Source: Polyangiaceae bacterium
Lineage (GTDB): Bacteria; Myxococcota_A; Polyangia; Polyangiales; Polyangiaceae
Direction: 5' to 3'
DNA length: 64,000 nucleotides
NCBI GenBank assembly: GCA_023150915.1
Contig: JAKLKA010000049.1
Span: 1 to 64,000, forward strand
Part shown: positions 1 through 64,000 of the stretch, piece after piece
Position numbering within the stretch: position 1 is the stretch's first letter
Layout of the letters: each line of letters opens with the position of its first letter
Translations under genes and position numbers: made by a program
The notes under the pieces: generated by a model
The model's input: only the letters and a program-made list of their open reading frames with translations
Database searches by the model: none
What the model was told of the DNA's origin: nothing

Positions 1-2
1 TC

Positions 3-68
3 AGGCCGGGCAGCAAGCCCGGCAAGCTGCGCGGCGTGGTGGAATACGTGATCGAGGGCGGCGAATGA
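3..68 (+). CDS. 3' end of an unidentified protein (truncated by window start)
   Basis: Only the last 21 codons are present, ending in TGA at 66-68. The reading frame is inferred from the ATGA overlap with the next small ORF (ATG at 65-67) and from the absence of stops. The visible tail is basic then acidic (RPGSKPGKLRG...EGGE). Function cannot be assigned from this fragment. Confidence 0.45.
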   Translation, partial: RPGSKPGKLRGVVEYVIEGGE

Positions 69-124
69 AGCGCGCGCGCTCCAGTGGCGTGATCTTCGAC
101 ACCACCGAAGGCACCCTCGTCTGA
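65..124 (+). CDS. possible 19-codon small protein overlapping upstream stop
   Basis: An ATG at 65 shares four bases (ATGA) with the stop of the truncated upstream gene and opens a 19-codon frame ending TGA at 122-124, nine bases before the next gene. It is too short for homology recognition. It could be a genuine small translationally coupled product or chance. No domain is recognised. Confidence 0.25.
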   Translation: MKRARSSGVIFDTTEGTLV

Positions 125-132
125 GGTGACCC

Positions 133-696
133 ATGCCGATGACCCTCGAACAGGCACTAAAATACCCGGGCGAGCTGCTCGCCGTCTGGGACTGGAGCGC
201 CGACGACGAGCGGCTCTCGCTCTGCTCGATCGCCGACGGCATGCTCGGCGTGCTCGCCGCCGCCGAGCTGAGCCGGGCCGAGCGCAAGGTATGGGAAGGC
301 AAGCTCATCGAGCGCCGCGTGCGCGTCGGTGCCACCGCCGGCGCATGCCCCTTCACCTGGAGCTTCCAGCGCGGCTTCACGGTCTGGTCGCTGACCGGCA
401 CGGTGGTCTTCGTGCGCGACCGCGTCCTCAGGACCGAGGCGGGCGCGCGCATCCGCCCGGCCGACGTCGAACGGGTCGTCGCGTTCCTCGACGATGCGTC
501 GCGCGGGCACCGCGGCGTGAAGGTCGTCACCAAGAGCGGTGCGGAGATCGCCATCGCAGAGGAAGACGACCCGGCGGCCCGGCTCGATCCGACCTATGGC
601 ATGGACAACGTCCAGATCGACGCCGCGTGGGTCACCTTCATGGCGCGCGACCTCGCCGAGTGGCTGGGCGTCCCGCTCACCGGCGAGCTCGCGTGA
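133..696 (+). CDS. hypothetical protein, about 187 aa
   Basis: The ATG at 133 follows a good Shine-Dalgarno (GAGGTG, six bases upstream). An alternative ATG lies two codons later. The protein is soluble, with no signal peptide or membrane segment. It is rich in Trp in its first half (AVWDWS, FTWSF, TVWSL), followed by an alpha/beta-looking second half ending WLGVPLTGELA. I do not recognise a family. It is probably co-transcribed with the next gene (23-base gap). The small upstream ORFs and these two unknowns could be a toxin-tail/immunity type locus, but nothing in the sequence proves this. Confidence 0.7.
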   Translation: MPMTLEQALKYPGELLAVWDWSADDERLSLCSIADGMLGVLAAAELSRAERKVWEGKLIERRVRVGATAGACPFTWSFQRGFTVWSLTGTVVFVRDRVLRTEAGARIRPADVERVVAFLDDASRGHRGVKVVTKSGAEIAIAEEDDPAARLDPTYGMDNVQIDAAWVTFMARDLAEWLGVPLTGELA

Positions 697-719
697 AATT
701 CTAGGAGGGATCGACCTCG

Positions 720-1388
720 ATGGACATTGCCCGCACGACCATCACGCTCTCGCCCGCCGAGCTCCGGCAGCTTCGCAGCGCCGTCGAGCGCGATGCGTCG
801 GAGCTCGAGCACCGGCTGAGCCATCCCATCGAGGTCGACCGCTACGAGCAGCCGTTCTTCCGCCGCCACCGCATCCTGGAGATCTCGTCGGCGATTCCGT
901 TTCCCGCGCGCAGCATCACGGTCGCCGCGTGGGACGGCGGCATGCACGTCCTCAGCGCGAACCTCGAGCACCTGCAGGGGGTCGCCGCGCACGATCCCCC
1001 GCTCGACCTGGACGACGAGACGCGGGCCGCCGGCTATGCCCGGCACGGTCAGGGCTGGACCAGCGACTACGCGCTCGGCGAGCTCAGGATCGGCACGTTC
1101 TCCGACATCCCCTGGCTCGCGTCGCTCGACGACGCGCAAGAGGCAGTGATCAGCGACCTTGCCGCGCGCCTTGGCGATGCGATCACCGTCGAGCAGCGCC
1201 GCCGCGTCGCGGAGGGCTGGAGCTTCCGCGCGTGGTGGCTCGCGCATCGCTGCCTCATCGAGCGAGAGCTCGTCGTGCCGCTCGACGGCACGCTGCGTCG
1301 CAACGACACGATCCACGCGCGAGACCTGCCCGTGCCTGCCGGCAACCACTGGCGTTTCGTCAATGGCCGCTACCTCCCCGTCGGTTGA
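720..1388 (+). CDS. hypothetical protein, about 222 aa
   Basis: The ATG at 720 is preceded by AGGAGGG about ten bases upstream, a strong ribosome binding site. The product is a soluble, charged protein with no signal peptide or transmembrane segment. It has a central alpha-helical region (LDDAQEAVISDLAARLG) and aromatic C-terminal residues (NHWRFVNGRYLPVG). I recognise no domain. It is convergent with the CoA-transferase gene, with stops only six bases apart, so the pair probably terminates against each other. Confidence 0.7.
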   Translation: MDIARTTITLSPAELRQLRSAVERDASELEHRLSHPIEVDRYEQPFFRRHRILEISSAIPFPARSITVAAWDGGMHVLSANLEHLQGVAAHDPPLDLDDETRAAGYARHGQGWTSDYALGELRIGTFSDIPWLASLDDAQEAVISDLAARLGDAITVEQRRRVAEGWSFRAWWLAHRCLIERELVVPLDGTLRRNDTIHARDLPVPAGNHWRFVNGRYLPVG

Positions 1389-1394
1389 AGCTCG

Positions 1395-2603
1395 TCAGGC
1401 GACCACGCCACGCTCGCGCAGCGACGACAGCTCGCTGGCCGAGACGCCGACCTCGCCCAGCACCGAGTCGGTGTGCTCGCCGTAGGCGGGGGCGAAGCCG
1501 AGCTGGCGGCTCTTGGACTCGAGGAACTCGGTGCTGACCGCCGGCGGGGGAAGGCGAATCGCGCGGCCGTCGGGCGCGGTGGTGGAGAGCAGCGCGCCCT
1601 GCAAGAACTCCTGATCCATCACGCGCTCGATGGGCGTGATCGGAGCGTGGGGGATCTGCGCGGCCCGAAGCGCCCGGGCGATGTCCGCGGCGGGGTGCTT
1701 CGAGGTGAGCGCGGCGATGGCCGCGTGCAGCGCGGTCTTGTCGCGGCGGCGGCCCTCGTTGGTGGCCAGATCGGGGCGGGCCAGGGGGCAGAAGGGCTCT
1801 TCGGCGACCAGGCGCTGCCACTGCACGTCGCTGCCCACGGCCATGTAGATGAAGCCATCGGCGGTCGGGTAGGCGTTGGTCGGGATGAACTGGCGGTGCT
1901 CGTTGCCCGAGCGCTTCAGCTCTTCTGGCGGGCTGCCCATGTCGAGCATGGGCAAGAAGGTGAGCAGCCAGCTGGTCGCCACCTGGGCCATCGACACGTC
2001 GATGGCGCGGCCGACGCCGGTGTGGTGGCGCTCGAGCAGCGCGTGCAGCACCTGCGCGAAGGCCTCGTCACCCGCCTTCAGATCGATGATCGGCGGGCCG
2101 TTCTGCATCGGCGGGCCATCCGGGTTGCCCGTGATGTCCATGTAGCCACACTGGGCCTGGAGCACCGGGTCGTAGCCGGGCACGTTCGGGTACGGCAGGC
2201 CCATGGCCGAGATGCAGCACCAGACCAGCTCGGGCCGCACCGCCCGGAGCGCGGCGTAGTCGATGCCGAGGCTCGCGTGGCGGGCCGGCATGGTGTTGGT
2301 GCAGAACACGTCGGCAGAGAGCTCGCGGATCAGCCGCGCGAGCAGCGCCTGCCCCTCTGGCTCTTTCAGGTTGAGCGCAATGGCCTCTTTGCCAGTGTTG
2401 GGCCCCACGAAGTAGCTGTGGCGATCGCCCTCGGCCACCTTGCGCCCGATGTGACGGTTCGGATCGCCGCGCGTCTTCAGGTTGGGGCTGGGCGTCGGCT
2501 CGATGCGGATCACCCGCCAGCCCAGGTGCACGAAGCGCAGCGTCGCGTACGACATGCTGAGCGCTTGCTCGACGCTCAAGACGACAGGGCGCGGAGTGGT
2601 CAC
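1395..2603 (-). CDS. family III CoA-transferase (CaiB/BaiF)
   Basis: This 402-aa protein has the layout of family III CoA-transferases, which move CoA between carboxylic acids through an aspartyl-CoA thioester. The segment reading TGNPDGPPMQNGPPIID matches the conserved region, with Asp174 (counted from the GTG start) at the position of the formyl-CoA transferase nucleophile. A second signature, GVGRAIDVSMAQVA, follows. The length fits the family (about 400 aa). The GTG at 2603 was chosen because GGGAG lies about eight bases upstream; an open frame continues further upstream but encodes nothing family-like. A 13-bp-arm palindrome lies 71-107 bases upstream of the start and is a candidate operator. 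The substrate is unknown; a link to the acyl-CoA operon at 4.5-15.3 kb is plausible but unproven. Confidence 0.88.
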   Translation of the reverse strand: MTTPRPVVLSVEQALSMSYATLRFVHLGWRVIRIEPTPSPNLKTRGDPNRHIGRKVAEGDRHSYFVGPNTGKEAIALNLKEPEGQALLARLIRELSADVFCTNTMPARHASLGIDYAALRAVRPELVWCCISAMGLPYPNVPGYDPVLQAQCGYMDITGNPDGPPMQNGPPIIDLKAGDEAFAQVLHALLERHHTGVGRAIDVSMAQVATSWLLTFLPMLDMGSPPEELKRSGNEHRQFIPTNAYPTADGFIYMAVGSDVQWQRLVAEEPFCPLARPDLATNEGRRRDKTALHAAIAALTSKHPAADIARALRAAQIPHAPITPIERVMDQEFLQGALLSTTAPDGRAIRLPPPAVSTEFLESKSRQLGFAPAYGEHTDSVLGEVGVSASELSSLRERGVVA

Positions 2604-2673
2604 GGTCGTTCTCCCATCACGGCGCTGGACGTCTAGCGGCTCCGGCTTGGGGCGTCGAGCCATTCGTGGTGCG

Positions 2674-2710
2674 CGCCTACCCAACAAAGTTTGGTCATGT
2701 TGGGTAGGCG
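2674..2710. promoter_or_regulatory. perfect palindrome, candidate operator
   Basis: The arms 2674-2686 (cgcctacccaaca) and 2698-2710 are exact inverted copies, separated by 11 bases. The element lies upstream of the CoA-transferase start (2603) and downstream of the methyltransferase stop (2819). It lacks a T-run in either direction, so an intrinsic terminator is less likely than a dimeric repressor site. No regulator gene is adjacent. Confidence 0.5.
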
Positions 2711-2818
2711 TATGGTCCACGGCCCCGCGCTCGAGCTCGTGCAGTCGTGCCTGGCTTCGCGTCGCCGTTGAGCTGTGGCGCGCGCGGCGGCGAGCACCCG
2801 TGGCCGGCGAGCCATCGC

Positions 2819-3670
2819 TCACGCACCGCGCACGGTCCCGGTCGCCAGGACGAACGCACACGGCAGGCGATAGCCTTCGCCCGCGCGATAGGGAGCGGCC
2901 AGCTCCTCGATCTTGGCCAGCACCGCCGGCTCGAGCTCGTCGGTGACGCGCTGGAAGTAGGGGCTCATGGCGGTGCCGCGCAGCGCAGAATACAGCGCGC
3001 GGGTGTTCGCAAAGCCGATGTCCGCACGAACCTCCCGCTGATCAGCGTGGTCGAAGCCGGCATCGAGCAATGCCCGCGCGAGGCGGTTTTCCTCCGCGAA
3101 GTGCCAGGGCGGACGCCCGCCGGGGTCCTGGTCGATCTCGAAGAACGAGGCGATGGTGCCCCCCGAGATGCGCGGCAAGAGGGCGCCACCCTTCGTGCCC
3201 CACGAGGTGACGAGGGCCGTGCCCGACGCCTTCAGCACTCGTCGAAACTCGCCGAGCGCTCGCTCTGGCCGCGGCACGAAACCCACGCCCTGGCGACAGG
3301 TGACGATGTCGAAGCTCGCATCGGCGAGCGCGCTGAGGTCCTCGGCGTCGCCGCACTCGAAGCGGCAGTTGGGCACGCGTTCGCCGTTGGCACGCTGGGC
3401 TGCACGGTCCACCATCGAACCGCAGAAGTCGATGCCGACGACCTCACAGGCCGGCCCGAAGTGGCGCGCGAGGGTCAGCGCAGGCTCGCCCGCGCCACAG
3501 GCGACGTCGAGCAAGCGTGCCGGCTCGAGATGCGAAATGGCGGCGAGCATGGCCGCCGTCAGCGGCGCAAAGTGGGGCTCGATGTGCGCGGCATAGTTGT
3601 CGGTCGCCACCGTCCACGCCTGGTGCATGCGCGCTCGCTTGGCCTCGTGGTGCGCGTTCTCGCTCGTCAT
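2819..3670 (-). CDS. SAM-dependent methyltransferase (class I, UbiE-like)
   Basis: This 283-aa protein has a class I methyltransferase fold. The SAM-binding motif I reads LLDVACGAGEPAL at roughly residues 53-65, followed by motif II with the acidic residue in VVGIDFCGSM and the motif FECGDAEDLSAL that contacts adenine. The C-terminal third carries the variable substrate region. It starts at an ATG preceded by GAGGGTGAGCC. The substrate cannot be predicted; UbiE-like small-molecule methylation is the nearest guess. It lies upstream of the CoA-transferase on the same strand but is separated by 215 bases including a palindrome, so it is probably its own unit. Confidence 0.85.
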   Translation of the reverse strand: MTSENAHHEAKRARMHQAWTVATDNYAAHIEPHFAPLTAAMLAAISHLEPARLLDVACGAGEPALTLARHFGPACEVVGIDFCGSMVDRAAQRANGERVPNCRFECGDAEDLSALADASFDIVTCRQGVGFVPRPERALGEFRRVLKASGTALVTSWGTKGGALLPRISGGTIASFFEIDQDPGGRPPWHFAEENRLARALLDAGFDHADQREVRADIGFANTRALYSALRGTAMSPYFQRVTDELEPAVLAKIEELAAPYRAGEGYRLPCAFVLATGTVRGA

Positions 3671-3729
3671 GGCTCACCCTCGTCCCCCGGAGACATGCAG
3701 CCGGAAGCTATCTGGCTTCGGTGTCGAGC

Positions 3730-4293
3730 TCAAGAGTACGGGTCGTCGGCGTCGCCCTGCTCGACCGCCCGCCACAGCTCGGAGAACTTGGCGCGCACCC
3801 AGGGATCGAGGTCGTCGGCAAGGCGCAGAGGCAGGCGCGCAGCACGAATGAGCTCCTGGACGTCGGCTAGGTCCTTCAACCGGTGTGGCGCCACCATGCC
3901 GGAAGCGAGCTTGAGCTCGATCCAGCGCTCGACCGGTAAGAGCGCAAACGGCGCACCGCGGATGGCGGTCACCGCCGGATCGGGAAAGGCGATGGGCTTG
4001 GGCTTGTCGTCACCCGGGAATCTGCCCGTGCTCAGCACGTCGATGTTCACTCCGAGCTCCGTGTCGATCAGCTTCCCGGTGCCGACCGCGCGCTCGGCGT
4101 ACCCGCGACCGAGCCAGCGCCGCTTGAAGGTCTGGAGATCCGCCTCGCGCATGACGAGGTCCACCGCCACGGTCACGCGCCGATGGCCGTACTGATTCAG
4201 CGCCAGCGCTCCGATCACGGCGTAGGGAAGGTTCTCGGCCTCGAGAATGGCCACGATCTTCTCGGCGGCTCTCTGCGCTTCTGCCTCGCCCAT
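3730..4293 (-). CDS. nucleotidyltransferase-fold protein, 187 aa
   Basis: The start ATG at 4293 has a textbook GGAGG six bases upstream. The N-terminus (YAVIGALALNQYGHRRVT followed by VAVDLVM) resembles the MNT/AbiEii-type nucleotidyltransferase fold, in which a helix and Gly-rich turn precede a metal-binding Asp-x-Asp pair. Here the pair reads VDL, with one clear Asp, so activity is uncertain. Later segments (PFALLPVERWIELKLASGM, HRLKDLADVQELI) match the helical part of such proteins, including the KxxDxxD-type stretch. Such proteins can be toxins, tRNA or antibiotic modifiers, or orphan enzymes. No antitoxin partner is visible next to it. Confidence 0.65.
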   Translation of the reverse strand: MGEAEAQRAAEKIVAILEAENLPYAVIGALALNQYGHRRVTVAVDLVMREADLQTFKRRWLGRGYAERAVGTGKLIDTELGVNIDVLSTGRFPGDDKPKPIAFPDPAVTAIRGAPFALLPVERWIELKLASGMVAPHRLKDLADVQELIRAARLPLRLADDLDPWVRAKFSELWRAVEQGDADDPYS

Positions 4294-4471
4294 GAAGAAC
4301 CTCCAGCAGTATTCCGCGCTCTCCCGCAGGCGGGCCTCGTCCGCAGGGGCGCGCCAGGCAGCACCCCAGGTCTGGTCGCGCGATCGATCCACTCGCTGCA
4401 TGCTATCGCGCGCGCCCGCCAGGGTCGAGCCGGGCCGGGGTCGACGCGCTGATCCCAGCGGCGCGCCAGCT

Positions 4472-6037
4472 TCAGAACCGCACCGGCTCCTGATACGTCC
4501 CGAACACCTGCTTCAGCGCCCCGCAGATCTCGCCGACCGTGGCGTAGGCTTTCACCGCGGCGATCACCGACGGCATCACGTTCTCTCCGCTGCGCGCCGC
4601 CGCGCGCACCGCCTCGAGGGTACGGTCGACCTCGGCGGCGCTCCGCTCGGCGCGCACGCGGGCAAGGCGCGCGATCTGCTTTTCGGCCTCTTCTCGGCGA
4701 TACGGGTGGAACTCGACGTCGGGGCTCTTCTCGTCGTCGACGAAGCAGTTCACGCCCACCTTCTTGATCTCACCCCGCTCGACCCGCTGCTTGTGCTCGT
4801 AGGCCTGGCGGTTCACGTCGGCCTGCACCCGGCCCTCGGCGATGGCTTTCAGCACGCCGCCTTCGGCGTCGAGCTTCTCCATCATCTGCACGATGCGCCG
4901 CTCCATCTCGTCGGTCGTGCTCTCGACGAAGTACGAGCCGGCCAGCGGATCGACGGTGTCGCAGGCGCCGATCTCGGTCATCAGGATCTGCATGGTGCGG
5001 AGCGAGAGCTTCGCGGCCTGCTCGCTGGGGATGGTGTAGGCCTCGTCGTAAGAGCAGAGGGCCATGGTCTGGGTGCCGCTGAGGGCGCTGGCCAGGGCGT
5101 AGTAGGCGCTGCGCACCAGGTTGTTGAGCGGCTGCTCGACGGTGAGCCCGGCGCCGCCGCCGCCGGCGATCATCCGAAGCTGCATGGCCTTGGGGTTCTT
5201 GGCGCCGTAGCGCTCTTTCATGATCTTGGCCCAGAGCCGCCGGCCGGCGCGGAACTTCGCGATCTGCTCCCACAGGTTGCCGTAGATGTCGAAGTTGAAG
5301 CTGATGCCCTGGGCGAACTCGTCCACGTCCAGGCCGCGCGCGCGCACGTGATCGACGTAGGCGCAGGCGATGGCCAGGCCGTAGGCCATCTCTTGAGCTG
5401 GCGTCGCCCCGCTCTCGCGGATGTGATAGCCGCAGACGCTGACCGGGCTGTAGTGCGGCACCTGGCGCGCGCAGAACTCGATGGTGTCGCCGACCAGCCG
5501 CACGCTGGGCTCCACCGGGAAGATCCAGGTGCCGCGCCCGACGAACTCCTTGAGGATGTCGTTCTGGGCGGTGCCCCGCAGCTCGCCCAGGGAAAAGCCG
5601 CGCTTTTCCGCCATGGCGAAGTACATGCCCATGATGGCCACGGCCGAGCCGTTGATGGTGAGCGACACGCTGATCTTGTTCAGATCGATGTCGGCGAAGG
5701 CCTCTTCCATGTCGGCCAGCGTGTCGACCGCCATGCCCACGCGTCCGATCTCGCCCTCGGCCATGGGGTCGTCGGAGTCGAGCCCGCACTGGGTGGGCAG
5801 ATCGAAGGCGACGTTGAGGCCGGTGTTGCCGTTCTTGATCAAGAACAGGAAGCGCTCGTGGGTCTCGGCCGCCGTGCCGAACCCCGAGTACTGACGCATG
5901 GTCCAGGGCCGCTGGCGGTACATCAGCGGGTGGATGCCGCGGGTGTAGGGATACTCGCCGGGCTTCTCCGCGCCGTCGGGCGCATAGACCGGGGCGATCT
6001 CGATGCCGCTGTCCCAGACCACCTTCGGGCCGCTCAT
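4472..6037 (-). CDS. methylmalonyl-CoA mutase-type large subunit (split form)
   Basis: This 521-aa protein is the catalytic TIM-barrel half of an adenosylcobalamin-dependent acyl-CoA mutase without the B12 domain, which is encoded by the preceding gene. Tyr50 (RQYSG), Gln158 (TAQND), Arg168 (GRGTW), Tyr204 and His205 (GYHIRESG) match, in identity and spacing, the methylmalonyl-CoA mutase residues Tyr89, Gln197, Arg207, Tyr243 and His244. The isobutyryl- and 2-hydroxyisobutyryl-CoA mutases differ at the Tyr/Arg positions, so a substrate with a carboxylate on the migrating side is predicted. It is the last gene of the seven-gene operon. Its ATG overlaps the small-subunit stop (ATGA), ensuring coupled synthesis. 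No MeaB-type chaperone gene is adjacent. Confidence 0.92.
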   Translation of the reverse strand: MSGPKVVWDSGIEIAPVYAPDGAEKPGEYPYTRGIHPLMYRQRPWTMRQYSGFGTAAETHERFLFLIKNGNTGLNVAFDLPTQCGLDSDDPMAEGEIGRVGMAVDTLADMEEAFADIDLNKISVSLTINGSAVAIMGMYFAMAEKRGFSLGELRGTAQNDILKEFVGRGTWIFPVEPSVRLVGDTIEFCARQVPHYSPVSVCGYHIRESGATPAQEMAYGLAIACAYVDHVRARGLDVDEFAQGISFNFDIYGNLWEQIAKFRAGRRLWAKIMKERYGAKNPKAMQLRMIAGGGGAGLTVEQPLNNLVRSAYYALASALSGTQTMALCSYDEAYTIPSEQAAKLSLRTMQILMTEIGACDTVDPLAGSYFVESTTDEMERRIVQMMEKLDAEGGVLKAIAEGRVQADVNRQAYEHKQRVERGEIKKVGVNCFVDDEKSPDVEFHPYRREEAEKQIARLARVRAERSAAEVDRTLEAVRAAARSGENVMPSVIAAVKAYATVGEICGALKQVFGTYQEPVRF

Positions 6038-6438
6038 GCCGCCCTCCCGGCGTTGGCGCGCACCCAGCTCACCACGTCGCCGAGCGTCGCGTCGACGCCG
6101 AACACCGCCGCCACGCCCAGCTGCTCGAGGGCGCCGCGGTCGCGCGCCGGGATCACGCCGCCGACCAGCAGCTTGGCCCGCGTCACGCCGGCTGCCTTCA
6201 GGCTCTCGGCCACCTTCTCGCTCAGCGGCAGATGGGCGCCCGACATGATCGAGAGCCCGACCACGTCCGCGTCGAGCTCCCGCGCGGCTTTCGCGATCTC
6301 TTCCGGAGACTTCCGGAGGCCGGTGTAGACGACCTGCATGCCCGCCTCCATCAAGGCGCGGCACACGACCTTGGCGCCGACGTCGTGGCCGTCGACGCCG
6401 GGTTTGGCGATCAGAACCCGGATGGGCTTTTCCGTCAT
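6034..6438 (-). CDS. cobalamin-binding mutase small subunit
   Basis: This 134-aa protein is a stand-alone B12-binding domain of the DxHxxG class. It has Asp16, His18 (lower axial cobalt ligand) and Gly21 in VDGHDVG, the serine-rich loop VGLSIMSGAH, and the glycine-rich nucleotide-tail site LLVGGVIPARD. Its length is typical of split mutase small subunits. It would pair with the large subunit encoded immediately downstream. Both ends overlap neighbours by four bases (ATGA), so it is embedded in the operon. The usual Arg after DGHD is Val here, which is unusual but not at a ligand position. Confidence 0.92.
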   Translation of the reverse strand: MTEKPIRVLIAKPGVDGHDVGAKVVCRALMEAGMQVVYTGLRKSPEEIAKAARELDADVVGLSIMSGAHLPLSEKVAESLKAAGVTRAKLLVGGVIPARDRGALEQLGVAAVFGVDATLGDVVSWVRANAGRAA

Positions 6439-7547
6439 GACTCCCTCGCGATGTTGACGCGCAAGATCTCCGATGTCCCGCCGCCGATCAGCACGAAGCG
6501 GGCGTCCCGCAGATAGCGCTGGATCGGGCTCTCGGCGGCGAAGCCGTAGCTGGCCGCCACGCGGGCGGCGCGGTCGCACACCCGGTTCGCGGCCTCGGAC
6601 GCGAACAGCTTGGCCATGCTGGCCTCGCGGGTGTTCGGCAGCTTCTGGTCGCTGCGCCACGCCGCCCAGTGGGTCATCCGGCGCGCGGCCTCGAGATCCG
6701 TGGCCATCTCGGCCAGGTGCTCCTGGACCGCCTGGAAGCGATCGATGGGCTTGCCGAATTGCTGTCGCTCGGAGGCGTAGCGCTTGGCCTCTTCGTACGC
6801 GGCGCGCCCGACGCCCAGCGCCAGCGCCGCCGTCACCACGCGGATCTCGGCCAGGATCTCGCGCAGGTACTTGGTGCCGCTCTCGGGGTCGCCCAGCGCG
6901 GCGGTGGCGGGGACCTCGCTCAGGTGGACCTCTGACGTGAGCGACGAACGCACGCCCATCTTCTCGATGGGTCGCCCGAGCTCCAGGCCCTCGGCGCCGC
7001 GCTCGATCAGGAACACCCCGAGCGTCTCTTTGCCCGTTCGCGCGAACACCGTGAAGAAGTCCGCCACCGGGGCCGAGGTGACCCAGGTCTTGCTGCCGCT
7101 GACGAGCCAGCGGTCGCCGCTTTGCTTCGCGCTGGTGCTGATCGAAAGCAGGTCGCTGCCGGCGTTGGGCTCGGTCATGCAGATGGCGCCGATCTTCTTG
7201 CCGGCAAGCGCCGGCCGAAGCAGACGCTCGTGCAGCTCTGCCGAGCCGAAGCGGTGCACGAACCAGGTGCCCATCAGCGACTGCATGGTGCACGCGGCCG
7301 CGACCGAGAGGCTGCCCCAGGCCAACTCTTCGATGGCCAGCGCGCACGACACCACGTCCGCGCCGCTGCCGAAGGGCTCGGGGTAGCGCATGCCGAAGAA
7401 CCCGAGCTCGCCCACGTGCTCGAAGATGGCTCGGGGGAACTCCGGCGATTCGTCCAGGGCCTGGGCGCGCGGGCGGATCTCGCGCGCGGCGAAGTCGTGG
7501 AAGGTCTGCTTGATCGCCGCTTGCTCGGCCGAAAGCGAGAAGTCCAT
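6435..7547 (-). CDS. acyl-CoA dehydrogenase lacking the usual catalytic Glu
   Basis: This 370-aa FAD-dependent acyl-CoA dehydrogenase has the standard domains: an N-terminal helical bundle, a middle beta-domain with MTEPNAGSD (residues 124-132) and GSKTWVTSA, and a C-terminal helical bundle with ERQQFGKPI and QAVQEHLAEM. The C-terminal motif that normally reads YEGTxE reads GGGTSE (residues 355-360), so the usual base is Gly356. An alternative Glu (Glu234, in ILAEIRVV) lies close to, but not exactly at, the isovaleryl/long-chain position. TGATG overlap with the upstream stop suggests the ATG at 7547; a GTG at 7550 is also possible. It is the fifth operon gene. The substrate is unknown. Confidence 0.92.
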   Translation of the reverse strand: MDFSLSAEQAAIKQTFHDFAAREIRPRAQALDESPEFPRAIFEHVGELGFFGMRYPEPFGSGADVVSCALAIEELAWGSLSVAAACTMQSLMGTWFVHRFGSAELHERLLRPALAGKKIGAICMTEPNAGSDLLSISTSAKQSGDRWLVSGSKTWVTSAPVADFFTVFARTGKETLGVFLIERGAEGLELGRPIEKMGVRSSLTSEVHLSEVPATAALGDPESGTKYLREILAEIRVVTAALALGVGRAAYEEAKRYASERQQFGKPIDRFQAVQEHLAEMATDLEAARRMTHWAAWRSDQKLPNTREASMAKLFASEAANRVCDRAARVAASYGFAAESPIQRYLRDARFVLIGGGTSEILRVNIARES

Positions 7548-9298
7548 CACACCCCCTGCCTGAGGCGAGCGGTCTCGGCCGCGTCCAGTGCGAAGGTCTT
7601 GGGATCCACCGCCACGCGGTACAGCTCCCGGGCCGCAGCCAGACTGACCACGCCGTTTCGCACGTCGAGCGCCACCAGCTCGGCCGGCCGCTCACGCGCT
7701 GGGCCATGGCCGCCGCCGCCGCCGGCGTGCTGCACGTAGACCGTGCCGGCCGGAACGCCCTTGACGTGGTCCTTGGTGGTGGCGCGGTAGCGCTGGCCGT
7801 CGGGATACTCGAGATCGATGTAGTTGAGCGTGCCGTTGTCGCCGCCGGCGAGCCCGAACCCGGGCTCGATGTCGCCGTCGCCGAAGGTGACGATCTGGGT
7901 GTCGGCGCCGCCCACCAGGTAGCGCGTCTCGACGCCGAGCCCGCCGCGGTGGCGGCCAGCACCCGCCGAGTCGCAGGCGTACTCGTGGGACAGGAGCCGG
8001 TGCGGCGAGATCTGCTCGAACATCTCGTAGTCCTGATCGAGCACGCCGCCCGAGGCGTCGATCATCCCGATGTGATCGTAGCCGTCGCAGTCGGGCAGGG
8101 CGCCGGAGCCGCCCTTGAGACCCATGAACAAGATGTCGACGTAGGTCTCTTTGGTGTCTTGCCCCTTTCGCGTGTCGCGTCCGGTGGAGAGCGAGCAGAG
8201 CAGCTGGTTCCAGCCGGCGGTCACCCGTTCGGGAATGACCGGCGACAGCGCGCGCATGATCGCATCGGCGTTGTTCGGGCAGAGGTGATTGCCGAAGGTG
8301 GTCGCTGCCGGATAGGCCGCGTTGAGCAGCGTGCCCTCGGGGATGACGATCTCGATGGGCTCGACCATTCCCTGGTTGTGGGGGATGCGCGGATCGACCA
8401 TCTGCAGGAAGGTGAGGATGGTGGCCGAGGCGCTGGAGGTGAAGGTGCCGTTCACGAAGCCGGTGGTCTGGGGATCCGTCTTCGAGTAGTCGAAGCGGAT
8501 CTTGCCGCCGCTCACCGTGATGGTGACGCGCACCACCGCCTTCGAGCCCGGGTGGTGGCCGTCGAAGTGGCTGGTGGCCTCGCCGTGGTAGACGCCGTCG
8601 GGGATCTTCCGGATCTCGGCTTCCATCATCGCCCGCGTGGACTCGAACAGGGCGCGCTTGTGCGCCTCGAAGCTCTCGAGCCCGTACTTCTCGATCAGCG
8701 CCTTGAGCCGGCGCTCGCCCACGGTGCAGCTGCCGATCTCGGCGCGCATGTCCTCTTGGACGATGGCCAGACGGATGTTGGAGAAGATCAGGTCCCACAC
8801 GTCACGGCGCAGCTTGCCGCGCTCGTAGACCTTGACCGCGGGGATGCGCAGCGCTTCTTGCCAGACCTCGGTGGCCGCCGGGTTGTAGCCGCCGCGCACC
8901 GCGCCGCCGATGTCGGCCTGGTGCCCCTTGCACGCCGCCCAGCCCACCAGCGTCTCGCCCACGAAGATGGGCTTGAACGCCGCGACGTCGTTGTTCTGGT
9001 TGCCGAACGAGAACACGTCGTTGTGGAAGAAGACGTCGCCTGGGTAGACGTCGCCCGCGAATTTCTGGGCAATGTGCTTGCACACCGGCGACAGTGAGAA
9101 GCTCAAGATGGGCAGGTTCTCGGTCTGCTCCAGCATGTTGCCTTCGGCGTCGTAGAGCCCGGTGACGAAGTCCCGGGCCTCGCACAAAATGGGCGAGCGG
9201 CTGCTCCGCTCCATGCTGATGCTCATCTCGTCGGTGATGGCGCGGAGCGCGCGCCCCAAGATGCTCACCAGGATCTTGTCGACCACGACCTTGCTCAT
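7547..9298 (-). CDS. hydantoinase B / ketone-carboxylase-type subunit
   Basis: This 583-aa protein belongs to the HyuB family, which partners HyuA in N-methylhydantoinases, 5-oxoprolinases and the ATP-dependent acetone and acetophenone carboxylases. Family hallmarks are MSISMERSSRSPILCEARDF near the start, PGDVFFHNDVF, KGHQADIGGAVRGG and GAGRHRGGLGVETRY. Its length is like the hydantoinase B and acetophenone carboxylase subunits and shorter than acetone carboxylase subunits. The ATG overlaps the hyuA-type stop by four bases. With an acyl-CoA dehydrogenase and a mutase downstream, a carboxylase role is at least as likely as hydantoin hydrolysis, but the sequence alone does not decide. Confidence 0.9.
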   Translation of the reverse strand: MSKVVVDKILVSILGRALRAITDEMSISMERSSRSPILCEARDFVTGLYDAEGNMLEQTENLPILSFSLSPVCKHIAQKFAGDVYPGDVFFHNDVFSFGNQNNDVAAFKPIFVGETLVGWAACKGHQADIGGAVRGGYNPAATEVWQEALRIPAVKVYERGKLRRDVWDLIFSNIRLAIVQEDMRAEIGSCTVGERRLKALIEKYGLESFEAHKRALFESTRAMMEAEIRKIPDGVYHGEATSHFDGHHPGSKAVVRVTITVSGGKIRFDYSKTDPQTTGFVNGTFTSSASATILTFLQMVDPRIPHNQGMVEPIEIVIPEGTLLNAAYPAATTFGNHLCPNNADAIMRALSPVIPERVTAGWNQLLCSLSTGRDTRKGQDTKETYVDILFMGLKGGSGALPDCDGYDHIGMIDASGGVLDQDYEMFEQISPHRLLSHEYACDSAGAGRHRGGLGVETRYLVGGADTQIVTFGDGDIEPGFGLAGGDNGTLNYIDLEYPDGQRYRATTKDHVKGVPAGTVYVQHAGGGGGHGPARERPAELVALDVRNGVVSLAAARELYRVAVDPKTFALDAAETARLRQGV

Positions 9299-11382
9299 GA
9301 CGCCCTCCGCTCGATAATGGCGGTTCCGTACTCGTCGATGCGCGCATCGTAGGCCGCGCTGACGAAGATGGTGGTGTCGGTGCGCTCGATCAACGCCGGC
9401 CCGGGGATGCGGTTTTCCGCGGTGAGAGCGTGCCCGTCGTATACCGCAACGCTCTCGAAGGCGTCGCGCTCGGGCACGTAGGCGCGGCGCTGGCCCTTCT
9501 TGGCGCGGCTCGCGTCGGGGCCGCCGGCGGGCAGGCGCGGGAGCTGGGGCTTGTCCACCCGCCCCAGGCTGCGGACGCGCAGGTTGATCAGCTCGACGGG
9601 GGTGCCCTCGGTCGAGAGCTCGTAGCCATAGAGCCGATCGTGCTCGCGGTGGAAGGCCTCCACCACCGCCCGGGTGTCGCCGCGCATCACGTCGCCCAGC
9701 GCCATCGGCACGGTGACCTCGTGGTACTGCTTCACGTAGCGCAGATCGAGCGCGACCTGCTGCTCGATGCGGTCCGCCGGCACGTCGGCCCGGCGGAGCT
9801 GGGCCTCGCCCTCGCGCGTGAGCTCGCTCACCAGGCCCCGCAGGCGCTCGGGATCGAGCTTGTCGAGCTCGGAGATGCACGACCGCACGAAGTCGTGCTG
9901 CTGGTCGGTGAGCAGCATGCCCGCGGCGCAGAGCACCGAGGCGACCGGCGGGACCAGCACCACCGGCAGGTCGAGCTCGGTGGCTATGGCCGAGCCGTGC
10001 AGCGAGCCTGCGCCGCCGGCCACCACCATCGGGAACTCGCGCGGGTCGAGCCCGCGCTTGACGGTGATCTCGCGCACGCCGTGCGCCATGTTGGAGTTGA
10101 TCACGCGGTACATGCCGACCGCCGCGCGCTCCACGTCGACGCCCAGGGGCTCGGCCACGTGCTTCGCGATGGCCCTGCGCGAGGCCTCGGCGTCGAGCGT
10201 CAGCTCGCCGCCGGCGAAGTAACGCGGATCGAGGTAGCCGAGCACCACGTTGGCGTCGGTGCAGGTGGGCAGCTCGCCCCCGCGGCCGTAGCAGGCCGGA
10301 CCGGGCAGCGCCCCGGCCGACTCGGGGCCCATGCGCAGCAAGCCGCCCGCGTCGACCTTGCCGATGCTGCCGCCGCCGGCGCCGATGGTGACGATGTCGA
10401 GCATGGGCAGCGCGATGCGCAGGCGATCGATCTCGCCTTCGGCCTTGAGCTCGACGGCGCCGCTCCGCACCAGCGATGCGTCGAAGCTGGTGCCGCCCAT
10501 GTCCACCACCAGGCAATCCGCGTAGCCGCCGGGGCCAGCCCAGGCCGCGGCCGCGCGCGGCGCCGCTGCGGGTCCAGAGAGCAGCGTGGCGGCCGGCTTC
10601 TTCGCCGTCGCCTCAGGCAGCGCCACGCCGCCGCTCGACTGCATGATCGAGAGCGCGCCCGAAAAGCCCGCCTCCGAGAGGCGCGAGGTCAGCGCGCGCA
10701 GGTAGTCGCGCAGCACCGGCCCCACGAAGGCGTCCAAGACGGTGGTCGAGACTCGGTTGTAGAAGCGGATCGCTGGCAAGACCTCGCTCGACACGCTGAC
10801 GAACGCCCCCGGCAGCTCGGCCCGGAGCACGTCGGCGGCGGCCCTCTCGTGCGCCGGGTTGGCGAAGGCGTTCATGAAGCAGATGGCCACCGCGGCGACG
10901 CCCTCGCTGCGGAAGACGCCCGCTGCGGCGCGCACGTCGTCCAGGCTCAGCGGCTCGAGCTCGCGCCCCTGATAGTCGAGCCGCCCGCGCGCCGGCAGGC
11001 GCAGGTAGCGCGGCACCAGTGGCACCACGTTGGTCATGCGGTTGTCGTACTGATCTTCCCGGATGCCGCGCCGCATCTCGAGGGCGTCGCGCACGCCGAG
11101 CGTGGTCAAGAGCCCGGTCTTGGCGCCACGGCGGGTGAGGGTGGCGTTGGTGGTGACGGTGGTGCCGTGGACGATGCTGGTCAGTCGCGCGCACAGCTCC
11201 CCGGACGAGAGCCCCAGCGCCTTGGCGACGGCGCTGAGGCCATCGAGCACGCCGATGCTCGGATCCTTGGGCGTGGAAAGGACCTTGAAGCTCTGCACCT
11301 TGCCGGCGCTGGTCCAGAGGAAGAGATCCGTGAAGGTGCCGCCGACGTCGATGCCCAGCTTGTAAGTCTCGCTCTCGCTCAT
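9295..11382 (-). CDS. hydantoinase A / ketone-carboxylase-type subunit
   Basis: This 695-aa protein is of the HyuA family, with an acetate-kinase-like ATPase core. The N-terminal phosphate loop LGIDVGGTFTDLF, the segment IVHGTTVTTNATLTRRGAK, the second nucleotide-binding motif CLVVDMGGTSFDASLV, and the Gly-rich IVTIGAGGGSIGKVD are all present. It would use ATP to activate a carbonyl group, either for lactam/hydantoin opening or for carboxylation of a ketone or enol. The start overlaps the preceding oxidoreductase gamma gene by four bases (ATGA), and the stop overlaps the B-subunit start. There is no small third subunit like acetone carboxylase gamma in the operon. Confidence 0.92.
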   Translation of the reverse strand: MSESETYKLGIDVGGTFTDLFLWTSAGKVQSFKVLSTPKDPSIGVLDGLSAVAKALGLSSGELCARLTSIVHGTTVTTNATLTRRGAKTGLLTTLGVRDALEMRRGIREDQYDNRMTNVVPLVPRYLRLPARGRLDYQGRELEPLSLDDVRAAAGVFRSEGVAAVAICFMNAFANPAHERAAADVLRAELPGAFVSVSSEVLPAIRFYNRVSTTVLDAFVGPVLRDYLRALTSRLSEAGFSGALSIMQSSGGVALPEATAKKPAATLLSGPAAAPRAAAAWAGPGGYADCLVVDMGGTSFDASLVRSGAVELKAEGEIDRLRIALPMLDIVTIGAGGGSIGKVDAGGLLRMGPESAGALPGPACYGRGGELPTCTDANVVLGYLDPRYFAGGELTLDAEASRRAIAKHVAEPLGVDVERAAVGMYRVINSNMAHGVREITVKRGLDPREFPMVVAGGAGSLHGSAIATELDLPVVLVPPVASVLCAAGMLLTDQQHDFVRSCISELDKLDPERLRGLVSELTREGEAQLRRADVPADRIEQQVALDLRYVKQYHEVTVPMALGDVMRGDTRAVVEAFHREHDRLYGYELSTEGTPVELINLRVRSLGRVDKPQLPRLPAGGPDASRAKKGQRRAYVPERDAFESVAVYDGHALTAENRIPGPALIERTDTTIFVSAAYDARIDEYGTAIIERRAS

Positions 11383-12008
11383 TGAACCGTCGCCTCCCTG
11401 ATCTGGCCGGACTCGGAGGCGAACGCGTCGCGCCCGAGGATGAATGCCTTACGATTCGCCTCTGCGAACTTGCGCCCGCAGCGCTCGGTGATGGCGTCGA
11501 GCAGCGCGACTTCACCCACCGGCAGAAGTCCGAGGCCCGAGGCCGCACCCAGCATCAGCACGTTGAGCGTGCGGGTCTCGCCCACCGCGCCGACCAGCGC
11601 CGGCGCGTCCAGCTCGTGGACCTGGCCGGCCACGTCGCGGAGCGCGGCCACGATGGCGTCGGGCTCGGGGATGGCCGTGCTCTCGAACACGGCCTGGAAC
11701 GGCAGCATGATGTGCCGGTTGGTCACGACGCGGGTGGCGGGCCCCATGTCGGGCACCGCCCGCAGCGCCTCTAGCGGCTCGAAGGCCACGACCACGTCCA
11801 TCTCCGGGCCCGAGGTGTGCGAGCTCTCGGCACCGCCGAAGACCGCCGTGCAGCGCACGCTGCCGCCGCGCTGGCTCATGCCGTGGAGCTGCCCCACCAT
11901 CACGGGCTTGCCCTCGGCGTGGGCGGCCATGCCCAGGATCTGCGCGGCGGCGAGCACGCCTTGTCCGCCGACGCCGACCAAGAGCACTTGGTGGCGCTTC
12001 AGTGACAC
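11379..12008 (-). CDS. iorB: 2-oxoacid (indolepyruvate-type) ferredoxin oxidoreductase, gamma/beta subunit
   Basis: This 209-aa protein carries the pyruvate-ferredoxin oxidoreductase gamma-type domain seen in IorB. It starts LLVGVGGQGVLAAAQILG and continues with MVGQLHGMSQRGGSV, both hallmarks of the domain that forms part of the CoA-binding and thioester-forming face. Its length fits IorB (about 200 aa). The GTG start at 12008 overlaps the end of the alpha gene by ten bases (GTGTCACTGA). It would work with the fused alpha protein encoded upstream to convert an aryl- or branched 2-oxoacid to acyl-CoA plus CO2. Confidence 0.9.
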   Translation of the reverse strand: MSLKRHQVLLVGVGGQGVLAAAQILGMAAHAEGKPVMVGQLHGMSQRGGSVRCTAVFGGAESSHTSGPEMDVVVAFEPLEALRAVPDMGPATRVVTNRHIMLPFQAVFESTAIPEPDAIVAALRDVAGQVHELDAPALVGAVGETRTLNVLMLGAASGLGLLPVGEVALLDAITERCGRKFAEANRKAFILGRDAFASESGQIREATVQ

Positions 12009-15000
12009 GACGACCCCTTGGGTGCGAGGGCCTGGTTGGCGCAGACGTCGGCGCACACGCCGCAGCCGATGCACCACACCGGATCGATGACCACGTGCTC
12101 TCGGGTTGCGTCCATGGCGATGGCCGGGCAGCCCAGGGCCTCGATGCAGGCCCGGCAGTTGCCGCACAGGCCGCATTGCAGGCAGCGTCGCGCTTCTGCC
12201 CGAGCATCGGCCGCCGACAGACCCCGCATCACCTCGTCCATGCTGCCGGCGCGCTCGCGCGCGGCGAGCTCCTTCGGGACACGACGCGGCTCTTTCGGCG
12301 CGCTCGCGCTCACCCGCGCGCGCTTCTTGGGCAGCGCCGGCGGCGGGCGGCGATCGGCTCGCTCCGCCCCACGCAGCTCGCGATCGATGCCCCACGCGGC
12401 GCGCAGACCCCAGGCGATGGCCGCGGTCACGCTGCGCTCTCCGGCCACCAGATCGCCTCCGGCGAACACTCCGGCGCGCGAGGTGCGGCCGGTCGAGGGA
12501 TCGGCCTTCACCAAGCCGAAGTCGTCAAGCGCGAGGCCCGTCGCGCCCAGCACTGCCGGATCGGGCTCTTGCCCGATGGCCAAGATGACCAGATCGCAAT
12601 CCAGGCGCGTCTCACTGCCGTTGGACAGGCCGGTGACGATCAGCGCGCCGGCCTCGTAGCGCACCGGACGCACGCCGGTGCGCAGCAGGACGCCCTCGTG
12701 CTCGGCCGCGGTGATCTCGTCCTTCAGCGCCGGCATGGCGCCGACCTCTTCGATGCAGGCGATGGTGACCGCGCTCGCGCCGCGCCTGAGCGCCGTTCGC
12801 GAAGCGTCGACCGCGGCGTTGCCGCCACCGATCACCACCACGCGGTCGCCCGCTGGCGCGTCGGCGGCGAGCCGCACGGCCCGCAGGTAGCCCAGGGCTT
12901 CGACTTGCTTCGGGGCCGCGTCGAGCTCTGCGCCCGGGAGCGCCAGCGTCTTGCCGCGATGCGCGCCGATGGCCAGGAATACGGCGCGGAAACGGCCGCC
13001 GAGCTCGTCGAGCGACAGCTCGTGGCCCAGGCGCTTTCCGCCTTCGAAGCGCACGCCGAGCGCGAGCACGCGCGCGATGTCGTGCGCCGACTGGGCGGCC
13101 GGCAAGCGGTACTCCGGGATGCCGTGGGTGAGCAGCCCGCCCGGCTGGGCCTCGGCGTCGAACAGCGTGACCGCGTAGCCGCGCACCGCCAGCTCGTGGG
13201 CCGCCGAGAGGCCCGCCACGCCGGCGCCGACCACGGCGACCGCGAGGCCGTTGTCCGCCTCTTTCGGCGTCTCGAGCAGCTCCGGCCGCTCGCGCTCGGC
13301 CCAGTCCACCAGGTAACGCTTGAGGTCGTTGATCGCGACGGGCTCGTCGAGGCCGCCCCGCACGCAGCCGTCTTCACAAGGCCGGTCGCACACCCGGCAC
13401 ACCGAGGCCGGCAGCGGCGTGCGCGCCATCACGTGGCGCAGTGCCTCGGCGTTCTCGCCGGCGGCGATGTGGCCGGCGTAGCCCTGGATGCAGAGCGTGA
13501 GCGGGCAGCGCTCGGCGCAGGGCGCCACGCCGGACTCGAGCTCGAGCGCGCCGCGCTCGGCGGCCACGCGCGCCAGGTTGCGCTCGAAGCCCTCGGTGAT
13601 GGGCACGTCGCAGCGCAGGTGATGCTCGGCACGGCCGCAGGTGCGACAGCGCTCGGGGTCGGCCACGTACGCCGGAGGGCGCGCGGCCGAGCCGACGCTG
13701 CGCGCGGAGCTCACCGGGCAGGCGCGGCGCACCACGATCACGCTGGTCCCCTGGGCGCCCCGGGCCCGCCGGAACGCGGCCGTCGACGCCTCGAGCTCGT
13801 AGGGATCGATGGTCTCGACGTGGCGCGCGCCCAGCGCCCGGGCGACGTCCTCGACGCGCTGCTCGCGGGTGGGGCTCTCCTGGAAGCCGGTCATCGCGGT
13901 GATCTCGTTGTCCAGGATCACGGCCACGACGTTGGCGTTTTCCTTCACCGAGTCGAGCAGCGCAGGCATGCCCGCGTGGAAGAAGGTCGAGTCGCCCATG
14001 AAGCCGACGGTGCGCTTGCCGGTCACCTTGGCCACGCCGGCGGCGAGCGAGAAGCCGGCGCCCATGCAGAGCAGCGCATCGGCCGTGCTGAGCGGCGGCG
14101 CGTAGCCCAGCGTGTAGCAGCCGATGTCGTTCATGTAGATCTGGTCTTCGTCGAAGGCGGCCCGGGCCGCGACGAAGGCCGCGCGATGTGGACAGCCCGG
14201 GCAGAGCGAGGGCGCACGCACCGGCACGACGGGCAGGGCTGGCTTCTTGCGCGGCAGCTCGCCCACCCCGAAGACCTCGAACAACGCGCGGCCGATGATC
14301 TCGGCGCTGTACTCGAACTCTTCGGGCAAGTGACCCGAGTGCTTGCCGAACACTTCGAGCGACAGCCCGTGGCGTGCGGCCAGCGCCAGGAGCGCGTTCT
14401 CGAGGAAGGGCGACAGCTCTTCGACCACGAGCACGCGCCGGACGCCCCGGAGCGCGGCCACCAGCTCGGCCTCGGGCAGCGGGTGCACGGTGCCGAGCCG
14501 CCAGAGCGCGACTTTGCCCTCTGCGCCCGCCAGCGCGATCAGATCGGCGCTGGTGGCCGCCGGTGCGCCCGAGGCGAGCACCACGCCGGGGCTCTGGCCC
14601 TGGAGTCGAAAGAACCCCGAGCGGCCCATCCACTCGCGGGCGAGCTTCACGCGCTCCTTCAGCTCGATGCGCATCCGCCGGGCGTTCGCCGGAACGGGCA
14701 CGTAGCGCGCCGGGCTCTTCACGAAGCCGGTGGCGTGCCGCGGCCGGAACGGGCCGAGCTCCACCGGGCCGCGGCTGTGCGCCACCCGGGTGGTGGTGCG
14801 GATCAGCACGGGCAGGCGGCACGTCTCACTCAGCTCGAAGGCTGCGCGGGTCATCGCGTGCGCTTCCGCCGGCGTGCTGGGATCGAGGATGGGCAGATGA
14901 AGCATCGGTCCGAGGTGACGCTGATCGGCCTCGTTCGGGCTGGTGTGGCACGACGGATCGCCGGCGCTGATCACCACCATGCCAGCCTCGACCCCGACGT

Positions 15001-15346
15001 ACGGAATGGTCGAGATGGGGTCACCCGCCACCATCAGGCCCAGGTGCTTCATCGCGGTCAGCGAGCGGGCCCCGGCCAGCGCTGCTGCGAAGGCCAGCTC
15101 GAGCGCGATCTTCTCGTTGACCGAGTACTCGAACGCGATCTCGCGCGCGCGGGCGATGCGCGCGAAACCATCGGTGATCTCGGAAGATGGCGTCCCCGGG
15201 TAGCCCGCGACGAACGCCACACCCGCTTCGAGCGCGCCGCGCACGATGGCGTCGTTGCCCAGCATGTGCTCAGTGCCGCTGGCTCGCTCGTCGAGGAGCG
15301 GGTCGCTTCGGGGCGCGCCGCGCAGAACTGTGCTGTCTCGGTCCAC
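11999..15346 (-). CDS. iorA: fused indolepyruvate oxidoreductase alpha + GltD-like FAD module + ferredoxin
   Basis: Up to 1115 aa. Residues about 27-550 are an IorA-type TPP enzyme: LGNDAIVRGALEAGV, GYPGTPSSE, CPGCPHR (382-387) and the TPP-binding stretch GFMGDSTFFHAGM...DNEITAMTG. At 560-690 the usual ferredoxin tail is interrupted after VADPERCRTC by a GltD-type Fe-S domain (CAERCPL, CRVCDRPCEDGC). Residues 700-990 form a two-dinucleotide FAD/NAD(P)H reductase (VVGAGVAGLSAAHE; VVIGGGNAAVDASR; GVFAGGD). The ferredoxin part resumes at 1055-1115 (CLQCGLCGNC, CIGCGVC). The product would make acyl-CoA and pass electrons straight to NAD(P)+. It is the first gene of the operon. The start is either GTG 15346 or ATG 15265; archaeal IorA proteins often have a similar N-terminal extension. 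Confidence 0.9.
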   Translation of the reverse strand: MDRDSTVLRGAPRSDPLLDERASGTEHMLGNDAIVRGALEAGVAFVAGYPGTPSSEITDGFARIARAREIAFEYSVNEKIALELAFAAALAGARSLTAMKHLGLMVAGDPISTIPYVGVEAGMVVISAGDPSCHTSPNEADQRHLGPMLHLPILDPSTPAEAHAMTRAAFELSETCRLPVLIRTTTRVAHSRGPVELGPFRPRHATGFVKSPARYVPVPANARRMRIELKERVKLAREWMGRSGFFRLQGQSPGVVLASGAPAATSADLIALAGAEGKVALWRLGTVHPLPEAELVAALRGVRRVLVVEELSPFLENALLALAARHGLSLEVFGKHSGHLPEEFEYSAEIIGRALFEVFGVGELPRKKPALPVVPVRAPSLCPGCPHRAAFVAARAAFDEDQIYMNDIGCYTLGYAPPLSTADALLCMGAGFSLAAGVAKVTGKRTVGFMGDSTFFHAGMPALLDSVKENANVVAVILDNEITAMTGFQESPTREQRVEDVARALGARHVETIDPYELEASTAAFRRARGAQGTSVIVVRRACPVSSARSVGSAARPPAYVADPERCRTCGRAEHHLRCDVPITEGFERNLARVAAERGALELESGVAPCAERCPLTLCIQGYAGHIAAGENAEALRHVMARTPLPASVCRVCDRPCEDGCVRGGLDEPVAINDLKRYLVDWAERERPELLETPKEADNGLAVAVVGAGVAGLSAAHELAVRGYAVTLFDAEAQPGGLLTHGIPEYRLPAAQSAHDIARVLALGVRFEGGKRLGHELSLDELGGRFRAVFLAIGAHRGKTLALPGAELDAAPKQVEALGYLRAVRLAADAPAGDRVVVIGGGNAAVDASRTALRRGASAVTIACIEEVGAMPALKDEITAAEHEGVLLRTGVRPVRYEAGALIVTGLSNGSETRLDCDLVILAIGQEPDPAVLGATGLALDDFGLVKADPSTGRTSRAGVFAGGDLVAGERSVTAAIAWGLRAAWGIDRELRGAERADRRPPPALPKKRARVSASAPKEPRRVPKELAARERAGSMDEVMRGLSAADARAEARRCLQCGLCGNCRACIEALGCPAIAMDATREHVVIDPVWCIGCGVCADVCANQALAPKGSSCH

Positions 15347-15360
15347 TCGGAAGTCGTTCC

Positions 15361-15410
15361 ACGCATCCGAGAAGACCTACATGACCCCGATCATGTCGGA
15401 ATTGATGCGT
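15361..15410. promoter_or_regulatory. nested inverted repeats between divergent operon and kinase gene
   Basis: Two nearly concentric inverted repeats sit in the roughly 107-base gap between the operon start (15346, minus) and the histidine kinase start (15454, plus). The outer arms are acgcatc (15361-15367) and gatgcgt (15404-15410). The inner arms are acatga (15379-15384) and tcatgt (15391-15396), six bases apart. This is a plausible binding site for a dimeric regulator controlling one or both genes. No promoter hexamers are clear. Confidence 0.4.
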
Positions 15411-15453
15411 TGCGGCATTCGCCGATGACCTATGATCCCAGCCCAGGTACCAC

Positions 15454-16911
15454 GTGGCCCCGGTTTACCTGAGCGGCATCCTCACCGCTTGGTGCGTGAC
15501 CCAGCTCGCGTTGGGGGTCTTCTTCGCGCTCGCCCACCTGGTCGCGCGGCGCGAAAGGGACCTGCTCATCTACGGCACCATGTGCCTGGCGCTGGCGTAC
15601 CACAGCGCCTCCAGCGCACGCGCCCACGTGGCGCTGACCATCGAGCAGCGCCTGGACGCCGTCACCGGGGTGATGGAAGCCGCGCTGATCGCCGCCGCGC
15701 TGAACCTGCACTTCGTCGCGCGGTTCGTCGGGCAGAGGGTCGAGCGACGCTGGCTGGTGGCGATTTACGTCGTAGCACTGCTGTTCGAGGTCGCGGTCGC
15801 GCTGGGGTACTGGTGGCGCCTGGACACGGCCGTGCTCTCCGAGGCCAACGTCTTCGGGTGGAAGATGGTGCACTGGCGCGCCGAGCCCACGCTCTTGGCG
15901 CGCATGGGCTTCGGATGGGTCGGGCTTCAGCTGCTGGTGGCCCAGGGGGGGCTGCTGCGCGCGGCGCGCAGCGGTCAGCGCGAAGCCTACTTCGCGTTCG
16001 GCGGCGGCTTGGTGCTGGTTGCCGCAGCGGGCAACGACATGTTGCTGGCCTCGGGGCGCGTTCAGAACACGCTCTACGTCGCGCCCCACGCCTTCATGCT
16101 CTACGCCTTCAGCGTCGCGAGCACCCTGGTGTTCCGCTACCGGCGGACGATTGCCGAGCTGACGCGCACCGAGCGGGAGTTGCGGACGGCGACCGAGCAG
16201 CTCTCGGCGTCGCACGAAGAGCTGCGTGAGGTCCAGAACGAGCTGACCAAGAAAGAGCAGCTGGCGGCCGTGGGCGAGCTTGCAGCGGCCATTGCCCATG
16301 AAGTGCGGAACCCCCTGGCCATCATCGGCAACGCCGTTGCAGGTCTGCGTCGCCCGGTCGTGGCCGACGCGGATCGAGGTGTTCTGCTAGACATCGTCAG
16401 CGAAGAGGCAGACCGGCTGAATCACCTGGTGACCGACCTCTTGCGCTTCGCACGCCCCACCTCGATCAAGCGCTCGCGCATCGACTTGATCGAGCTCATC
16501 GAGCACACCCAGGTGCCGCTGGGCGACCGCCACGTGCTCGAAGTGCATGGTGACGACCGGGCACGCTTCGTCGAGGCGGATCCGAACTTGCTGCGGGCCG
16601 CGCTGGACAACGTGATCCAGAATGCGGCCCAGGCCATGCCCGCCGGCGGCACGATCGCGGTCGAGCTCATCGCTCGAGACGCCGATCGCGAAGGGGTCCT
16701 GGTCACCCTCAGGGACACCGGAAGCGGAATGGATGCGGCCACGCTGTCTCGAGCGCTGGACCCGTTCTTCACCACGCGGCCGAGCGGCACCGGCCTGGGC
16801 TTGCCCATCGTGCAGCGCGTGGTGCACGCGCACGGCGGCCACGTCGAGCTCGCCAGCGAAGACGGGCATGGCACCACCGTGCGGATCTGGTTGCCTCGCT
16901 CGGCCGCGTGA
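15454..16911 (+). CDS. membrane sensor histidine kinase
   Basis: This 485-aa protein has about seven hydrophobic segments within residues 1-230 (a 7TM-type membrane sensor), then a coiled-coil linker (RTERELRTATEQLSASHEEL). The HisKA domain has the phospho-acceptor in AAAIAHEVRNPLAII. The ATPase domain has the N-box NVIQNAAQAM, G1 DTGSGMD, F-box FFTTRPSG and G2 TGLGLPIV. There is no receiver domain, and no response regulator gene is adjacent. The GTG start at 15454 has AGG about six bases upstream. It is divergent from the acyl-CoA/oxidoreductase operon across a gap with nested inverted repeats, so it could sense something related to that pathway, but this is only positional inference. Confidence 0.93.
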   Translation: MAPVYLSGILTAWCVTQLALGVFFALAHLVARRERDLLIYGTMCLALAYHSASSARAHVALTIEQRLDAVTGVMEAALIAAALNLHFVARFVGQRVERRWLVAIYVVALLFEVAVALGYWWRLDTAVLSEANVFGWKMVHWRAEPTLLARMGFGWVGLQLLVAQGGLLRAARSGQREAYFAFGGGLVLVAAAGNDMLLASGRVQNTLYVAPHAFMLYAFSVASTLVFRYRRTIAELTRTERELRTATEQLSASHEELREVQNELTKKEQLAAVGELAAAIAHEVRNPLAIIGNAVAGLRRPVVADADRGVLLDIVSEEADRLNHLVTDLLRFARPTSIKRSRIDLIELIEHTQVPLGDRHVLEVHGDDRARFVEADPNLLRAALDNVIQNAAQAMPAGGTIAVELIARDADREGVLVTLRDTGSGMDAATLSRALDPFFTTRPSGTGLGLPIVQRVVHAHGGHVELASEDGHGTTVRIWLPRSAA

Positions 16912-16967
16912 CCCGAATCATCCGGCTGCCCGACCGTCAGGCATGATAGGGGTTGGGGACGGGGCAC

Positions 16968-17516
16968 ATGCTCGGACCCAGGCTGGCTCTCCTCTGTACT
17001 GGTGACTTCGCGGAGCAGGCGATTGCGCTCTGGGCGAAGAGTCTGGCCATGGGCGCCGAGCTGACCACCGAAGAGTGGGCCATGGCCGGTGAGCTCGAGG
17101 CGGTGTTCGAGGCGATGTACCTGATGGCCACGGCCGATGGCGAGCTCGCGCGGGACGAGCTCTTGCTTCTCTCGCAGAGCCTGGGCGCCATCATCTCGGC
17201 GGGCGAACGCCGCGGTGGCCGCCGATTGGAGCTGACGCTTCCGCTCTTGAAGCTCGGCGAGGTCGTCGAGCGCTTCTCGACGGCGCTCGCAGCAAATGGG
17301 CTCGCCCTTCGCCTGGAAGACGTCGGCCGAAGACTGACCTCGCCCGAGAGTCGCGACCTGGCGCTGCGGCTGGCGGCCGGTGTGGCTTTCGTCGACGACT
17401 TCGTTGCGGCGGGCGAGATGGACGCGCTCGACGCGCTGGCGCGCACCTTGGGCTTCAATCACGACGACGCGCTCCGCGTGCTGCGCGAAGCCCACGCGGC
17501 TCTGGCCGAAGCCTGA
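16968..17516 (+). CDS. TerB-like protein, 182 aa
   Basis: This all-helical protein resembles the TerB/tellurite-resistance-like fold. The segment FEAMYLMATADGELARDELLLLSQSL (split here as MATADGELARDE) matches the acidic, metal-binding start of TerB domains, and a second such element occurs at GVAFVDDFVAAGEMDALDAL. The ATG at 16968 follows a G-rich ribosome site; an in-frame TTG five codons upstream is less likely. It is convergent with the desaturase gene, with stops two bases apart. Other Ter proteins are absent, so a role in tellurite resistance should not be assumed. Many myxobacterial TerB-like proteins are stand-alone. Confidence 0.65.
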   Translation: MLGPRLALLCTGDFAEQAIALWAKSLAMGAELTTEEWAMAGELEAVFEAMYLMATADGELARDELLLLSQSLGAIISAGERRGGRRLELTLPLLKLGEVVERFSTALAANGLALRLEDVGRRLTSPESRDLALRLAAGVAFVDDFVAAGEMDALDALARTLGFNHDDALRVLREAHAALAEA

Positions 17517-17518
17517 GC

Positions 17519-18484
17519 TCAGGCCCGCAAGATCGCTTCGTTCGTGCCTTCTTCGCCGAACCCGATGTCGGCGGTCGCCACCTGCTCGGCCTCCACGGCG
17601 TCGTAGGCGGCTCGGCCGACTTGCGTGGTGCCCAGCGCGGGTACGAACGGAGCGAGCAGATACTGCCGGATGAAGTACCACCACATGCTCTGGTGCAAGA
17701 GCCGCGGGTCGATGCGAGCAGCGGACCGGGCGTGGATCTCGGGCAGCTTGGTCCAGTGCGCGCCCGCGTTCTCGTGGTGAGCGTAATGCAGGCCGTTGTT
17801 GAACAAGAAGAAGTTGGTCCAAGCACCGACGAAGCTGCGCGAGTGGTCGTACTTGGACCAGGGGTCGGTGTGGATGTGCTGCACGTAGTTGAAGACCATG
17901 ATGGTCCAGAGCGCGAACAGCGCCGGCGCCAGGCAGGTGAGCGACCAGAGGATCAGGCCCTGAAGCGTGCCGTGAAGGCCGATGGCCAGCGCCAGCAGCA
18001 GGGCATGCGAACCGGCCCAGACCGCGTACTGGATCTGGATCCGACGGTAGAGCTTGCGGTTCTTCTGCTTGGCTTGCTTGATGAACGCGCTGATCGGCTC
18101 GGACTGGTAGTACGACGAGACGATGGGGTAGGTGACCAGCACCCAGAGGTTGTTCTTCTTCGAGTGGCGCCAGGTGATGGTGGCGTCGCCGGCCCGGTTC
18201 ACGAACTTGTGGTGGTTCAGGTTGTGGGTGGGGATCCAGGCGAAGGTCGGGTAGCCATAGAAGACGGAGATCACGTGGCCGAAGATCTCGTTCGCGCGCT
18301 TGTCCTTGAAGGTCGGGCAGTGGTTGTGGTTGTGCGCAATCACCCCGCAGGCGAGGGCGAAGTACATGCTCAGCCAGAACAGGTAGGGCGCGAGCTCGGG
18401 GCGCGCGAACTGGGCTGCGAGCAGCGCGGCGGCGAGCGCGACCCAGATCAGTGTGCGGACGTCGGCGGCGAAGCGGAGACCCAT
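17519..18484 (-). CDS. membrane fatty acid desaturase
   Basis: This protein of about 321 aa has the three histidine boxes of the membrane desaturase/hydroxylase family that hold a di-iron centre: HNHNH near residues 51-55, HNLNHH, and HYAHH near the C-terminal third. There are four to six hydrophobic stretches, including the first at VRTLIWVALAAALLAAQFA. It would introduce a double bond or hydroxyl group into a lipid acyl chain at the cytoplasmic membrane. The start is the ATG at 18484; an in-frame GTG at 18505 would add seven residues. The exact regiospecificity and electron donor cannot be read from the sequence. Confidence 0.88.
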   Translation of the reverse strand: MGLRFAADVRTLIWVALAAALLAAQFARPELAPYLFWLSMYFALACGVIAHNHNHCPTFKDKRANEIFGHVISVFYGYPTFAWIPTHNLNHHKFVNRAGDATITWRHSKKNNLWVLVTYPIVSSYYQSEPISAFIKQAKQKNRKLYRRIQIQYAVWAGSHALLLALAIGLHGTLQGLILWSLTCLAPALFALWTIMVFNYVQHIHTDPWSKYDHSRSFVGAWTNFFLFNNGLHYAHHENAGAHWTKLPEIHARSAARIDPRLLHQSMWWYFIRQYLLAPFVPALGTTQVGRAAYDAVEAEQVATADIGFGEEGTNEAILRA

Positions 18485-18498
18485 GGCTGGCGGAAGTT

Positions 18499-18547
18499 CG
18501 CACACCGCAGAGGGCCAGTCCAGGGGGACGGTGTGCGGAATGGGTAC
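18499..18547. repeat. inverted repeat between amylase and desaturase genes
   Basis: The nine-base arms cgcacaccg (18499-18507) and cggtgtgcg (18539-18547) flank a 31-base spacer just after the amylase stop and just before the desaturase start. It could be a regulator site for the desaturase or a weak hairpin at the amylase transcript end. There is no T-run. Low confidence that it is functional. Confidence 0.25.
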
Positions 18548-18554
18548 AGGTGCG

Positions 18555-20540
18555 CTACTTGGCGACCAAGATCCGAGAGCTGCGCGCCGGCACGCTCACC
18601 GACGGCCCCGAGACCTGCGCTCCGCTCAAGAGGTCGTCGAAGGCGCCGTTCGGCACGCCGCCGACCTGCTGTGCGCCGTCCCCGCGGTTGATCAGCACGT
18701 ACACCGCGTCCGCGTTGTGTTGCATCTTGTAGGCCAGGGTGTCGGTGGTGGCAGACAGCGCCGAACGTGTGCCCCGGCGCAAAGCGGGGTGCGCCGCACG
18801 GATGGCCGTGAGCTTCTTCACGTGGGCGTAGAGCTGGCTCTGGCCGCTCGAGAGGTTGGTCCACTGCATTGGCCGGCGGTTGTCCGGATCGCCGCCGCCG
18901 GCCATGCCGATCTCGTCGCCGTAGTAGAGCAGCGGCACGCCGCGCAGCGTGAAGATCAGGGTGTACGCGTTGGCCAGCCGCTCGAACGCGCTCTGGCCCG
19001 AAGGCAGGTTGGGGAGATTGCTCCAGGCTTTGTCTTTTCCGTCGGCCCATTCGTTGCCCCAGACCGGGGTGTCGGCGGCGAAGTGAATCGACCGCGGAAC
19101 GTCGTGATTCCCGATGAACGTGCTCATGATGCCCGGGCCGTAGTAGCCCTCGTTCGACGCCAAGAACCCATCCAGGTCCGTCATCGGCGCGCTGCGCGTG
19201 AGCAGCGCCGAGACCGCCTTGGCGCGCAGTGGGAAGTCGAACTGGCCGTCGAGCATGGCGTTCGGGTCCACGTAGTACTTGATGGTGGCGCGGTCGCCGG
19301 TGAACGTCTCGCCCACCATGTAGAAGTGCTCGCCGCTGACGGTCTCGATCTCGGACTTCACCCGCGCGCGCAGCTCGGTCACCCACGCATCTTCGATGTG
19401 CTTGACCGCGTCGAGGCGAAAGCCGTCGATGCCGGTGTCTTTCACCCACTGGATGGCGTTGTCGATGCTGAACTTGCGCGCCGCGGGCTTCGTGAAGTCG
19501 AAATCCGGAAGATAGTCGCGGAACCAGCAGCGCTTGGCGTCGGGGCCCTCCCAGCCGCACCCCTCGCCGCACACGCACTTCTTGCCGCCGAAATCCAAGC
19601 TCCAGAACCATTCAGGGTGCTGCGTGAACACCGGGGACGAGCTGTGCACGTGGTTCATCGCATAGTCGAGGATCACGCGGATCTTCTTGGCGTGCGCCTC
19701 GGACACCAGGGCCTTGAGGTCGGCGAGCGCACCGAAATGCTCTTCGGCCTTGTCCAGGTTCTGCGGCCAGTAGCCGTGGTACGCGCTGTACTGATGGCCG
19801 TCCGTGCCCCAACCGGCCTGGTTCGGGTTGTCCATGGGAGCGGTGAGCCACAGCACGTTCACTCCAAGGTCGGTGAAGTACCCGTCTTGGAGCTTCTTGC
19901 GCACGCCGGCCCAGTCGCCGCCGTGATACGCGGCCGGCGCGTCGACGCCGGGGATGGCTCCCCCGTTGTTGGTGGCGTCGCCGTCCAAGAAGCGATCGAC
20001 GAACACGAAGTAGAGCACCGCGTCGCGCCAGTCGAAGGTCCCCATCACCGGGGGGGCGCAGGTGAACGTGGTGCACTTCACGCCCGTCAGCACCGAGTTC
20101 TCGCCCCCCTGGCCGTCCGGCGCCTTGGTGGGATTGGTCGGATCCGTCACCCACTTCGTGCCGTCGATCACGAACTTGTACTGCACGTCGACGCCATAGG
20201 GCACGTCCACGCTGGCCTTCCACTCGCTGCCCGACTTGGCCAGGGGCACCCCCGCGGTCCAACCGTCGGCGGCGAAGCTGCCGCGGAGCTCGACGCTGGT
20301 CTCGCTGCCCGCCGGGTACTTGAACTCGTGCTGGCAGCGCTTGTACGCGTCGTCGCACTGCGGCGCGCCGCCGCTGCCGCCCGAGCCTGCCGCACCGGCG
20401 GCCCCGCCGGTGCAGGTCCCCGAGCTGGCGCCGGCGCCGCTCGAGGCGCCGTCGCCGCCCGAAGCGCCGTCGCCGCCCGAAGCGCCGTGCCCCACGCAGC
20501 CCCCGACGCCGCCGGCGTCCCCGCCCGACACCCCGGCCAC
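18555..20540 (-). CDS. secreted GH13 alpha-amylase family protein
   Basis: About 661 aa from the chosen GTG. A Gly/Ser/Ala-rich spacer is followed by a carbohydrate-binding beta-sandwich (about QCDDAYKRCQHEFKYP to VQYKFVIDGTKWVTDP) of the CBM48/20-like type seen next to amylases. A GH13 barrel follows, with DYAMNH (region I), GFRLDAVKH (nucleophile Asp), VGETF (acid/base Glu) and FIGNHD (transition-state Asp). It would cleave alpha-glucans outside the cytoplasm. The start is a problem: no hydrophobic signal peptide precedes the spacer in this frame. The open frame runs to a TTG at 20669 inside the divergent gene, so the 5' end is uncertain and a frameshift or missed start is possible. Confidence 0.8.
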   Translation of the reverse strand: MAGVSGGDAGGVGGCVGHGASGGDGASGGDGASSGAGASSGTCTGGAAGAAGSGGSGGAPQCDDAYKRCQHEFKYPAGSETSVELRGSFAADGWTAGVPLAKSGSEWKASVDVPYGVDVQYKFVIDGTKWVTDPTNPTKAPDGQGGENSVLTGVKCTTFTCAPPVMGTFDWRDAVLYFVFVDRFLDGDATNNGGAIPGVDAPAAYHGGDWAGVRKKLQDGYFTDLGVNVLWLTAPMDNPNQAGWGTDGHQYSAYHGYWPQNLDKAEEHFGALADLKALVSEAHAKKIRVILDYAMNHVHSSSPVFTQHPEWFWSLDFGGKKCVCGEGCGWEGPDAKRCWFRDYLPDFDFTKPAARKFSIDNAIQWVKDTGIDGFRLDAVKHIEDAWVTELRARVKSEIETVSGEHFYMVGETFTGDRATIKYYVDPNAMLDGQFDFPLRAKAVSALLTRSAPMTDLDGFLASNEGYYGPGIMSTFIGNHDVPRSIHFAADTPVWGNEWADGKDKAWSNLPNLPSGQSAFERLANAYTLIFTLRGVPLLYYGDEIGMAGGGDPDNRRPMQWTNLSSGQSQLYAHVKKLTAIRAAHPALRRGTRSALSATTDTLAYKMQHNADAVYVLINRGDGAQQVGGVPNGAFDDLLSGAQVSGPSVSVPARSSRILVAK

Positions 20541-20632
20541 GGGCCGAGGCCTAGCGTCCGCTGGCCGCCGGCGCAAGCGAACGTGGCACTGGCTACTTCC
20601 GCGCGGAAGGGCTCCGCGGTATCGTTCCCCGG

Positions 20633-21394
20633 ATGGGCGATCGGAGTCGGGGGTTCTTCGACGAGGCAAGCCGGATGGGAGGGCTCGTGGCCAAGATGCG
20701 TCTGGCGTCGATGGCTCAGCTCACGTCGACCGAGGCGGCGTCCGTCGAGGACACCCCCGAGCTGCTCTCTCGGCTGGACCAGGCCATGGCGCGCCTGCGG
20801 CAAGAGTTCCCGAGCACCTCGGGCGGGGAAGCCCAACCGGGCGCCATCGCTCCGCCGCGTTCGGGCGCCGACGACGTTCGCGCGTTGCGCCGCCACCTGT
20901 CGACTTATGTCGAGCTGATGACCCAGCGCAGCCTGTTCGCTGGCGACGTCGAGGCGACCGTGCGGCGCGTGAACGAAGCGGCCTGCAGCGCCCTCGACGT
21001 CGAGCGGGTCAGTGTCTGGTTCTTGGAGGACAAGCCCAAGCGGATCATCTGCGCCGACTTGTTCGAGCGCGCCGCGGGCCGTCACACCGCCGGCGTGGTG
21101 TTGTTCGAGGCGGATTTCGTTCCGTACTTCACCGCACTGCAGACCGAGCGAACGATCGCGGCGAACGATGCCCACCGCGACCCGCGGACGTCGTGCTTCT
21201 CTGCCAGCTATCTGGCGCCGCTGTCGATCTCTTCGATGCTGGACGTGCCCATCTGGGCCCATGGCAAGATGGTCGGTGTCGTGTGCCACGAGCACGTCGG
21301 GGTGGCCCGCACCTGGAACAGCGACGAAGAAACTTTTGCGTATCTGATGTCGAGCTTCGTCGCGCTCTCGCTCGAGCAGCGGCGCCGCAAGTGA
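20633..21394 (+). CDS. GAF-domain sensory protein
   Basis: About 253 aa. The N-terminal 60 residues are polar and partly helical; residues about 90-245 form a GAF domain (DVEATVRRVNEAACSALDVER, VSVWFLED, SMLDVPIWAHGKMVGVVCHEH). Such domains bind small ligands or mediate dimerisation. No output domain (kinase, cyclase or DNA-binding) is attached, so it may act through a partner. The ATG at 20633 is preceded by a weak site; an ATG at 20675 is an alternative that would remove 14 residues. It is divergent from the amylase gene and convergent with the following membrane protein gene, whose stop is directly adjacent. Confidence 0.8.
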   Translation: MGDRSRGFFDEASRMGGLVAKMRLASMAQLTSTEAASVEDTPELLSRLDQAMARLRQEFPSTSGGEAQPGAIAPPRSGADDVRALRRHLSTYVELMTQRSLFAGDVEATVRRVNEAACSALDVERVSVWFLEDKPKRIICADLFERAAGRHTAGVVLFEADFVPYFTALQTERTIAANDAHRDPRTSCFSASYLAPLSISSMLDVPIWAHGKMVGVVCHEHVGVARTWNSDEETFAYLMSSFVALSLEQRRRK

Positions 21395-21853
21395 TCAGAA
21401 CGGCTTGAAGGTCATCAGGTAGAGGATGACCAGGATGCCGAGGGTCTCTACCCCGGCCAGGAGCAGGCCTCGGGGCGACCGGAGCAGGCGCTCGAGCTCG
21501 GCCTGGTTCGGGGGCTCGCTCTCGGCGGCGGCGCGCAGCGCCTTGAAGTAGGGCACCGCCAGCGGAAACGCCGCCGCGAACAGCACGATCAGCAGGCCGA
21601 GCGCGGTCCAGATCCAGCCTGAAGACCACCACTTGCCGTGGAACCCGGCTCCGACGCCGCCGAGCAAGAGCAGGGTGAACGACCCGTGCATCACGCCGCG
21701 GGTGGACCGTGACAGATCGAGGAGCGCGCGAACCCGGGTGGGGTCGCTCTCTTTTCGCAGCTTGAAGGTGATGGCCGCCGTGGCTCCGTGGGCCGCGACG
21801 AACCCGAACGCCCCCAGCAGGTGAACGAACCGTTCGACGAGGTAGGCATTCAT
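21395..21853 (-). CDS. small integral membrane protein, 152 aa
   Basis: Four hydrophobic segments can be seen: the N-terminal FVHLLGAFGFVAAHGATAAI, then HGSFTLLLLGGVGAG, IWTALGLLIVLFAAAFPLAV and a C-terminal GVETLGILVILYLMTF. The layout (His in the first helix, HG at the second) is like small inner-membrane proteins of the DUF2269 kind, but I cannot assign it firmly. It starts at the ATG at 21853. It is convergent with the GAF gene with no spacing. Function unknown. Confidence 0.7.
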   Translation of the reverse strand: MNAYLVERFVHLLGAFGFVAAHGATAAITFKLRKESDPTRVRALLDLSRSTRGVMHGSFTLLLLGGVGAGFHGKWWSSGWIWTALGLLIVLFAAAFPLAVPYFKALRAAAESEPPNQAELERLLRSPRGLLLAGVETLGILVILYLMTFKPF

Positions 21854-21952
21854 CGTGCCGGGGTGGAGCCTAGGGCACGACCCCCGCCGCCGGAAGCCCG
21901 GCGCGATCGCTGACACTTGCGGGCGATCTGTGGTAGTCCCCCCGCGAGTCCC

Positions 21953-22168
21953 ATGCACCAAACCGAATCCACCGAGCTGACCCAGTGCGCAGAGTGCGGC
22001 GCAGAGATCGCGCCCGGCCCCGACCGCGCCTTCGCTTATAGCGACGAAGACGTGATCTGCTACGAGTGCTCGGTCAAGCGTGGGGGCGTTTGGGATGCGC
22101 TCCACGAGCGCTGGGAGAAGGACCCGGATCTGGCCGGGCTGCCCGACCCGCGTCGTCCCCACCCCTGA
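21953..22168 (+). CDS. small zinc-ribbon-like protein, 71 aa
   Basis: Two cysteine pairs, CAEC near residue 12 and CYEC near residue 39, suggest a small zinc ribbon; the rest is acidic and polar. The ATG at 21953 has GAG upstream. Similar small proteins with CxxCG...CxxC are common in myxobacteria and are mostly uncharacterised. It could bind nucleic acid or a protein partner. Function unknown. Confidence 0.6.
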   Translation: MHQTESTELTQCAECGAEIAPGPDRAFAYSDEDVICYECSVKRGGVWDALHERWEKDPDLAGLPDPRRPHP

Positions 22169-22211
22169 CCCTGGGCTGGGAAGGTGGGGGCCCGTCGCGC
22201 GTAGGACGGCC

Positions 22212-22388
22212 GTGAGCGCGGCCAATACTCTGGTTCTGGTGGCTTCGATGGCCGTGGGGGTGGCCGTCGGTGGGCTGTGGGCGCGGGCGGTGCCCGACCT
22301 TGCCTCGGGGGTTTCGGCCGGGCTTCTCGCCGGCCTCGGCGTGCTGATGCTCGGCGGCTCGGTCAGCGCACGTCTGGCCCGGGCGTAG
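22212..22388 (+). CDS. small two-helix membrane protein, 58 aa
   Basis: The GTG at 22212 is preceded by AGGACGG at good spacing, which decides the start. The product is almost entirely two hydrophobic helices (LVLVASMAVGVAVGGLWA and GLLAGLGVLMLGGSVSA) with a short loop. No family is recognised. It follows the small zinc-ribbon gene by 43 bases on the same strand and may be co-transcribed. Confidence 0.5.
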   Translation: MSAANTLVLVASMAVGVAVGGLWARAVPDLASGVSAGLLAGLGVLMLGGSVSARLARA

Positions 22389-22439
22389 CGCGCGGCGGGC
22401 AGAGCGCACGCCGGCCTGGCATTTGTGCGACTGCCTCGT

Positions 22440-24047
22440 ATGCTGCGCGCCATGCGGCGCGTGGTTTGGGCTCTGGGCATCGCCCTCTCTTCGGTTCAGC
22501 TGTCAGTCGCCTGCGGCGGTTCGTCGGACGACGACGGCGGCGGCACGAGCACAGGGGGCACCGGCGGCACGGGGGCCTCCGGCGGCGGCGCGGGCTCGGG
22601 GGGCAGCGGCGGGACGAGCGGCAGCGGCGGCGTCGCCGGCAGTGGCGGCTCGGCGGGTGTCGACGCGAGCAGCGGCGGCAGCGACGCCGGCTCGGACGCC
22701 GCCCCGGACGTCTCGCTGGACGGGCCCGCCGATGCGCCGGCAGACGCCCCGATCGACGTCGTCTCCGATGCGACCGCAGTGGAGATCGACTTCGACCCGA
22801 CCAGCATTGCAGCGAGCGCGAGCTCGTTTCCATCCGGAATCCAAGCCGGGGACGTGACCTGGGGCGGCGCGGTGCTCTGGACCTACTACGCCGGAACCTC
22901 GCCCCTCCGCGTGCGCGTCTACAAGCCCGGCTCGGGCGGGAAGGTGTCGCTCTATCACGAGAGCGTCGTCACGCCGTCCGCCGACGGCTACGTGCATGTC
23001 GACGTGCCGGCTCTGCCCCCCCACACCGAGCTGTCGTACGTGTTCCTCGAGGGCACCGCGCCGGGCTTCAGCGGTCGCAGCGCCGTGGGGCGCGTGGTGA
23101 CCGCGCCGTTGCCCGGTCAGAAGCCGGTGGTGCGGTTCGGCGGCACCTCGTGCACCAGCAACGGCAAGGCGCCGTTCCCCCCGCTGGAGAAAGCCGGCGC
23201 CGAGAAGCTCGACTTCTTCATCCTGGCCGGAGACACCACCTACAACGACTCGGCCACGTCGCTCAGTCAGTACCGCGCCAAGTGGTTGGGTCAGCTCGGC
23301 CAGGCGACCTACCGCTCGCTGCTCTCGAGCACCGGCCACTTTGCGACCTGGGACGACCACGAAGTCGACAACGACTGGAACCCCGAGACGTTCGACAAGA
23401 CGCGGCTCGCCAACGCCACCCAGACCTTCTTCGAGCACCTGCCGATCCGTCGTGACGGCGTGAGCCCGAATCGCATCTGGCGCAGCTACTCGTGGGGCAG
23501 CACGCTCGAGGTTTTCGTGCTCGACTCGCGGAGCGAGCGCAAGCCGTCGACCGCTTCCGGGCCGAATGCGCAGTACCTCTCGCCAGCCCAGATGGCCTGG
23601 TTGAAGAGCGGGCTTTCTTCCAGCCCGGCGACCTTCAAGATCGTGGTCACCTCGGTGCCGATCACCAACATGCCGGCACTCTGGGACCTCTACGCGATCG
23701 ACCGCTGGGAAGGTTACCCGGCGGCGCGCAAAGACCTGCTCGATCACATCACCGGCAAGGGCATCAAGGGCGTGCTGTTCGTCTCGGGCGACTTCCACCT
23801 CGGGGCGTCGGCGGCCGTGGAGCCGAGCGGCGCGGCGGCGAGCCTGCGCGAGGTGCTGATGGGGCCCGGCGGGCAAGACGCCAACGTGCTCTTCAACACG
23901 CTGCCCTCGAGCCAGTTCGAGTTCAAGACCGGCACCAACAACTACGTGTCGTTCGTGGCCGATCCGAACGCCACGCCGCCCACCATCAAGGTCACCTTCG
24001 TCGATGGCGGCGGCAGCAAGCTGTTCGAAAAGACTTACGCCTTCTGA
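22440..24047 (+). CDS. PhoD-like alkaline phosphatase, lipoprotein
   Basis: About 535 aa. A signal peptide (RRVVWALGIALSSVQ) ends in a lipobox with Cys in LSVAC, followed by a long Gly/Ser/Asp spacer (to about residue 120) typical of myxobacterial lipoproteins. The mature part has a PhoD-type N-terminal beta domain (SGIQAGDVTWGGAVLWT) and a metallophosphatase domain with ILAGDTTYND, WDDHEVDNDW, VTSVPITNM and GDFHLG. It would release phosphate from esters at the cell surface. Possible starts are GTG 22425, ATG 22440 and ATG 22452; 22440 gives the best signal peptide. It is convergent with the TM2-domain gene, four bases away. Confidence 0.88.
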   Translation: MLRAMRRVVWALGIALSSVQLSVACGGSSDDDGGGTSTGGTGGTGASGGGAGSGGSGGTSGSGGVAGSGGSAGVDASSGGSDAGSDAAPDVSLDGPADAPADAPIDVVSDATAVEIDFDPTSIAASASSFPSGIQAGDVTWGGAVLWTYYAGTSPLRVRVYKPGSGGKVSLYHESVVTPSADGYVHVDVPALPPHTELSYVFLEGTAPGFSGRSAVGRVVTAPLPGQKPVVRFGGTSCTSNGKAPFPPLEKAGAEKLDFFILAGDTTYNDSATSLSQYRAKWLGQLGQATYRSLLSSTGHFATWDDHEVDNDWNPETFDKTRLANATQTFFEHLPIRRDGVSPNRIWRSYSWGSTLEVFVLDSRSERKPSTASGPNAQYLSPAQMAWLKSGLSSSPATFKIVVTSVPITNMPALWDLYAIDRWEGYPAARKDLLDHITGKGIKGVLFVSGDFHLGASAAVEPSGAAASLREVLMGPGGQDANVLFNTLPSSQFEFKTGTNNYVSFVADPNATPPTIKVTFVDGGGSKLFEKTYAF

Positions 24048-24051
24048 CGAG

Positions 24052-24480
24052 TCACCGGAGCGGCAGCCCGTTGGCGTCGGTCGAGTCCGTCGCCAGGATG
24101 ATGATGCCGTCGATCACCGGCCAGAACAGCACCAACACCGTCATGCCGCAGGTGAACCACGAGAACACCCACACGCCCAGCATGCAGGTGATGAGCTGGA
24201 TCACCGCCAGGTTGGTGTGGCCGGTGTAAAACCTGCCCACGCCGAACTTGCCCAGGAAGATCTGCAAGATGCCGGCGATGATCTTCTGCTTGTCCGAATA
24301 CGGCCGGCCCGTCTTCGGGTCGACGCCCCACGGCGCGCGCGGGTCGTAGCCGTGGAACACCGGTGGCGGTGCGAACGGCTGCGGGCCGGGCGGCGGCCCG
24401 TAGCCGGGGGCGTGCCCCGGCGGCCCGTAACCCGGCGGACCGGGCGGCGGGCCCCAGCCCCCTGGCGGATGACCTTGCAC
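24052..24480 (-). CDS. TM2-domain membrane protein
   Basis: About 142 aa. The N-terminal 60 residues are Pro/Gly-rich repeats (PPGYGPPG type). They are followed by a TM2 domain: the segment KQKIIAGILQIFLGKFGVGR with the conserved F-x-G-x-GRFYTGH, a second helix AVIQLITCMLGVWVFSW, and a third segment FWPVIDGIIILATD ending in the typical D-x-x-G-x-x-L tail. The GTG at 24480 was chosen because it gives an intact low-complexity head. TM2 proteins are membrane proteins of mostly unknown role. The stop is four bases from the PhoD-like stop. Confidence 0.82.
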   Translation of the reverse strand: MQGHPPGGWGPPPGPPGYGPPGHAPGYGPPPGPQPFAPPPVFHGYDPRAPWGVDPKTGRPYSDKQKIIAGILQIFLGKFGVGRFYTGHTNLAVIQLITCMLGVWVFSWFTCGMTVLVLFWPVIDGIIILATDSTDANGLPLR

Positions 24481-24504
24481 GACCGCGAGCCTACCCGATT
24501 TCGG

Positions 24505-25152
24505 ATGACGACCGCTGGCCGTCGAGCCAAGGCTCTGGGCGTGGCGTCCGGGCTCCACCTTGCGCGCGTGCGGTGCACTGGCTGCGGCGACTGCTGCCGG
24601 GGGCTGCGCGTTCCGGTCACCTTCGCGGATCTCGGTCGCCTGGTCGCGGCCACCGCACAGGCTCCGGGCGACCTGATCGAATGGGCGAGCCCCGAGCAGG
24701 TGGACGTCACCGGGGAGCCGAGCAGCCTGGTGCTGCTCGCGCCGGGGCGCCGCGTGATGCTGCTGCGCCACGCGGGCGGCGCATGTCGCTTTCTGGACGG
24801 CGAAGACCGCTGCCAGATCCACGCTGCCCGCCCCCGGGCATGCCGGGCCTACCCCTTGCACGCCACCTTCGGCGCGCGGGGCGGGCTGAAGCGGTTGCGC
24901 GTGCTGCGCGGTCTGGCCTGCCCGTTCGAGCTGAGCGCGGTTGTCGACTGGGTCGGCCTGCGGCGCGAGCACCAGGCGCTCGGCGCCGAGCTGGCAGCGC
25001 ACCACGCCGCCGTTGCTGCTTGGAATCGCATCCAAGAGCACCGGCGGCGTCTGGGCCGACCGCTGGGGTCGGAGGGCGAGCTGTGGGCTCGGGTGCTATC
25101 CGATCAGCCGCAGTTGTCCCAGCCGATCAGCGACATGCCGATGCAGCCGTGA
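24505..25152 (+). CDS. YkgJ-type Cys-cluster protein
   Basis: This 215-aa protein has the cysteine cluster of the YkgJ family (UPF0153): CTGCGDCC at about residues 27-34, CRFLDGEDRCQIHAARPRAC in the middle, and a final Cys in GLACPFE. This family probably binds a metal or Fe-S cluster; its function is not known. It starts at the ATG at 24505, divergent from the TM2 gene across 24 bases. The last 49 bases overlap the 3' end of the convergent lipoprotein gene, an unusually long convergent overlap. Confidence 0.82.
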   Translation: MTTAGRRAKALGVASGLHLARVRCTGCGDCCRGLRVPVTFADLGRLVAATAQAPGDLIEWASPEQVDVTGEPSSLVLLAPGRRVMLLRHAGGACRFLDGEDRCQIHAARPRACRAYPLHATFGARGGLKRLRVLRGLACPFELSAVVDWVGLRREHQALGAELAAHHAAVAAWNRIQEHRRRLGRPLGSEGELWARVLSDQPQLSQPISDMPMQP

Positions 25153-26006
25153 CCCGCGTCGGTGTACCAGCCTTCGCTCTTCGAGCCGACGGCGCTGCAC
25201 TTCACCTTCAGACCGGCGCAATCCGCCGCGCAGATCTTGGTGCCGTCGTCGTGGTACCAGCCTTCGTCGTTGGTGCCCGCGTTCTTGCACACCGGGGGCT
25301 TCGGCTTCGGCAGGCAGCACTGCACGCCGAGCTGACCGCCGCACGAGTACTCGGTGGCAGAACCGACCACGCCGTCCGCGCAGGTTCCCGGGTAGAGCGC
25401 GACGCACGAGCCGCCGCCGGCCTCACAGTCGTTTCCGGGCAGCGGGCTGCACTCCGAGAACGAACAGGTGTTGGCCTCGCACTGCCACTCGCCCGGGCAC
25501 TTGGGCTGGGGAATGTTCTGCAGCGTGCAGTCCGTGGGCTCGCCGCACCAGGCGTCCGCTGCCTGCTTCATCTCGAACCACGGCGTGGTGTCGACCAGGC
25601 GCAGGCTGAGCTTGCCGCCCGAGCTCAACTTGTATTCGTAGCGGGTGCCGTCGTCGAAGCGGATGAAGCGCTTGCTCGAGGTCGTCGACTTGGTGAGCTT
25701 GTACGTGCCGTCGAAGCCCACCGGGTCGCACGGGTAGGTCACACACTGGACCTGCTTCTCTGCGTGGTAGGTCTTGTCGGTCTTCAGGACGAGCAGGGTC
25801 AGGTCCTTCGAGCCCACGGTCGAAGGCTTGCTGAGCTCGTAGCTCCCGGTCGGCTTGCTCACGCCGTCCGCCTTGCCGTCGAGGTCGTCTTGATCGGCTT
25901 CCTCGACCGACCCGGTGTCGGGGCTGTCGGACTCGGCGCTCGAGCAGGCGACCGCCGGAAGAGCCATCAGTGCCAGAAAACCCAGGGCGAAACGGGATGC
26001 TTTCAT
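25104..26006 (-). CDS. lipoprotein with Cys-rich C-terminus, 300 aa
   Basis: The signal peptide RFALGFLALMALPAVAC ends in a lipobox with Cys21, followed by an acidic spacer (EEADQDDLDGKADG). Residues 50-150 form a beta-rich domain (YELSKPSTVGSKDLTLLVL, GTYKLTKSTTSSKRFIRFDD). The remainder is Cys-rich with paired motifs (CPGEWQCEANTC, CEAGGGSC, CGGQLGVQCC) and two NEGWY/SEGWYTD-like repeats (DEGWYHDDGTKIC, SEGWYTDAGHGC). It probably sits in the outer membrane as a cell-surface disulfide-bonded protein. Function unknown. Its 3' end overlaps the YkgJ-type gene by 49 bases. Confidence 0.75.
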   Translation of the reverse strand: MKASRFALGFLALMALPAVACSSAESDSPDTGSVEEADQDDLDGKADGVSKPTGSYELSKPSTVGSKDLTLLVLKTDKTYHAEKQVQCVTYPCDPVGFDGTYKLTKSTTSSKRFIRFDDGTRYEYKLSSGGKLSLRLVDTTPWFEMKQAADAWCGEPTDCTLQNIPQPKCPGEWQCEANTCSFSECSPLPGNDCEAGGGSCVALYPGTCADGVVGSATEYSCGGQLGVQCCLPKPKPPVCKNAGTNDEGWYHDDGTKICAADCAGLKVKCSAVGSKSEGWYTDAGHGCIGMSLIGWDNCG

Positions 26007-26142
26007 TGCTCGTCTCCGATGTAGGTGTGTGTCGCCTAACGACTTACAAATGACTACTCCCCTCTACACCGGAGGGTCAAGGAGTAAATGTAGGTAAATG
26101 TCGTTTTTGTTGGCCCGCGGGGGCGTGGCACCCTTTCCCGCC

Positions 26143-26772
26143 ATGACCGCCGATGAAGTGCTGGCGCGGCTGGGGCACGAGCGGGCCATTGCCATCCTGC
26201 GGACCCACGACCCCGGCCTGGTCCGGCCGGCGCTCGACGCGGCGGTGCGCGGCGGGTTTCGCTGCCTGGAGGTGACGTTGAACACGCCCGGGGCGCTCGC
26301 CGCCGTGGCGCGCTTTGCCGAGGACCCGGCGCTGGTCGTCGGTGCGGGCACCGTGCTCACGGTGGACGACGCACGGCGCGCGGTGGAGGCGGGAGCGAGC
26401 TTCCTGGTTTCGCCCGTGGTGGACGTCGAGGTGATCGCCTGCGCGCGCTCGCTCGGGGTGGTGATGATCCCCGGCGCACTCTCGCCGACCGAGATGCTGA
26501 CGGCGCATCGCGCCGGGGCGCCGCTGCAGAAGCTCTTCCCGGCGCCGGCGGACGGTCCGGAGCACATCCGCGCGTGCCTGGGGCCCCTGCCGTTCCTTCG
26601 CCTCGTGCCCACCAGCGGCGTTCGACTCGACAACGCGCTCGCCTATCTGGGGGCGGGCGCGTTCGCCCTGGGATTCGTGCGCTCGCTGTTCGACGCCGAA
26701 GAGCTCTCACGCGGCGCCTTCGACCGCGTCGAACAGCGCGCGCGGGCCATCGTCGACCTCGTGCGGAGCTGA
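26143..26772 (+). CDS. eda: 2-keto-3-deoxy-6-phosphogluconate aldolase
   Basis: This 209-aa protein has the class I KDPG/KHG aldolase TIM barrel: ERAIAILR (substrate-binding Arg), FRCLEVTLNTPGAL with the catalytic Glu, VVGAGTVLT, FLVSPVVD, and the Schiff-base Lys in LQKLFPAP, then VPTSGV for phosphate binding. It would split KDPG into pyruvate and glyceraldehyde-3-phosphate (Entner-Doudoroff pathway) or act on a related 2-oxo acid. An upstream in-frame ATG at 26098 would add 15 residues not typical of the family. The Entner-Doudoroff dehydratase Edd is not adjacent, so the exact substrate is inferred from family only. Confidence 0.92.
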   Translation: MTADEVLARLGHERAIAILRTHDPGLVRPALDAAVRGGFRCLEVTLNTPGALAAVARFAEDPALVVGAGTVLTVDDARRAVEAGASFLVSPVVDVEVIACARSLGVVMIPGALSPTEMLTAHRAGAPLQKLFPAPADGPEHIRACLGPLPFLRLVPTSGVRLDNALAYLGAGAFALGFVRSLFDAEELSRGAFDRVEQRARAIVDLVRS

Positions 26773-26775
26773 ACG

Positions 26776-28128
26776 TCAGGGGTTGCTCTTCAGGACGCCG
26801 CGCACGATCTGAAACCCGATGCTCAGGGCCAGATCGGCGCCACCGGTCGGGTTCTTCGGGACGTCGCGGCTGACGCCGAGGTGGGTGTCTGCACCGCCAT
26901 CGGTGCTGCCCGCATCACCGCCGCCCACCCCCGCGTCCGTGGGCGCCGCGGGTCCGGGAGAGCCCTCGGCCGGCAGGTGGTTCTCGAGGTCCGACTCACG
27001 CACCACGCCGAACGTCTTGTCGGCCACGTAGGCGGCCTCGACCAGGACGTCGGGCTGCACCCCGCGCGCCTGGATGGCGCGGCCATTCGGCGTGTAATAC
27101 CGCATCGTGGTCAGCCGGAGACCCGCCTGGCCCGGCAGATCGATCAGCGTCTGCACCGAGCCCTTGCCGAAGGTCTTGGCGCCGACCACCGTGCCGCGCT
27201 TGTGGTCTTGAAGCGCGCCAGCCACCAGCTCGGCGGCGCTGGCGCTGTACTCGTTGACGAGCACCACCAGCGGGCCGCGACGCAGGGCGCCGCCCCGGCC
27301 GGCCTTCACCTCGTCCACCACGCGCTCGCGGTGCCGAGTGGTGAAGATCACGCCCTGGCTCAAGAACTCGTCGGCCACGGCGGCAGCTTCGTCCACCAGG
27401 CCGCCGGGGTTGTTGCGCAGGTCCAAGATGGTCCCGGCCAGCTCGCCGCCGTTCTGCTTGCGGAGCTTGGCGGCGGCTTCGAGCAGCTCGTCGTGGGTGC
27501 CGTTCTGGAATTGCTTCAGCCGCAGGTAGCCGATTCCGTCGTCGAGCAGCTTGTGCGCCACGCTGGCCACCTCGATCACTTCTCGGGTGAGCGTGAAGTG
27601 GAGGGGCGTCTCTTTGCCGGCGCGCTTGATGGTGAGAACGACCTTCGAGCCCGGCGCGCCACGCATGGCGCGGATCAAGTCGTCCGGGCTTCGGTCGCGC
27701 ACGCTCTTGTTGTCGATCGCCACGATGTGATCGCCCGATCGCACGCCGGCGCGCTCGGCCGGGGAGCCCTCGATGGGCGCAATGATCATCACGTAGTCGT
27801 CGCGGAAGTCGACCTCGACGCCCACGCCACCGAACTTGCCCTCGGTGTCGGACTGGAAGATCGACCAATCTTGGGGCGGCATGTACCCCGAGTGGGGGTC
27901 GAGCTCTGCCACCATGCCTTTGATGGCGCCCTCGACCAGCCGGCGGCGATCGACCGGCTCGACGTACTCGTTTTCGATGAGCACCAGCACGCGGCCGAGC
28001 TGCTCGAGCATTTCGTAGGGGCTCTCGCGGGCGGGGGTGGCCGTCGCCAGGTGGGCCGAGAGGGCGCCGCCAGCGAAGGCCGCCGCGGTGGTCAGCGCGA
28101 GGCGCAGGGACGGTCGGGGCACGGGCAT
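26776..28128 (-). CDS. C-terminal processing (S41) protease with PDZ
   Basis: This 450-aa protease has a signal-anchor N-terminus (LALTTAAAFAGGALSAHLA), a PDZ domain at about residues 90-180 (EGSPAERAGVRSGDHIVAID), and the S41 catalytic region: LDLRNNPGGLVDEA, the nucleophile Ser in EYSASAAELVAG, and the Lys of the Ser-Lys dyad in TFGKGSVQ. It would act in the periplasm on exported protein C-termini. The C-terminal 70 residues are a Gly/Asp-rich tail with a short helix. The ATG at 28128 gives a normal signal peptide; the longer frame upstream adds no recognisable sequence. It is convergent with the aldolase gene, with stops four bases apart. Confidence 0.93.
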   Translation of the reverse strand: MPVPRPSLRLALTTAAAFAGGALSAHLATATPARESPYEMLEQLGRVLVLIENEYVEPVDRRRLVEGAIKGMVAELDPHSGYMPPQDWSIFQSDTEGKFGGVGVEVDFRDDYVMIIAPIEGSPAERAGVRSGDHIVAIDNKSVRDRSPDDLIRAMRGAPGSKVVLTIKRAGKETPLHFTLTREVIEVASVAHKLLDDGIGYLRLKQFQNGTHDELLEAAAKLRKQNGGELAGTILDLRNNPGGLVDEAAAVADEFLSQGVIFTTRHRERVVDEVKAGRGGALRRGPLVVLVNEYSASAAELVAGALQDHKRGTVVGAKTFGKGSVQTLIDLPGQAGLRLTTMRYYTPNGRAIQARGVQPDVLVEAAYVADKTFGVVRESDLENHLPAEGSPGPAAPTDAGVGGGDAGSTDGGADTHLGVSRDVPKNPTGGADLALSIGFQIVRGVLKSNP

Positions 28129-28323
28129 GGCGCCGACAATAGTGCCGCTGCCCCTGAAAACACCCGGGCTGCCGGAAATTCTCCACGAGATCGACGCGCC
28201 GGCGCTCAAGCTCGTTGATTTCATTGGCCTGTGGGTGCTACTCCCCTAATGGGGCGTTTCTGGTGACACTCCCTTACCGGGCACCCGGCGCTCCGAGACG
28301 AACTTTCCCTACGAGGTCCGAGC

Positions 28324-28536
28324 GTGGCTGACGAAACCAAAGGCGGCAGCGACAAGCGCAAGCAAAGCCTCTACTTCCCCGAGGCGATGTTGCAGGAAAT
28401 CAAAGACGAGGCGGCGCGGCTCGACCGCTCGCTGTCGTGGGTCGTTCAGCGCGCCTGGAAGATGGCCCGCCTCGAGATCAAGAAGATCCCGAGTGTCAAC
28501 GACATCGGGGACGAAGAAGACGGCGACGCCGGCTGA
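28324..28536 (+). CDS. small ribbon-helix-helix protein (KQSLYFP type)
   Basis: This 70-aa protein has the core KQSLYFPEAMLQEIKDEA, then LDRSLSWVVQRAWKMAR, and an acidic tail. This is the pattern of a small family, restricted as far as I know to deltaproteobacteria/Myxococcota (TIGR04563-like), with a ribbon-helix-helix look: one beta strand and two helices, usually DNA-binding as a dimer. The GTG at 28324 follows GAGG. It overlaps the next gene by 44 bases, in a different frame, so translation of the two may be coupled. The target is unknown. Confidence 0.75.
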   Translation: MADETKGGSDKRKQSLYFPEAMLQEIKDEAARLDRSLSWVVQRAWKMARLEIKKIPSVNDIGDEEDGDAG

Positions 28537-29407
28537 GTCCGTACGCGAGTCCGTCGCGCACGGTTCCGACGGAACGCGCCTGTACGTGCGTCGGCGCACC
28601 GGTCCGTCCAGCACGACGCTGCTCTTGTCCGACGGCATCTGCTGCGACGGTTTCATCTACAAGTACCTGTGGGACGACCTGGCGCGCATGGCGTCGGTCG
28701 CGCACTGGAACTATCGGGGGCACGGCCGCAGCGCCAACCCGGCAGATCCGGAGCGAATCGGCGTCGATGCGCACGTCGCCGATCTGGATGTCGTACGGCG
28801 CGAGATCGGCGACCCGCCCGTGGTGCTGGTGGGGCACTCGTTCGGCACTCAGATCTCGCTCGAAGCCTATCGCCTGCGGCCCGAGGGGGTGCGCGGCATC
28901 GTGCTTCTGTGCGGGAGTTACGGGCGGGTCACGCACACCTTCAAGAACAGCGACGTCCTGGCCAACGTGCTGCCCAAGCTGTCCGAGCTCGCGACCAAGC
29001 ATCCGCGGCTGACCCGGGCGTTGTGGTCGCGGGTGCCCCCGAAGACCGCGCTTCGGGTGGCGCTGTTCACCGGCGAGATCGATCCGCGTACCGTGAATCC
29101 TTCGGACGTGGAGCCCTATTTCCACCACGTGGCCCACGTCGACTTCCCGATGTTCACCCGGATGCTGGCCGCCGCCGGCGAGCATTCCGCCGAAGACCTG
29201 CTCCCCTCGATCGACGTGCCGGTGCTGATTGTCGCCGGGGACCGCGACTCGTTCACGCCGCCGGATCTGTCGCGTCACATGGCAGAGACCCTGCCCAAGG
29301 CAGAGCTGGTCATGCTGACCGGCGGCACTCACGTCGCCCCGCTGGAACAGCACGAGCTGGTCGCGCTCCGCATCGAGAAGTTCCTCACCGATCACGGGCT
29401 GGCATGA
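28493..29407 (+). CDS. alpha/beta hydrolase, 304 aa
   Basis: The fold is an alpha/beta hydrolase: oxyanion region TLLLSDGICCDG, lipase-type elbow with nucleophile Ser in VLVGHSFGTQIS (residue about 118), the acid in AGDRDSFTP, and the catalytic His in LTGGTHVAPLEQ. The cap region is between. The start is a GTG 44 bases inside the preceding gene; the next in-frame GTG would delete the first beta strand. Likely substrates are esters or lactones, but none can be named. It overlaps the next lipoprotein start by four bases (ATGA). Confidence 0.88.
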   Translation: MSTTSGTKKTATPAESVRESVAHGSDGTRLYVRRRTGPSSTTLLLSDGICCDGFIYKYLWDDLARMASVAHWNYRGHGRSANPADPERIGVDAHVADLDVVRREIGDPPVVLVGHSFGTQISLEAYRLRPEGVRGIVLLCGSYGRVTHTFKNSDVLANVLPKLSELATKHPRLTRALWSRVPPKTALRVALFTGEIDPRTVNPSDVEPYFHHVAHVDFPMFTRMLAAAGEHSAEDLLPSIDVPVLIVAGDRDSFTPPDLSRHMAETLPKAELVMLTGGTHVAPLEQHELVALRIEKFLTDHGLA

Positions 29408-30405
29408 GGCTTCTGCTCGGCGCTGCTGCTGCTCTGCTGCTGTGCCTTGCGTGCCAGACCCCCACGGCGGGCCCGGGCCCAGGCAGCTCGGCGCCGGCCG
29501 CATCGTCCGCCTCACCGGCCGCGCCGCCCTCGGGGGCGGGCAGCGCCGCCGCACCGCCTCGCGCGTCGGCCGAGCCTCGCCCGGCAGGCGTCAGCGTCGA
29601 GACCGGCACGCTTGCGAAGCTCTCGTACGACAAGGGCGCCTGGGTCGGTGAGCTCGAACGCACGCCGCCGGCGCGCGTGTGGCTCACGCTGGCGACCAAG
29701 AAGCAACCCATGGCCGCTCGATCGCGCGCCGCCCACGCCCTCATCGCGGAACGCGTTGCCCCGGGCGTGGTGGCGCCCACGGCGCTGCGCGCGCTGACCG
29801 TCGCCGAAGTGAGCCGTGCCGCCGATTCGGCGACCCGCAAGCGTCTGGAGCGCGACGCGCGGGTGCTTGCCAACGGAACCGTGGAGGTGGCGCTGACGCT
29901 CTCGCCCGCCCCCTCGCTGACGCGCGTGGAGCTGACGGCCGTGGATCCGAGCGCGCCGGTGCAGGCTTGGGAGCGGCTGCTCGGCGCCCGCGAGCCCGTC
30001 CCCGAGGCTGCCGCCCAGGGGCTGGCTCAGTATCAGGGGCTCTTGGTGGCGGATCACGTCGCGGGCAACCTGGCGCGGGTGGGGGTGTATCGACACGACA
30101 AGTCGGGGCGCATCACCGCGGCCGACGGCAACGAGGCGTTTTCTCCGGCTCCCACCGAGGGCGCTCAGGACGACGCGCTCTCGCGCCTGTCGCGTCACAT
30201 GACGTACTCGAAATCGCTCGACGATCGGCTCTCGAAGCTGGAGCGCGAAGGGCTGGAGCGCGCCCTGGGCTTCGGCGAGCCACCGACGTTGCTGATCACG
30301 CCCAAGCAGCTCGAAGAGTGCCTGGACCGCGCCCGCAACGTCCGCCGACTGATCGCCGAACGCGTCAAGCAGCGCGGGGCCGACAAGGCGCTGGCCTTGC
30401 CCTGA
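29404..30405 (+). CDS. lipoprotein resembling a degenerate Fam20C/HipA-type kinase
   Basis: This 333-aa protein starts with a lipoprotein signal (LLLGAAAALLLCLAC, Cys17) and a Pro/Ala spacer. The remainder shows the order of motifs found in HipA/Fam20C/PI-kinase-like proteins: a Lys pair in VWLTLATKKQP (99-100), a helix with AAHALIAERVAPGVVAPTA, then DHVAGNLAR (Asp217, Asn222, Arg225) resembling the D...GN.DR catalytic loop, then TAADGNEAF (Asp241) resembling the metal-binding D-x-G, and a C-terminal helix TPKQLEECLDRARNVRRLI. The family assignment is my pattern reading, not proof, and activity may be lost. It is translationally coupled (ATGA) to the alpha/beta hydrolase upstream. Confidence 0.55.
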   Translation: MRLLLGAAAALLLCLACQTPTAGPGPGSSAPAASSASPAAPPSGAGSAAAPPRASAEPRPAGVSVETGTLAKLSYDKGAWVGELERTPPARVWLTLATKKQPMAARSRAAHALIAERVAPGVVAPTALRALTVAEVSRAADSATRKRLERDARVLANGTVEVALTLSPAPSLTRVELTAVDPSAPVQAWERLLGAREPVPEAAAQGLAQYQGLLVADHVAGNLARVGVYRHDKSGRITAADGNEAFSPAPTEGAQDDALSRLSRHMTYSKSLDDRLSKLEREGLERALGFGEPPTLLITPKQLEECLDRARNVRRLIAERVKQRGADKALALP

Positions 30406-31608
30406 TCACGGCTGCACGATCACCACCGCGTCGGGCTCGCGGTGCAAGAGCTTGCCGGTCTCACCCGGGCAACCCCAACACGTGCTGAAGTGCAGGCGCG
30501 GCCGGATGTACCCGCTGTAGGCGAACGCGACGGGCCCGGGCTCGTTCTTCATCACGAAGCTCGAGGCGAGGCGGTATTCGTTCTTTCCAGCCACGTGGAA
30601 GGCGACCACGAACGACGTGCTCTCGCCCGAGCGCGCGGCCACGAGCAGGTACTGCGCGCCCGCCACGGGGTTCCAGAGCAGCGGGGCGACGCTGAACGTG
30701 AACCCCTTCTTGTCCGCCGACCCGCGCTCGATCACCGCGTTCGCGCCGTCGGGATCGCGGAAGTACTTCACGTCTTTGGCCAGGCCGGCGGTCCGCGGGT
30801 CGGCCGCCAGCAGCTTCTGCAGCTCTTCCGCCGACAGCTTCGCGCGCTCGAAGGTCTGACCGAGGGTGGCCTCTTTGACCACGGCTGCGTTCGGCGGCCC
30901 GTGACAGCACCGAAAGCCCAGGTCGTCGCTGGTGGTTGCCGGGTCGACGCCGCTCCGGGCGGCGCAGCGGTGGTCGTGGGCGGGGGCCTTGGCGCCCGCG
31001 CCGCGGAGCGCCGCTCGCCTTGCGGCGTCCTTCTCCGTGGGCACCACGTCGCTGGCGGTCCATTCGCGCAGTGCGCCCATGGCCAGGGCGTCGAAGCCGG
31101 TGGCGCAGCCCTGCGGGGCTTCCGAGCAGCGCGGGTCCCACGCGGCCCCGGTCGCGTACGCATCACTTGCCGGGCCCTTGCAGGCGCGCTCCCACTCGAG
31201 CTCGGTGCACAGGCGGGCGTTCTTCTCGGCGCAGCGGCGACGGGCTTCATCGCGACTCACTCCGGTGAGCGGAGGCTTGCCCGGGTCGTTGGGGAACGGC
31301 AGCCGGTCGATCTCGAAGGGCCCGAGCTCCAGCGTGTGCAAGAGCGGCTCGAGCTCGGGACGCCGACCCGGATCTCCGGGCTGGCTGCCGGCGCTGAAGG
31401 TGCCGCCGGGGATCTTCACCCGGGCATCGGCCCGAGCCTCTTCTTTCGGCGGCTTGACCGATGCTGCGGCCGCGGGCGCGCTCGAGGGCGCCGGCGGTGG
31501 GGGGCCGCTGGCCGATGCCGCGCCGCCGGGGCTCTTGCCGCAGGCGACGCCCAGCGTCACCAGGGCAAATGCCGTGGCAGCAGGGCGGCACCGGGGGTAC
31601 ATCCTCAT
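30406..31608 (-). CDS. lipoprotein with formylglycine-generating-enzyme-like domain
   Basis: This 400-aa protein starts with a lipobox signal (ATAFALVTLGVAC). After a Pro/Ala linker come motifs of the FGE-sulfatase/SUMF1 fold: KIPGGTFSAGS, FEIDRLPFPN, GVSRDEARRRCAEKNARLCT, ELEWERACKG, EWTASD and DLGFRCC. The C-terminal half (about residues 235-400) is an extra beta-rich domain without a known family, ending HREPDAVVIVQP. Such domains can modify proteins or simply bind ligands. The copper-binding Cys pair of true FGE cannot be located with certainty. The start is the ATG at 31608 (alternative ATG at 31602). It is convergent with the preceding lipoprotein, with adjacent stops. Confidence 0.75.
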   Translation of the reverse strand: MRMYPRCRPAATAFALVTLGVACGKSPGGAASASGPPPPAPSSAPAAAASVKPPKEEARADARVKIPGGTFSAGSQPGDPGRRPELEPLLHTLELGPFEIDRLPFPNDPGKPPLTGVSRDEARRRCAEKNARLCTELEWERACKGPASDAYATGAAWDPRCSEAPQGCATGFDALAMGALREWTASDVVPTEKDAARRAALRGAGAKAPAHDHRCAARSGVDPATTSDDLGFRCCHGPPNAAVVKEATLGQTFERAKLSAEELQKLLAADPRTAGLAKDVKYFRDPDGANAVIERGSADKKGFTFSVAPLLWNPVAGAQYLLVAARSGESTSFVVAFHVAGKNEYRLASSFVMKNEPGPVAFAYSGYIRPRLHFSTCWGCPGETGKLLHREPDAVVIVQP

Positions 31609-31621
31609 GGCGGGTCGCGGT

Positions 31622-31637
31622 GACCTTGGCCAAGGTC
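31622..31637. promoter_or_regulatory. 16-bp perfect palindrome in a divergent promoter gap
   Basis: The sequence gaccttggccaaggtc is its own reverse complement. It sits 13 bases from the lipoprotein start (31608, minus strand) and 33 bases before the 85-aa protein start (31670, plus strand), a good position for an operator controlling divergent genes. No matching regulator is adjacent. Confidence 0.45.
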
Positions 31638-31669
31638 GCTGCCTTCCGCAAGCCCCTTTCCCCGGAGCC

Positions 31670-31927
31670 ATGACTCACCCACTTGCCCACCGCCTGGCAA
31701 CCCTCATGGACCGCGACCTCGAGGAGCTGCACGCCATCGTGGCCCAGTGGGTGGTCGAAACGAACGACGAGCTCGAACGCGCCCGCTATCGCGTGTTCGG
31801 ATCCGAGCTCGGGGCCGTTCAGCGCCGCATTTCGGCCCGCAGCTCGCCGCCCTCGCGCGAAGAGATCGAGATCGCGCTCACCGCCGTGCTTGCGCTCTCG
31901 GGGCGTCGAGCTCGGGGCCGGGCTTGA
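31670..31927 (+). CDS. hypothetical protein, 85 aa
   Basis: The ATG at 31670 has GGAG directly upstream. The product is a mostly helical, soluble protein (RDLEELHAIVAQWVVETNDELE, EEIEIALTAVLAL) with a basic C-terminus. No domain is recognised. Its stop overlaps the TTG start of the LarA-like gene (TTGA), so the two are probably coupled and may act together. Confidence 0.6.
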   Translation: MTHPLAHRLATLMDRDLEELHAIVAQWVVETNDELERARYRVFGSELGAVQRRISARSSPPSREEIEIALTAVLALSGRRARGRA

Positions 31928-33060
31928 GCTCGTTCGCGCAGCAAGAGCTGGCGCGGGTTTCGCCAGAGCTGCTGTCGATCCACACGCCCGGCCGGCGCGC
32001 GCCCGGGCCGACGGCCACCGAGCTGTGTCGCCGTGCGCTGGCCGAACCGGTGCAAGGCCCACCACTGGCAGCGGTCGCGACGGGCGCGCGGCGGATCGCC
32101 GTCGTCGTGAGCGACGAGACCCGGGACGAGCCCCGCCGAGAAATGCTCGACGCGTTGCGCGAGATCTTGCCCTGGGATCGCGTCACGCTGGTGGTTGCGG
32201 CCGGCACCCACCAGGCCACGGCGCGGGCCGTACCGCCCGAGCACCGAGACCGTCCGGTGGTCGTCCACGGGGCGGACTCGCGCGTGGTCGACCTGGGTCG
32301 TACGCCGCGCGGGACGCGCATCCGCTTGAACGCGGCGGTGGCCGAGGCCGATCTGGTCGTGGCCACAGGAAGAGTCCGGCCGCACTACTTTGCCGGGTTC
32401 TCGGCCGGCGCGAAGGCGATCTTTCCGGGGGTGGCGCTGGCCGAAGACGCGCTCGACAATCATCGACTCAAGGCCGACCCGAGCGCGATGCTCGGGCGGG
32501 TCGACGACAACCTGTGCCGGCTGGACATGGAGGCGGCGGCGAGCGCCGTTCCCGGCGCGACCTGTCTGCTCGACGTGCTGTGCGACGTCGAGGGCACGCC
32601 GGTCGCGGCTGCTGCCGGTGACCTCGTCGCCGCCCATCGTGCGCTGGTGCCGCTGGCGCTCGACGTGTTCTCGGTCCGTGCGCCGCGCTCGCCGGTGGTC
32701 GTCGTGGCCGACCGCCCTCCGGTCTCGAGCAGCCTGTACCAAGCCTCGAAGCTGGTGCCGCCGGCGGGCGCACTCTTGCAGGACGGCGGCGTCGTGATCC
32801 TCGTCGCCGATCTGGATCGGGGGACCGGGCCGCTGGAACGGGTGAACCGCGGCATCTTCGAGCTGGGCGTCCGGCACCAGCTCCCACCTCGGCACCGGGT
32901 GCTGCTGGTCAGTCGGCTTGCCGACGAGGTGGCCCGATGCACGTACGCCGAGCCGCGTGCGAGCCTTTGCGCTGCGCTGGACGAGGCGCTGGCTGCCACG
33001 GGCGCTCGGCGGGCGGTGGCGCTCTGGCGGGCAGGCGAGCTGCTCTCCGTTCCACAATGA
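31924..33060 (+). CDS. LarA-like (lactate racemase family) protein
   Basis: This 378-aa protein has the fold of LarA, a nickel-pincer-cofactor racemase/epimerase. It shows VSDETRD (65-ish), AAGTHQ with His96, and RPHYFAGFSAGAKAIFPGVA with His154 and Lys164, spaced ten apart as in LarA His174/Lys184. LarA-family members act on 2-hydroxy acids and related substrates. No larB/C/E homologues that make the nickel cofactor are in the window, so they would have to be elsewhere. The TTG start overlaps the preceding stop by four bases. The length is slightly shorter than LarA (about 420 aa). Confidence 0.82.
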   Translation: MSSFAQQELARVSPELLSIHTPGRRAPGPTATELCRRALAEPVQGPPLAAVATGARRIAVVVSDETRDEPRREMLDALREILPWDRVTLVVAAGTHQATARAVPPEHRDRPVVVHGADSRVVDLGRTPRGTRIRLNAAVAEADLVVATGRVRPHYFAGFSAGAKAIFPGVALAEDALDNHRLKADPSAMLGRVDDNLCRLDMEAAASAVPGATCLLDVLCDVEGTPVAAAAGDLVAAHRALVPLALDVFSVRAPRSPVVVVADRPPVSSSLYQASKLVPPAGALLQDGGVVILVADLDRGTGPLERVNRGIFELGVRHQLPPRHRVLLVSRLADEVARCTYAEPRASLCAALDEALAATGARRAVALWRAGELLSVPQ

Positions 33061-33151
33061 CGCGCCGCAGAAGCCGGGTGACCGGCCATTGGGCCATGAC
33101 GTGACCGCGCATTCGGGCTAGGTTCCACGTCCCCGCCCGGAGGCTGAGTCG

Positions 33152-35110
33152 ATGAGTGAGCAAAACGTCCGGATCACTGGACGAATCTTGTACCTGACCG
33201 AGGACGCGGAGCTGCTTGCCCGGCAGCTCGGGGGGGGGACCATCGATGACGGCGCGAAGCAAAAGCTGATCGACAACATCTCGACCGACGAGCTCACTCC
33301 GGGATGGGTTTGCTACTACTTCGACGAGACTCTGGCGCGCTATTGCCTGGTCGGGCTGCGCGGCGGCGTCATCGAGAAAGACTCGATCAAGAACGGTGGC
33401 TTTGGCGTGATCGTCAGCGGCCGTAGCAAGGGCTGCGGCTCGTCACGTGAGACCGCCCCTTACTCGGAGCTCAAGGCGGGGGTGCAGCTGGTCATCGCCG
33501 AGAACATCGAGAAGATCTACCGGCAGAATGCCCAGAACATCGGCCTGCTCACCTCGACCGACTTCACGTTGATCGACCGGATCGAGCGCGGCGAGACCAT
33601 CGCCATCTCGGAGTTCACCAAGGGGCTCGATCCGATCAGTGCGCAGATCGTCGAGTGCGGGGGGCTGTTTGCGTACAACCGCAAGCGCATGGCCGGCGAG
33701 ATCGCTCCGCCAGCGCTCGACACCCCCCGGCGCCCGATGAACCTGGCGGAGAAGATCATCGCTGCCCGCGCCATCGCCGACGCCCGCAGCGGCGTCTTGG
33801 GGGTCGCGTCGGTGCGCCCGGGCGACGCCCTCTTCGTGCGGACCGACGTGCGATTCAGCCACGAATACGTCACACCCATGGCCGAGTCGCTGTTCCGCGC
33901 GGGCTTTGGTGAGGGCGCCAAGGTGAGCGAGCCCGAGAGCGTCTTCACGTTCCGTGATCACCTGACCTTCTTGGACGTGGTGATGCCCGAGGCGCACAAG
34001 CAGATGGGGCTCGACGCCCAGGCGGCGTCGCTGGCGACCGTGCAAGAGTCGTTCAGCAAGAAGCACGGCATTCGCCTGTACGGCGAGGTGACCCGCGACG
34101 GCCGAACGGTGGGGAGCGAGGCCATCTGTCACAACAAGGTGATTGAAGAGCTGGCGCTCCCCGGGCAGGTCGTCGCCGGGACGGATTCGCACACCTGCAT
34201 GGGTGGCGCGCTCGGCTGTTTCGCGTTCGGCGTGGGTAGCACCGACATGGCCAACGCCTGGTTCACGCGCGACGTGCGGGTGAAAGTGCCCGAGACGGTG
34301 CGCTTCGTGCTCAGTGGCGAGCTGGGGCCGGGTGTGTGCGCCAAGGACGTGATGCTGCACATCTTGGCCATGGACCACTTCAAGACCGGGAAGGGCATCG
34401 GTCAGGTGCTCGAGTTCTCGGGCGAAGGCGTGAAGAAGATGTCGCTCGATGAGCGAGCCACGCTGACCAACATGGCGGTCGAGGCCGGAAGCTTCACCGG
34501 AATCATCGAGGCCGACGAGGTCGTCGTGGCCTATCTCACCGAGATGCGCGGCCTGCCTGCCGACGAGGTGCGGCAGCGGATCGTGCGCGCGGATCCCGAC
34601 GCCAGCTACGCTGCGAGCTTCGAGATCGACCTGGGAAAGGTGGTCTCGATGGTCGCGACCCCCGGCGACCCGCGCAACGGTGTGGCGCTCACCGACCTGG
34701 GCGAGGTGAAGATCCAGATCGCGTATGGCGGCTCGTGCACCGGCGGCAAGAAGGCCGACATGGACATGTACGCCGCAGTCCTCGAGCGCGCGCTCGCCCA
34801 GGGGCGCAAGGTGGCCGACGGCGTACAGCTGTACATCCAGTTCGGCTCGCAGCACATCCGGCAGTACGCCGAGCAGAAGGGCTACCTCGAGATCTTCCAG
34901 CGGGTCGGCGCGAACATCGTCGACCCGTCGTGCGGCGCCTGCATCCGTGCCGGCCCGGGCGTCTCGTTCCGACCCGACGAGGTCACGGTCAGCGCCATCA
35001 ACCGCAACTTCCCGGGGCGCAGCGGGCCGGGTCAGGTCTACCTGGCGAGCCCGTGGGTCGTCGCGGCCAGCGCCATTGCCGGCAAGATCGTCGCCCCCGA
35101 ACAAATCTGA
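33152..35110 (+). CDS. aconitase-family hydratase, swivel domain first
   Basis: This 652-aa protein has two parts. Residues about 1-180 form the LeuD-like swivel domain, with GRSKGCGSSRETAPYSE. Residues 200-652 form the LeuC-like catalytic domains, with TDSHTCMGGALGCFAFGVG, the cluster Cys in GGSCTGGKKADMD and in VDPSCGACIRAGPG, and the substrate-binding INRNFPGRSG. This domain order is the one of AcnB, but the N-terminal HEAT-like domain of AcnB is missing. It would carry a [4Fe-4S] cluster and interconvert a hydroxy-tricarboxylic acid with its unsaturated form (citrate/isocitrate or homologues). The RBS GGAGG is eleven bases upstream. The exact substrate cannot be read. Confidence 0.9.
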   Translation: MSEQNVRITGRILYLTEDAELLARQLGGGTIDDGAKQKLIDNISTDELTPGWVCYYFDETLARYCLVGLRGGVIEKDSIKNGGFGVIVSGRSKGCGSSRETAPYSELKAGVQLVIAENIEKIYRQNAQNIGLLTSTDFTLIDRIERGETIAISEFTKGLDPISAQIVECGGLFAYNRKRMAGEIAPPALDTPRRPMNLAEKIIAARAIADARSGVLGVASVRPGDALFVRTDVRFSHEYVTPMAESLFRAGFGEGAKVSEPESVFTFRDHLTFLDVVMPEAHKQMGLDAQAASLATVQESFSKKHGIRLYGEVTRDGRTVGSEAICHNKVIEELALPGQVVAGTDSHTCMGGALGCFAFGVGSTDMANAWFTRDVRVKVPETVRFVLSGELGPGVCAKDVMLHILAMDHFKTGKGIGQVLEFSGEGVKKMSLDERATLTNMAVEAGSFTGIIEADEVVVAYLTEMRGLPADEVRQRIVRADPDASYAASFEIDLGKVVSMVATPGDPRNGVALTDLGEVKIQIAYGGSCTGGKKADMDMYAAVLERALAQGRKVADGVQLYIQFGSQHIRQYAEQKGYLEIFQRVGANIVDPSCGACIRAGPGVSFRPDEVTVSAINRNFPGRSGPGQVYLASPWVVAASAIAGKIVAPEQI

Positions 35111-35114
35111 TCCG

Positions 35115-35660
35115 GTGCCCGCTTCATCCCAGTACCAAGTCGGCCCCGAGATCGTCGTCACCCTCAGCTACGAGGTGTTCGACGCCGACGGCGAGCTCGT
35201 CGGTGGCAGCGACGGCCCCTGCAGTGTCGTGTTCGGCTTCGGTGAGCTCTTGGCGCAGGTGGAGCGAGCCGTCGAAGGCGCGGTGCCAGGCGAGTCGCGG
35301 ACCGTGCGCCTGTCGGCCCAGCAGGCCTTCGGCGAGCGCGACCCCAAGGCGGTGATCGAGTTCGACCGGGCAGAGTTCCCCGCCGACGTGGCGCCCGGCG
35401 ACAGCTTCGAGGCAGAGGGAGAAGGCGGTGACGTCGTGGTCCTCACCGTGCTCGACGTCACACCGGACGCCGTGGTGGTCGACCAGAATCACCCGCTGGC
35501 CGGGCAGCCGCTGCGGGTCGAGGTGCAGGTGCTCGAGACCCGCCCCGCCACCGCCGACGAGCTGACGGCGGCGGCAGCCGAGCTCGAGGAGCCGGCCGAT
35601 ACCGCCGACTCCCAGCTGATTGTCGCCGAGCGCTTGCTTCGTGGCCCCACCCAGCGCTAG
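35115..35660 (+). CDS. FKBP-type peptidyl-prolyl isomerase (SlyD-like)
   Basis: This 181-aa protein starts with EIVVTLSYEVFDADGELV, then VVFGFGELLAQVERAVEGAVPGE and VRLSAQQAFGERD, which match the FKBP core of SlyD-type isomerases, followed by an IF-loop-like insert and NHPLAGQPLRVEVQVLE. It catalyses cis/trans proline isomerisation and chaperones proteins in the cytoplasm. The C-terminus is acidic and lacks SlyD's His/Cys metal tail. The GTG at 35115 follows the aconitase stop by four bases, so the two are probably co-translated. Confidence 0.88.
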   Translation: MPASSQYQVGPEIVVTLSYEVFDADGELVGGSDGPCSVVFGFGELLAQVERAVEGAVPGESRTVRLSAQQAFGERDPKAVIEFDRAEFPADVAPGDSFEAEGEGGDVVVLTVLDVTPDAVVVDQNHPLAGQPLRVEVQVLETRPATADELTAAAAELEEPADTADSQLIVAERLLRGPTQR

Positions 35661-35723
35661 GAAACCGTCGCCCGAGCGCCGACGGACCCACTCCCCCCGA
35701 CGCGCCGCGTGGAGACCATCACG

Positions 35724-35924
35724 ATGCCCAATTCCGAGCTCTTCAAGTACGACATCCGGATTCGCGAGCGCCTGCTGCGCCGAGGTCTCGTGACCGAGGC
35801 CGAAGTGAACAAGCACCTGGACGGCCTGGCCGACGTCGAAGCCAAGGGCGAGATCTTGGTTCAGCACCAGCCGGCCTTGGGCTATGGCGACGACGACGAC
35901 GAGGACGACGAGGAGGCTTCGTGA
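35724..35924 (+). CDS. small acidic-tail protein, 66 aa
   Basis: The ATG at 35724 was preferred over an in-frame GTG at 35709 because GGAG lies nine bases before the ATG. The product starts with a helical, charged region (FKYDIRIRERLLRRGLVTEAEVNKHLDGL split here as RERLLRRGLVTEAEV) and ends with GYGDDDDEDDEEAS. It is coupled to the DUF1844-type gene by a GTGA overlap. No known domain; the helical segment could be a short interaction motif. Confidence 0.6.
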   Translation: MPNSELFKYDIRIRERLLRRGLVTEAEVNKHLDGLADVEAKGEILVQHQPALGYGDDDDEDDEEAS

Positions 35925-36271
35925 GCGCCGACGGGGTGGACGGGCCGAGCAGCGGTCAGCAGCGCGACGCCCAAGAGGCGTTCGACGCGGCGAACCAGGA
36001 GAGTGCGCGCACACGCGAGCAACTGCCCCCCGTCGACTTCGTCACGTTCGTGCTCTCGCTCTACCATTCCGCGCGCATGCACCTGGGTGACGCGCCCGGC
36101 CCCGAAGGGGCCACGGTCGTGGAGCTGCCGCTCGCGCGCCAGACCATCGATCTGATCGGGCTGATGCAAGAGAAGACCCACGGCAATCTCAGTGGCGAGG
36201 AAGAGCGCATCGTCGAGCAGGCGCTGTACGACCTGCGGATGCGCTACGTCGAGGTCGCGAAGTCGAAGTGA
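35921..36271 (+). CDS. DUF1844-family protein
   Basis: This 116-aa protein has the DUF1844 core: VDFVTFVLSLYHSARMHLGD, ELPLARQTIDLIGLMQEKT, GNLSGEEERIVEQALYDLRMRY (shown in parts). DUF1844 proteins are widespread in delta-proteobacteria and are of unknown function. Its GTG start and stop overlap both neighbours (GTGA), so it is part of a chain ending in the HtrA-type protease. Confidence 0.82.
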   Translation: MSADGVDGPSSGQQRDAQEAFDAANQESARTREQLPPVDFVTFVLSLYHSARMHLGDAPGPEGATVVELPLARQTIDLIGLMQEKTHGNLSGEEERIVEQALYDLRMRYVEVAKSK

Positions 36272-37419
36272 GAGCCGCCACCGTCATCGCGCTCTGCCTG
36301 CCGCTCTTGGTCGGCTGTCGGCGTACCAGCTCGACCGGCACCGACGCCGGGTCGCCGGCGTCGGCGAGTACCCCGACGGTGGCTCCACCGCCCACCAGCC
36401 CGCTGCCCGTTGCCCCACCGCTCGAGGCACCGAAGAGCTTCGCGGATCTGGCGGCCAAGGCCGACCCCGCGGTGGCGTTCGTCAAGACGCTGCAAGAGCA
36501 AGAGGGGCGCACCGGGCGGCGCCGGGTGATCGGTGAGGGGCTGGGCAGCGGGTTCGTCTACGACCCGAGCGGGCTCATTTTGACCAACAACCACGTGATC
36601 AAGGACGCGACCGACATTCGCGTCATCGTCCAGAAGAAGGAGCTGAAGGCCAGCGTGGTGGGGCGCGACGCGCCCACCGACATCGCCGTGCTGCGCGTCG
36701 AGTCGAAGGATTTGGCGCACCTTCCACTGGGGGATTCGGATGCTTCCCGGGTGGGCGACTGGGTCGTCGCCATCGGCAACCCGTTCGGCCTGGCGCACAC
36801 CGTCTCGGCGGGCATCGTGTCCGCGAAGGGGCGAACCGGGTCGGACGTACGCGGGCTGGGCGACGGCTCGGGGTACTACAACTTCATCCAGACCGATGCC
36901 GCCATCAACCAGGGCAACAGCGGCGGCCCGCTGCTGGACCTGGGCGGGCGGGTGGTCGGGATCAACACGGCGATCCGAGCCAACGCCAACAGCATTGGCT
37001 TCGCCATCCCGATCAACATGGTCAAAGAGCTCTTGCCGCGCTTGATCAAGGACGGGAAAGTCATCCGGAGCGCCATCGGGATCCGCGTCTCGTCACTGGT
37101 CGACGAAGACACCCTGCGGCTCGGGCTGGGCGACGGCGCCGGTGCGCTCGTTCGTTCAGTGGTGCCGGGCGGGCCCGCCGACAAGGCCGGGGTCCAGGTC
37201 GACGACGTGATCACCGCGTTCGAGGGCGAGCCGGTACCGGGCCCGGAGAAGCTGCGCTGGTCCGCCAGCCTGGCCGGGGTCGGCAAGGCAGTGACCGTGC
37301 GCATCAATCGGGGGAAGCGGACCCTGGACCTGAAAGTCACGCTCGCCGAGCTGCCCGATCAGGCGCAGGCCGCCGAAGAGCCCGAGCCGACGCCGGGGCT
37401 TCCGCCCGGGCACCCCTAG
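36268..37419 (+). CDS. HtrA/DegP-family serine protease, lipoprotein
   Basis: This 383-aa protein starts with a short lipoprotein signal (TVIALCLPLLVGC) and a Pro/Ser linker. The trypsin-like protease domain (about residues 55-260) has the triad: His in TNNHVIK, Asp in TDIAVLR, Ser in NQGNSGGP. A single PDZ domain follows (about 275-365; SVVPGGPADKAGVQVDDVI). It would degrade or refold damaged periplasmic/envelope proteins. The GTG start overlaps the DUF1844-type stop (GTGA). An ECF-type sigma factor gene starts 58 bases downstream, which often goes with envelope stress, but no direct regulatory link is visible. Confidence 0.93.
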   Translation: MRAATVIALCLPLLVGCRRTSSTGTDAGSPASASTPTVAPPPTSPLPVAPPLEAPKSFADLAAKADPAVAFVKTLQEQEGRTGRRRVIGEGLGSGFVYDPSGLILTNNHVIKDATDIRVIVQKKELKASVVGRDAPTDIAVLRVESKDLAHLPLGDSDASRVGDWVVAIGNPFGLAHTVSAGIVSAKGRTGSDVRGLGDGSGYYNFIQTDAAINQGNSGGPLLDLGGRVVGINTAIRANANSIGFAIPINMVKELLPRLIKDGKVIRSAIGIRVSSLVDEDTLRLGLGDGAGALVRSVVPGGPADKAGVQVDDVITAFEGEPVPGPEKLRWSASLAGVGKAVTVRINRGKRTLDLKVTLAELPDQAQAAEEPEPTPGLPPGHP

Positions 37420-37425
37420 AATTCG

Positions 37426-37445
37426 CCCTGGCCTTTCGGCCGGGG
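37426..37445 (+). terminator. stem-loop after the htrA-type gene
   Basis: An eight-base-pair stem (one G-T pair) with a four-base loop, ccctggcc/tttc/ggccgggg, lies directly after the htrA-type stop at 37419. It lacks a T-run, so it may be a weak or factor-assisted terminator or mark an mRNA end. It separates the protease gene from the sigma factor gene. Confidence 0.35.
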
Positions 37446-37477
37446 GCACCCCGCTTGCAACGGGCGTAGAGTGAACC

Positions 37478-38289
<812 letters not shown>

Positions 38290-38293
<4 letters not shown>

Positions 38294-38901
38294 GCCGGCA
38301 CCGCGACCTGATGCGCGCGTACGACGGGGAGCTGACCCCGGAGGAGGCCGCCGAGCTCGAGCGTTCACTGTCGGATGAAGACCGCCGAGTGCTCGCCGGG
38401 CTCGAACAAGTGGGCGATGTGGTCCGCGCCTGCGAGCCCGAGGCGGTGGCGCGCTTCGCGGGCGTCGCGGATCAAGTGATGGCGGCGCTGGGTGAGTCGG
38501 ACGTTGCCGATTCTTCTGGGCCCGAAGTGGTGGTCGACCGCGGGCCGGCGCGGCCGGTGCGAAAGCGTGCGACCAGCATGCCGGTGGTGGTCGCCGGGCT
38601 TTCGCTGGCCATTGCGGCGGCGGTGGCGCTCTGGGTGACCACCCCGAAGGCCCCCGCACCGAGTGCTCCCGCGCCGCTCGGCGCGAGCTTTACGTCCCCG
38701 ACCGTGCCGGTGAGCCCCAGCGCGCCGACCGAATCGCTGCTCGAACCCCCGGACGAAGACGCCGATCTGGCGGCCACGATCGAAGCCGTGGACTTCGGTA
38801 ACCAGCCGGGCTCGATCTTCATGGTTCCGGCGGGCGACGAGAGCACGCCTGTGGTGTGGTTGGAGGACGAGCCGGCGGGCGCTAGGATGGAGCCGCTATG
38901 A
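38290..38901 (+). CDS. putative anti-sigma factor, single transmembrane
   Basis: This 203-aa protein starts with an acidic helical region (YDGELTPEEAAELERSLS and DEDRRVLAGLEQVGDVVR) of the size and type found at the N-terminus of anti-sigma factors. There is a transmembrane helix at about 98-117 (VVVAGLSLAIAAAVALWV) and a Pro/Ser-rich periplasmic tail ending WLEDEPAGARMEPL. It lacks the HxxxCxxC zinc motif of ZAS anti-sigma factors. The assignment comes mainly from GTGA coupling to the sigma gene. The stop overlaps the next gene start (ATGA). Confidence 0.65.
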
Positions 38902-39431
38902 GAGCTCGCTGCTGGTTCTTGCTCGTGCCGGCGCTCTTGCTCGCGCTGCCCGCGGTCGCCGAAGGCAACAAGGGTGGGAAGGCGCCTCCGGCCCGAACCG
39001 AGAAACCGAAGGACCCGAAGGCGAAGGACGAGAAACGGCCCGCAGAGGTCGAGCTCGCCACCGAGGTGATGGTGCTCCACGCCACCAACTCGGGCAAAGG
39101 CATCGACTCGGCCATTGGCAAGATGCCCGAGCTGAAGAAGCCGCCGTTTTCCTCGTACGACAGCTACGCGCTGCTCTCGAAGACGCGCCTGCCGCTGTCC
39201 AAAGACGACAAGACCATGACCCTGCCCAACGGCAGGGTGCTCAAGACCAAGCTGCTCGAGGTGATGCCCGACAAGGATCACCTGCGGATCAGCGCGAGCA
39301 TCAACCAGCCAAAGGGCAAGACGTTCTTGCCCCTGCTCGAGGTGAAGGCGAAGGTCGGCCAGGCCTTCATCGTGGCCGGGCAGAGCTACAAAGGCGGGAT
39401 CTTGGTGCTGGTGATCCGCGTGGTGAAGTGA
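38898..39431 (+). CDS. exported hypothetical protein in the sigma operon
   Basis: This 177-aa protein starts with a signal peptide (CWFLLVPALLLALPAVA, cleavage at AVA-EG) followed by a Lys/Pro-rich linker and a beta-rich domain (ELATEVMVLHATNSGKGIDS, RVLKTKLLEVMPDKDHLRIS). No Cys is at the cleavage site, so it is soluble periplasmic or secreted, not a lipoprotein. The ATG overlaps the putative anti-sigma stop, so it is the third coupled gene; it might be the periplasmic signal input or target of that switch. No domain recognised. Confidence 0.6.
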   Translation: MRARCWFLLVPALLLALPAVAEGNKGGKAPPARTEKPKDPKAKDEKRPAEVELATEVMVLHATNSGKGIDSAIGKMPELKKPPFSSYDSYALLSKTRLPLSKDDKTMTLPNGRVLKTKLLEVMPDKDHLRISASINQPKGKTFLPLLEVKAKVGQAFIVAGQSYKGGILVLVIRVVK

Positions 39432-39437
39432 GGCGCG

Positions 39438-40699
<1,262 letters not shown>

Positions 40700-40703
<4 letters not shown>

Positions 40704-42718
40704 CGGCCCATCCGCCCCTCGCCGGGCTCTTCCGTGGCCTTCTCGAGATCCAAGATCTTGGCCGCGCCCACGTAGCTCTTGGTTTCGTACCTGGTGATCT
40801 TTCCGATCTTGCGCACGATCTCGGCCATGCGCTCGGCCTCGGACATGATCACCTCGGCGGCCTTGCTCTGGCTCGAGCCTGGTTCCAACCCGCGGCGCAA
40901 GAGCTCGGCGTAGCCAATCACGCTGGTCAGCGGCTGGTTCAGCTCGTGGGCGGCCGCGCCGGCTAGCTCGGCCACGAACGCGGTCTTCTCGCGCAGGCGC
41001 AGCTCGTCTTGCGCCCGGTTCAGGCGCGCCTCCATCCGAAGACGATCACGGATGTCGGTGAAGACGCCCACCGAGCCCACGGCCTTGCCGTCTTCCACGA
41101 TCAGCGCCGCCGAGAGCGTGACCGGGATCAGCTCGCCGGTGGCGCTGATCATGTCCACCCGGCAGTCCTCGAGCCGGCCCGGGCCGCTCACGTTCGGATC
41201 GCGGATCTTGCGCATGATCTCCCGGGCCACCCCCGGGGGGTAGAGCGTCTCGACGTTCTTCTTGCCCACCACCTCCCCGGGGGAAAACCCGAAAATGCGC
41301 GACGCGGCGCGATTGAAGAGCAAGAGCGTGCCCTTCATGTCGGCCGTCACGATGCCGTCCACCGAGCTCTCGATCACCCGCTCGAGGAACTCTTTGGTCT
41401 GCTTGAGCTCGATGGCCGTGCTGCGCTCTTCGGTGACGTCGCGGAACGAGAAGACCACCGAGTCGTCTTCGTGCAACACCGAGCTGAAGCTGACGCTGGC
41501 GGTGATCGCGGTGCCTGACCGCGTGCCGAGCTGAATGTCGATTCCGCGGGGGAACTCGCCGCGAGTGAAGCCGGCGAGCAGGCGGTCGGCACGGCTGGGA
41601 TCCTCGGCCAACAGGTCGCGAAATGCCCGAGCCATCAGCTCGCTCTCTTCGAACCCGAGGATCTCGCGAGCCCGCGGGTTCGCGAACACCACGCGCCCAG
41701 AGCGGTCGATGACCACCATGCCGTCGGCGGCGCTCTCGAAGATGTCGGCGTAGCGCTGGAACAGCCGCACGCGACGCTCGGCCTCGACGCGAGCGAAGGC
41801 GCTCTGCATCGACTCGTCGCGTAACAACTTGAGAATGCGCGCATTGCGCAGCGCAATGGCGGTGGCGTTGGCGACGGTGTGGACCAAAGAAATTTCGTGG
41901 TCCGCGAACGCGGCCGCCCCGCGTGAGCGCAAGAAGATCACGCCCATCGGCCGCTTTTCGTGGGTGATCGGCACGAGCGCCAGCGAGGCGAACCCCAGCC
42001 CGGGCTCGGCCTGACGCACGACTTCCAGCAGTGGGTGCCGGTTGACGTCGCGGATCACCAAGGTGCTTCCGGTCCGAAGCACCTCGCGGATCTCCGGGTA
42101 CTTGCTCAGCTCGATGGTCAGGTCGCGCATCTGTTCGTCGTCGCTCGAGGCGACGACGTGACCCATGGTTTCGTCCTCCGAGACCAGGACGATGCTGCAC
42201 CGATCGACGCTTGCGACTTCGGCGACCCGCCGCACGACCGTGAACAAGATGTGACGGATGTTGAGCGTAGAGGCCAGCGCCTGGGTCAGCTCGAGCACCG
42301 TCTGCGAATCGCGCTCGCGACGACTCAGGCGCTCCACGTATTCGCGCATGCGCAGCTGCCCACGAATGCGCGCCACGAGCTCGGCCGGGCGGAACGGCTT
42401 GTGGACGTAGTCATCGGCACCCGAGGCGAAGACGGCCCGGATTTCGTCGTCCGAGTCGAGGGCGGTCAAGACCAGCACGGGCGTGTCGGCGATGCCTTCC
42501 TTCTCGCGGATCTGCCTGAGCACCTCGAAGCCGTCGGGTGCGGGCATCACCAGGTCGAGCAAGACCAGGGACGGCGCGTGCTGTTCGAGCCAGGCCAGGG
42601 CCTCTTGGCCCGACCCCACCGCGTGGCTCGCGAGGCCCGAGGCGCTCAGGGTCTCGGTCAGGACTCGGCGGCTCACCGCGTCGTCGTCCACCACGAGGAT
42701 CGGAGCCAGCTCGGCCAC
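40700..42718 (-). CDS. receiver-GAF-PAS-PAS-HisKA protein lacking an ATPase domain
   Basis: This 672-aa protein has a receiver domain (PILVVDDDAVSRR, phospho-acceptor Asp in VLLDLVMP, Lys in YVHKPFRP), a GAF domain, two PAS domains (MVVIDRSGRVVFANPRAREI; IVTADMKGTLLLFNRAASRI), and a final HisKA-type segment AGAAAHELNQPLTSVIGYAE. It ends only about 65 residues after that His, with no N, G1, F or G2 boxes. The receiver and His would be passive acceptors unless a partner kinase supplies ATP; the coupled downstream kinase (ATGA overlap) is the obvious candidate. The start is uncertain: GTG 42718 gives MAELAPILVV; the frame opens to ATG 42790, which overlaps the divergent gene. Confidence 0.88.
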
Positions 42719-42751
42719 TTCTCGGGAATGTACCACGCCGGCTGCGGCACT

Positions 42752-42780
42752 CTGAAAAGGGCCGCCACTTTCGCTATAGT
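42752..42780 (+). promoter_or_regulatory. promoter-like hexamers, leaderless candidate
   Basis: A -35-like CTGAAA (42752-42757) and -10-like TATAGT (42775-42780) are spaced by 17 bases, close to the sigma-70 optimum. The ATG of the small membrane protein gene lies at 42789, about where transcription would start, so the message would be leaderless or nearly so. The score is moderate (4/6 and 5/6 matches). Confidence 0.45.
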
Positions 42781-42788
42781 TGGCGGGC

Positions 42789-43232
42789 ATGCCCCCGCGC
42801 GACTCCGACGACGAGCCCCTCGAAGAGATCGAGGACGACGCGATCGTGGCTCAGCAGGCCGCCGCCCACGCGCCCGCGCCTCGAGTCCCCATCGCCCAGG
42901 ACGCGCGCACCATCGTGGTCGACGAGGGCGCCGCCCCCGCCGGCGACACGACGCGCCTGCGGGCCATTCCCCGCCGCCCCATGGACCCGACGCTGGTCGT
43001 GCGCGCGGTCCGGCCGCCGGTCTTCCAGGCGGTCCCGCCTTCTTCGCCGATGCCCGCGCCACCGGCACGGGGCATGCCGAGCTGGTTGCCCTGGGTGATC
43101 TGGGTCTGTGCGGGCGTGGTGGCGCTGCTGCTCGGCGGCGTGCTCGCGCTGGTCGCCAACCGGCGCGACGCGCAGCCCACGGTTCAGCCGGCGCCGCCCC
43201 CGAGCGCGGCGAAGCCCCTCGTCACCAAGTGA
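42789..43232 (+). CDS. single-pass membrane protein with disordered head
   Basis: This 147-aa protein has an acidic start (DSDDEPLEEIEDDAIV), a Pro/Ala/Arg-rich linker, and a C-terminal transmembrane helix (WLPWVIWVCAGVVALLLGG) followed by a short tail. It looks like a tail-anchored or single-pass inner-membrane protein. The ATG shares the palindromic CATG with an in-frame ATG of the opposite-strand sensor gene. No family recognised; low-complexity linkers of this kind are common in myxobacteria. It is convergent with the first M16 peptidase gene, overlapping by eleven bases. Confidence 0.6.
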   Translation: MPPRDSDDEPLEEIEDDAIVAQQAAAHAPAPRVPIAQDARTIVVDEGAAPAGDTTRLRAIPRRPMDPTLVVRAVRPPVFQAVPPSSPMPAPPARGMPSWLPWVIWVCAGVVALLLGGVLALVANRRDAQPTVQPAPPPSAAKPLVTK

Positions 43233-44703
43233 GCTCGGCCGCGGCCTCTCGGACCTCGAAGCCCGCGGCCTCGAGCGCAGGCTTCACGCTCGCCTGGTCG
43301 CCGACGATCACCACCACCAGGCGCTGCTCGTCGATCCTTGCCGCCTCGGCGGCGACGGCGGCCGTCGACTGCGCCGTCAGCCGCTGGGGCAGCTCGCTGC
43401 TGGTGCTGGGGGGCAGACCCAGCGCGAACGAGGACCCGACGTCGGCCGCGAGCCGGTCGACGGCGATCAAGCGGGCCCCCAGGCCGCTGATCAGATCGGC
43501 GCGTGCGCGCGCGACCTCTTCATCGCTGATGGGTGCCCCGCGCTTCGGATCGCGTGCGCGGGCGAGCTCGCCGACGAGCTCTCGGAGTGCGGGGGCGGTG
43601 ACGGCCGATTCCACGCGGGTCGTCACCACCAGCGCGCCCCAGTGGCGCGTGGCCACGGCATCGGAGCGGGCCCCGTAGGTGAAGGCGTTCTTCTCGCGCA
43701 GGTTCTGGTTGATCCGCGAGGTGAACAGGCCGCCCAAGAGCGAGCTCATCAGCTGTCGCGCTTCGTGGCCCGCGTCCGAACGTTTGGCCAGCGGCTGCGC
43801 CACGAACAGGGCGCTTTGCACCGCACCGGGCCGGTTGACCATCACCACTCGGGTCTTGTCGGGCGGCGCCGGGGTCGGGGCGGGGGCGCTGGTCGGGGCC
43901 GGGGCCGGCTTCCAGCCGCCAAACGCCCGCTCTGCCGCGTCGCGCACACCGGACAGTGACACGTCCCCGACGACCACCAGCGCGCTCTCGCCGGGGACCC
44001 AGTGCCGCCGGTGGAACGCCGTGAGATCGCGGACCGTGAGCTTCTTCACGTCGGGCACCGAGCCGCCCACCGGGGCCCCGTGCGGTTCGCCGAGCAGCAG
44101 CCTGAGCCCCGCGAGCGAGGCCAGGCGATCCGGCGTCTGGCGTTCGGCCGCCAGCCCGTCGAGCCATTCGCCGCGCACACGCTCCAGCTCTCTGGGGGCA
44201 AATGCGGGCTTCTGCGCCACCTCGGCCAAGAGCGCGAGCCCCTGCTCCACGTCGGCGCTCAGGGTCTCGATGCCCACCATCGAGTAGTCGCGACCGGCGT
44301 CGTGCTCGAGCGCCGAGCCCAGGGACTCTGCGGCCTCGGCCAGGGCCGAGGAGGAGCGCGTCGTGGTCCCCTCGGTGAGCATGCGCGCCGTCAGGGCGGC
44401 GACGCCGCTCTGGCCCTGCGGTGACGAGCTGGCGCCGTGTCGCACGACCAACGACAGCGAGGCGACGGCAGCCGGCCGCTTCATCACCAGGACCGTCAGC
44501 CCATTCTTCAGCTGCTCGCTCTCGGGGACGGGATAGACGAGCGCGGCTGCCGGCCCCGCCTTGGGGATCTGCTTGCGCCAGCCATCGACGTCGGCGCTGG
44601 CGCTCGAGGCGGGCGTGGTGGCGGGCGGTCGTGGCGGATGCGCTGGGCCGGGCGCCGCGCAGGCGCTGGCCAGGCAGAGGGCTGCGCAGGCGACGCGCCT
44701 CAT
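43222..44703 (-). CDS. M16-family peptidase-like lipoprotein, zinc motif missing
   Basis: This 493-aa protein starts with a lipoprotein signal (RRVACAALCLASAC). It contains the M16 (pitrilysin-type) fold (LKNGLTVLVMKRPAAVASLS, GVAALTARMLTEG, RLLLGEPHGAP, LTAFHRRHWVP, SLLGGLFTSRINQNLREKN). The HxxEH zinc-binding motif expected near the start is not present: the region reads GQSGVAALTARM. It is therefore probably the non-catalytic partner of the downstream-strand neighbour. Its ATG overlaps the stop of the catalytic gene (ATGA), and the two would form a pair as in other split M16 enzymes. Confidence 0.88.
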   Translation of the reverse strand: MRRVACAALCLASACAAPGPAHPPRPPATTPASSASADVDGWRKQIPKAGPAAALVYPVPESEQLKNGLTVLVMKRPAAVASLSLVVRHGASSSPQGQSGVAALTARMLTEGTTTRSSSALAEAAESLGSALEHDAGRDYSMVGIETLSADVEQGLALLAEVAQKPAFAPRELERVRGEWLDGLAAERQTPDRLASLAGLRLLLGEPHGAPVGGSVPDVKKLTVRDLTAFHRRHWVPGESALVVVGDVSLSGVRDAAERAFGGWKPAPAPTSAPAPTPAPPDKTRVVMVNRPGAVQSALFVAQPLAKRSDAGHEARQLMSSLLGGLFTSRINQNLREKNAFTYGARSDAVATRHWGALVVTTRVESAVTAPALRELVGELARARDPKRGAPISDEEVARARADLISGLGARLIAVDRLAADVGSSFALGLPPSTSSELPQRLTAQSTAAVAAEAARIDEQRLVVVIVGDQASVKPALEAAGFEVREAAAELTW

Positions 44704-46067
44704 GGTCGTTTCCCCTTGGGCTCTGGGACCGTGGTGACGATCACCCGACGCGTGAGATCGAGCTGAGCCGCGAGCACGCGCCGCACGTCGTCGCGCGTCA
44801 CGGCCTCGATGCTCGCATGCCACTGCCGAAGGTGCCCCGGGTCGCCCAGGTAGTGGTTGAACCGCTGCAGCAGGCCGGCGCGACCGGACTCGCCGTCGGG
44901 CCCGTTCAGCTGCTGGAGCTGCGACATCAGCCCGAACAGCACGCGCCGGCGCGCTCGGTCGAGCTCGGCCTGCGTCGGGCCTTTGGCCGAGAGCTCGACC
45001 AGGACCGCATCGATGGCCGCTTCCACCTCTTTGGCGGGTTTGCCCGACGCGGCCACGGCGCTGACCGAGAAGATCCCGGCCAGAGAGTTGGGATCGAGAT
45101 CCGCCTCGACCTCCGAGGCGAGCTTCTTCTCCACCACCAATTTCCGGTAGAGCCGCGTCGCCTTGCCGCCGGCGAGCACGGCCGCAGCCAGCTCGAGCGC
45201 GGCGGTCTCACGGCTGTAGGCAGGCGGGGTGAGCCAGCCCATGCTGACCCTCGAGAGCTCGACCGGTTCGACCACGGTCTTCCGGACGAGGGAGGCAAAC
45301 GCCGGCGTGGGCCGGTGCTTGACGGTCGGACGGGGTCTCTTGGGCAACGGCCCGAAGTAGCGCGCGATCCAGCGTTTGGCCGTGTCGGGTGCGAAGTCTC
45401 CGGCCAAGGTCAGGGTTGCATTCGATGGCGCGTAGTAAGTGCGGAAGAAGGCCTCTGCGTCCGAGAGTCGGGCAGCGTCGAGATCGCTCATCGAGCCGAT
45501 CACCGCGCCGTGATAGGGGTGCCCCTGGGGGAACAACGTATCGAGGAGCTCGAGGCTGCTCTTGCCGTAGGGCGCGTCTTCGTAGCTCTGACGTCGTTCG
45601 TTCTTCACCACGCCGCGCTGGACCTCGAGCGCGCCGGCCGAGAGCGTGTCGAGGAAGAAGCCCATTCGGTCGCTCTCGATCCACAGACAGAGCTCCAGCT
45701 GCTCGCGCGGCACGGTCTCGAAGTAGTTGGTGCGATCCCAGCTGGTGGTGCCGTTCACGTTGGTGGCGCCGGCGCTCTCGAGCAGCTTGTCGAAGCCCGT
45801 GCCGACGTGCTTGCTGCCGGTGAACATCAGGTGTTCGAACAGGTGCGCAAAGCCCGAGCGCTTCGGCGGCTCGTTGACCGGGCCGACGTGGTACCAGAGG
45901 TTGACGGCCACCAGCGGAAGGGCTGGGTCGCGGTGAAGAATGACCTCGAGCCCGTTGTCGAGCGCGTACTTCTCGAACGGGATCTCGGGGACCTTGGTCG
46001 CCGGTGCGGCCCGAGCGGAAGAGGTGGAAAGGGCGAGGGCCAGAACGAGCGCACCACGGAAGGTCAC
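44700..46067 (-). CDS. M16-family zinc peptidase, catalytic subunit
   Basis: This 455-aa protein has a signal peptide (GALVLALALSTSSARA) and then the M16 catalytic domain with the inverted zinc motif HLFEH (in SGFAHLFEHLMFTGS) and the third ligand Glu in GVVKNERRQSYED. The second half is a second M16 domain without the motif. It would be a periplasmic or surface metalloprotease. The GTG start at 46067 is in a gap with no clear promoter hexamers. It is coupled by ATGA to the inactive-type partner gene. Confidence 0.93.
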   Translation of the reverse strand: MTFRGALVLALALSTSSARAAPATKVPEIPFEKYALDNGLEVILHRDPALPLVAVNLWYHVGPVNEPPKRSGFAHLFEHLMFTGSKHVGTGFDKLLESAGATNVNGTTSWDRTNYFETVPREQLELCLWIESDRMGFFLDTLSAGALEVQRGVVKNERRQSYEDAPYGKSSLELLDTLFPQGHPYHGAVIGSMSDLDAARLSDAEAFFRTYYAPSNATLTLAGDFAPDTAKRWIARYFGPLPKRPRPTVKHRPTPAFASLVRKTVVEPVELSRVSMGWLTPPAYSRETAALELAAAVLAGGKATRLYRKLVVEKKLASEVEADLDPNSLAGIFSVSAVAASGKPAKEVEAAIDAVLVELSAKGPTQAELDRARRRVLFGLMSQLQQLNGPDGESGRAGLLQRFNHYLGDPGHLRQWHASIEAVTRDDVRRVLAAQLDLTRRVIVTTVPEPKGKRP

Positions 46068-46218
46068 GCCCGCACGTTACGCCGCCGGTCGCCCTCCCGG
46101 AATAGAGCAAGAAGTCGGACAGATGGCCTGGGGTCAGATGCGCCCAACTTGCCCGGCTGCCAGACTTCGCTACTCTCGGCCCCGAGCTGCGGGCACGCTC
46201 GGTCGGGGAGAGGTCACC

Positions 46219-46530
46219 ATGTCGAGTCGGAGAGTAGCGCTGATCTGGATTCTGTTGGCGTCGGCGCTCGGCCCGGCGGTCGCGGTGAGCACCACCGCGG
46301 GGGTCGCAGAGGCTGCGCCCGGCGGGCAGTACCGACCCGGGATGCGCGTCCGCGCGAAGCGCACCTGCACGGTGCAGGGCTACGAAGTGAAGAAGGGCGT
46401 GGTGCTCTCGGTGGTCGCGGTGCAGACCGGCGACAAGGGCAAGACCGTCGCCGTCGACCTGAGCTTCTCGGGGATGACCATCAGCAACGTCCCGGCCGCG
46501 GTGGTCGACGGCTTGTTCACTCCGGCGTGA
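46219..46530 (+). CDS. small exported protein, 103 aa
   Basis: The ATG at 46219 has a strong GGAGAGG site. A signal peptide (RVALIWILLASALGPAVAVS) is followed by a beta-rich domain of about 65 residues (YRPGMRVRAKRTCTVQGYEV, KGKTVAVDLSFSGMTISNV). No domain is recognised. The 3' end overlaps that of the convergent SGNH hydrolase gene by 14 bases. Confidence 0.6.
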   Translation: MSSRRVALIWILLASALGPAVAVSTTAGVAEAAPGGQYRPGMRVRAKRTCTVQGYEVKKGVVLSVVAVQTGDKGKTVAVDLSFSGMTISNVPAAVVDGLFTPA

Positions 46531-47242
46531 GCTTGGGCGTGGAGCCGGTCGGGACGGGGTCCACGCCGCCCAGCTCGCGCCAGACCGCGTCGGCCCATCG
46601 CCAACCCCCCGTCCAGCTGGGGTGCCGGCCATCGGCCATCCGCGGCAGGTCGAGCCGCGACGAGTCGAAATAGCGGCAGTGGCCCAGGTGCTTTCTGAGC
46701 ACGTCGACGAACCCGGAGTCCTTCTTCCAGAGGGGCGGTCCGATCCACAGACACGGGCGGCCTCGGGTCTCGGTCACCATCTGCTCCACCGCCGCGCCGC
46801 GTCGCGCGGGCTTCGGGTCGAACAGCTCGTTCGAGCCGAGTGAGATCAGCACCAGCTCGGGGTCGTACTTGTACATCGCCTCGCGCAACAGGCCCTTTCC
46901 GGCCCACTCGAGCGTGCTCGACGAGACCACCGTCTCGATGAAGTAGCTGCGACGGCTCGCGTCGAAGATCGGGCGAAGGTAGTTGCCCACCAGCGGCGCC
47001 ATCGAGTCGCCGACGTGGAGCACCCGTAGCGCCTGCGCGGCCGGCACCGTCCCTCCGTCGCGATGAATGGCCAGCGGGCCGGCAGCCGCCGACGTGGGCT
47101 CGGGCACGGCAGCGGGGGCCGCCGGCGGGGCGGCGTCGGCAGGCGAGGCGTCAGGGCCCGCGGCGGCACGCGCGGTCGTCACCGGGCTCGCCTCGGGGGT
47201 ACAGGCGGCGAGCAGAAGCAGGCCAGGCAGGGCGCGATGCAC
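46517..47242 (-). CDS. SGNH/GDSL-type hydrolase lipoprotein
   Basis: About 241 aa. A short lipoprotein signal (HRALPGLLLLAAC) is followed by an Ala/Pro linker and an SGNH-fold domain with the nucleophile Ser in LHVGDSMAPLVGNYL, the Asn block in SLGSNELFD, and the Asp-x-x-His-like end motif DGRHPSWTGG. It would deacylate a surface polysaccharide or lipid. The start is uncertain: GTG 47242 was chosen; an upstream in-frame TTG at 47263 adds seven residues. Confidence 0.8.
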   Translation of the reverse strand: MHRALPGLLLLAACTPEASPVTTARAAAGPDASPADAAPPAAPAAVPEPTSAAAGPLAIHRDGGTVPAAQALRVLHVGDSMAPLVGNYLRPIFDASRRSYFIETVVSSSTLEWAGKGLLREAMYKYDPELVLISLGSNELFDPKPARRGAAVEQMVTETRGRPCLWIGPPLWKKDSGFVDVLRKHLGHCRYFDSSRLDLPRMADGRHPSWTGGWRWADAVWRELGGVDPVPTGSTPKLTPE

Positions 47243-47315
47243 GTCGCTGGCATTGTCCCCCAAATCGCCGGACGGCGGGCAAGCTCCGAGCCGACGATTC
47301 CGCTATGGTCGCCCC

Positions 47316-48686
47316 GTGGAGCTGCAGAGGCTACCGAAGGTGGACCGGGTGGTGGATGCCCCCGAGCTCTCGGGCGTCCGCGGGGCGCTGGGCAAGAAGG
47401 CCGTCACGGCGCTGGCGCGGAGCGTGATCGCCGAAGCGCGGAGCGCGGCGCTGGCGGGTGACTCGCCGGCGACGTTTGCCGAGGTCGTGACCCGCGTGCG
47501 CCAGCGCGCCGAGGCCCGGCTGCGGGCCGGGCTCACCCCGGTGATCAACGCGACGGGCGTGATTCTGCACACCAACCTGGGGCGCGCGCCCCTGCCCAAG
47601 GCCAGCATCGAGCGGATCGCCGCCACCGCTGGGGGGTATTCGACCCTCGAGCTCGACCTCTCGACCGGGGTCCGCACGCGCCGCGGGGTCCACGCCGAGC
47701 TCGGCCTCGCTGAGCTGGTCGGCGCGGGAGACGTGGTGCTGGTCAACAACAACGCCGCCGCCGTCATGCTGGCCCTCTCGACGCTGGCCGCCGGGCGCGA
47801 AGTGATCGTGTCTCGCGGCGAGCTGGTGGAAATTGGCGGCGGCTTCCGCATCCCCGACGTGCTGGCTCGCTCCGGCGCGCGCCTGGTCGAGGTCGGAACG
47901 ACGAACCGGACGCGAGTCGACGACTATGCCCGCGCCATCGGCGAGCGCACGGCGTGCCTGCTCCGGGTCCACCCGAGCAACTTCAAGATCTCTGGCTTTG
48001 CGGAACGGCCCGCGCTGGCGGAGCTGGCGAGCCTGGCCCAGGCGCGTCGCATCCCCCTGGTGAAGGACCTGGGGGGCGGCCTGGTCGTGGACTTGCCGGC
48101 GTCCGTTGCCGACTCGGAGCTCGCGCGCGAGCCGAGCGTCCAGGCCTGCCTGCGCGCGGGCGCCGATCTGGTCTGCTTCAGCCTCGACAAGCTGTTCGGC
48201 GGGCCGCAAGCCGGCGCTGTCGCGGGGCGCGCCGAGCTGGTGAAGGCGCTGCGCGACGATCCGATGGCGCGCGCCTTGCGGCTCGACAAGCTGGCGCTGG
48301 CCGCGGTCGAAGCCGTGCTGGACGCCTACCGTCGCGGGGCGCTCTCCGAGATCCCGGTGCACGCGCTCTTGGCGGCCAGCCTCGACGCGCTCGCCCGGCG
48401 CGTGGACGAATGGCGAACCGCACTCGGCGAGCTGGGCGGGGCCACCGAGACCGTGCGGAGCGAAGGGGCAATCGGCGGGGGCACACTGGCCGAAGCCCCG
48501 GTGGCCTCGGTGGCGCTGCGCATCGCCGGCCGGCCTCCCGAGATTTTGGCCGAGCGCCTGCGAAGCGGGAGCCCGGCAGTGATCGGCCGGGTCGTCGACG
48601 GGGCGCTGCTGCTCGATGCCCGCAGCGTTTTTCCCGAAGAAGACCGGCTGATTGTCGCAGCGCTGCGCCGCGCGCTCGCCGAGTGA
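47316..48686 (+). CDS. selA: L-seryl-tRNA(Sec) selenium transferase
   Basis: This 456-aa protein is SelA, the PLP enzyme that converts seryl-tRNA(Sec) to selenocysteinyl-tRNA(Sec) using selenophosphate. The start KVDRVVDAPEL is typical of SelA's N-terminal tRNA-binding part; VINATGVILHTNLGRAPL, VNNNAAAVMLAL, SRGELVEIGGGFRIPDV and the PLP Lys in FSLDKLFGGPQAG follow. The length is right (about 460 aa). The GTG start at 47316 fits. SelB and tRNA-Sec are 8-12 kb away on the same contig, so the decoding machinery is clustered loosely. SelD (selenophosphate synthetase) is not in this window. Confidence 0.96.
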   Translation: MELQRLPKVDRVVDAPELSGVRGALGKKAVTALARSVIAEARSAALAGDSPATFAEVVTRVRQRAEARLRAGLTPVINATGVILHTNLGRAPLPKASIERIAATAGGYSTLELDLSTGVRTRRGVHAELGLAELVGAGDVVLVNNNAAAVMLALSTLAAGREVIVSRGELVEIGGGFRIPDVLARSGARLVEVGTTNRTRVDDYARAIGERTACLLRVHPSNFKISGFAERPALAELASLAQARRIPLVKDLGGGLVVDLPASVADSELAREPSVQACLRAGADLVCFSLDKLFGGPQAGAVAGRAELVKALRDDPMARALRLDKLALAAVEAVLDAYRRGALSEIPVHALLAASLDALARRVDEWRTALGELGGATETVRSEGAIGGGTLAEAPVASVALRIAGRPPEILAERLRSGSPAVIGRVVDGALLLDARSVFPEEDRLIVAALRRALAE

Positions 48687-48731
48687 CCGGCCGCGCTCGA
48701 AAGAACGTCCCTCCCGTAGTAAGCTGACGGC

Positions 48732-50609
48732 GTGGTGCGGCGCTTTTTGATCCTTCTGGGGCTTGGTTCGATGCTCTTGCCCGCCTTCGGTGGCTGCGGC
48801 GTCACCGAAGAGGGCGGGCTGAAGTCGGACTCGGGCGCGGGCGGCACTGATGGGGGTGGGGGCCTGGGCGGTGGCCAGTGCTTCCCGGGGGCCAAGGTCT
48901 GCCCCGATCCGGACAAGCCGAGCGAGCTGCTCTGCCTGACCTCCGACGACCCGAAGCTGGGCTGCAGCCAGGCCGCCTCGTGCGAGCCGTGCGCCGTGCC
49001 CCACGCCAGCGCGAAGTGCGACAGCGGCAGCTGCGCGGTGAACGAGTGCGACAACGGTTGGGCCGACTGCAACAACAGCCCGGTGGACGGCTGCGAGACC
49101 GACCTCACCGGCGACAAGAACCACTGCGGCAGCTGCGCCACCGACTGCGTGGCGTCGAAGGGCCCGGGTTGGATCTGCAAGGCCGGCGTGTGCGAGGTGA
49201 ACGAGTGCTGCCCCACCGGTGCGACGTCTTGCTTGACGCGTCGGGACTGCGACGGCGACAAGACCAATGGCTGCGAGGTCGACGTTGCCACCGACGTGAC
49301 CAACTGCAAGACCTGCGGCAACGGTTGCGACCTGGCCAACGCGCAAGAGGCCTGCTCGCAAGAGGTGTGCGTGGTCACCACCTGCACCAGCGGCTTTGCC
49401 AACTGCGACGCCAACGACGCCAACGGCTGCGAAACCAACATCAACAGCGGCAACAAGCTCAACTGCGGCGCTTGCGCCAAGGCCTGCAACGAGAACCACG
49501 CCAGCGCCACCTGCCAGGGCGGGACCTGCAAGCTCGCCTGCAACCCGGGGTGGGGCAATTGCAACGGCAACGTGGACGACGGGTGCGAGACCGACACCAA
49601 CACCAGCCCGCTGCACTGCGGCGTGTGCGGCAAGGCGTGCAACCCCGCGAACGTGAACAACGCGCTCTGCACCGCGGGCGGCTGTGACTACGACTCGTGC
49701 AAGGTTGGCTTCACGGATTGCGACGGCAACAAGGCCAACGGTTGCGAGATCAACACCGCTCAGGACAAGAGCAACTGCGGCACCTGTGGCAACGTGTGCA
49801 AGGCGCCGTCGGGCGGCAGTGTGGTGTGCAGCGGTGGCTCGTGCGCAGAGAGCTGCGGCTCGGGGCTGACGAATTGCAGCGGGGTCTGCGTCAACACCTC
49901 GACGGACATCAACTATTGCGGCAACTGCACCACCAAGTGCACGCCCCCGGCCAACGGGAACGCCACCTGCGCAGCGGGCGCTTGCGGCTTCACCTGTCAG
50001 AACGGCTTCCACAAGTGCGGCAACGAGTGCAAGGCGAACAACGACGCCACGGCCTGCGGCTCGGGCTGCGTCAATTGCCCCGGTCCGCCGGTGGGCTCCG
50101 GTACCCCCATCTGCACCACGGGCAACTGCAACTTCACGTGCTCGAGCCCCACCTCGGGCAAGTGCACGGGCGGGCAGGCCGGCTGCTACAACTTCAACAC
50201 CGACAAGAACCATTGCGGCGGCTGCACCACGGTCTGCACCGACCCGGCCAACGGTGTGAACAACTGCGACGCAGGCACCTGCAAGACCACGTGTAATTCG
50301 GGCTTCCACCCGTGCGGGGCAACGTGCAAGGGCGACACCGATCCGACGGCCTGTGGCAGCACCTGCCTCAATTGCCCGGGGCCGAGCTCGGGCACCGGCA
50401 CGGCGATCTGCTCTGCCGGCGCCTGCGACTTCACCTGTAGCGCCCCCACGCCAGACCGCTGCTCGGGGGCCTGCGTCGACAAGCAAACGGACGACAAGAA
50501 CTGCGGCACCTGCGGCACCGACTGCACCGCGCAGGGCAAGACGTGCAAGACCGGCAACTGCGTCGGGACCCCCAGCGACGGCGGCGCCGAGGGTGGCGAC
50601 GGCGGCTGA
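48732..50609 (+). CDS. Cys-rich repeat lipoprotein
   Basis: This 625-aa protein has a lipoprotein signal (FLILLGLGSMLLPAFGGC) and a short Gly-rich spacer, then about ten imperfect repeats of 40-60 residues. The repeat unit carries C-x-x-G-(W/F)-x-x-C, then GCE(T/V/I)(D/N), then NCGxCGxxC, with spacers rich in Asn/Asp. Each repeat probably folds through several disulfides, giving a rod-like surface protein. Later repeats diverge (PTACGSTCLNCPG). Function unknown; such proteins occur in myxobacteria as surface or adhesin-like proteins. It starts 45 bases after selA but shows no sign of selenocysteine (no internal UGA). Confidence 0.82.
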   Translation: MVRRFLILLGLGSMLLPAFGGCGVTEEGGLKSDSGAGGTDGGGGLGGGQCFPGAKVCPDPDKPSELLCLTSDDPKLGCSQAASCEPCAVPHASAKCDSGSCAVNECDNGWADCNNSPVDGCETDLTGDKNHCGSCATDCVASKGPGWICKAGVCEVNECCPTGATSCLTRRDCDGDKTNGCEVDVATDVTNCKTCGNGCDLANAQEACSQEVCVVTTCTSGFANCDANDANGCETNINSGNKLNCGACAKACNENHASATCQGGTCKLACNPGWGNCNGNVDDGCETDTNTSPLHCGVCGKACNPANVNNALCTAGGCDYDSCKVGFTDCDGNKANGCEINTAQDKSNCGTCGNVCKAPSGGSVVCSGGSCAESCGSGLTNCSGVCVNTSTDINYCGNCTTKCTPPANGNATCAAGACGFTCQNGFHKCGNECKANNDATACGSGCVNCPGPPVGSGTPICTTGNCNFTCSSPTSGKCTGGQAGCYNFNTDKNHCGGCTTVCTDPANGVNNCDAGTCKTTCNSGFHPCGATCKGDTDPTACGSTCLNCPGPSSGTGTAICSAGACDFTCSAPTPDRCSGACVDKQTDDKNCGTCGTDCTAQGKTCKTGNCVGTPSDGGAEGGDGG

Positions 50610-50618
50610 GCGCTGGCG

Positions 50619-52070
50619 ATGAGCCGCTTCGAACGCCTGTCTGCGCTCGACTGCGCGTTTCTCTTTGCCGAGAGCCCCACTGCCCACATGCACGTGGGCT
50701 CGCTGTTGTTCTTCGAGGACAACGGCATTGGCGAGCGCGACATCTTCGAGCACATCCAGAGCCGGCTGCACTACGTGCCCCGTTTCCGGAAGAAGGTGCG
50801 GTTCGTTCCGGGGGGGCTTCATCGTCCGGTGTGGGTGGACGATCCGCACTTCGATCTGCGCTTTCACGTTCGCTGGACGGGTCTGCCCAAGCCACGCGGT
50901 GAGCACGAAGCGCTGGCGCTGATGGGGCGGGTCATGAGCCAGCACCTCGATCGCCGCAAGCCCTTGTGGGAGATGTGGGTCTTCGATCTCGAAGACGGTC
51001 GCCGCGGCGTGATCCAGAAGACGCACCACTGTCTGATCGACGGGGCGAGCGGCGTCGACCTGGGTACGGTGCTGCTCGACTTCGCAGGGGACGCGCCGCG
51101 AACCTCGCCGGAGCCGTGGTGCCCCGAACCCGAGCCCAGCGACGCCGAGCTGACTCGGGACGCGCTGCTCGACCTTCGGGAGCGGCCGCGTCAGCTGCGA
51201 GACGCCGCGCGCCGGGTCTGGGAAGATCCGGAAGCTCGCGAGCACCTGGCCGGCAAGGCGCGCGAGGTGATCGACGGCATCAAGTCGTTCGGGCGTGCGG
51301 CGTCGGAGCTCATGCCCCACACCAGCTTGAACTCGCCCTTGGGCGCGCACCGGCGCTACCAGGTCGTGCGACTTTCCCTGGCCGACGTGAAACGTGTGCG
51401 CAAGCGCCATGCGTGCACGGTGAACGACGTGGTGCTGGCCCTGGTCACCAGCGCATTGCGCAAGCTGCTGCTCACTCGTGGCGAGAGCGTCGAAGGGCTG
51501 ACCATGAAGGCCATGGTGCCGGTCAGCGTTCGCGACGCATCGCAGGCCCGGACCTGGGGCAACAAGGTGAGCATGATTGCGGCAGAGCTTCCGGTCGGTG
51601 AGCCCGACCCAGAGGCGCGGCTGGTCCGCCTCCGGGATCGCATGACGGATCTCAAGCGCTCTCGGCAGGCGGTGGGCGCCGACTTCTGGGTCCAGCTCGG
51701 CGAGTACGCCCCGCCGACGTTGCTCTCGCTGGTGGGGCGGGCGGTGGCCCTGCAGCGCATGGTGAACCTGGTCGTGACCAACGTGCCCGGGCCACAGTTC
51801 CCTCTGTTCCTGTGTGGCGCGCGCATGCTCGAGGCCTTCCCCTACGTGCCGGTGTTTGCCCAGAACCCGCTGGGTGTCGCGGTGCTGTCGTACGACGGGG
51901 CGCTGGGCTTTGGTCTCACCGGGGACTGGGACGCGGTTCCGGATCTGGACCTGTTCGCGGCGGCGATCCGCGAAGCGCTGATCGAGCTCGACCCGCCGGC
52001 GGCCGACTCGCCCGGGCCGGGGCGAAAGCGGCCCGGCAAGAAGCGGCGCCGGGCCGACTCACGCGCTTAG
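50619..52070 (+). CDS. wax ester synthase / diacylglycerol acyltransferase
   Basis: This 483-aa protein is of the WS/DGAT family, which esterifies fatty alcohols or diacylglycerol with acyl-CoA for storage lipids. Key motifs are SALDCAFLFAESPTAHMHVG at the start, the catalytic HHxxxDG (KTHHCLIDGASG) near residue 143, and the PLW block (DRRKPLWEMWVFD), later NDVVLALVTSALRKLL and NVPGPQFPLFLCG. It is ten bases downstream of the Cys-rich lipoprotein stop. It overlaps the convergent DsbA-family gene by 12 bases. Confidence 0.93.
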   Translation: MSRFERLSALDCAFLFAESPTAHMHVGSLLFFEDNGIGERDIFEHIQSRLHYVPRFRKKVRFVPGGLHRPVWVDDPHFDLRFHVRWTGLPKPRGEHEALALMGRVMSQHLDRRKPLWEMWVFDLEDGRRGVIQKTHHCLIDGASGVDLGTVLLDFAGDAPRTSPEPWCPEPEPSDAELTRDALLDLRERPRQLRDAARRVWEDPEAREHLAGKAREVIDGIKSFGRAASELMPHTSLNSPLGAHRRYQVVRLSLADVKRVRKRHACTVNDVVLALVTSALRKLLLTRGESVEGLTMKAMVPVSVRDASQARTWGNKVSMIAAELPVGEPDPEARLVRLRDRMTDLKRSRQAVGADFWVQLGEYAPPTLLSLVGRAVALQRMVNLVVTNVPGPQFPLFLCGARMLEAFPYVPVFAQNPLGVAVLSYDGALGFGLTGDWDAVPDLDLFAAAIREALIELDPPAADSPGPGRKRPGKKRRRADSRA

Positions 52071-52658
52071 CGCATCGAGCACGAAATCGAGCCGGTCTTT
52101 GCCGAAGAACAGCTCGTCGCCCACGATGCACACCGGCGCGCCGAACACGCCGCGCGAGCGGGCGGCCTCGGTCGCGGCGCGCAGCGCATCTTTCACCTCG
52201 GGCGCTCCCGCGAGGGCGAGCACTTCGGGCGCGCTCTTGCCGAGGGCGGTGAGAAGCTCGGCCAGCACCGATTCGTCCGAGATGTCCCGGTCGTCGACCC
52301 AATACGCCCGAAACACGGCCTCGACCCAGGCGCGCGGCGCGAGCGCCAGCTCGTCGCAGAGCAGCGCGACCCGCAGCGCACCCAGCGTGTTCAGCGGAAA
52401 GCGCGACGGGAACCGAAACGGCACGCCGTGCTTGCGGCTCCAACGTTCGAGGTCCTTCATGCTGGCGGCAGCCTTCTCCGGGGTCGACATGCCCGGGGTC
52501 ATGGGCCCGCCCAAGAGCTTGAACAAGCCGCCCAGGAAGAACGGGCGGTACTCGATGCGGGCACCCGCGCGCTCGGCGACGGCCGGCAGCATCATCGCGG
52601 CGAAATAGGCGTTGGGGCTCGAGAAATCGAAGAACAGTTCTACCGTCTTTTGCGTCAT
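52059..52658 (-). CDS. DsbA-family 2-hydroxychromene-2-carboxylate isomerase-like
   Basis: This 199-aa protein has a DsbA/kappa-GST fold. The start VELFFDFSSPNAYFAAMML gives the active-site Ser instead of the CxxC, as in HCCA isomerases, followed by EYRPFFLGGLFKLLGG, FPSRFPLNTLGALRVAL, and the cis-Pro loop RGVFGAPVCIVGDELFFG. It would be a glutathione-dependent isomerase of an aromatic intermediate, or an oxidoreductase relative. It starts seven bases after the E1 fusion stop, probably in one operon. The true substrate is unknown. Confidence 0.85.
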   Translation of the reverse strand: MTQKTVELFFDFSSPNAYFAAMMLPAVAERAGARIEYRPFFLGGLFKLLGGPMTPGMSTPEKAAASMKDLERWSRKHGVPFRFPSRFPLNTLGALRVALLCDELALAPRAWVEAVFRAYWVDDRDISDESVLAELLTALGKSAPEVLALAGAPEVKDALRAATEAARSRGVFGAPVCIVGDELFFGKDRLDFVLDALSA

Positions 52659-52665
52659 GTGCGTT

Positions 52666-54822
52666 TCAGCGGGTGAGCTCGCGGGCGGCCGCGAGGATTT
52701 CGTTCTCATCGACCAGCACGAGGTTCGCGGCGTCCCCCAGCGGGATGTAGCTGTCGGCGCCGGCGACCCGAGCGAACGGGATCTGCAGCCCGGCATCGAG
52801 CACCGCGGCTGCCAGGGCTTCGGAGACGTTCCCGCTCTTGCGACACTCGTCCACCACCAAGAGCCGACCGCACTCGCGAGCGTGCTCTACGACCTGTCGC
52901 TCCGGAAGCGGCACCAGCCACCGCAGGTCGAGCACGCGTGCGCGCGCGCCGGTCTCTTGCTCGAGGCGCCGGGCTGCGCGCAGGCTCATCCACAGCCCGT
53001 TGCCGTAGGTGGCGATCACCAGATCGCGGGCCTCGGGCCGATAGACGCGGGGCTCGCCGAAAGCTGCGCCGGCGACCGGGGGCAGGGCGGCCCACTCTCC
53101 GTCGCCCTCGGCATGCAAATCGCGCGTGTGATAGAGGGCAATGGGCTCGATCACCACCACCACGCGGCGCGCCTGCTTCGCCAGCGCGAACGCGGTGCGG
53201 TACAGCTCGAGCGCGTCGTCGGCGCGGGCCGGGACGAGCACCGTCACCCCAGGGATGTCGCGGAGCACCGCCAGGGAGTTGTCGTTGTGGAAGTGACCCC
53301 CGAAGCCCTTCTGGTAGGCGAGCCCCGCGATGCGCACCACCATCGGGTTGTCATAGGCCCGGTCCGAGAAGAACTGCATGCTGGCGGCCTCGCCACGCAG
53401 CTGGTCTTCGGCGTTGTGCAGATAGGCCAGATACTGGATCTCTGGCACGGGCAAGAGGCCTGCGGTGGCAGTGCCCAGCGCGAGACCCAAGATGGTCTGC
53501 TCGTCGAGCAGGGTGTTGAACACCCGCAAACGCCCGAACTTGGCGAACAACCCCTTGGTGACGCCGTACACCCCGCCCTTCTTGGCGACGTCTTCGCCGA
53601 ACACCAGCGACTCGGGGTAACGAGCCATGGCTTCGCCGAGCGCGGTGTTGATGCCTTGGGCGAGCGTGAGGCCCTGCGCGGGCAACGCGCTGGCCATGGA
53701 AGCGGCCTCTGCCGCGACCTCGGCACCGACGGGTGAGACCAGCGCGGCCATCACCTGGGCGCGTGTCGAGAGCCGTGGGCGCGTCACCGCCCAGACCGCG
53801 GCCTCTCCGACCCGCGCGGCGCAACGCTCTTGGAGGGCCAGCACCGACGCCGGGTCCATCGCACCGGCGTCGATCAGATCCAGGGCTGCGCACAGCACCG
53901 GATCTCGCAGCTCGGCGGCGTCGATCTCGGCTTGCGGGCGATAGGTGGTGTCCACGTCGCTGCCGGCATGGCCCAACAGCCGCACCGTGCCCAGGTGCAA
54001 GACGGCGGCTCGGCGCGTGCGTCGGCAGTGCTCCACCGCAGCGCGGGCGGTACGGAAGGTCTGGTCGAGATCCGCGCCGTCGGCGCGGAAGTATTCGACG
54101 TGGGGCAGGGCACGGAGGCGGGTCTCGACCCAGCCCTCGGGGGTACGGACGGAGATGCCCAGGCCGTTGTCCTCGCAGACGAACAGCAAGGGCACGGGCA
54201 GGTTCTGGTGCAGCGTCCAGCTGGTCGCGTTGAGCGCGCCGAGGGCGGTCGAGTGATTCAGGCTGGCATCGCCGAAGCTGACCAAGGCGATGGCCGAACG
54301 CGCGTCGGGCAGCGCCACCCCGACGCGTGGCGCGCGCTCGAGAGCGAAGGCGAGCCCCAGCGCACGCGGCAGCTGTGAAGCGATGGTGCTGGTGCTGGGG
54401 ATGATGCCCAGCGGCTTACTGCCGAACACCTTGTGGCGACCGCCGCTGATCGGCTCTTCGCTCGAGGCGATCAGTGACAGCACGATGTCTCGCACCGGAT
54501 CGACTCCGGCGACCTGCCTTGCGCGCTCGACCTGCAGCGCCGCGCTGCGGTAGTGCACGATGCTGGGGTCGTGGGGACCGGTGAGGCGCCCGAGCACGAC
54601 GTTCGCTTCGTGGCCGGTGCTGCAGATGGTGTAGTGGCCGAGCCCCCGTGAGCGGAGCTCGTGGGCACACGTGTCCAGCTCGCGAGCGAGCAGCATCGAC
54701 TCGAGCAAGTCGCGGCCCAGCTCGGGGGGCAGACCCCACTCGGGCCTCGGGGTTCGGGGGTGGTGTGCCCGAACCTGGTCGCGGAACCGACCCACCAGGT
54801 GGCGAGCTCTTTCGAGCGACAT
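52666..54822 (-). CDS. fused 2-oxoacid dehydrogenase E1 alpha-beta
   Basis: This 718-aa protein joins E1 alpha (about 1-350) and E1 beta (about 385-718) of thiamine-dependent 2-oxoacid dehydrogenases. The alpha half has the TPP/Mg motif region SFGDASLNHSTALGALNA and FVCEDNGLGIS; the beta half has QGINTALGEAMARYPESLVF, GEDVAKKGGVYGVTKGL and FGGHFHNDNS. The fused order and length match fused branched-chain or pyruvate-type E1s. No E2 or E3 gene is adjacent, so partners lie elsewhere. The downstream gene is the DsbA-family isomerase. Which 2-oxoacid is used cannot be told. Confidence 0.9.
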   Translation of the reverse strand: MSLERARHLVGRFRDQVRAHHPRTPRPEWGLPPELGRDLLESMLLARELDTCAHELRSRGLGHYTICSTGHEANVVLGRLTGPHDPSIVHYRSAALQVERARQVAGVDPVRDIVLSLIASSEEPISGGRHKVFGSKPLGIIPSTSTIASQLPRALGLAFALERAPRVGVALPDARSAIALVSFGDASLNHSTALGALNATSWTLHQNLPVPLLFVCEDNGLGISVRTPEGWVETRLRALPHVEYFRADGADLDQTFRTARAAVEHCRRTRRAAVLHLGTVRLLGHAGSDVDTTYRPQAEIDAAELRDPVLCAALDLIDAGAMDPASVLALQERCAARVGEAAVWAVTRPRLSTRAQVMAALVSPVGAEVAAEAASMASALPAQGLTLAQGINTALGEAMARYPESLVFGEDVAKKGGVYGVTKGLFAKFGRLRVFNTLLDEQTILGLALGTATAGLLPVPEIQYLAYLHNAEDQLRGEAASMQFFSDRAYDNPMVVRIAGLAYQKGFGGHFHNDNSLAVLRDIPGVTVLVPARADDALELYRTAFALAKQARRVVVVIEPIALYHTRDLHAEGDGEWAALPPVAGAAFGEPRVYRPEARDLVIATYGNGLWMSLRAARRLEQETGARARVLDLRWLVPLPERQVVEHARECGRLLVVDECRKSGNVSEALAAAVLDAGLQIPFARVAGADSYIPLGDAANLVLVDENEILAAARELTR

Positions 54823-54913
54823 GGGGCGGCGAGCCTAGTTCCAGTGCCGGTAGCTCCGCAATCTCGAGGCCTTTGCGCTGGTGCTGGCCGGGGCGCTACG
54901 CTTGGGCGGGACG

Positions 54914-56791
54914 ATGTCCGACCCGTCGGAACCGGAGGCAGAGGGACGACCGACCCATCGTGCCGCCTTGCCCGACGAGCCGACCGAGGTCGACCTTCGC
55001 TCCAAGCGCAGCGCCGAGCCCGCTCTGGTGCGGGATGCGGAGGCCACCGAGACCAGCTCGACCCAGGGCGACGAGGCGGCGCGCGCCGGCAGCGGTATCA
55101 CCAGCGCGACCGGCATGGCCTTCACCCGTGGCGGCGCCGCCAGCGGGGTCACGACCGCGTCGCCGATGATTCTGCGGAGCGAAGAGCACGCCCGCGCCCT
55201 TGCCCTGTTTCGCCTGGTGATCGCCGCGGGCCTGGCCGCGATGGTCGCGGTGTGGCTTCCCGAGCGCGTCTCGCCCGGGCGCTGGCTCGCCACGGTGGTG
55301 ACTGGCGTCACCGTCACGGTGACCAGCTGGCTGCTCTTCGAGTTGCGTGATCCCGAGCGATTCGATTCACGCAAGCTGCTGTTCCAGGGGCTGTGCTGCG
55401 TGGCCTCGATCTTGGCAGTGGTGTTCTACGTGGGGATCTTCTCGCCCACCATCATCGCCATGTACATCGGGATCTACTTCTTCGGTGTGGGCGACTCGCA
55501 GGGTTCGGGCTGGACCATCTTCCTGACCGGGGCGCTGGGGTACCTGGCGCTCTCGGTGGGTGCCATGACCGGGCTGCTTCGGACGGACCAGGCCGTGATG
55601 GCACTGTACGCGCCCGAGCTCCCCAGCATGTTTGCCGTCACCATGGTGTGCCAGGTGCTGTTCGTCGCGACCTTCTGGATGGCGCGGCGCAGCCGGCAGG
55701 CGACGCTGGCCGCCTTCGAGCGACTCGAGCGCGCCACCCGGCAGATCAAGAAGCGCGAGGCGCTGCTGAACGAAGCACGGGCAGAGCTCGATCAAGAGCG
55801 CGCTGCCAAGCAGGGGCGGTTCACCGACCAGCAAGTCGGGAAGTACGCCGTGGGCGAGATCATCGGTCGGGGGGCCATGGGCGAGGTGTATCGCGGCTGG
55901 GAGCAAGGCACCGATCGCCCGGTGGCCATCAAGTTCTTGAGCGCCGCATTGACCGAAGACGTCTCGGCGGTGGAGCGGTTCTTTCGCGAAGCCGACATCG
56001 CCACCCGCGTGGAGTCGAAGCACATCGTGAAGGTGCTGGACCGCGGCGTGGCCGAAGGCGGCTCTCCGTTCCTGGTGATGGAGCTGCTCGAGGGCGCCGA
56101 TTTGGCCCAGATCCTCCGGGAGACGAAGCGGTTCGGCATGGCCGAGGCAATCGATCTCGTGCAGCAGGTGGGGCAAGCGCTGGCCGCAGCCGACGAAAGC
56201 GGAATCGTCCACCGTGACCTCAAACCCCAGAACCTGTTTCGCGTGCAGACCGCCGGCCGCGCCCTCTGGAAGGTCCTCGATTTCGGCGTCTCGAAGGTCA
56301 AGGACGCCGCGAAAGATCTCACCCAAGGCGCTGCCGTGGGCACGCCCAGTTACATGTCACCCGAACAGGCGCGGGGCGCCGCGGTGGATCACCGCGCCGA
56401 CGTGTTCGCCCTGGGCATCGTGGCCTATCGCGTGCTCACCGGGAAGCCGGCCTTCACCGGCCCGGACAGCGCCAGCACCCTGTACAACGTGGCGCACGTC
56501 CAGCCTGCGCGGCCGTCGGACCTGGCAAAGGTCGGTGATGACGTCGAGCGCGCGTTGGCACTTGCGCTGGCGAAGGAGACGGACCGCCGGTTTTCGTCGT
56601 CGATGATGTTCGCGGCGGCACTCACCGACGCGGCCAAGAGTCGCCTGGACGATCGCATCCGGCGGGACGCGGACGCACTGCTCGAGACCCAGCCCTGGGG
56701 CGCCGACGTCTTGCAGGCCTTGAAGGCCGAGAACAAGCGCTGGCGCATCGGCGAGGCCAAGCCGCGAAACAGCCAGCGCCCACCCGGTTGA
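54914..56791 (+). CDS. Ser/Thr protein kinase with membrane N-terminus
   Basis: This 625-aa protein starts with an acidic, low-complexity region (about 1-90), then several transmembrane segments (FRLVIAAGLAAMVAVWLP, WLATVVTGVTVTVTSWLLF, CVASILAVVFYVGIF, IFLTGALGYLALSVGAM, MFAVTMVCQVLFVATF), a coiled-coil, and a C-terminal kinase domain (about 310-580). The kinase has GRGAMGEVYRG (ATP loop), VAIKFL (Lys), HRDLKPQN (catalytic loop), DFGVSKVKD, and GTPSYMSPEQARG (activation segment). The ATG at 54914 is chosen for the RBS GGGCGGG; a GTG-type start further upstream adds no domain. It is convergent with selB, with stops three bases apart. Confidence 0.93.
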   Translation: MSDPSEPEAEGRPTHRAALPDEPTEVDLRSKRSAEPALVRDAEATETSSTQGDEAARAGSGITSATGMAFTRGGAASGVTTASPMILRSEEHARALALFRLVIAAGLAAMVAVWLPERVSPGRWLATVVTGVTVTVTSWLLFELRDPERFDSRKLLFQGLCCVASILAVVFYVGIFSPTIIAMYIGIYFFGVGDSQGSGWTIFLTGALGYLALSVGAMTGLLRTDQAVMALYAPELPSMFAVTMVCQVLFVATFWMARRSRQATLAAFERLERATRQIKKREALLNEARAELDQERAAKQGRFTDQQVGKYAVGEIIGRGAMGEVYRGWEQGTDRPVAIKFLSAALTEDVSAVERFFREADIATRVESKHIVKVLDRGVAEGGSPFLVMELLEGADLAQILRETKRFGMAEAIDLVQQVGQALAAADESGIVHRDLKPQNLFRVQTAGRALWKVLDFGVSKVKDAAKDLTQGAAVGTPSYMSPEQARGAAVDHRADVFALGIVAYRVLTGKPAFTGPDSASTLYNVAHVQPARPSDLAKVGDDVERALALALAKETDRRFSSSMMFAAALTDAAKSRLDDRIRRDADALLETQPWGADVLQALKAENKRWRIGEAKPRNSQRPPG

Positions 56792-56794
56792 GCG

Positions 56795-58729
<1,935 letters not shown>

Positions 58730-58774
58730 GCCGAGAAGGTAGCAACGCCGGCCGCGAGCTGGTAAGCCATGTTC

Positions 58775-58872
58775 GGAAGCGCTTGGTACGCTGGCGCGGC
58801 CCTCGGTCTTCAAAACCGATGGGGCCTCGGTTCATCCCGGGGTCCGGTGGGTTCGATTCCCATGCGCTTCCG
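58775..58872 (+). tRNA. selC: tRNA-Sec (anticodon TCA)
   Basis: The sequence folds as a selenocysteine tRNA. Eight-base acceptor arms are ggaagcgc (58775-58782) and gcgcttcc (58864-58871), longer than in normal tRNAs. An anticodon stem tcggt/accga encloses the loop cttcaaa with TCA at 58810-58812. A long variable arm (roughly 58820-58845) follows, and the T loop is in gttcgattc. The discriminator is G; CCA is not encoded (ccg instead). The length of 98 bases is typical of bacterial tRNA-Sec. It is divergent from selB, and selA is in the same window. Confidence 0.95.
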
Positions 58873-58899
58873 CCGGCTCTGCGCCCCGACGGCGCGTCT

Positions 58900-60432
58900 T
58901 CAGGGCTTCTCGATCCAGACCTCGACGTTGCGGTCGCTGGCGGCACCCGGCCCGTCGGTTCCCGACCAGCCCGCCACGAAGTCCAGGGCACCGAGAGTGC
59001 GGGCTTCGAAGGCGACGGGATCGCCCATCGCCGAGAAGTCCACGTTGGTAGTCTTCAGCATCAGCCAGCCGTTGTCCTGGTCCCAGATCTCGACGATCCG
59101 GACCTGGTGGGGGAAGTCGGCGAGCGCGCTGGTCATCACCTCCCAGAATGCGTGACCACTCGCGGGGCTGACCCACTTGATCCGATTCTGGTGAGAGTGG
59201 CCCACCATGCTGAAGACCACGTTCGGGTAGGCCCCCAAGAGCTCGACCCAGGCCTGCTCGGTCACGGCGTCGGGCTGCTGCTTGCCACCGAGGCCCGTCC
59301 CGTCCCCCAACGAGCTGGTGGCGTGGTGTGACGCCAGGGCCACCCACTTCCCGTCGGTCTTGGCCTGTTCCAGGGCGGGCTTGATCACCACGTCGATGTC
59401 GCCCTGGCGAAGCAGCCCCTCGGAGCCGCCAGTCTCGGCGGCAGTGTCGAGCACCAAGAAGCGCAGTGGTGTCCCCGGGACATCGAAGGTGTAGATGGCC
59501 TTGCCGCTCTGGGTCTGCTCAGGGCCCACGCCGTGACCGCCGGCATCGGCGGCGATGCGCGCCATGATCTCTTTGCGCATCAGCGGGCGGCGCGCCTCGT
59601 CGGGCACCACTTCGCCGGTGACCACCGGGCCGCCCGCTTGGCTCCAGTCGCGCGTGCCGCCGGCGGCGTTTGCGCCGGTGGCCTCGGCCTGCTTGGCGCT
59701 GCTCACCGGCAGGTTGCCCTGGATCAAGATGTCGTGGTTGCCCGTGACCCAGTACCAGGGCATGGCGAGCCCGGGCGCAACCAGCGCGTCTTTGCCGTCG
59801 TTCTCGCCGCCCTTCCGCGGGTCGTCGTCTGCGCCCGAGTCGCACTCGATCGACTCTTTGCCGCTCAACAGCGCCAGCACCCAGTCGACCTCGTTCTGTT
59901 GCGCGCTGTCCGCGTTGTCCCCGCCCAGCAGCAAGAAGTCGATGGGGTCGGCTTGGTGCAGCTCGTTCACGCTCTGGACCGCAGCGTTCAGCATGTGGCA
60001 CATGTTCGCGTCTTGCGGTCGATACGCGCCCGAGAGCGTCCCCGGGCTGTCGAAGGTCGCGAGCCGTGTCGGCGATTCGTCGTCCGCGAGCTGCAGATCG
60101 GGCATGTGCACGAAGCGCGCGACGCGCTTGGCTTTCGCGCCCGCCGCCGGTGGGGTCTTGCCGGGCGGCGTGCGCTTGCCGTGCGCCTCGCCGGGGCCCT
60201 CGACCAGCTCGCCGAACCCTTCTTTCAGCATCGCTGCGCGCTCGCTCGGGTCCGAGGGCTTGCGCGCGTCGGCCGGCTCGCTCACCGCCAAGGCGGGCGC
60301 CAGGGTCACGTCCGTAGTCAGCCGGACGGGCTCTTTGGGGATCCCCCCGCCGCCGCTGCCGCCGTCGTCCGAAGCGCCGCATCCCAGTTGAACCAGGGCC
60401 ACCGCGAGGCCCAGCGAAAGCCCGACGCGCAT
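58900..60432 (-). CDS. metallophosphoesterase lipoprotein
   Basis: This 510-aa protein starts with a lipobox signal (VGLSLGLAVALVQLGC) and a Gly-rich spacer, then a calcineurin-like phosphoesterase domain: FVHMPDLQLADDESP (the usual DxH is here D-L-Q), LLLGGDNAD, TGNHD, LASHH and GHSHQNRIKW. The pattern D-x-Q-x-x-D-x-x-SP with a long N-terminal insertion matches a family of long myxobacterial/actinobacterial metallophosphoesterases (TIGR0376x type, from memory). The Gln may replace a metal-ligand His. The substrate is unknown; it would act outside the cytoplasm, anchored in the membrane. Confidence 0.85.
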   Translation of the reverse strand: MRVGLSLGLAVALVQLGCGASDDGGSGGGGIPKEPVRLTTDVTLAPALAVSEPADARKPSDPSERAAMLKEGFGELVEGPGEAHGKRTPPGKTPPAAGAKAKRVARFVHMPDLQLADDESPTRLATFDSPGTLSGAYRPQDANMCHMLNAAVQSVNELHQADPIDFLLLGGDNADSAQQNEVDWVLALLSGKESIECDSGADDDPRKGGENDGKDALVAPGLAMPWYWVTGNHDILIQGNLPVSSAKQAEATGANAAGGTRDWSQAGGPVVTGEVVPDEARRPLMRKEIMARIAADAGGHGVGPEQTQSGKAIYTFDVPGTPLRFLVLDTAAETGGSEGLLRQGDIDVVIKPALEQAKTDGKWVALASHHATSSLGDGTGLGGKQQPDAVTEQAWVELLGAYPNVVFSMVGHSHQNRIKWVSPASGHAFWEVMTSALADFPHQVRIVEIWDQDNGWLMLKTTNVDFSAMGDPVAFEARTLGALDFVAGWSGTDGPGAASDRNVEVWIEKP

Positions 60433-60532
60433 GCGCCCAGTGTACGTCGAAGAAGGCGGGACGGCGACGCGGCGGTGACCGAGCCGTGGAACGCCGGGGT
60501 AGTGGCGAGAATTGTCGGGTATTGTCTGAGGG

Positions 60533-62172
<1,640 letters not shown>

Positions 62173-62176
<4 letters not shown>

Positions 62177-63369
62177 CCCCGCTCGATCCGTCGACCGCAC
62201 GTCGCGCCTTCCCGGCGCTGTCCCGCGAGTACGTGTTCATGGACAACGCCGGCGGCTCGCAGTGCCTCGGCGCGGTGGCCGACGCCGTGCGATCGTACCT
62301 GCTCGAGCGGAACGTGCAGCTCGGCGCGAGCTACTCGGTTTCGGTCGAGGCAGCCTCCCACGTCTTGGCTGGCCAGACCGCCATTGCACGGCTGGTGGGC
62401 GCCGCCGACCGCCGACAGGTGGTGCTCGGAGCGTCCACCACTCAGCTGCTGGCGAACCTGGCGCGCGCCCTGGCGCCAGGGCTGGGGCCCGGCGACGAGA
62501 TCGTCGTCACCAACGCCGACCACGAGGCCAACATCGGCGCGTTTCGCCGGCTCGAGAGCCAAGGCGTGGTGATCCGAGAGTGGCAGCTCGACCCAGGGTC
62601 CCTCACGCTGCGGCTCGAAGAGCTCGAGCCGTTGCTCGGCCCGCGCACGCGTCTGGTGTGCATGACTCACTGCTCCAACATACTCGGCACGATCCACGAC
62701 GTGAGCGCGGTGGCGCGGTGCGTGCACGCGGCCGGCGCCCAGCTGCTGGTGGACGGCGTGGCGTACGCCCCGCACCGTCAGGTCGACTTCGGCGCGCTCG
62801 GCGCCGACTATTACGTGCTCAGCCTGTACAAGGTGTACGGCCCACACCTGGCGGCCCTGGTGGCGCCCCTTGGGCACCTCGAAGCGCTGGCGAACATCAA
62901 CCACGAGTTCTTGGCGGGCGAGGTGCCCTACAAGCTGCAGCCGGGCAACGTCTGCTTCGAGCTCACCGCCGCCTTGCCGGCGATCGAGGACTATCTGCGC
63001 TCCCTGGGTGGGGGAGACCTGAGTGCCGCCTTTTCGGCGGTCGCCCACCACGAGGCGGCGCTGGCCGAGCGGCTCCTCGGGTTCTTGCGCGCTCGTCGAG
63101 ACGTGACCCTGATCGGCGACCCCAGCTCGGATCCGGGCCGTCGCGTCCCCACCGTCAGCTTTGCCCCCCACGCGAAGGCCCCAGAAGCCGTGGTTCGGAT
63201 CGTCGACGGGATGAACATCGGCATCCGCCACGGCGACTTCTACTCGCGACGCCTGGTCGAGCACCTGGGGCTCCGCGAGCGCGGCGGCGTCGTGCGCGTT
63301 TCGATGGTCCACTACAACACGCTGAGCGAAGTCGATGCTGTGATCGCGGCGCTCGAGCGGGCGCTGTGA
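62173..63369 (+). CDS. class V aminotransferase, cysteine desulfurase-like
   Basis: This 398-aa PLP enzyme begins with FPALSREYVFMDNAGGSQC, has NADHEANIGAFRRLE (His for PLP stacking), MTHCSNILGTIHDV, LVDGVAYAPHRQVDF, and the PLP Lys in LSLYKVYGPH. It ends with the Arg/Thr block of the class V fold. The layout matches a cysteine-desulfurase-like subfamily (TIGR01976-like) of unclear substrate. A catalytic Cys loop like that of IscS/SufS cannot be placed with certainty. Being next to a hybrid kinase and near the selenium genes could suggest a role in sulfur or selenium supply, but this is speculation. It overlaps the kinase gene by four bases. Confidence 0.85.
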
Positions 63370-64000
63370 TCACAGTTTCAAGTCGTCCAAGAGCGCCTTG
63401 CTCGGCGCCGGCATCGCGCCCCGGTGGCTGGCGACGAAGCTGGCGTAGCGGTTGGCCCGCGCGAGCAGCTTGGGCAGCGGGGCGGCGCGGCACAGGTCGA
63501 GGGTCAAGCAGGCCGTGAACGCGTCGCCGGCGCCGACGGCGTCGCCGCTCGGAAGCGCGGCGAAACCCGGGTGTCGCTCGTGGTTGAGGCGGGTGTGGAG
63601 CTCGGCGCCCGCAGCGCCCCGAGTGACGGCGACGACCGCCACCCCGCGGGCGAGCAGCGTCGCCACGGGGTCGTCCACGCCCAGCGCGTCGGCCACCCGC
63701 GAGGCTTCGAGCTCGTTCAGCTTGACCACGCTGGCATGGGCAAGCGCAGCGGCCAGCACCCCGGCGCTCACGTGGGGGGGGCGAAGGTTGAGATCGGCGA
63801 CCCGCAGACAGCGAGGTGGAAGCGCGCCCAGCGCGGTTGCGAGCGCGCCCGACCCGAGCGGGGTGCGCTGAGCGAGGGTGCCGAAGACGAACCCGTCGGC
63901 CTGGCGCAGCTCGGCGACGAGCTCGGGCCCCACCTCGAGGTGGTCCCAGGCCGCCTGCTCGCCGATCCGGAAGCGCGGCTCCCCGTCGACGATTTCGACG
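63370..64000 (-). CDS. PfkB-family carbohydrate kinase (5' end outside window)
   Basis: The N-terminal part lies beyond the window edge. The visible 210 residues include CLRVADLNLRPPHVSAGVL, VVKLNELEASRVADALG, VVAVTRGAAGAELHT, and the C-terminal signature DAVGAGDAFTACLTLDLCR with the catalytic Asp. This is the ribokinase/fructokinase fold. It would phosphorylate a sugar, such as fructose or a 2-keto-3-deoxy sugar acid, with ATP. The frame stays open through 64000 upstream of the GTG at 63933, so the true start is outside. Confidence 0.88.
   Translation of the reverse strand, partial: VEIVDGEPRFRIGEQAAWDHLEVGPELVAELRQADGFVFGTLAQRTPLGSGALATALGALPPRCLRVADLNLRPPHVSAGVLAAALAHASVVKLNELEASRVADALGVDDPVATLLARGVAVVAVTRGAAGAELHTRLNHERHPGFAALPSGDAVGAGDAFTACLTLDLCRAAPLPKLLARANRYASFVASHRGAMPAPSKALLDDLKL

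Follow-up and report, generated by a model that had tools for sequence, protein, structure and literature searches.

Whether a lipid-anchored protein outside the cytoplasm is a working protein kinase is the question raised by the open reading frame at 29404..30405 (+ strand) of the window, by which we mean the whole 64,000-nucleotide stretch of Polyangiaceae DNA analysed here. In most accounts Fam20 kinases are secretory enzymes of animals, and Fam20C, the Golgi casein kinase of Pfam family PF06702, phosphorylates animal milk and tooth proteins. A preliminary description had read the frame as a secreted, kinase-like lipoprotein of Fam20C/HipA motif order, and inspection of the sequence recovered the frame, the lipobox and every motif quoted, namely TKKQP at residues 98-102, AAHALIAERV at 109-118, VAPTA at 123-127, DHVAGNLAR at 217-225 and ADGNEAF at 240-246. 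The analysis below leads us to regard the product, with considerable confidence, as a non-catalytic, lipid-anchored Fam20C-type pseudokinase whose activity was lost in place.

The gene encodes 333 aa plus a stop; its ATG start and the stop of the hydrolase gene that precedes it share the sequence ATGA, and its third-position G+C is 0.859 versus 0.868 and 0.872 of the neighbouring genes. The N-terminus of the protein, MRLLLGAAAALLLCLACQ, contains a signal peptide and the lipobox LACQ at residues 15-18, with Cys17 as the predicted lipidated residue (29404..29454, +), and is followed by a low-complexity Ala/Pro/Ser linker at residues 18-61 (29455..29586, +) and by the Fam20C-like pseudokinase domain at residues 62-333 (29587..30402, +). 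As judged from these sequence features, the protein is a predicted bacterial lipoprotein. The Cys column is occupied in 22 of the 25 members of its clade, a count that, like the other lipobox counts and gene spacings given below, is biased toward lipoboxes, because the start codons of the relatives were picked by a script favouring them.

Kinship to Fam20C through intact relatives

Searched alone, the window protein gave no match in Pfam up to an E-value of 10 (PF06702, HipA and CotH included) or among the chains of the PDB, while the NCBIfam search gave one sub-threshold domain match (0.12) and the viral contigs searched held no relatives. AlphaFold models computed on two-row alignments (the window protein and L002) had mean pLDDTs of 40.1 and 46.3 at full length and trimmed, respectively, too low for either model to be of use. 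By sequence match, relatives were found in 15 of 39 related genomes, its own included, and a complete kinase signature, defined as Lys or Arg, Glu, DR, GGN or GLN, and D..AF or D..GF, was present in six of them. Profiles were built from these six signature-complete relatives (A2), from 25 proteins without catalytic residues (A7), from 26 intact kinases belonging to the clade at this locus (A8) and from 14 intact paralogues (A9).

Matches to the animal family were obtained with the intact proteins. Profile A2 hit FAM20C (1.4e-14) and FAM20A (4.4e-14) in the PDB set, and against the PDB A8 hit FAM20C at 2.4e-9 and A9 hit human FAM20C at 4.4e-37. The Pfam Fam20C model, at E up to 1, matched all 14 A9 members, 6 of the 26 A8 members (best 0.00034) and 0 of the 25 members of the pseudokinase clade; one intact relative, L014, scored 39.1 bits against it at a cut-off of 26.8. 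When the window protein's own genome was searched with A2, the window frame was recovered at 1.7e-18, and contig C83 yielded an intact paralogue at 4.7e-39.

The step from intact to dead proteins was made by profile comparison, in which hhalign aligned A7 with A8 at 99.9% probability (E 1.5e-33, 248 columns) and A7 with A9 at 99.1%, with reversed controls at 0.1%. Profiles A8 and A2 each detected 25/25 A7 members and 0/25 reversed decoys, and A9, searched up to an E-value of 10, detected only 7 of the 25, with the window protein itself at 0.2. The A7 profile, made of pseudokinases alone, gave best PDB values of 0.84 and 1.9, and its members found no kinase in Pfam at a useful level. Since neither the window protein nor A7 alone matches any kinase usefully, it is the intact kinases that supply the connection to Fam20C, and by way of these intermediates the window protein is, on sequence grounds, homologous to Fam20C-type kinases over the kinase domain. 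A lipid-anchored, secreted relative of Fam20C, as the preliminary description had proposed, is therefore borne out by profiles with reversed controls as well as by a motif order and spacing that match the family.

Active-site residues and the two states of the locus

In Fam20C, the ion pair K285-E311, the catalytic D458, the metal-binding D478 and a Fam20-specific glutamate, E306, are described in PMC4421793, E306 being part of a loop peculiar to Fam20 proteins, and this numbering was placed on our columns by reading motifs in the A2-FAM20C alignment. The window protein carries Thr95 (29686..29688, +) at the position of the ATP-binding Lys (K285), Arg108 (29725..29727, +) at that of the alphaC Glu (E311) and Ala224 (30073..30075, +) at that of the catalytic Asp (D458), and at each of these three positions the catalytic residue is found in 0 of 25 clade members versus 26 of 26 intact kinases. 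The metal-binding loop is missing at 30076..30081 (+), where the kinases have about six extra residues, SGGN among them, after DR; the loop Asn occurs in 1/25 clade members versus 26/26 intact kinases. Asp241 (30124..30126, +), at the metal-binding position D478, is kept, and an Asp stands there in 18/25 versus 26/26. Lys99 and Lys100 of the window protein lie four and five residues past Thr95 and are not conserved in the clade, and the alignment around the Lys position may be off by a few residues.

The residues that both sets share are Cys17, D217, R225, A245, F246 and R309, conserved in 22-25 of the 25 clade members and 24-26 of the 26 intact kinases. Asp217 (30052..30054, +), named earlier as a residue to mutate, falls by the alignment in the FD(Y/F)L motif, on a conserved Asp without a catalytic role that is present in 25/25 pseudokinases and 26/26 kinases. 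The earlier picture of an intact kinase thus gives way at three catalytic positions and at the deleted loop, and it is from these residues that we infer the loss of activity.

The gene is flanked by an alpha/beta hydrolase gene upstream (28493..29407, +), with which it forms a conserved pair, by a convergent gene for an FGE-sulfatase-like (SUMF) protein (30406..31671, -) and, beyond the hydrolase, by a gene for a CtpA-type S41 peptidase (26776..28224, -). Comparison of 72 loci with flanks, 67 of them in the window's family, placed the hydrolase directly upstream in the window, in 22 of 23 other pseudokinase loci tested and in 24 of the 26 loci with an intact kinase, the loci lacking it there being L070, L095 and L096, and both the S41 peptidase and the FGE-sulfatase-like gene recur around loci of either kind. 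The residues aligned with the nucleophile Ser and with the His of the hydrolase are present in 47/47. The SUMF protein has a lipobox-like N-terminus (VACGKS) and lies beside the pseudokinase gene in relatives too. Elsewhere in the window, 25104-26006 encodes a Cys-rich putative lipoprotein without a Pfam match, and 33152-35110 a 652-aa member of the aconitase family whose Aconitase_C match (86-134) precedes the best Aconitase stretch (226-515).

The 26 intact hydrolase-linked kinases, which come from the window's own bacterial family, share with the window the order S41 peptidase-hydrolase-kinase, the lipobox and the domain, but unlike the window protein all 26 retain the Lys, the Glu, the two Asp and the Asn of the loop. 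The pseudokinase was found in 27 genomes and the intact hydrolase-linked kinase in 26, and both in none; these genome counts include the truncated pseudokinases L065 and L066, which were left out of the trees, and exclude weak matches (~1e-6 and weaker) mainly to the N-terminal low-complexity part, as well as one genuine-looking match in G108. The lipobox Cys is kept in 24 of the 26 intact kinases at this locus, so a lipid anchor, which had been thought unusual for want of ATP, is ordinary here, and the puzzle of ATP supply concerns the intact members rather than the dead window protein.

Ancestry, selection and competing readings

In a quick tree of 78 rows, the 25 pseudokinases formed one side of a branch with an SH-aLRT of 99. 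A tree of 61 rows, which comprised 20 of the 25 pseudokinases, 23 of the 26 hydrolase-linked kinases, 8 of the 14 paralogues and 10 outgroup rows, gave bootstrap/SH-aLRT supports of 100/100 for the 20 pseudokinases, 98/97 for the 23 hydrolase-linked kinases and 92/88, unstarred, for the group uniting both. Neither kinase tree used the columns of the catalytic residues and the loop, and the 61-row tree also omitted the long-branched L169 and L170. The hydrolase tree separated the same two groups, of 23 and 24, by one change with a support of 99. Among the matches listed, 60 loci of the order lying outside the family were sampled, and 58 of these keep Glu and the catalytic Asp; all 20 loci taken from elsewhere in the class keep Glu and both Asp. 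Because the outgroup loci nearly all keep the catalytic residues, the loss of catalysis is derived and happened once for the pseudokinase clade, the same losses defining one clade of 25 proteins within a single family of myxobacteria.

The other two of the 60 loci outside the window's family encode proteins that have also lost residues: L170 (G025) lacks Lys, Glu, the catalytic Asp and the metal Asp, and L169 (G127) lacks Lys, Glu and the loop Asn and keeps both Asp. Both look like cases of separate loss. A third type of intact kinase, in which a longer insertion separates DR from the Asn of the loop, was seen in two genomes, in L059 (G022) and L061 (G048).

Over the domain, dN/dS was 0.125-0.414 in 12 pseudokinase pairs versus 0.116-0.383 in 4 intact pairs, and the two paralogue pairs gave 0.12 and 0.238. 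Values of 0.12-0.41 show purifying selection that maintains the pseudokinase gene and argue that it works, and, together with the open frames, they lead us to reject a decaying pseudogene. As nearly all catalytic residues have been lost and yet the gene is under selection, the window protein is probably a non-catalytic binding protein. After export it would be lipidated at Cys17, the flexible linker would hold the pseudokinase domain in the envelope, and the kinase fold would now serve as a binding or scaffold module; most likely it would bind whichever envelope partner is phosphorylated by the intact orthologues at the locus.

A more specific role, and the alternative that survives best although we think it unlikely, is that of a Fam20A-like activator, in which the pseudokinase would bind and stimulate an active Fam20C-like lipoprotein kinase whose gene lies at another place in the same genome. 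Animals offer a precedent, Fam20A being described as an activator of Fam20C (PMC4421793, PMC5865150), and a candidate partner exists in the window protein's own genome, where the intact, lipobox-bearing paralogue L047 (C83:75884-76885) matches Pfam Fam20C at 6.6e-16, carries the motifs KEDDND and, at L047:4847-5989 of contig C83, is not hydrolase-linked. Of the 108 genomes of the family, 14 have a full-length member of this intact paralogue clade (A9), and 10 of the 14 carry the pseudokinase too (kinship ignored); no hydrolase-linked form was found in the other four, and the clade was found in none of the 26 genomes with an intact hydrolase-linked kinase. Against this, 17 of the 27 pseudokinase genomes had no A9 match at 1e-6, an absence that is uncertain because scoring covered the best 18 to 22 candidates of each genome and not every genome is complete. 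With 17 of 27 genomes lacking a detectable intact homologue, dependence of the Fam20A type is not a general rule, and an obligate activator finds no general support. It is for the window's genus that control of an active Fam20C-like lipoprotein kinase by a lipid-anchored pseudokinase, as an independent counterpart of the Fam20A-Fam20C pair, might be entertained, and we give it the same low credence; if true, it would be a kinase-pseudokinase pair outside the cytoplasm in bacteria.

Somewhat less probable still is that the protein remains an enzyme by another route, its altered pocket binding a nucleotide or other ligand and catalysing a different transfer. Other pseudokinase folds have proved to catalyse different reactions, SelO reportedly AMPylation and SidJ reportedly glutamylation, and both the constraint on the gene and the retention of Asp241 in the window protein and in 18 of 25 clade members would suit such an activity. 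In place of the lost Lys, Glu, catalytic Asp and loop, however, the clade shows many different replacements; 7/25 members have no metal Asp, and D217, R225 and R309 are the only polar residues that never vary. An active Fam20C/HipA-type kinase is very improbable: the motif order and Asp241 speak for it, but Thr95, Arg108 and Ala224 stand where Lys, Glu and Asp should be and the metal loop is gone, and in Fam20C a change at D478 or E306 alone is described as abolishing or greatly reducing activity (PMC4421793). A chance resemblance in an alanine-rich lipoprotein, to which one might turn because single-sequence searches give no match, can practically be dismissed given profile matches with reversed decoys at zero, synteny and a shared tree.

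Comparison with known kinase systems

One clade has lost catalysis in a single, clean event without leaving its locus, and its pseudokinases and their intact orthologues make a natural before/after comparison of a kinase fold without catalysis; the finding raises the question of where extracytoplasmic bacterial kinases obtain ATP. Fam20C-like proteins are common in one bacterial order, where profile A1 hit 82 of 96 genomes; this profile was built from intact and dead members together and picks up some weak N-terminal matches. Among the top entries of the open-access literature (subscription papers lying outside this scope), no bacterial Fam20-family lipoprotein or Fam20 pseudokinase was found; a kinome survey treats its FAM20 cluster as eukaryotic- or Metazoa-specific and has some bacterial families clustering with FAM20/CotH (PMC9758233).

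HipA and CotH, the former named with Fam20C in the preliminary description, proved more distant comparisons than Fam20C, 0 clade members matching either. HipA and HipA_2 share the same wider kinase fold; the Pfam HipA models matched neither the window protein (E up to 10) nor the clade (E up to 1), and HipA_2 weakly matched 3 of the 26 intact kinases, with a best value of 0.026. CotH is a spore-coat kinase and is active. It is described as a bacterial atypical kinase similar to Fam20C (PMC12189002), and its Pfam model likewise found no match in the window protein (E up to 10) or the 25-member clade (E up to 1).

Fam20C itself resembles the window protein in kinase domain layout, in export and in the FD..GN.(D)R and D..AF motifs, and profile matches to FAM20C are given by both the syntenic orthologues and the paralogue in the window protein's own genome. 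The window protein differs in lacking equivalents of K285, E311 and D458 and the metal-binding loop, and in being a predicted bacterial lipoprotein that itself has no PF06702 match. Fam20A, whose structure one paper reportedly treats, is alike in being an exported dead member of the family, and its active relative in the same genome has a putative counterpart in the intact paralogue, present in the window protein's own genome and in 10 of the 27 pseudokinase genomes in all. The two differ in what was given up: according to PMC4421793, Fam20A has the ion pair as well as D458 and D478 and is without the equivalent of E306 only, whereas the window protein has lost Lys, Glu, Asp and the loop together.
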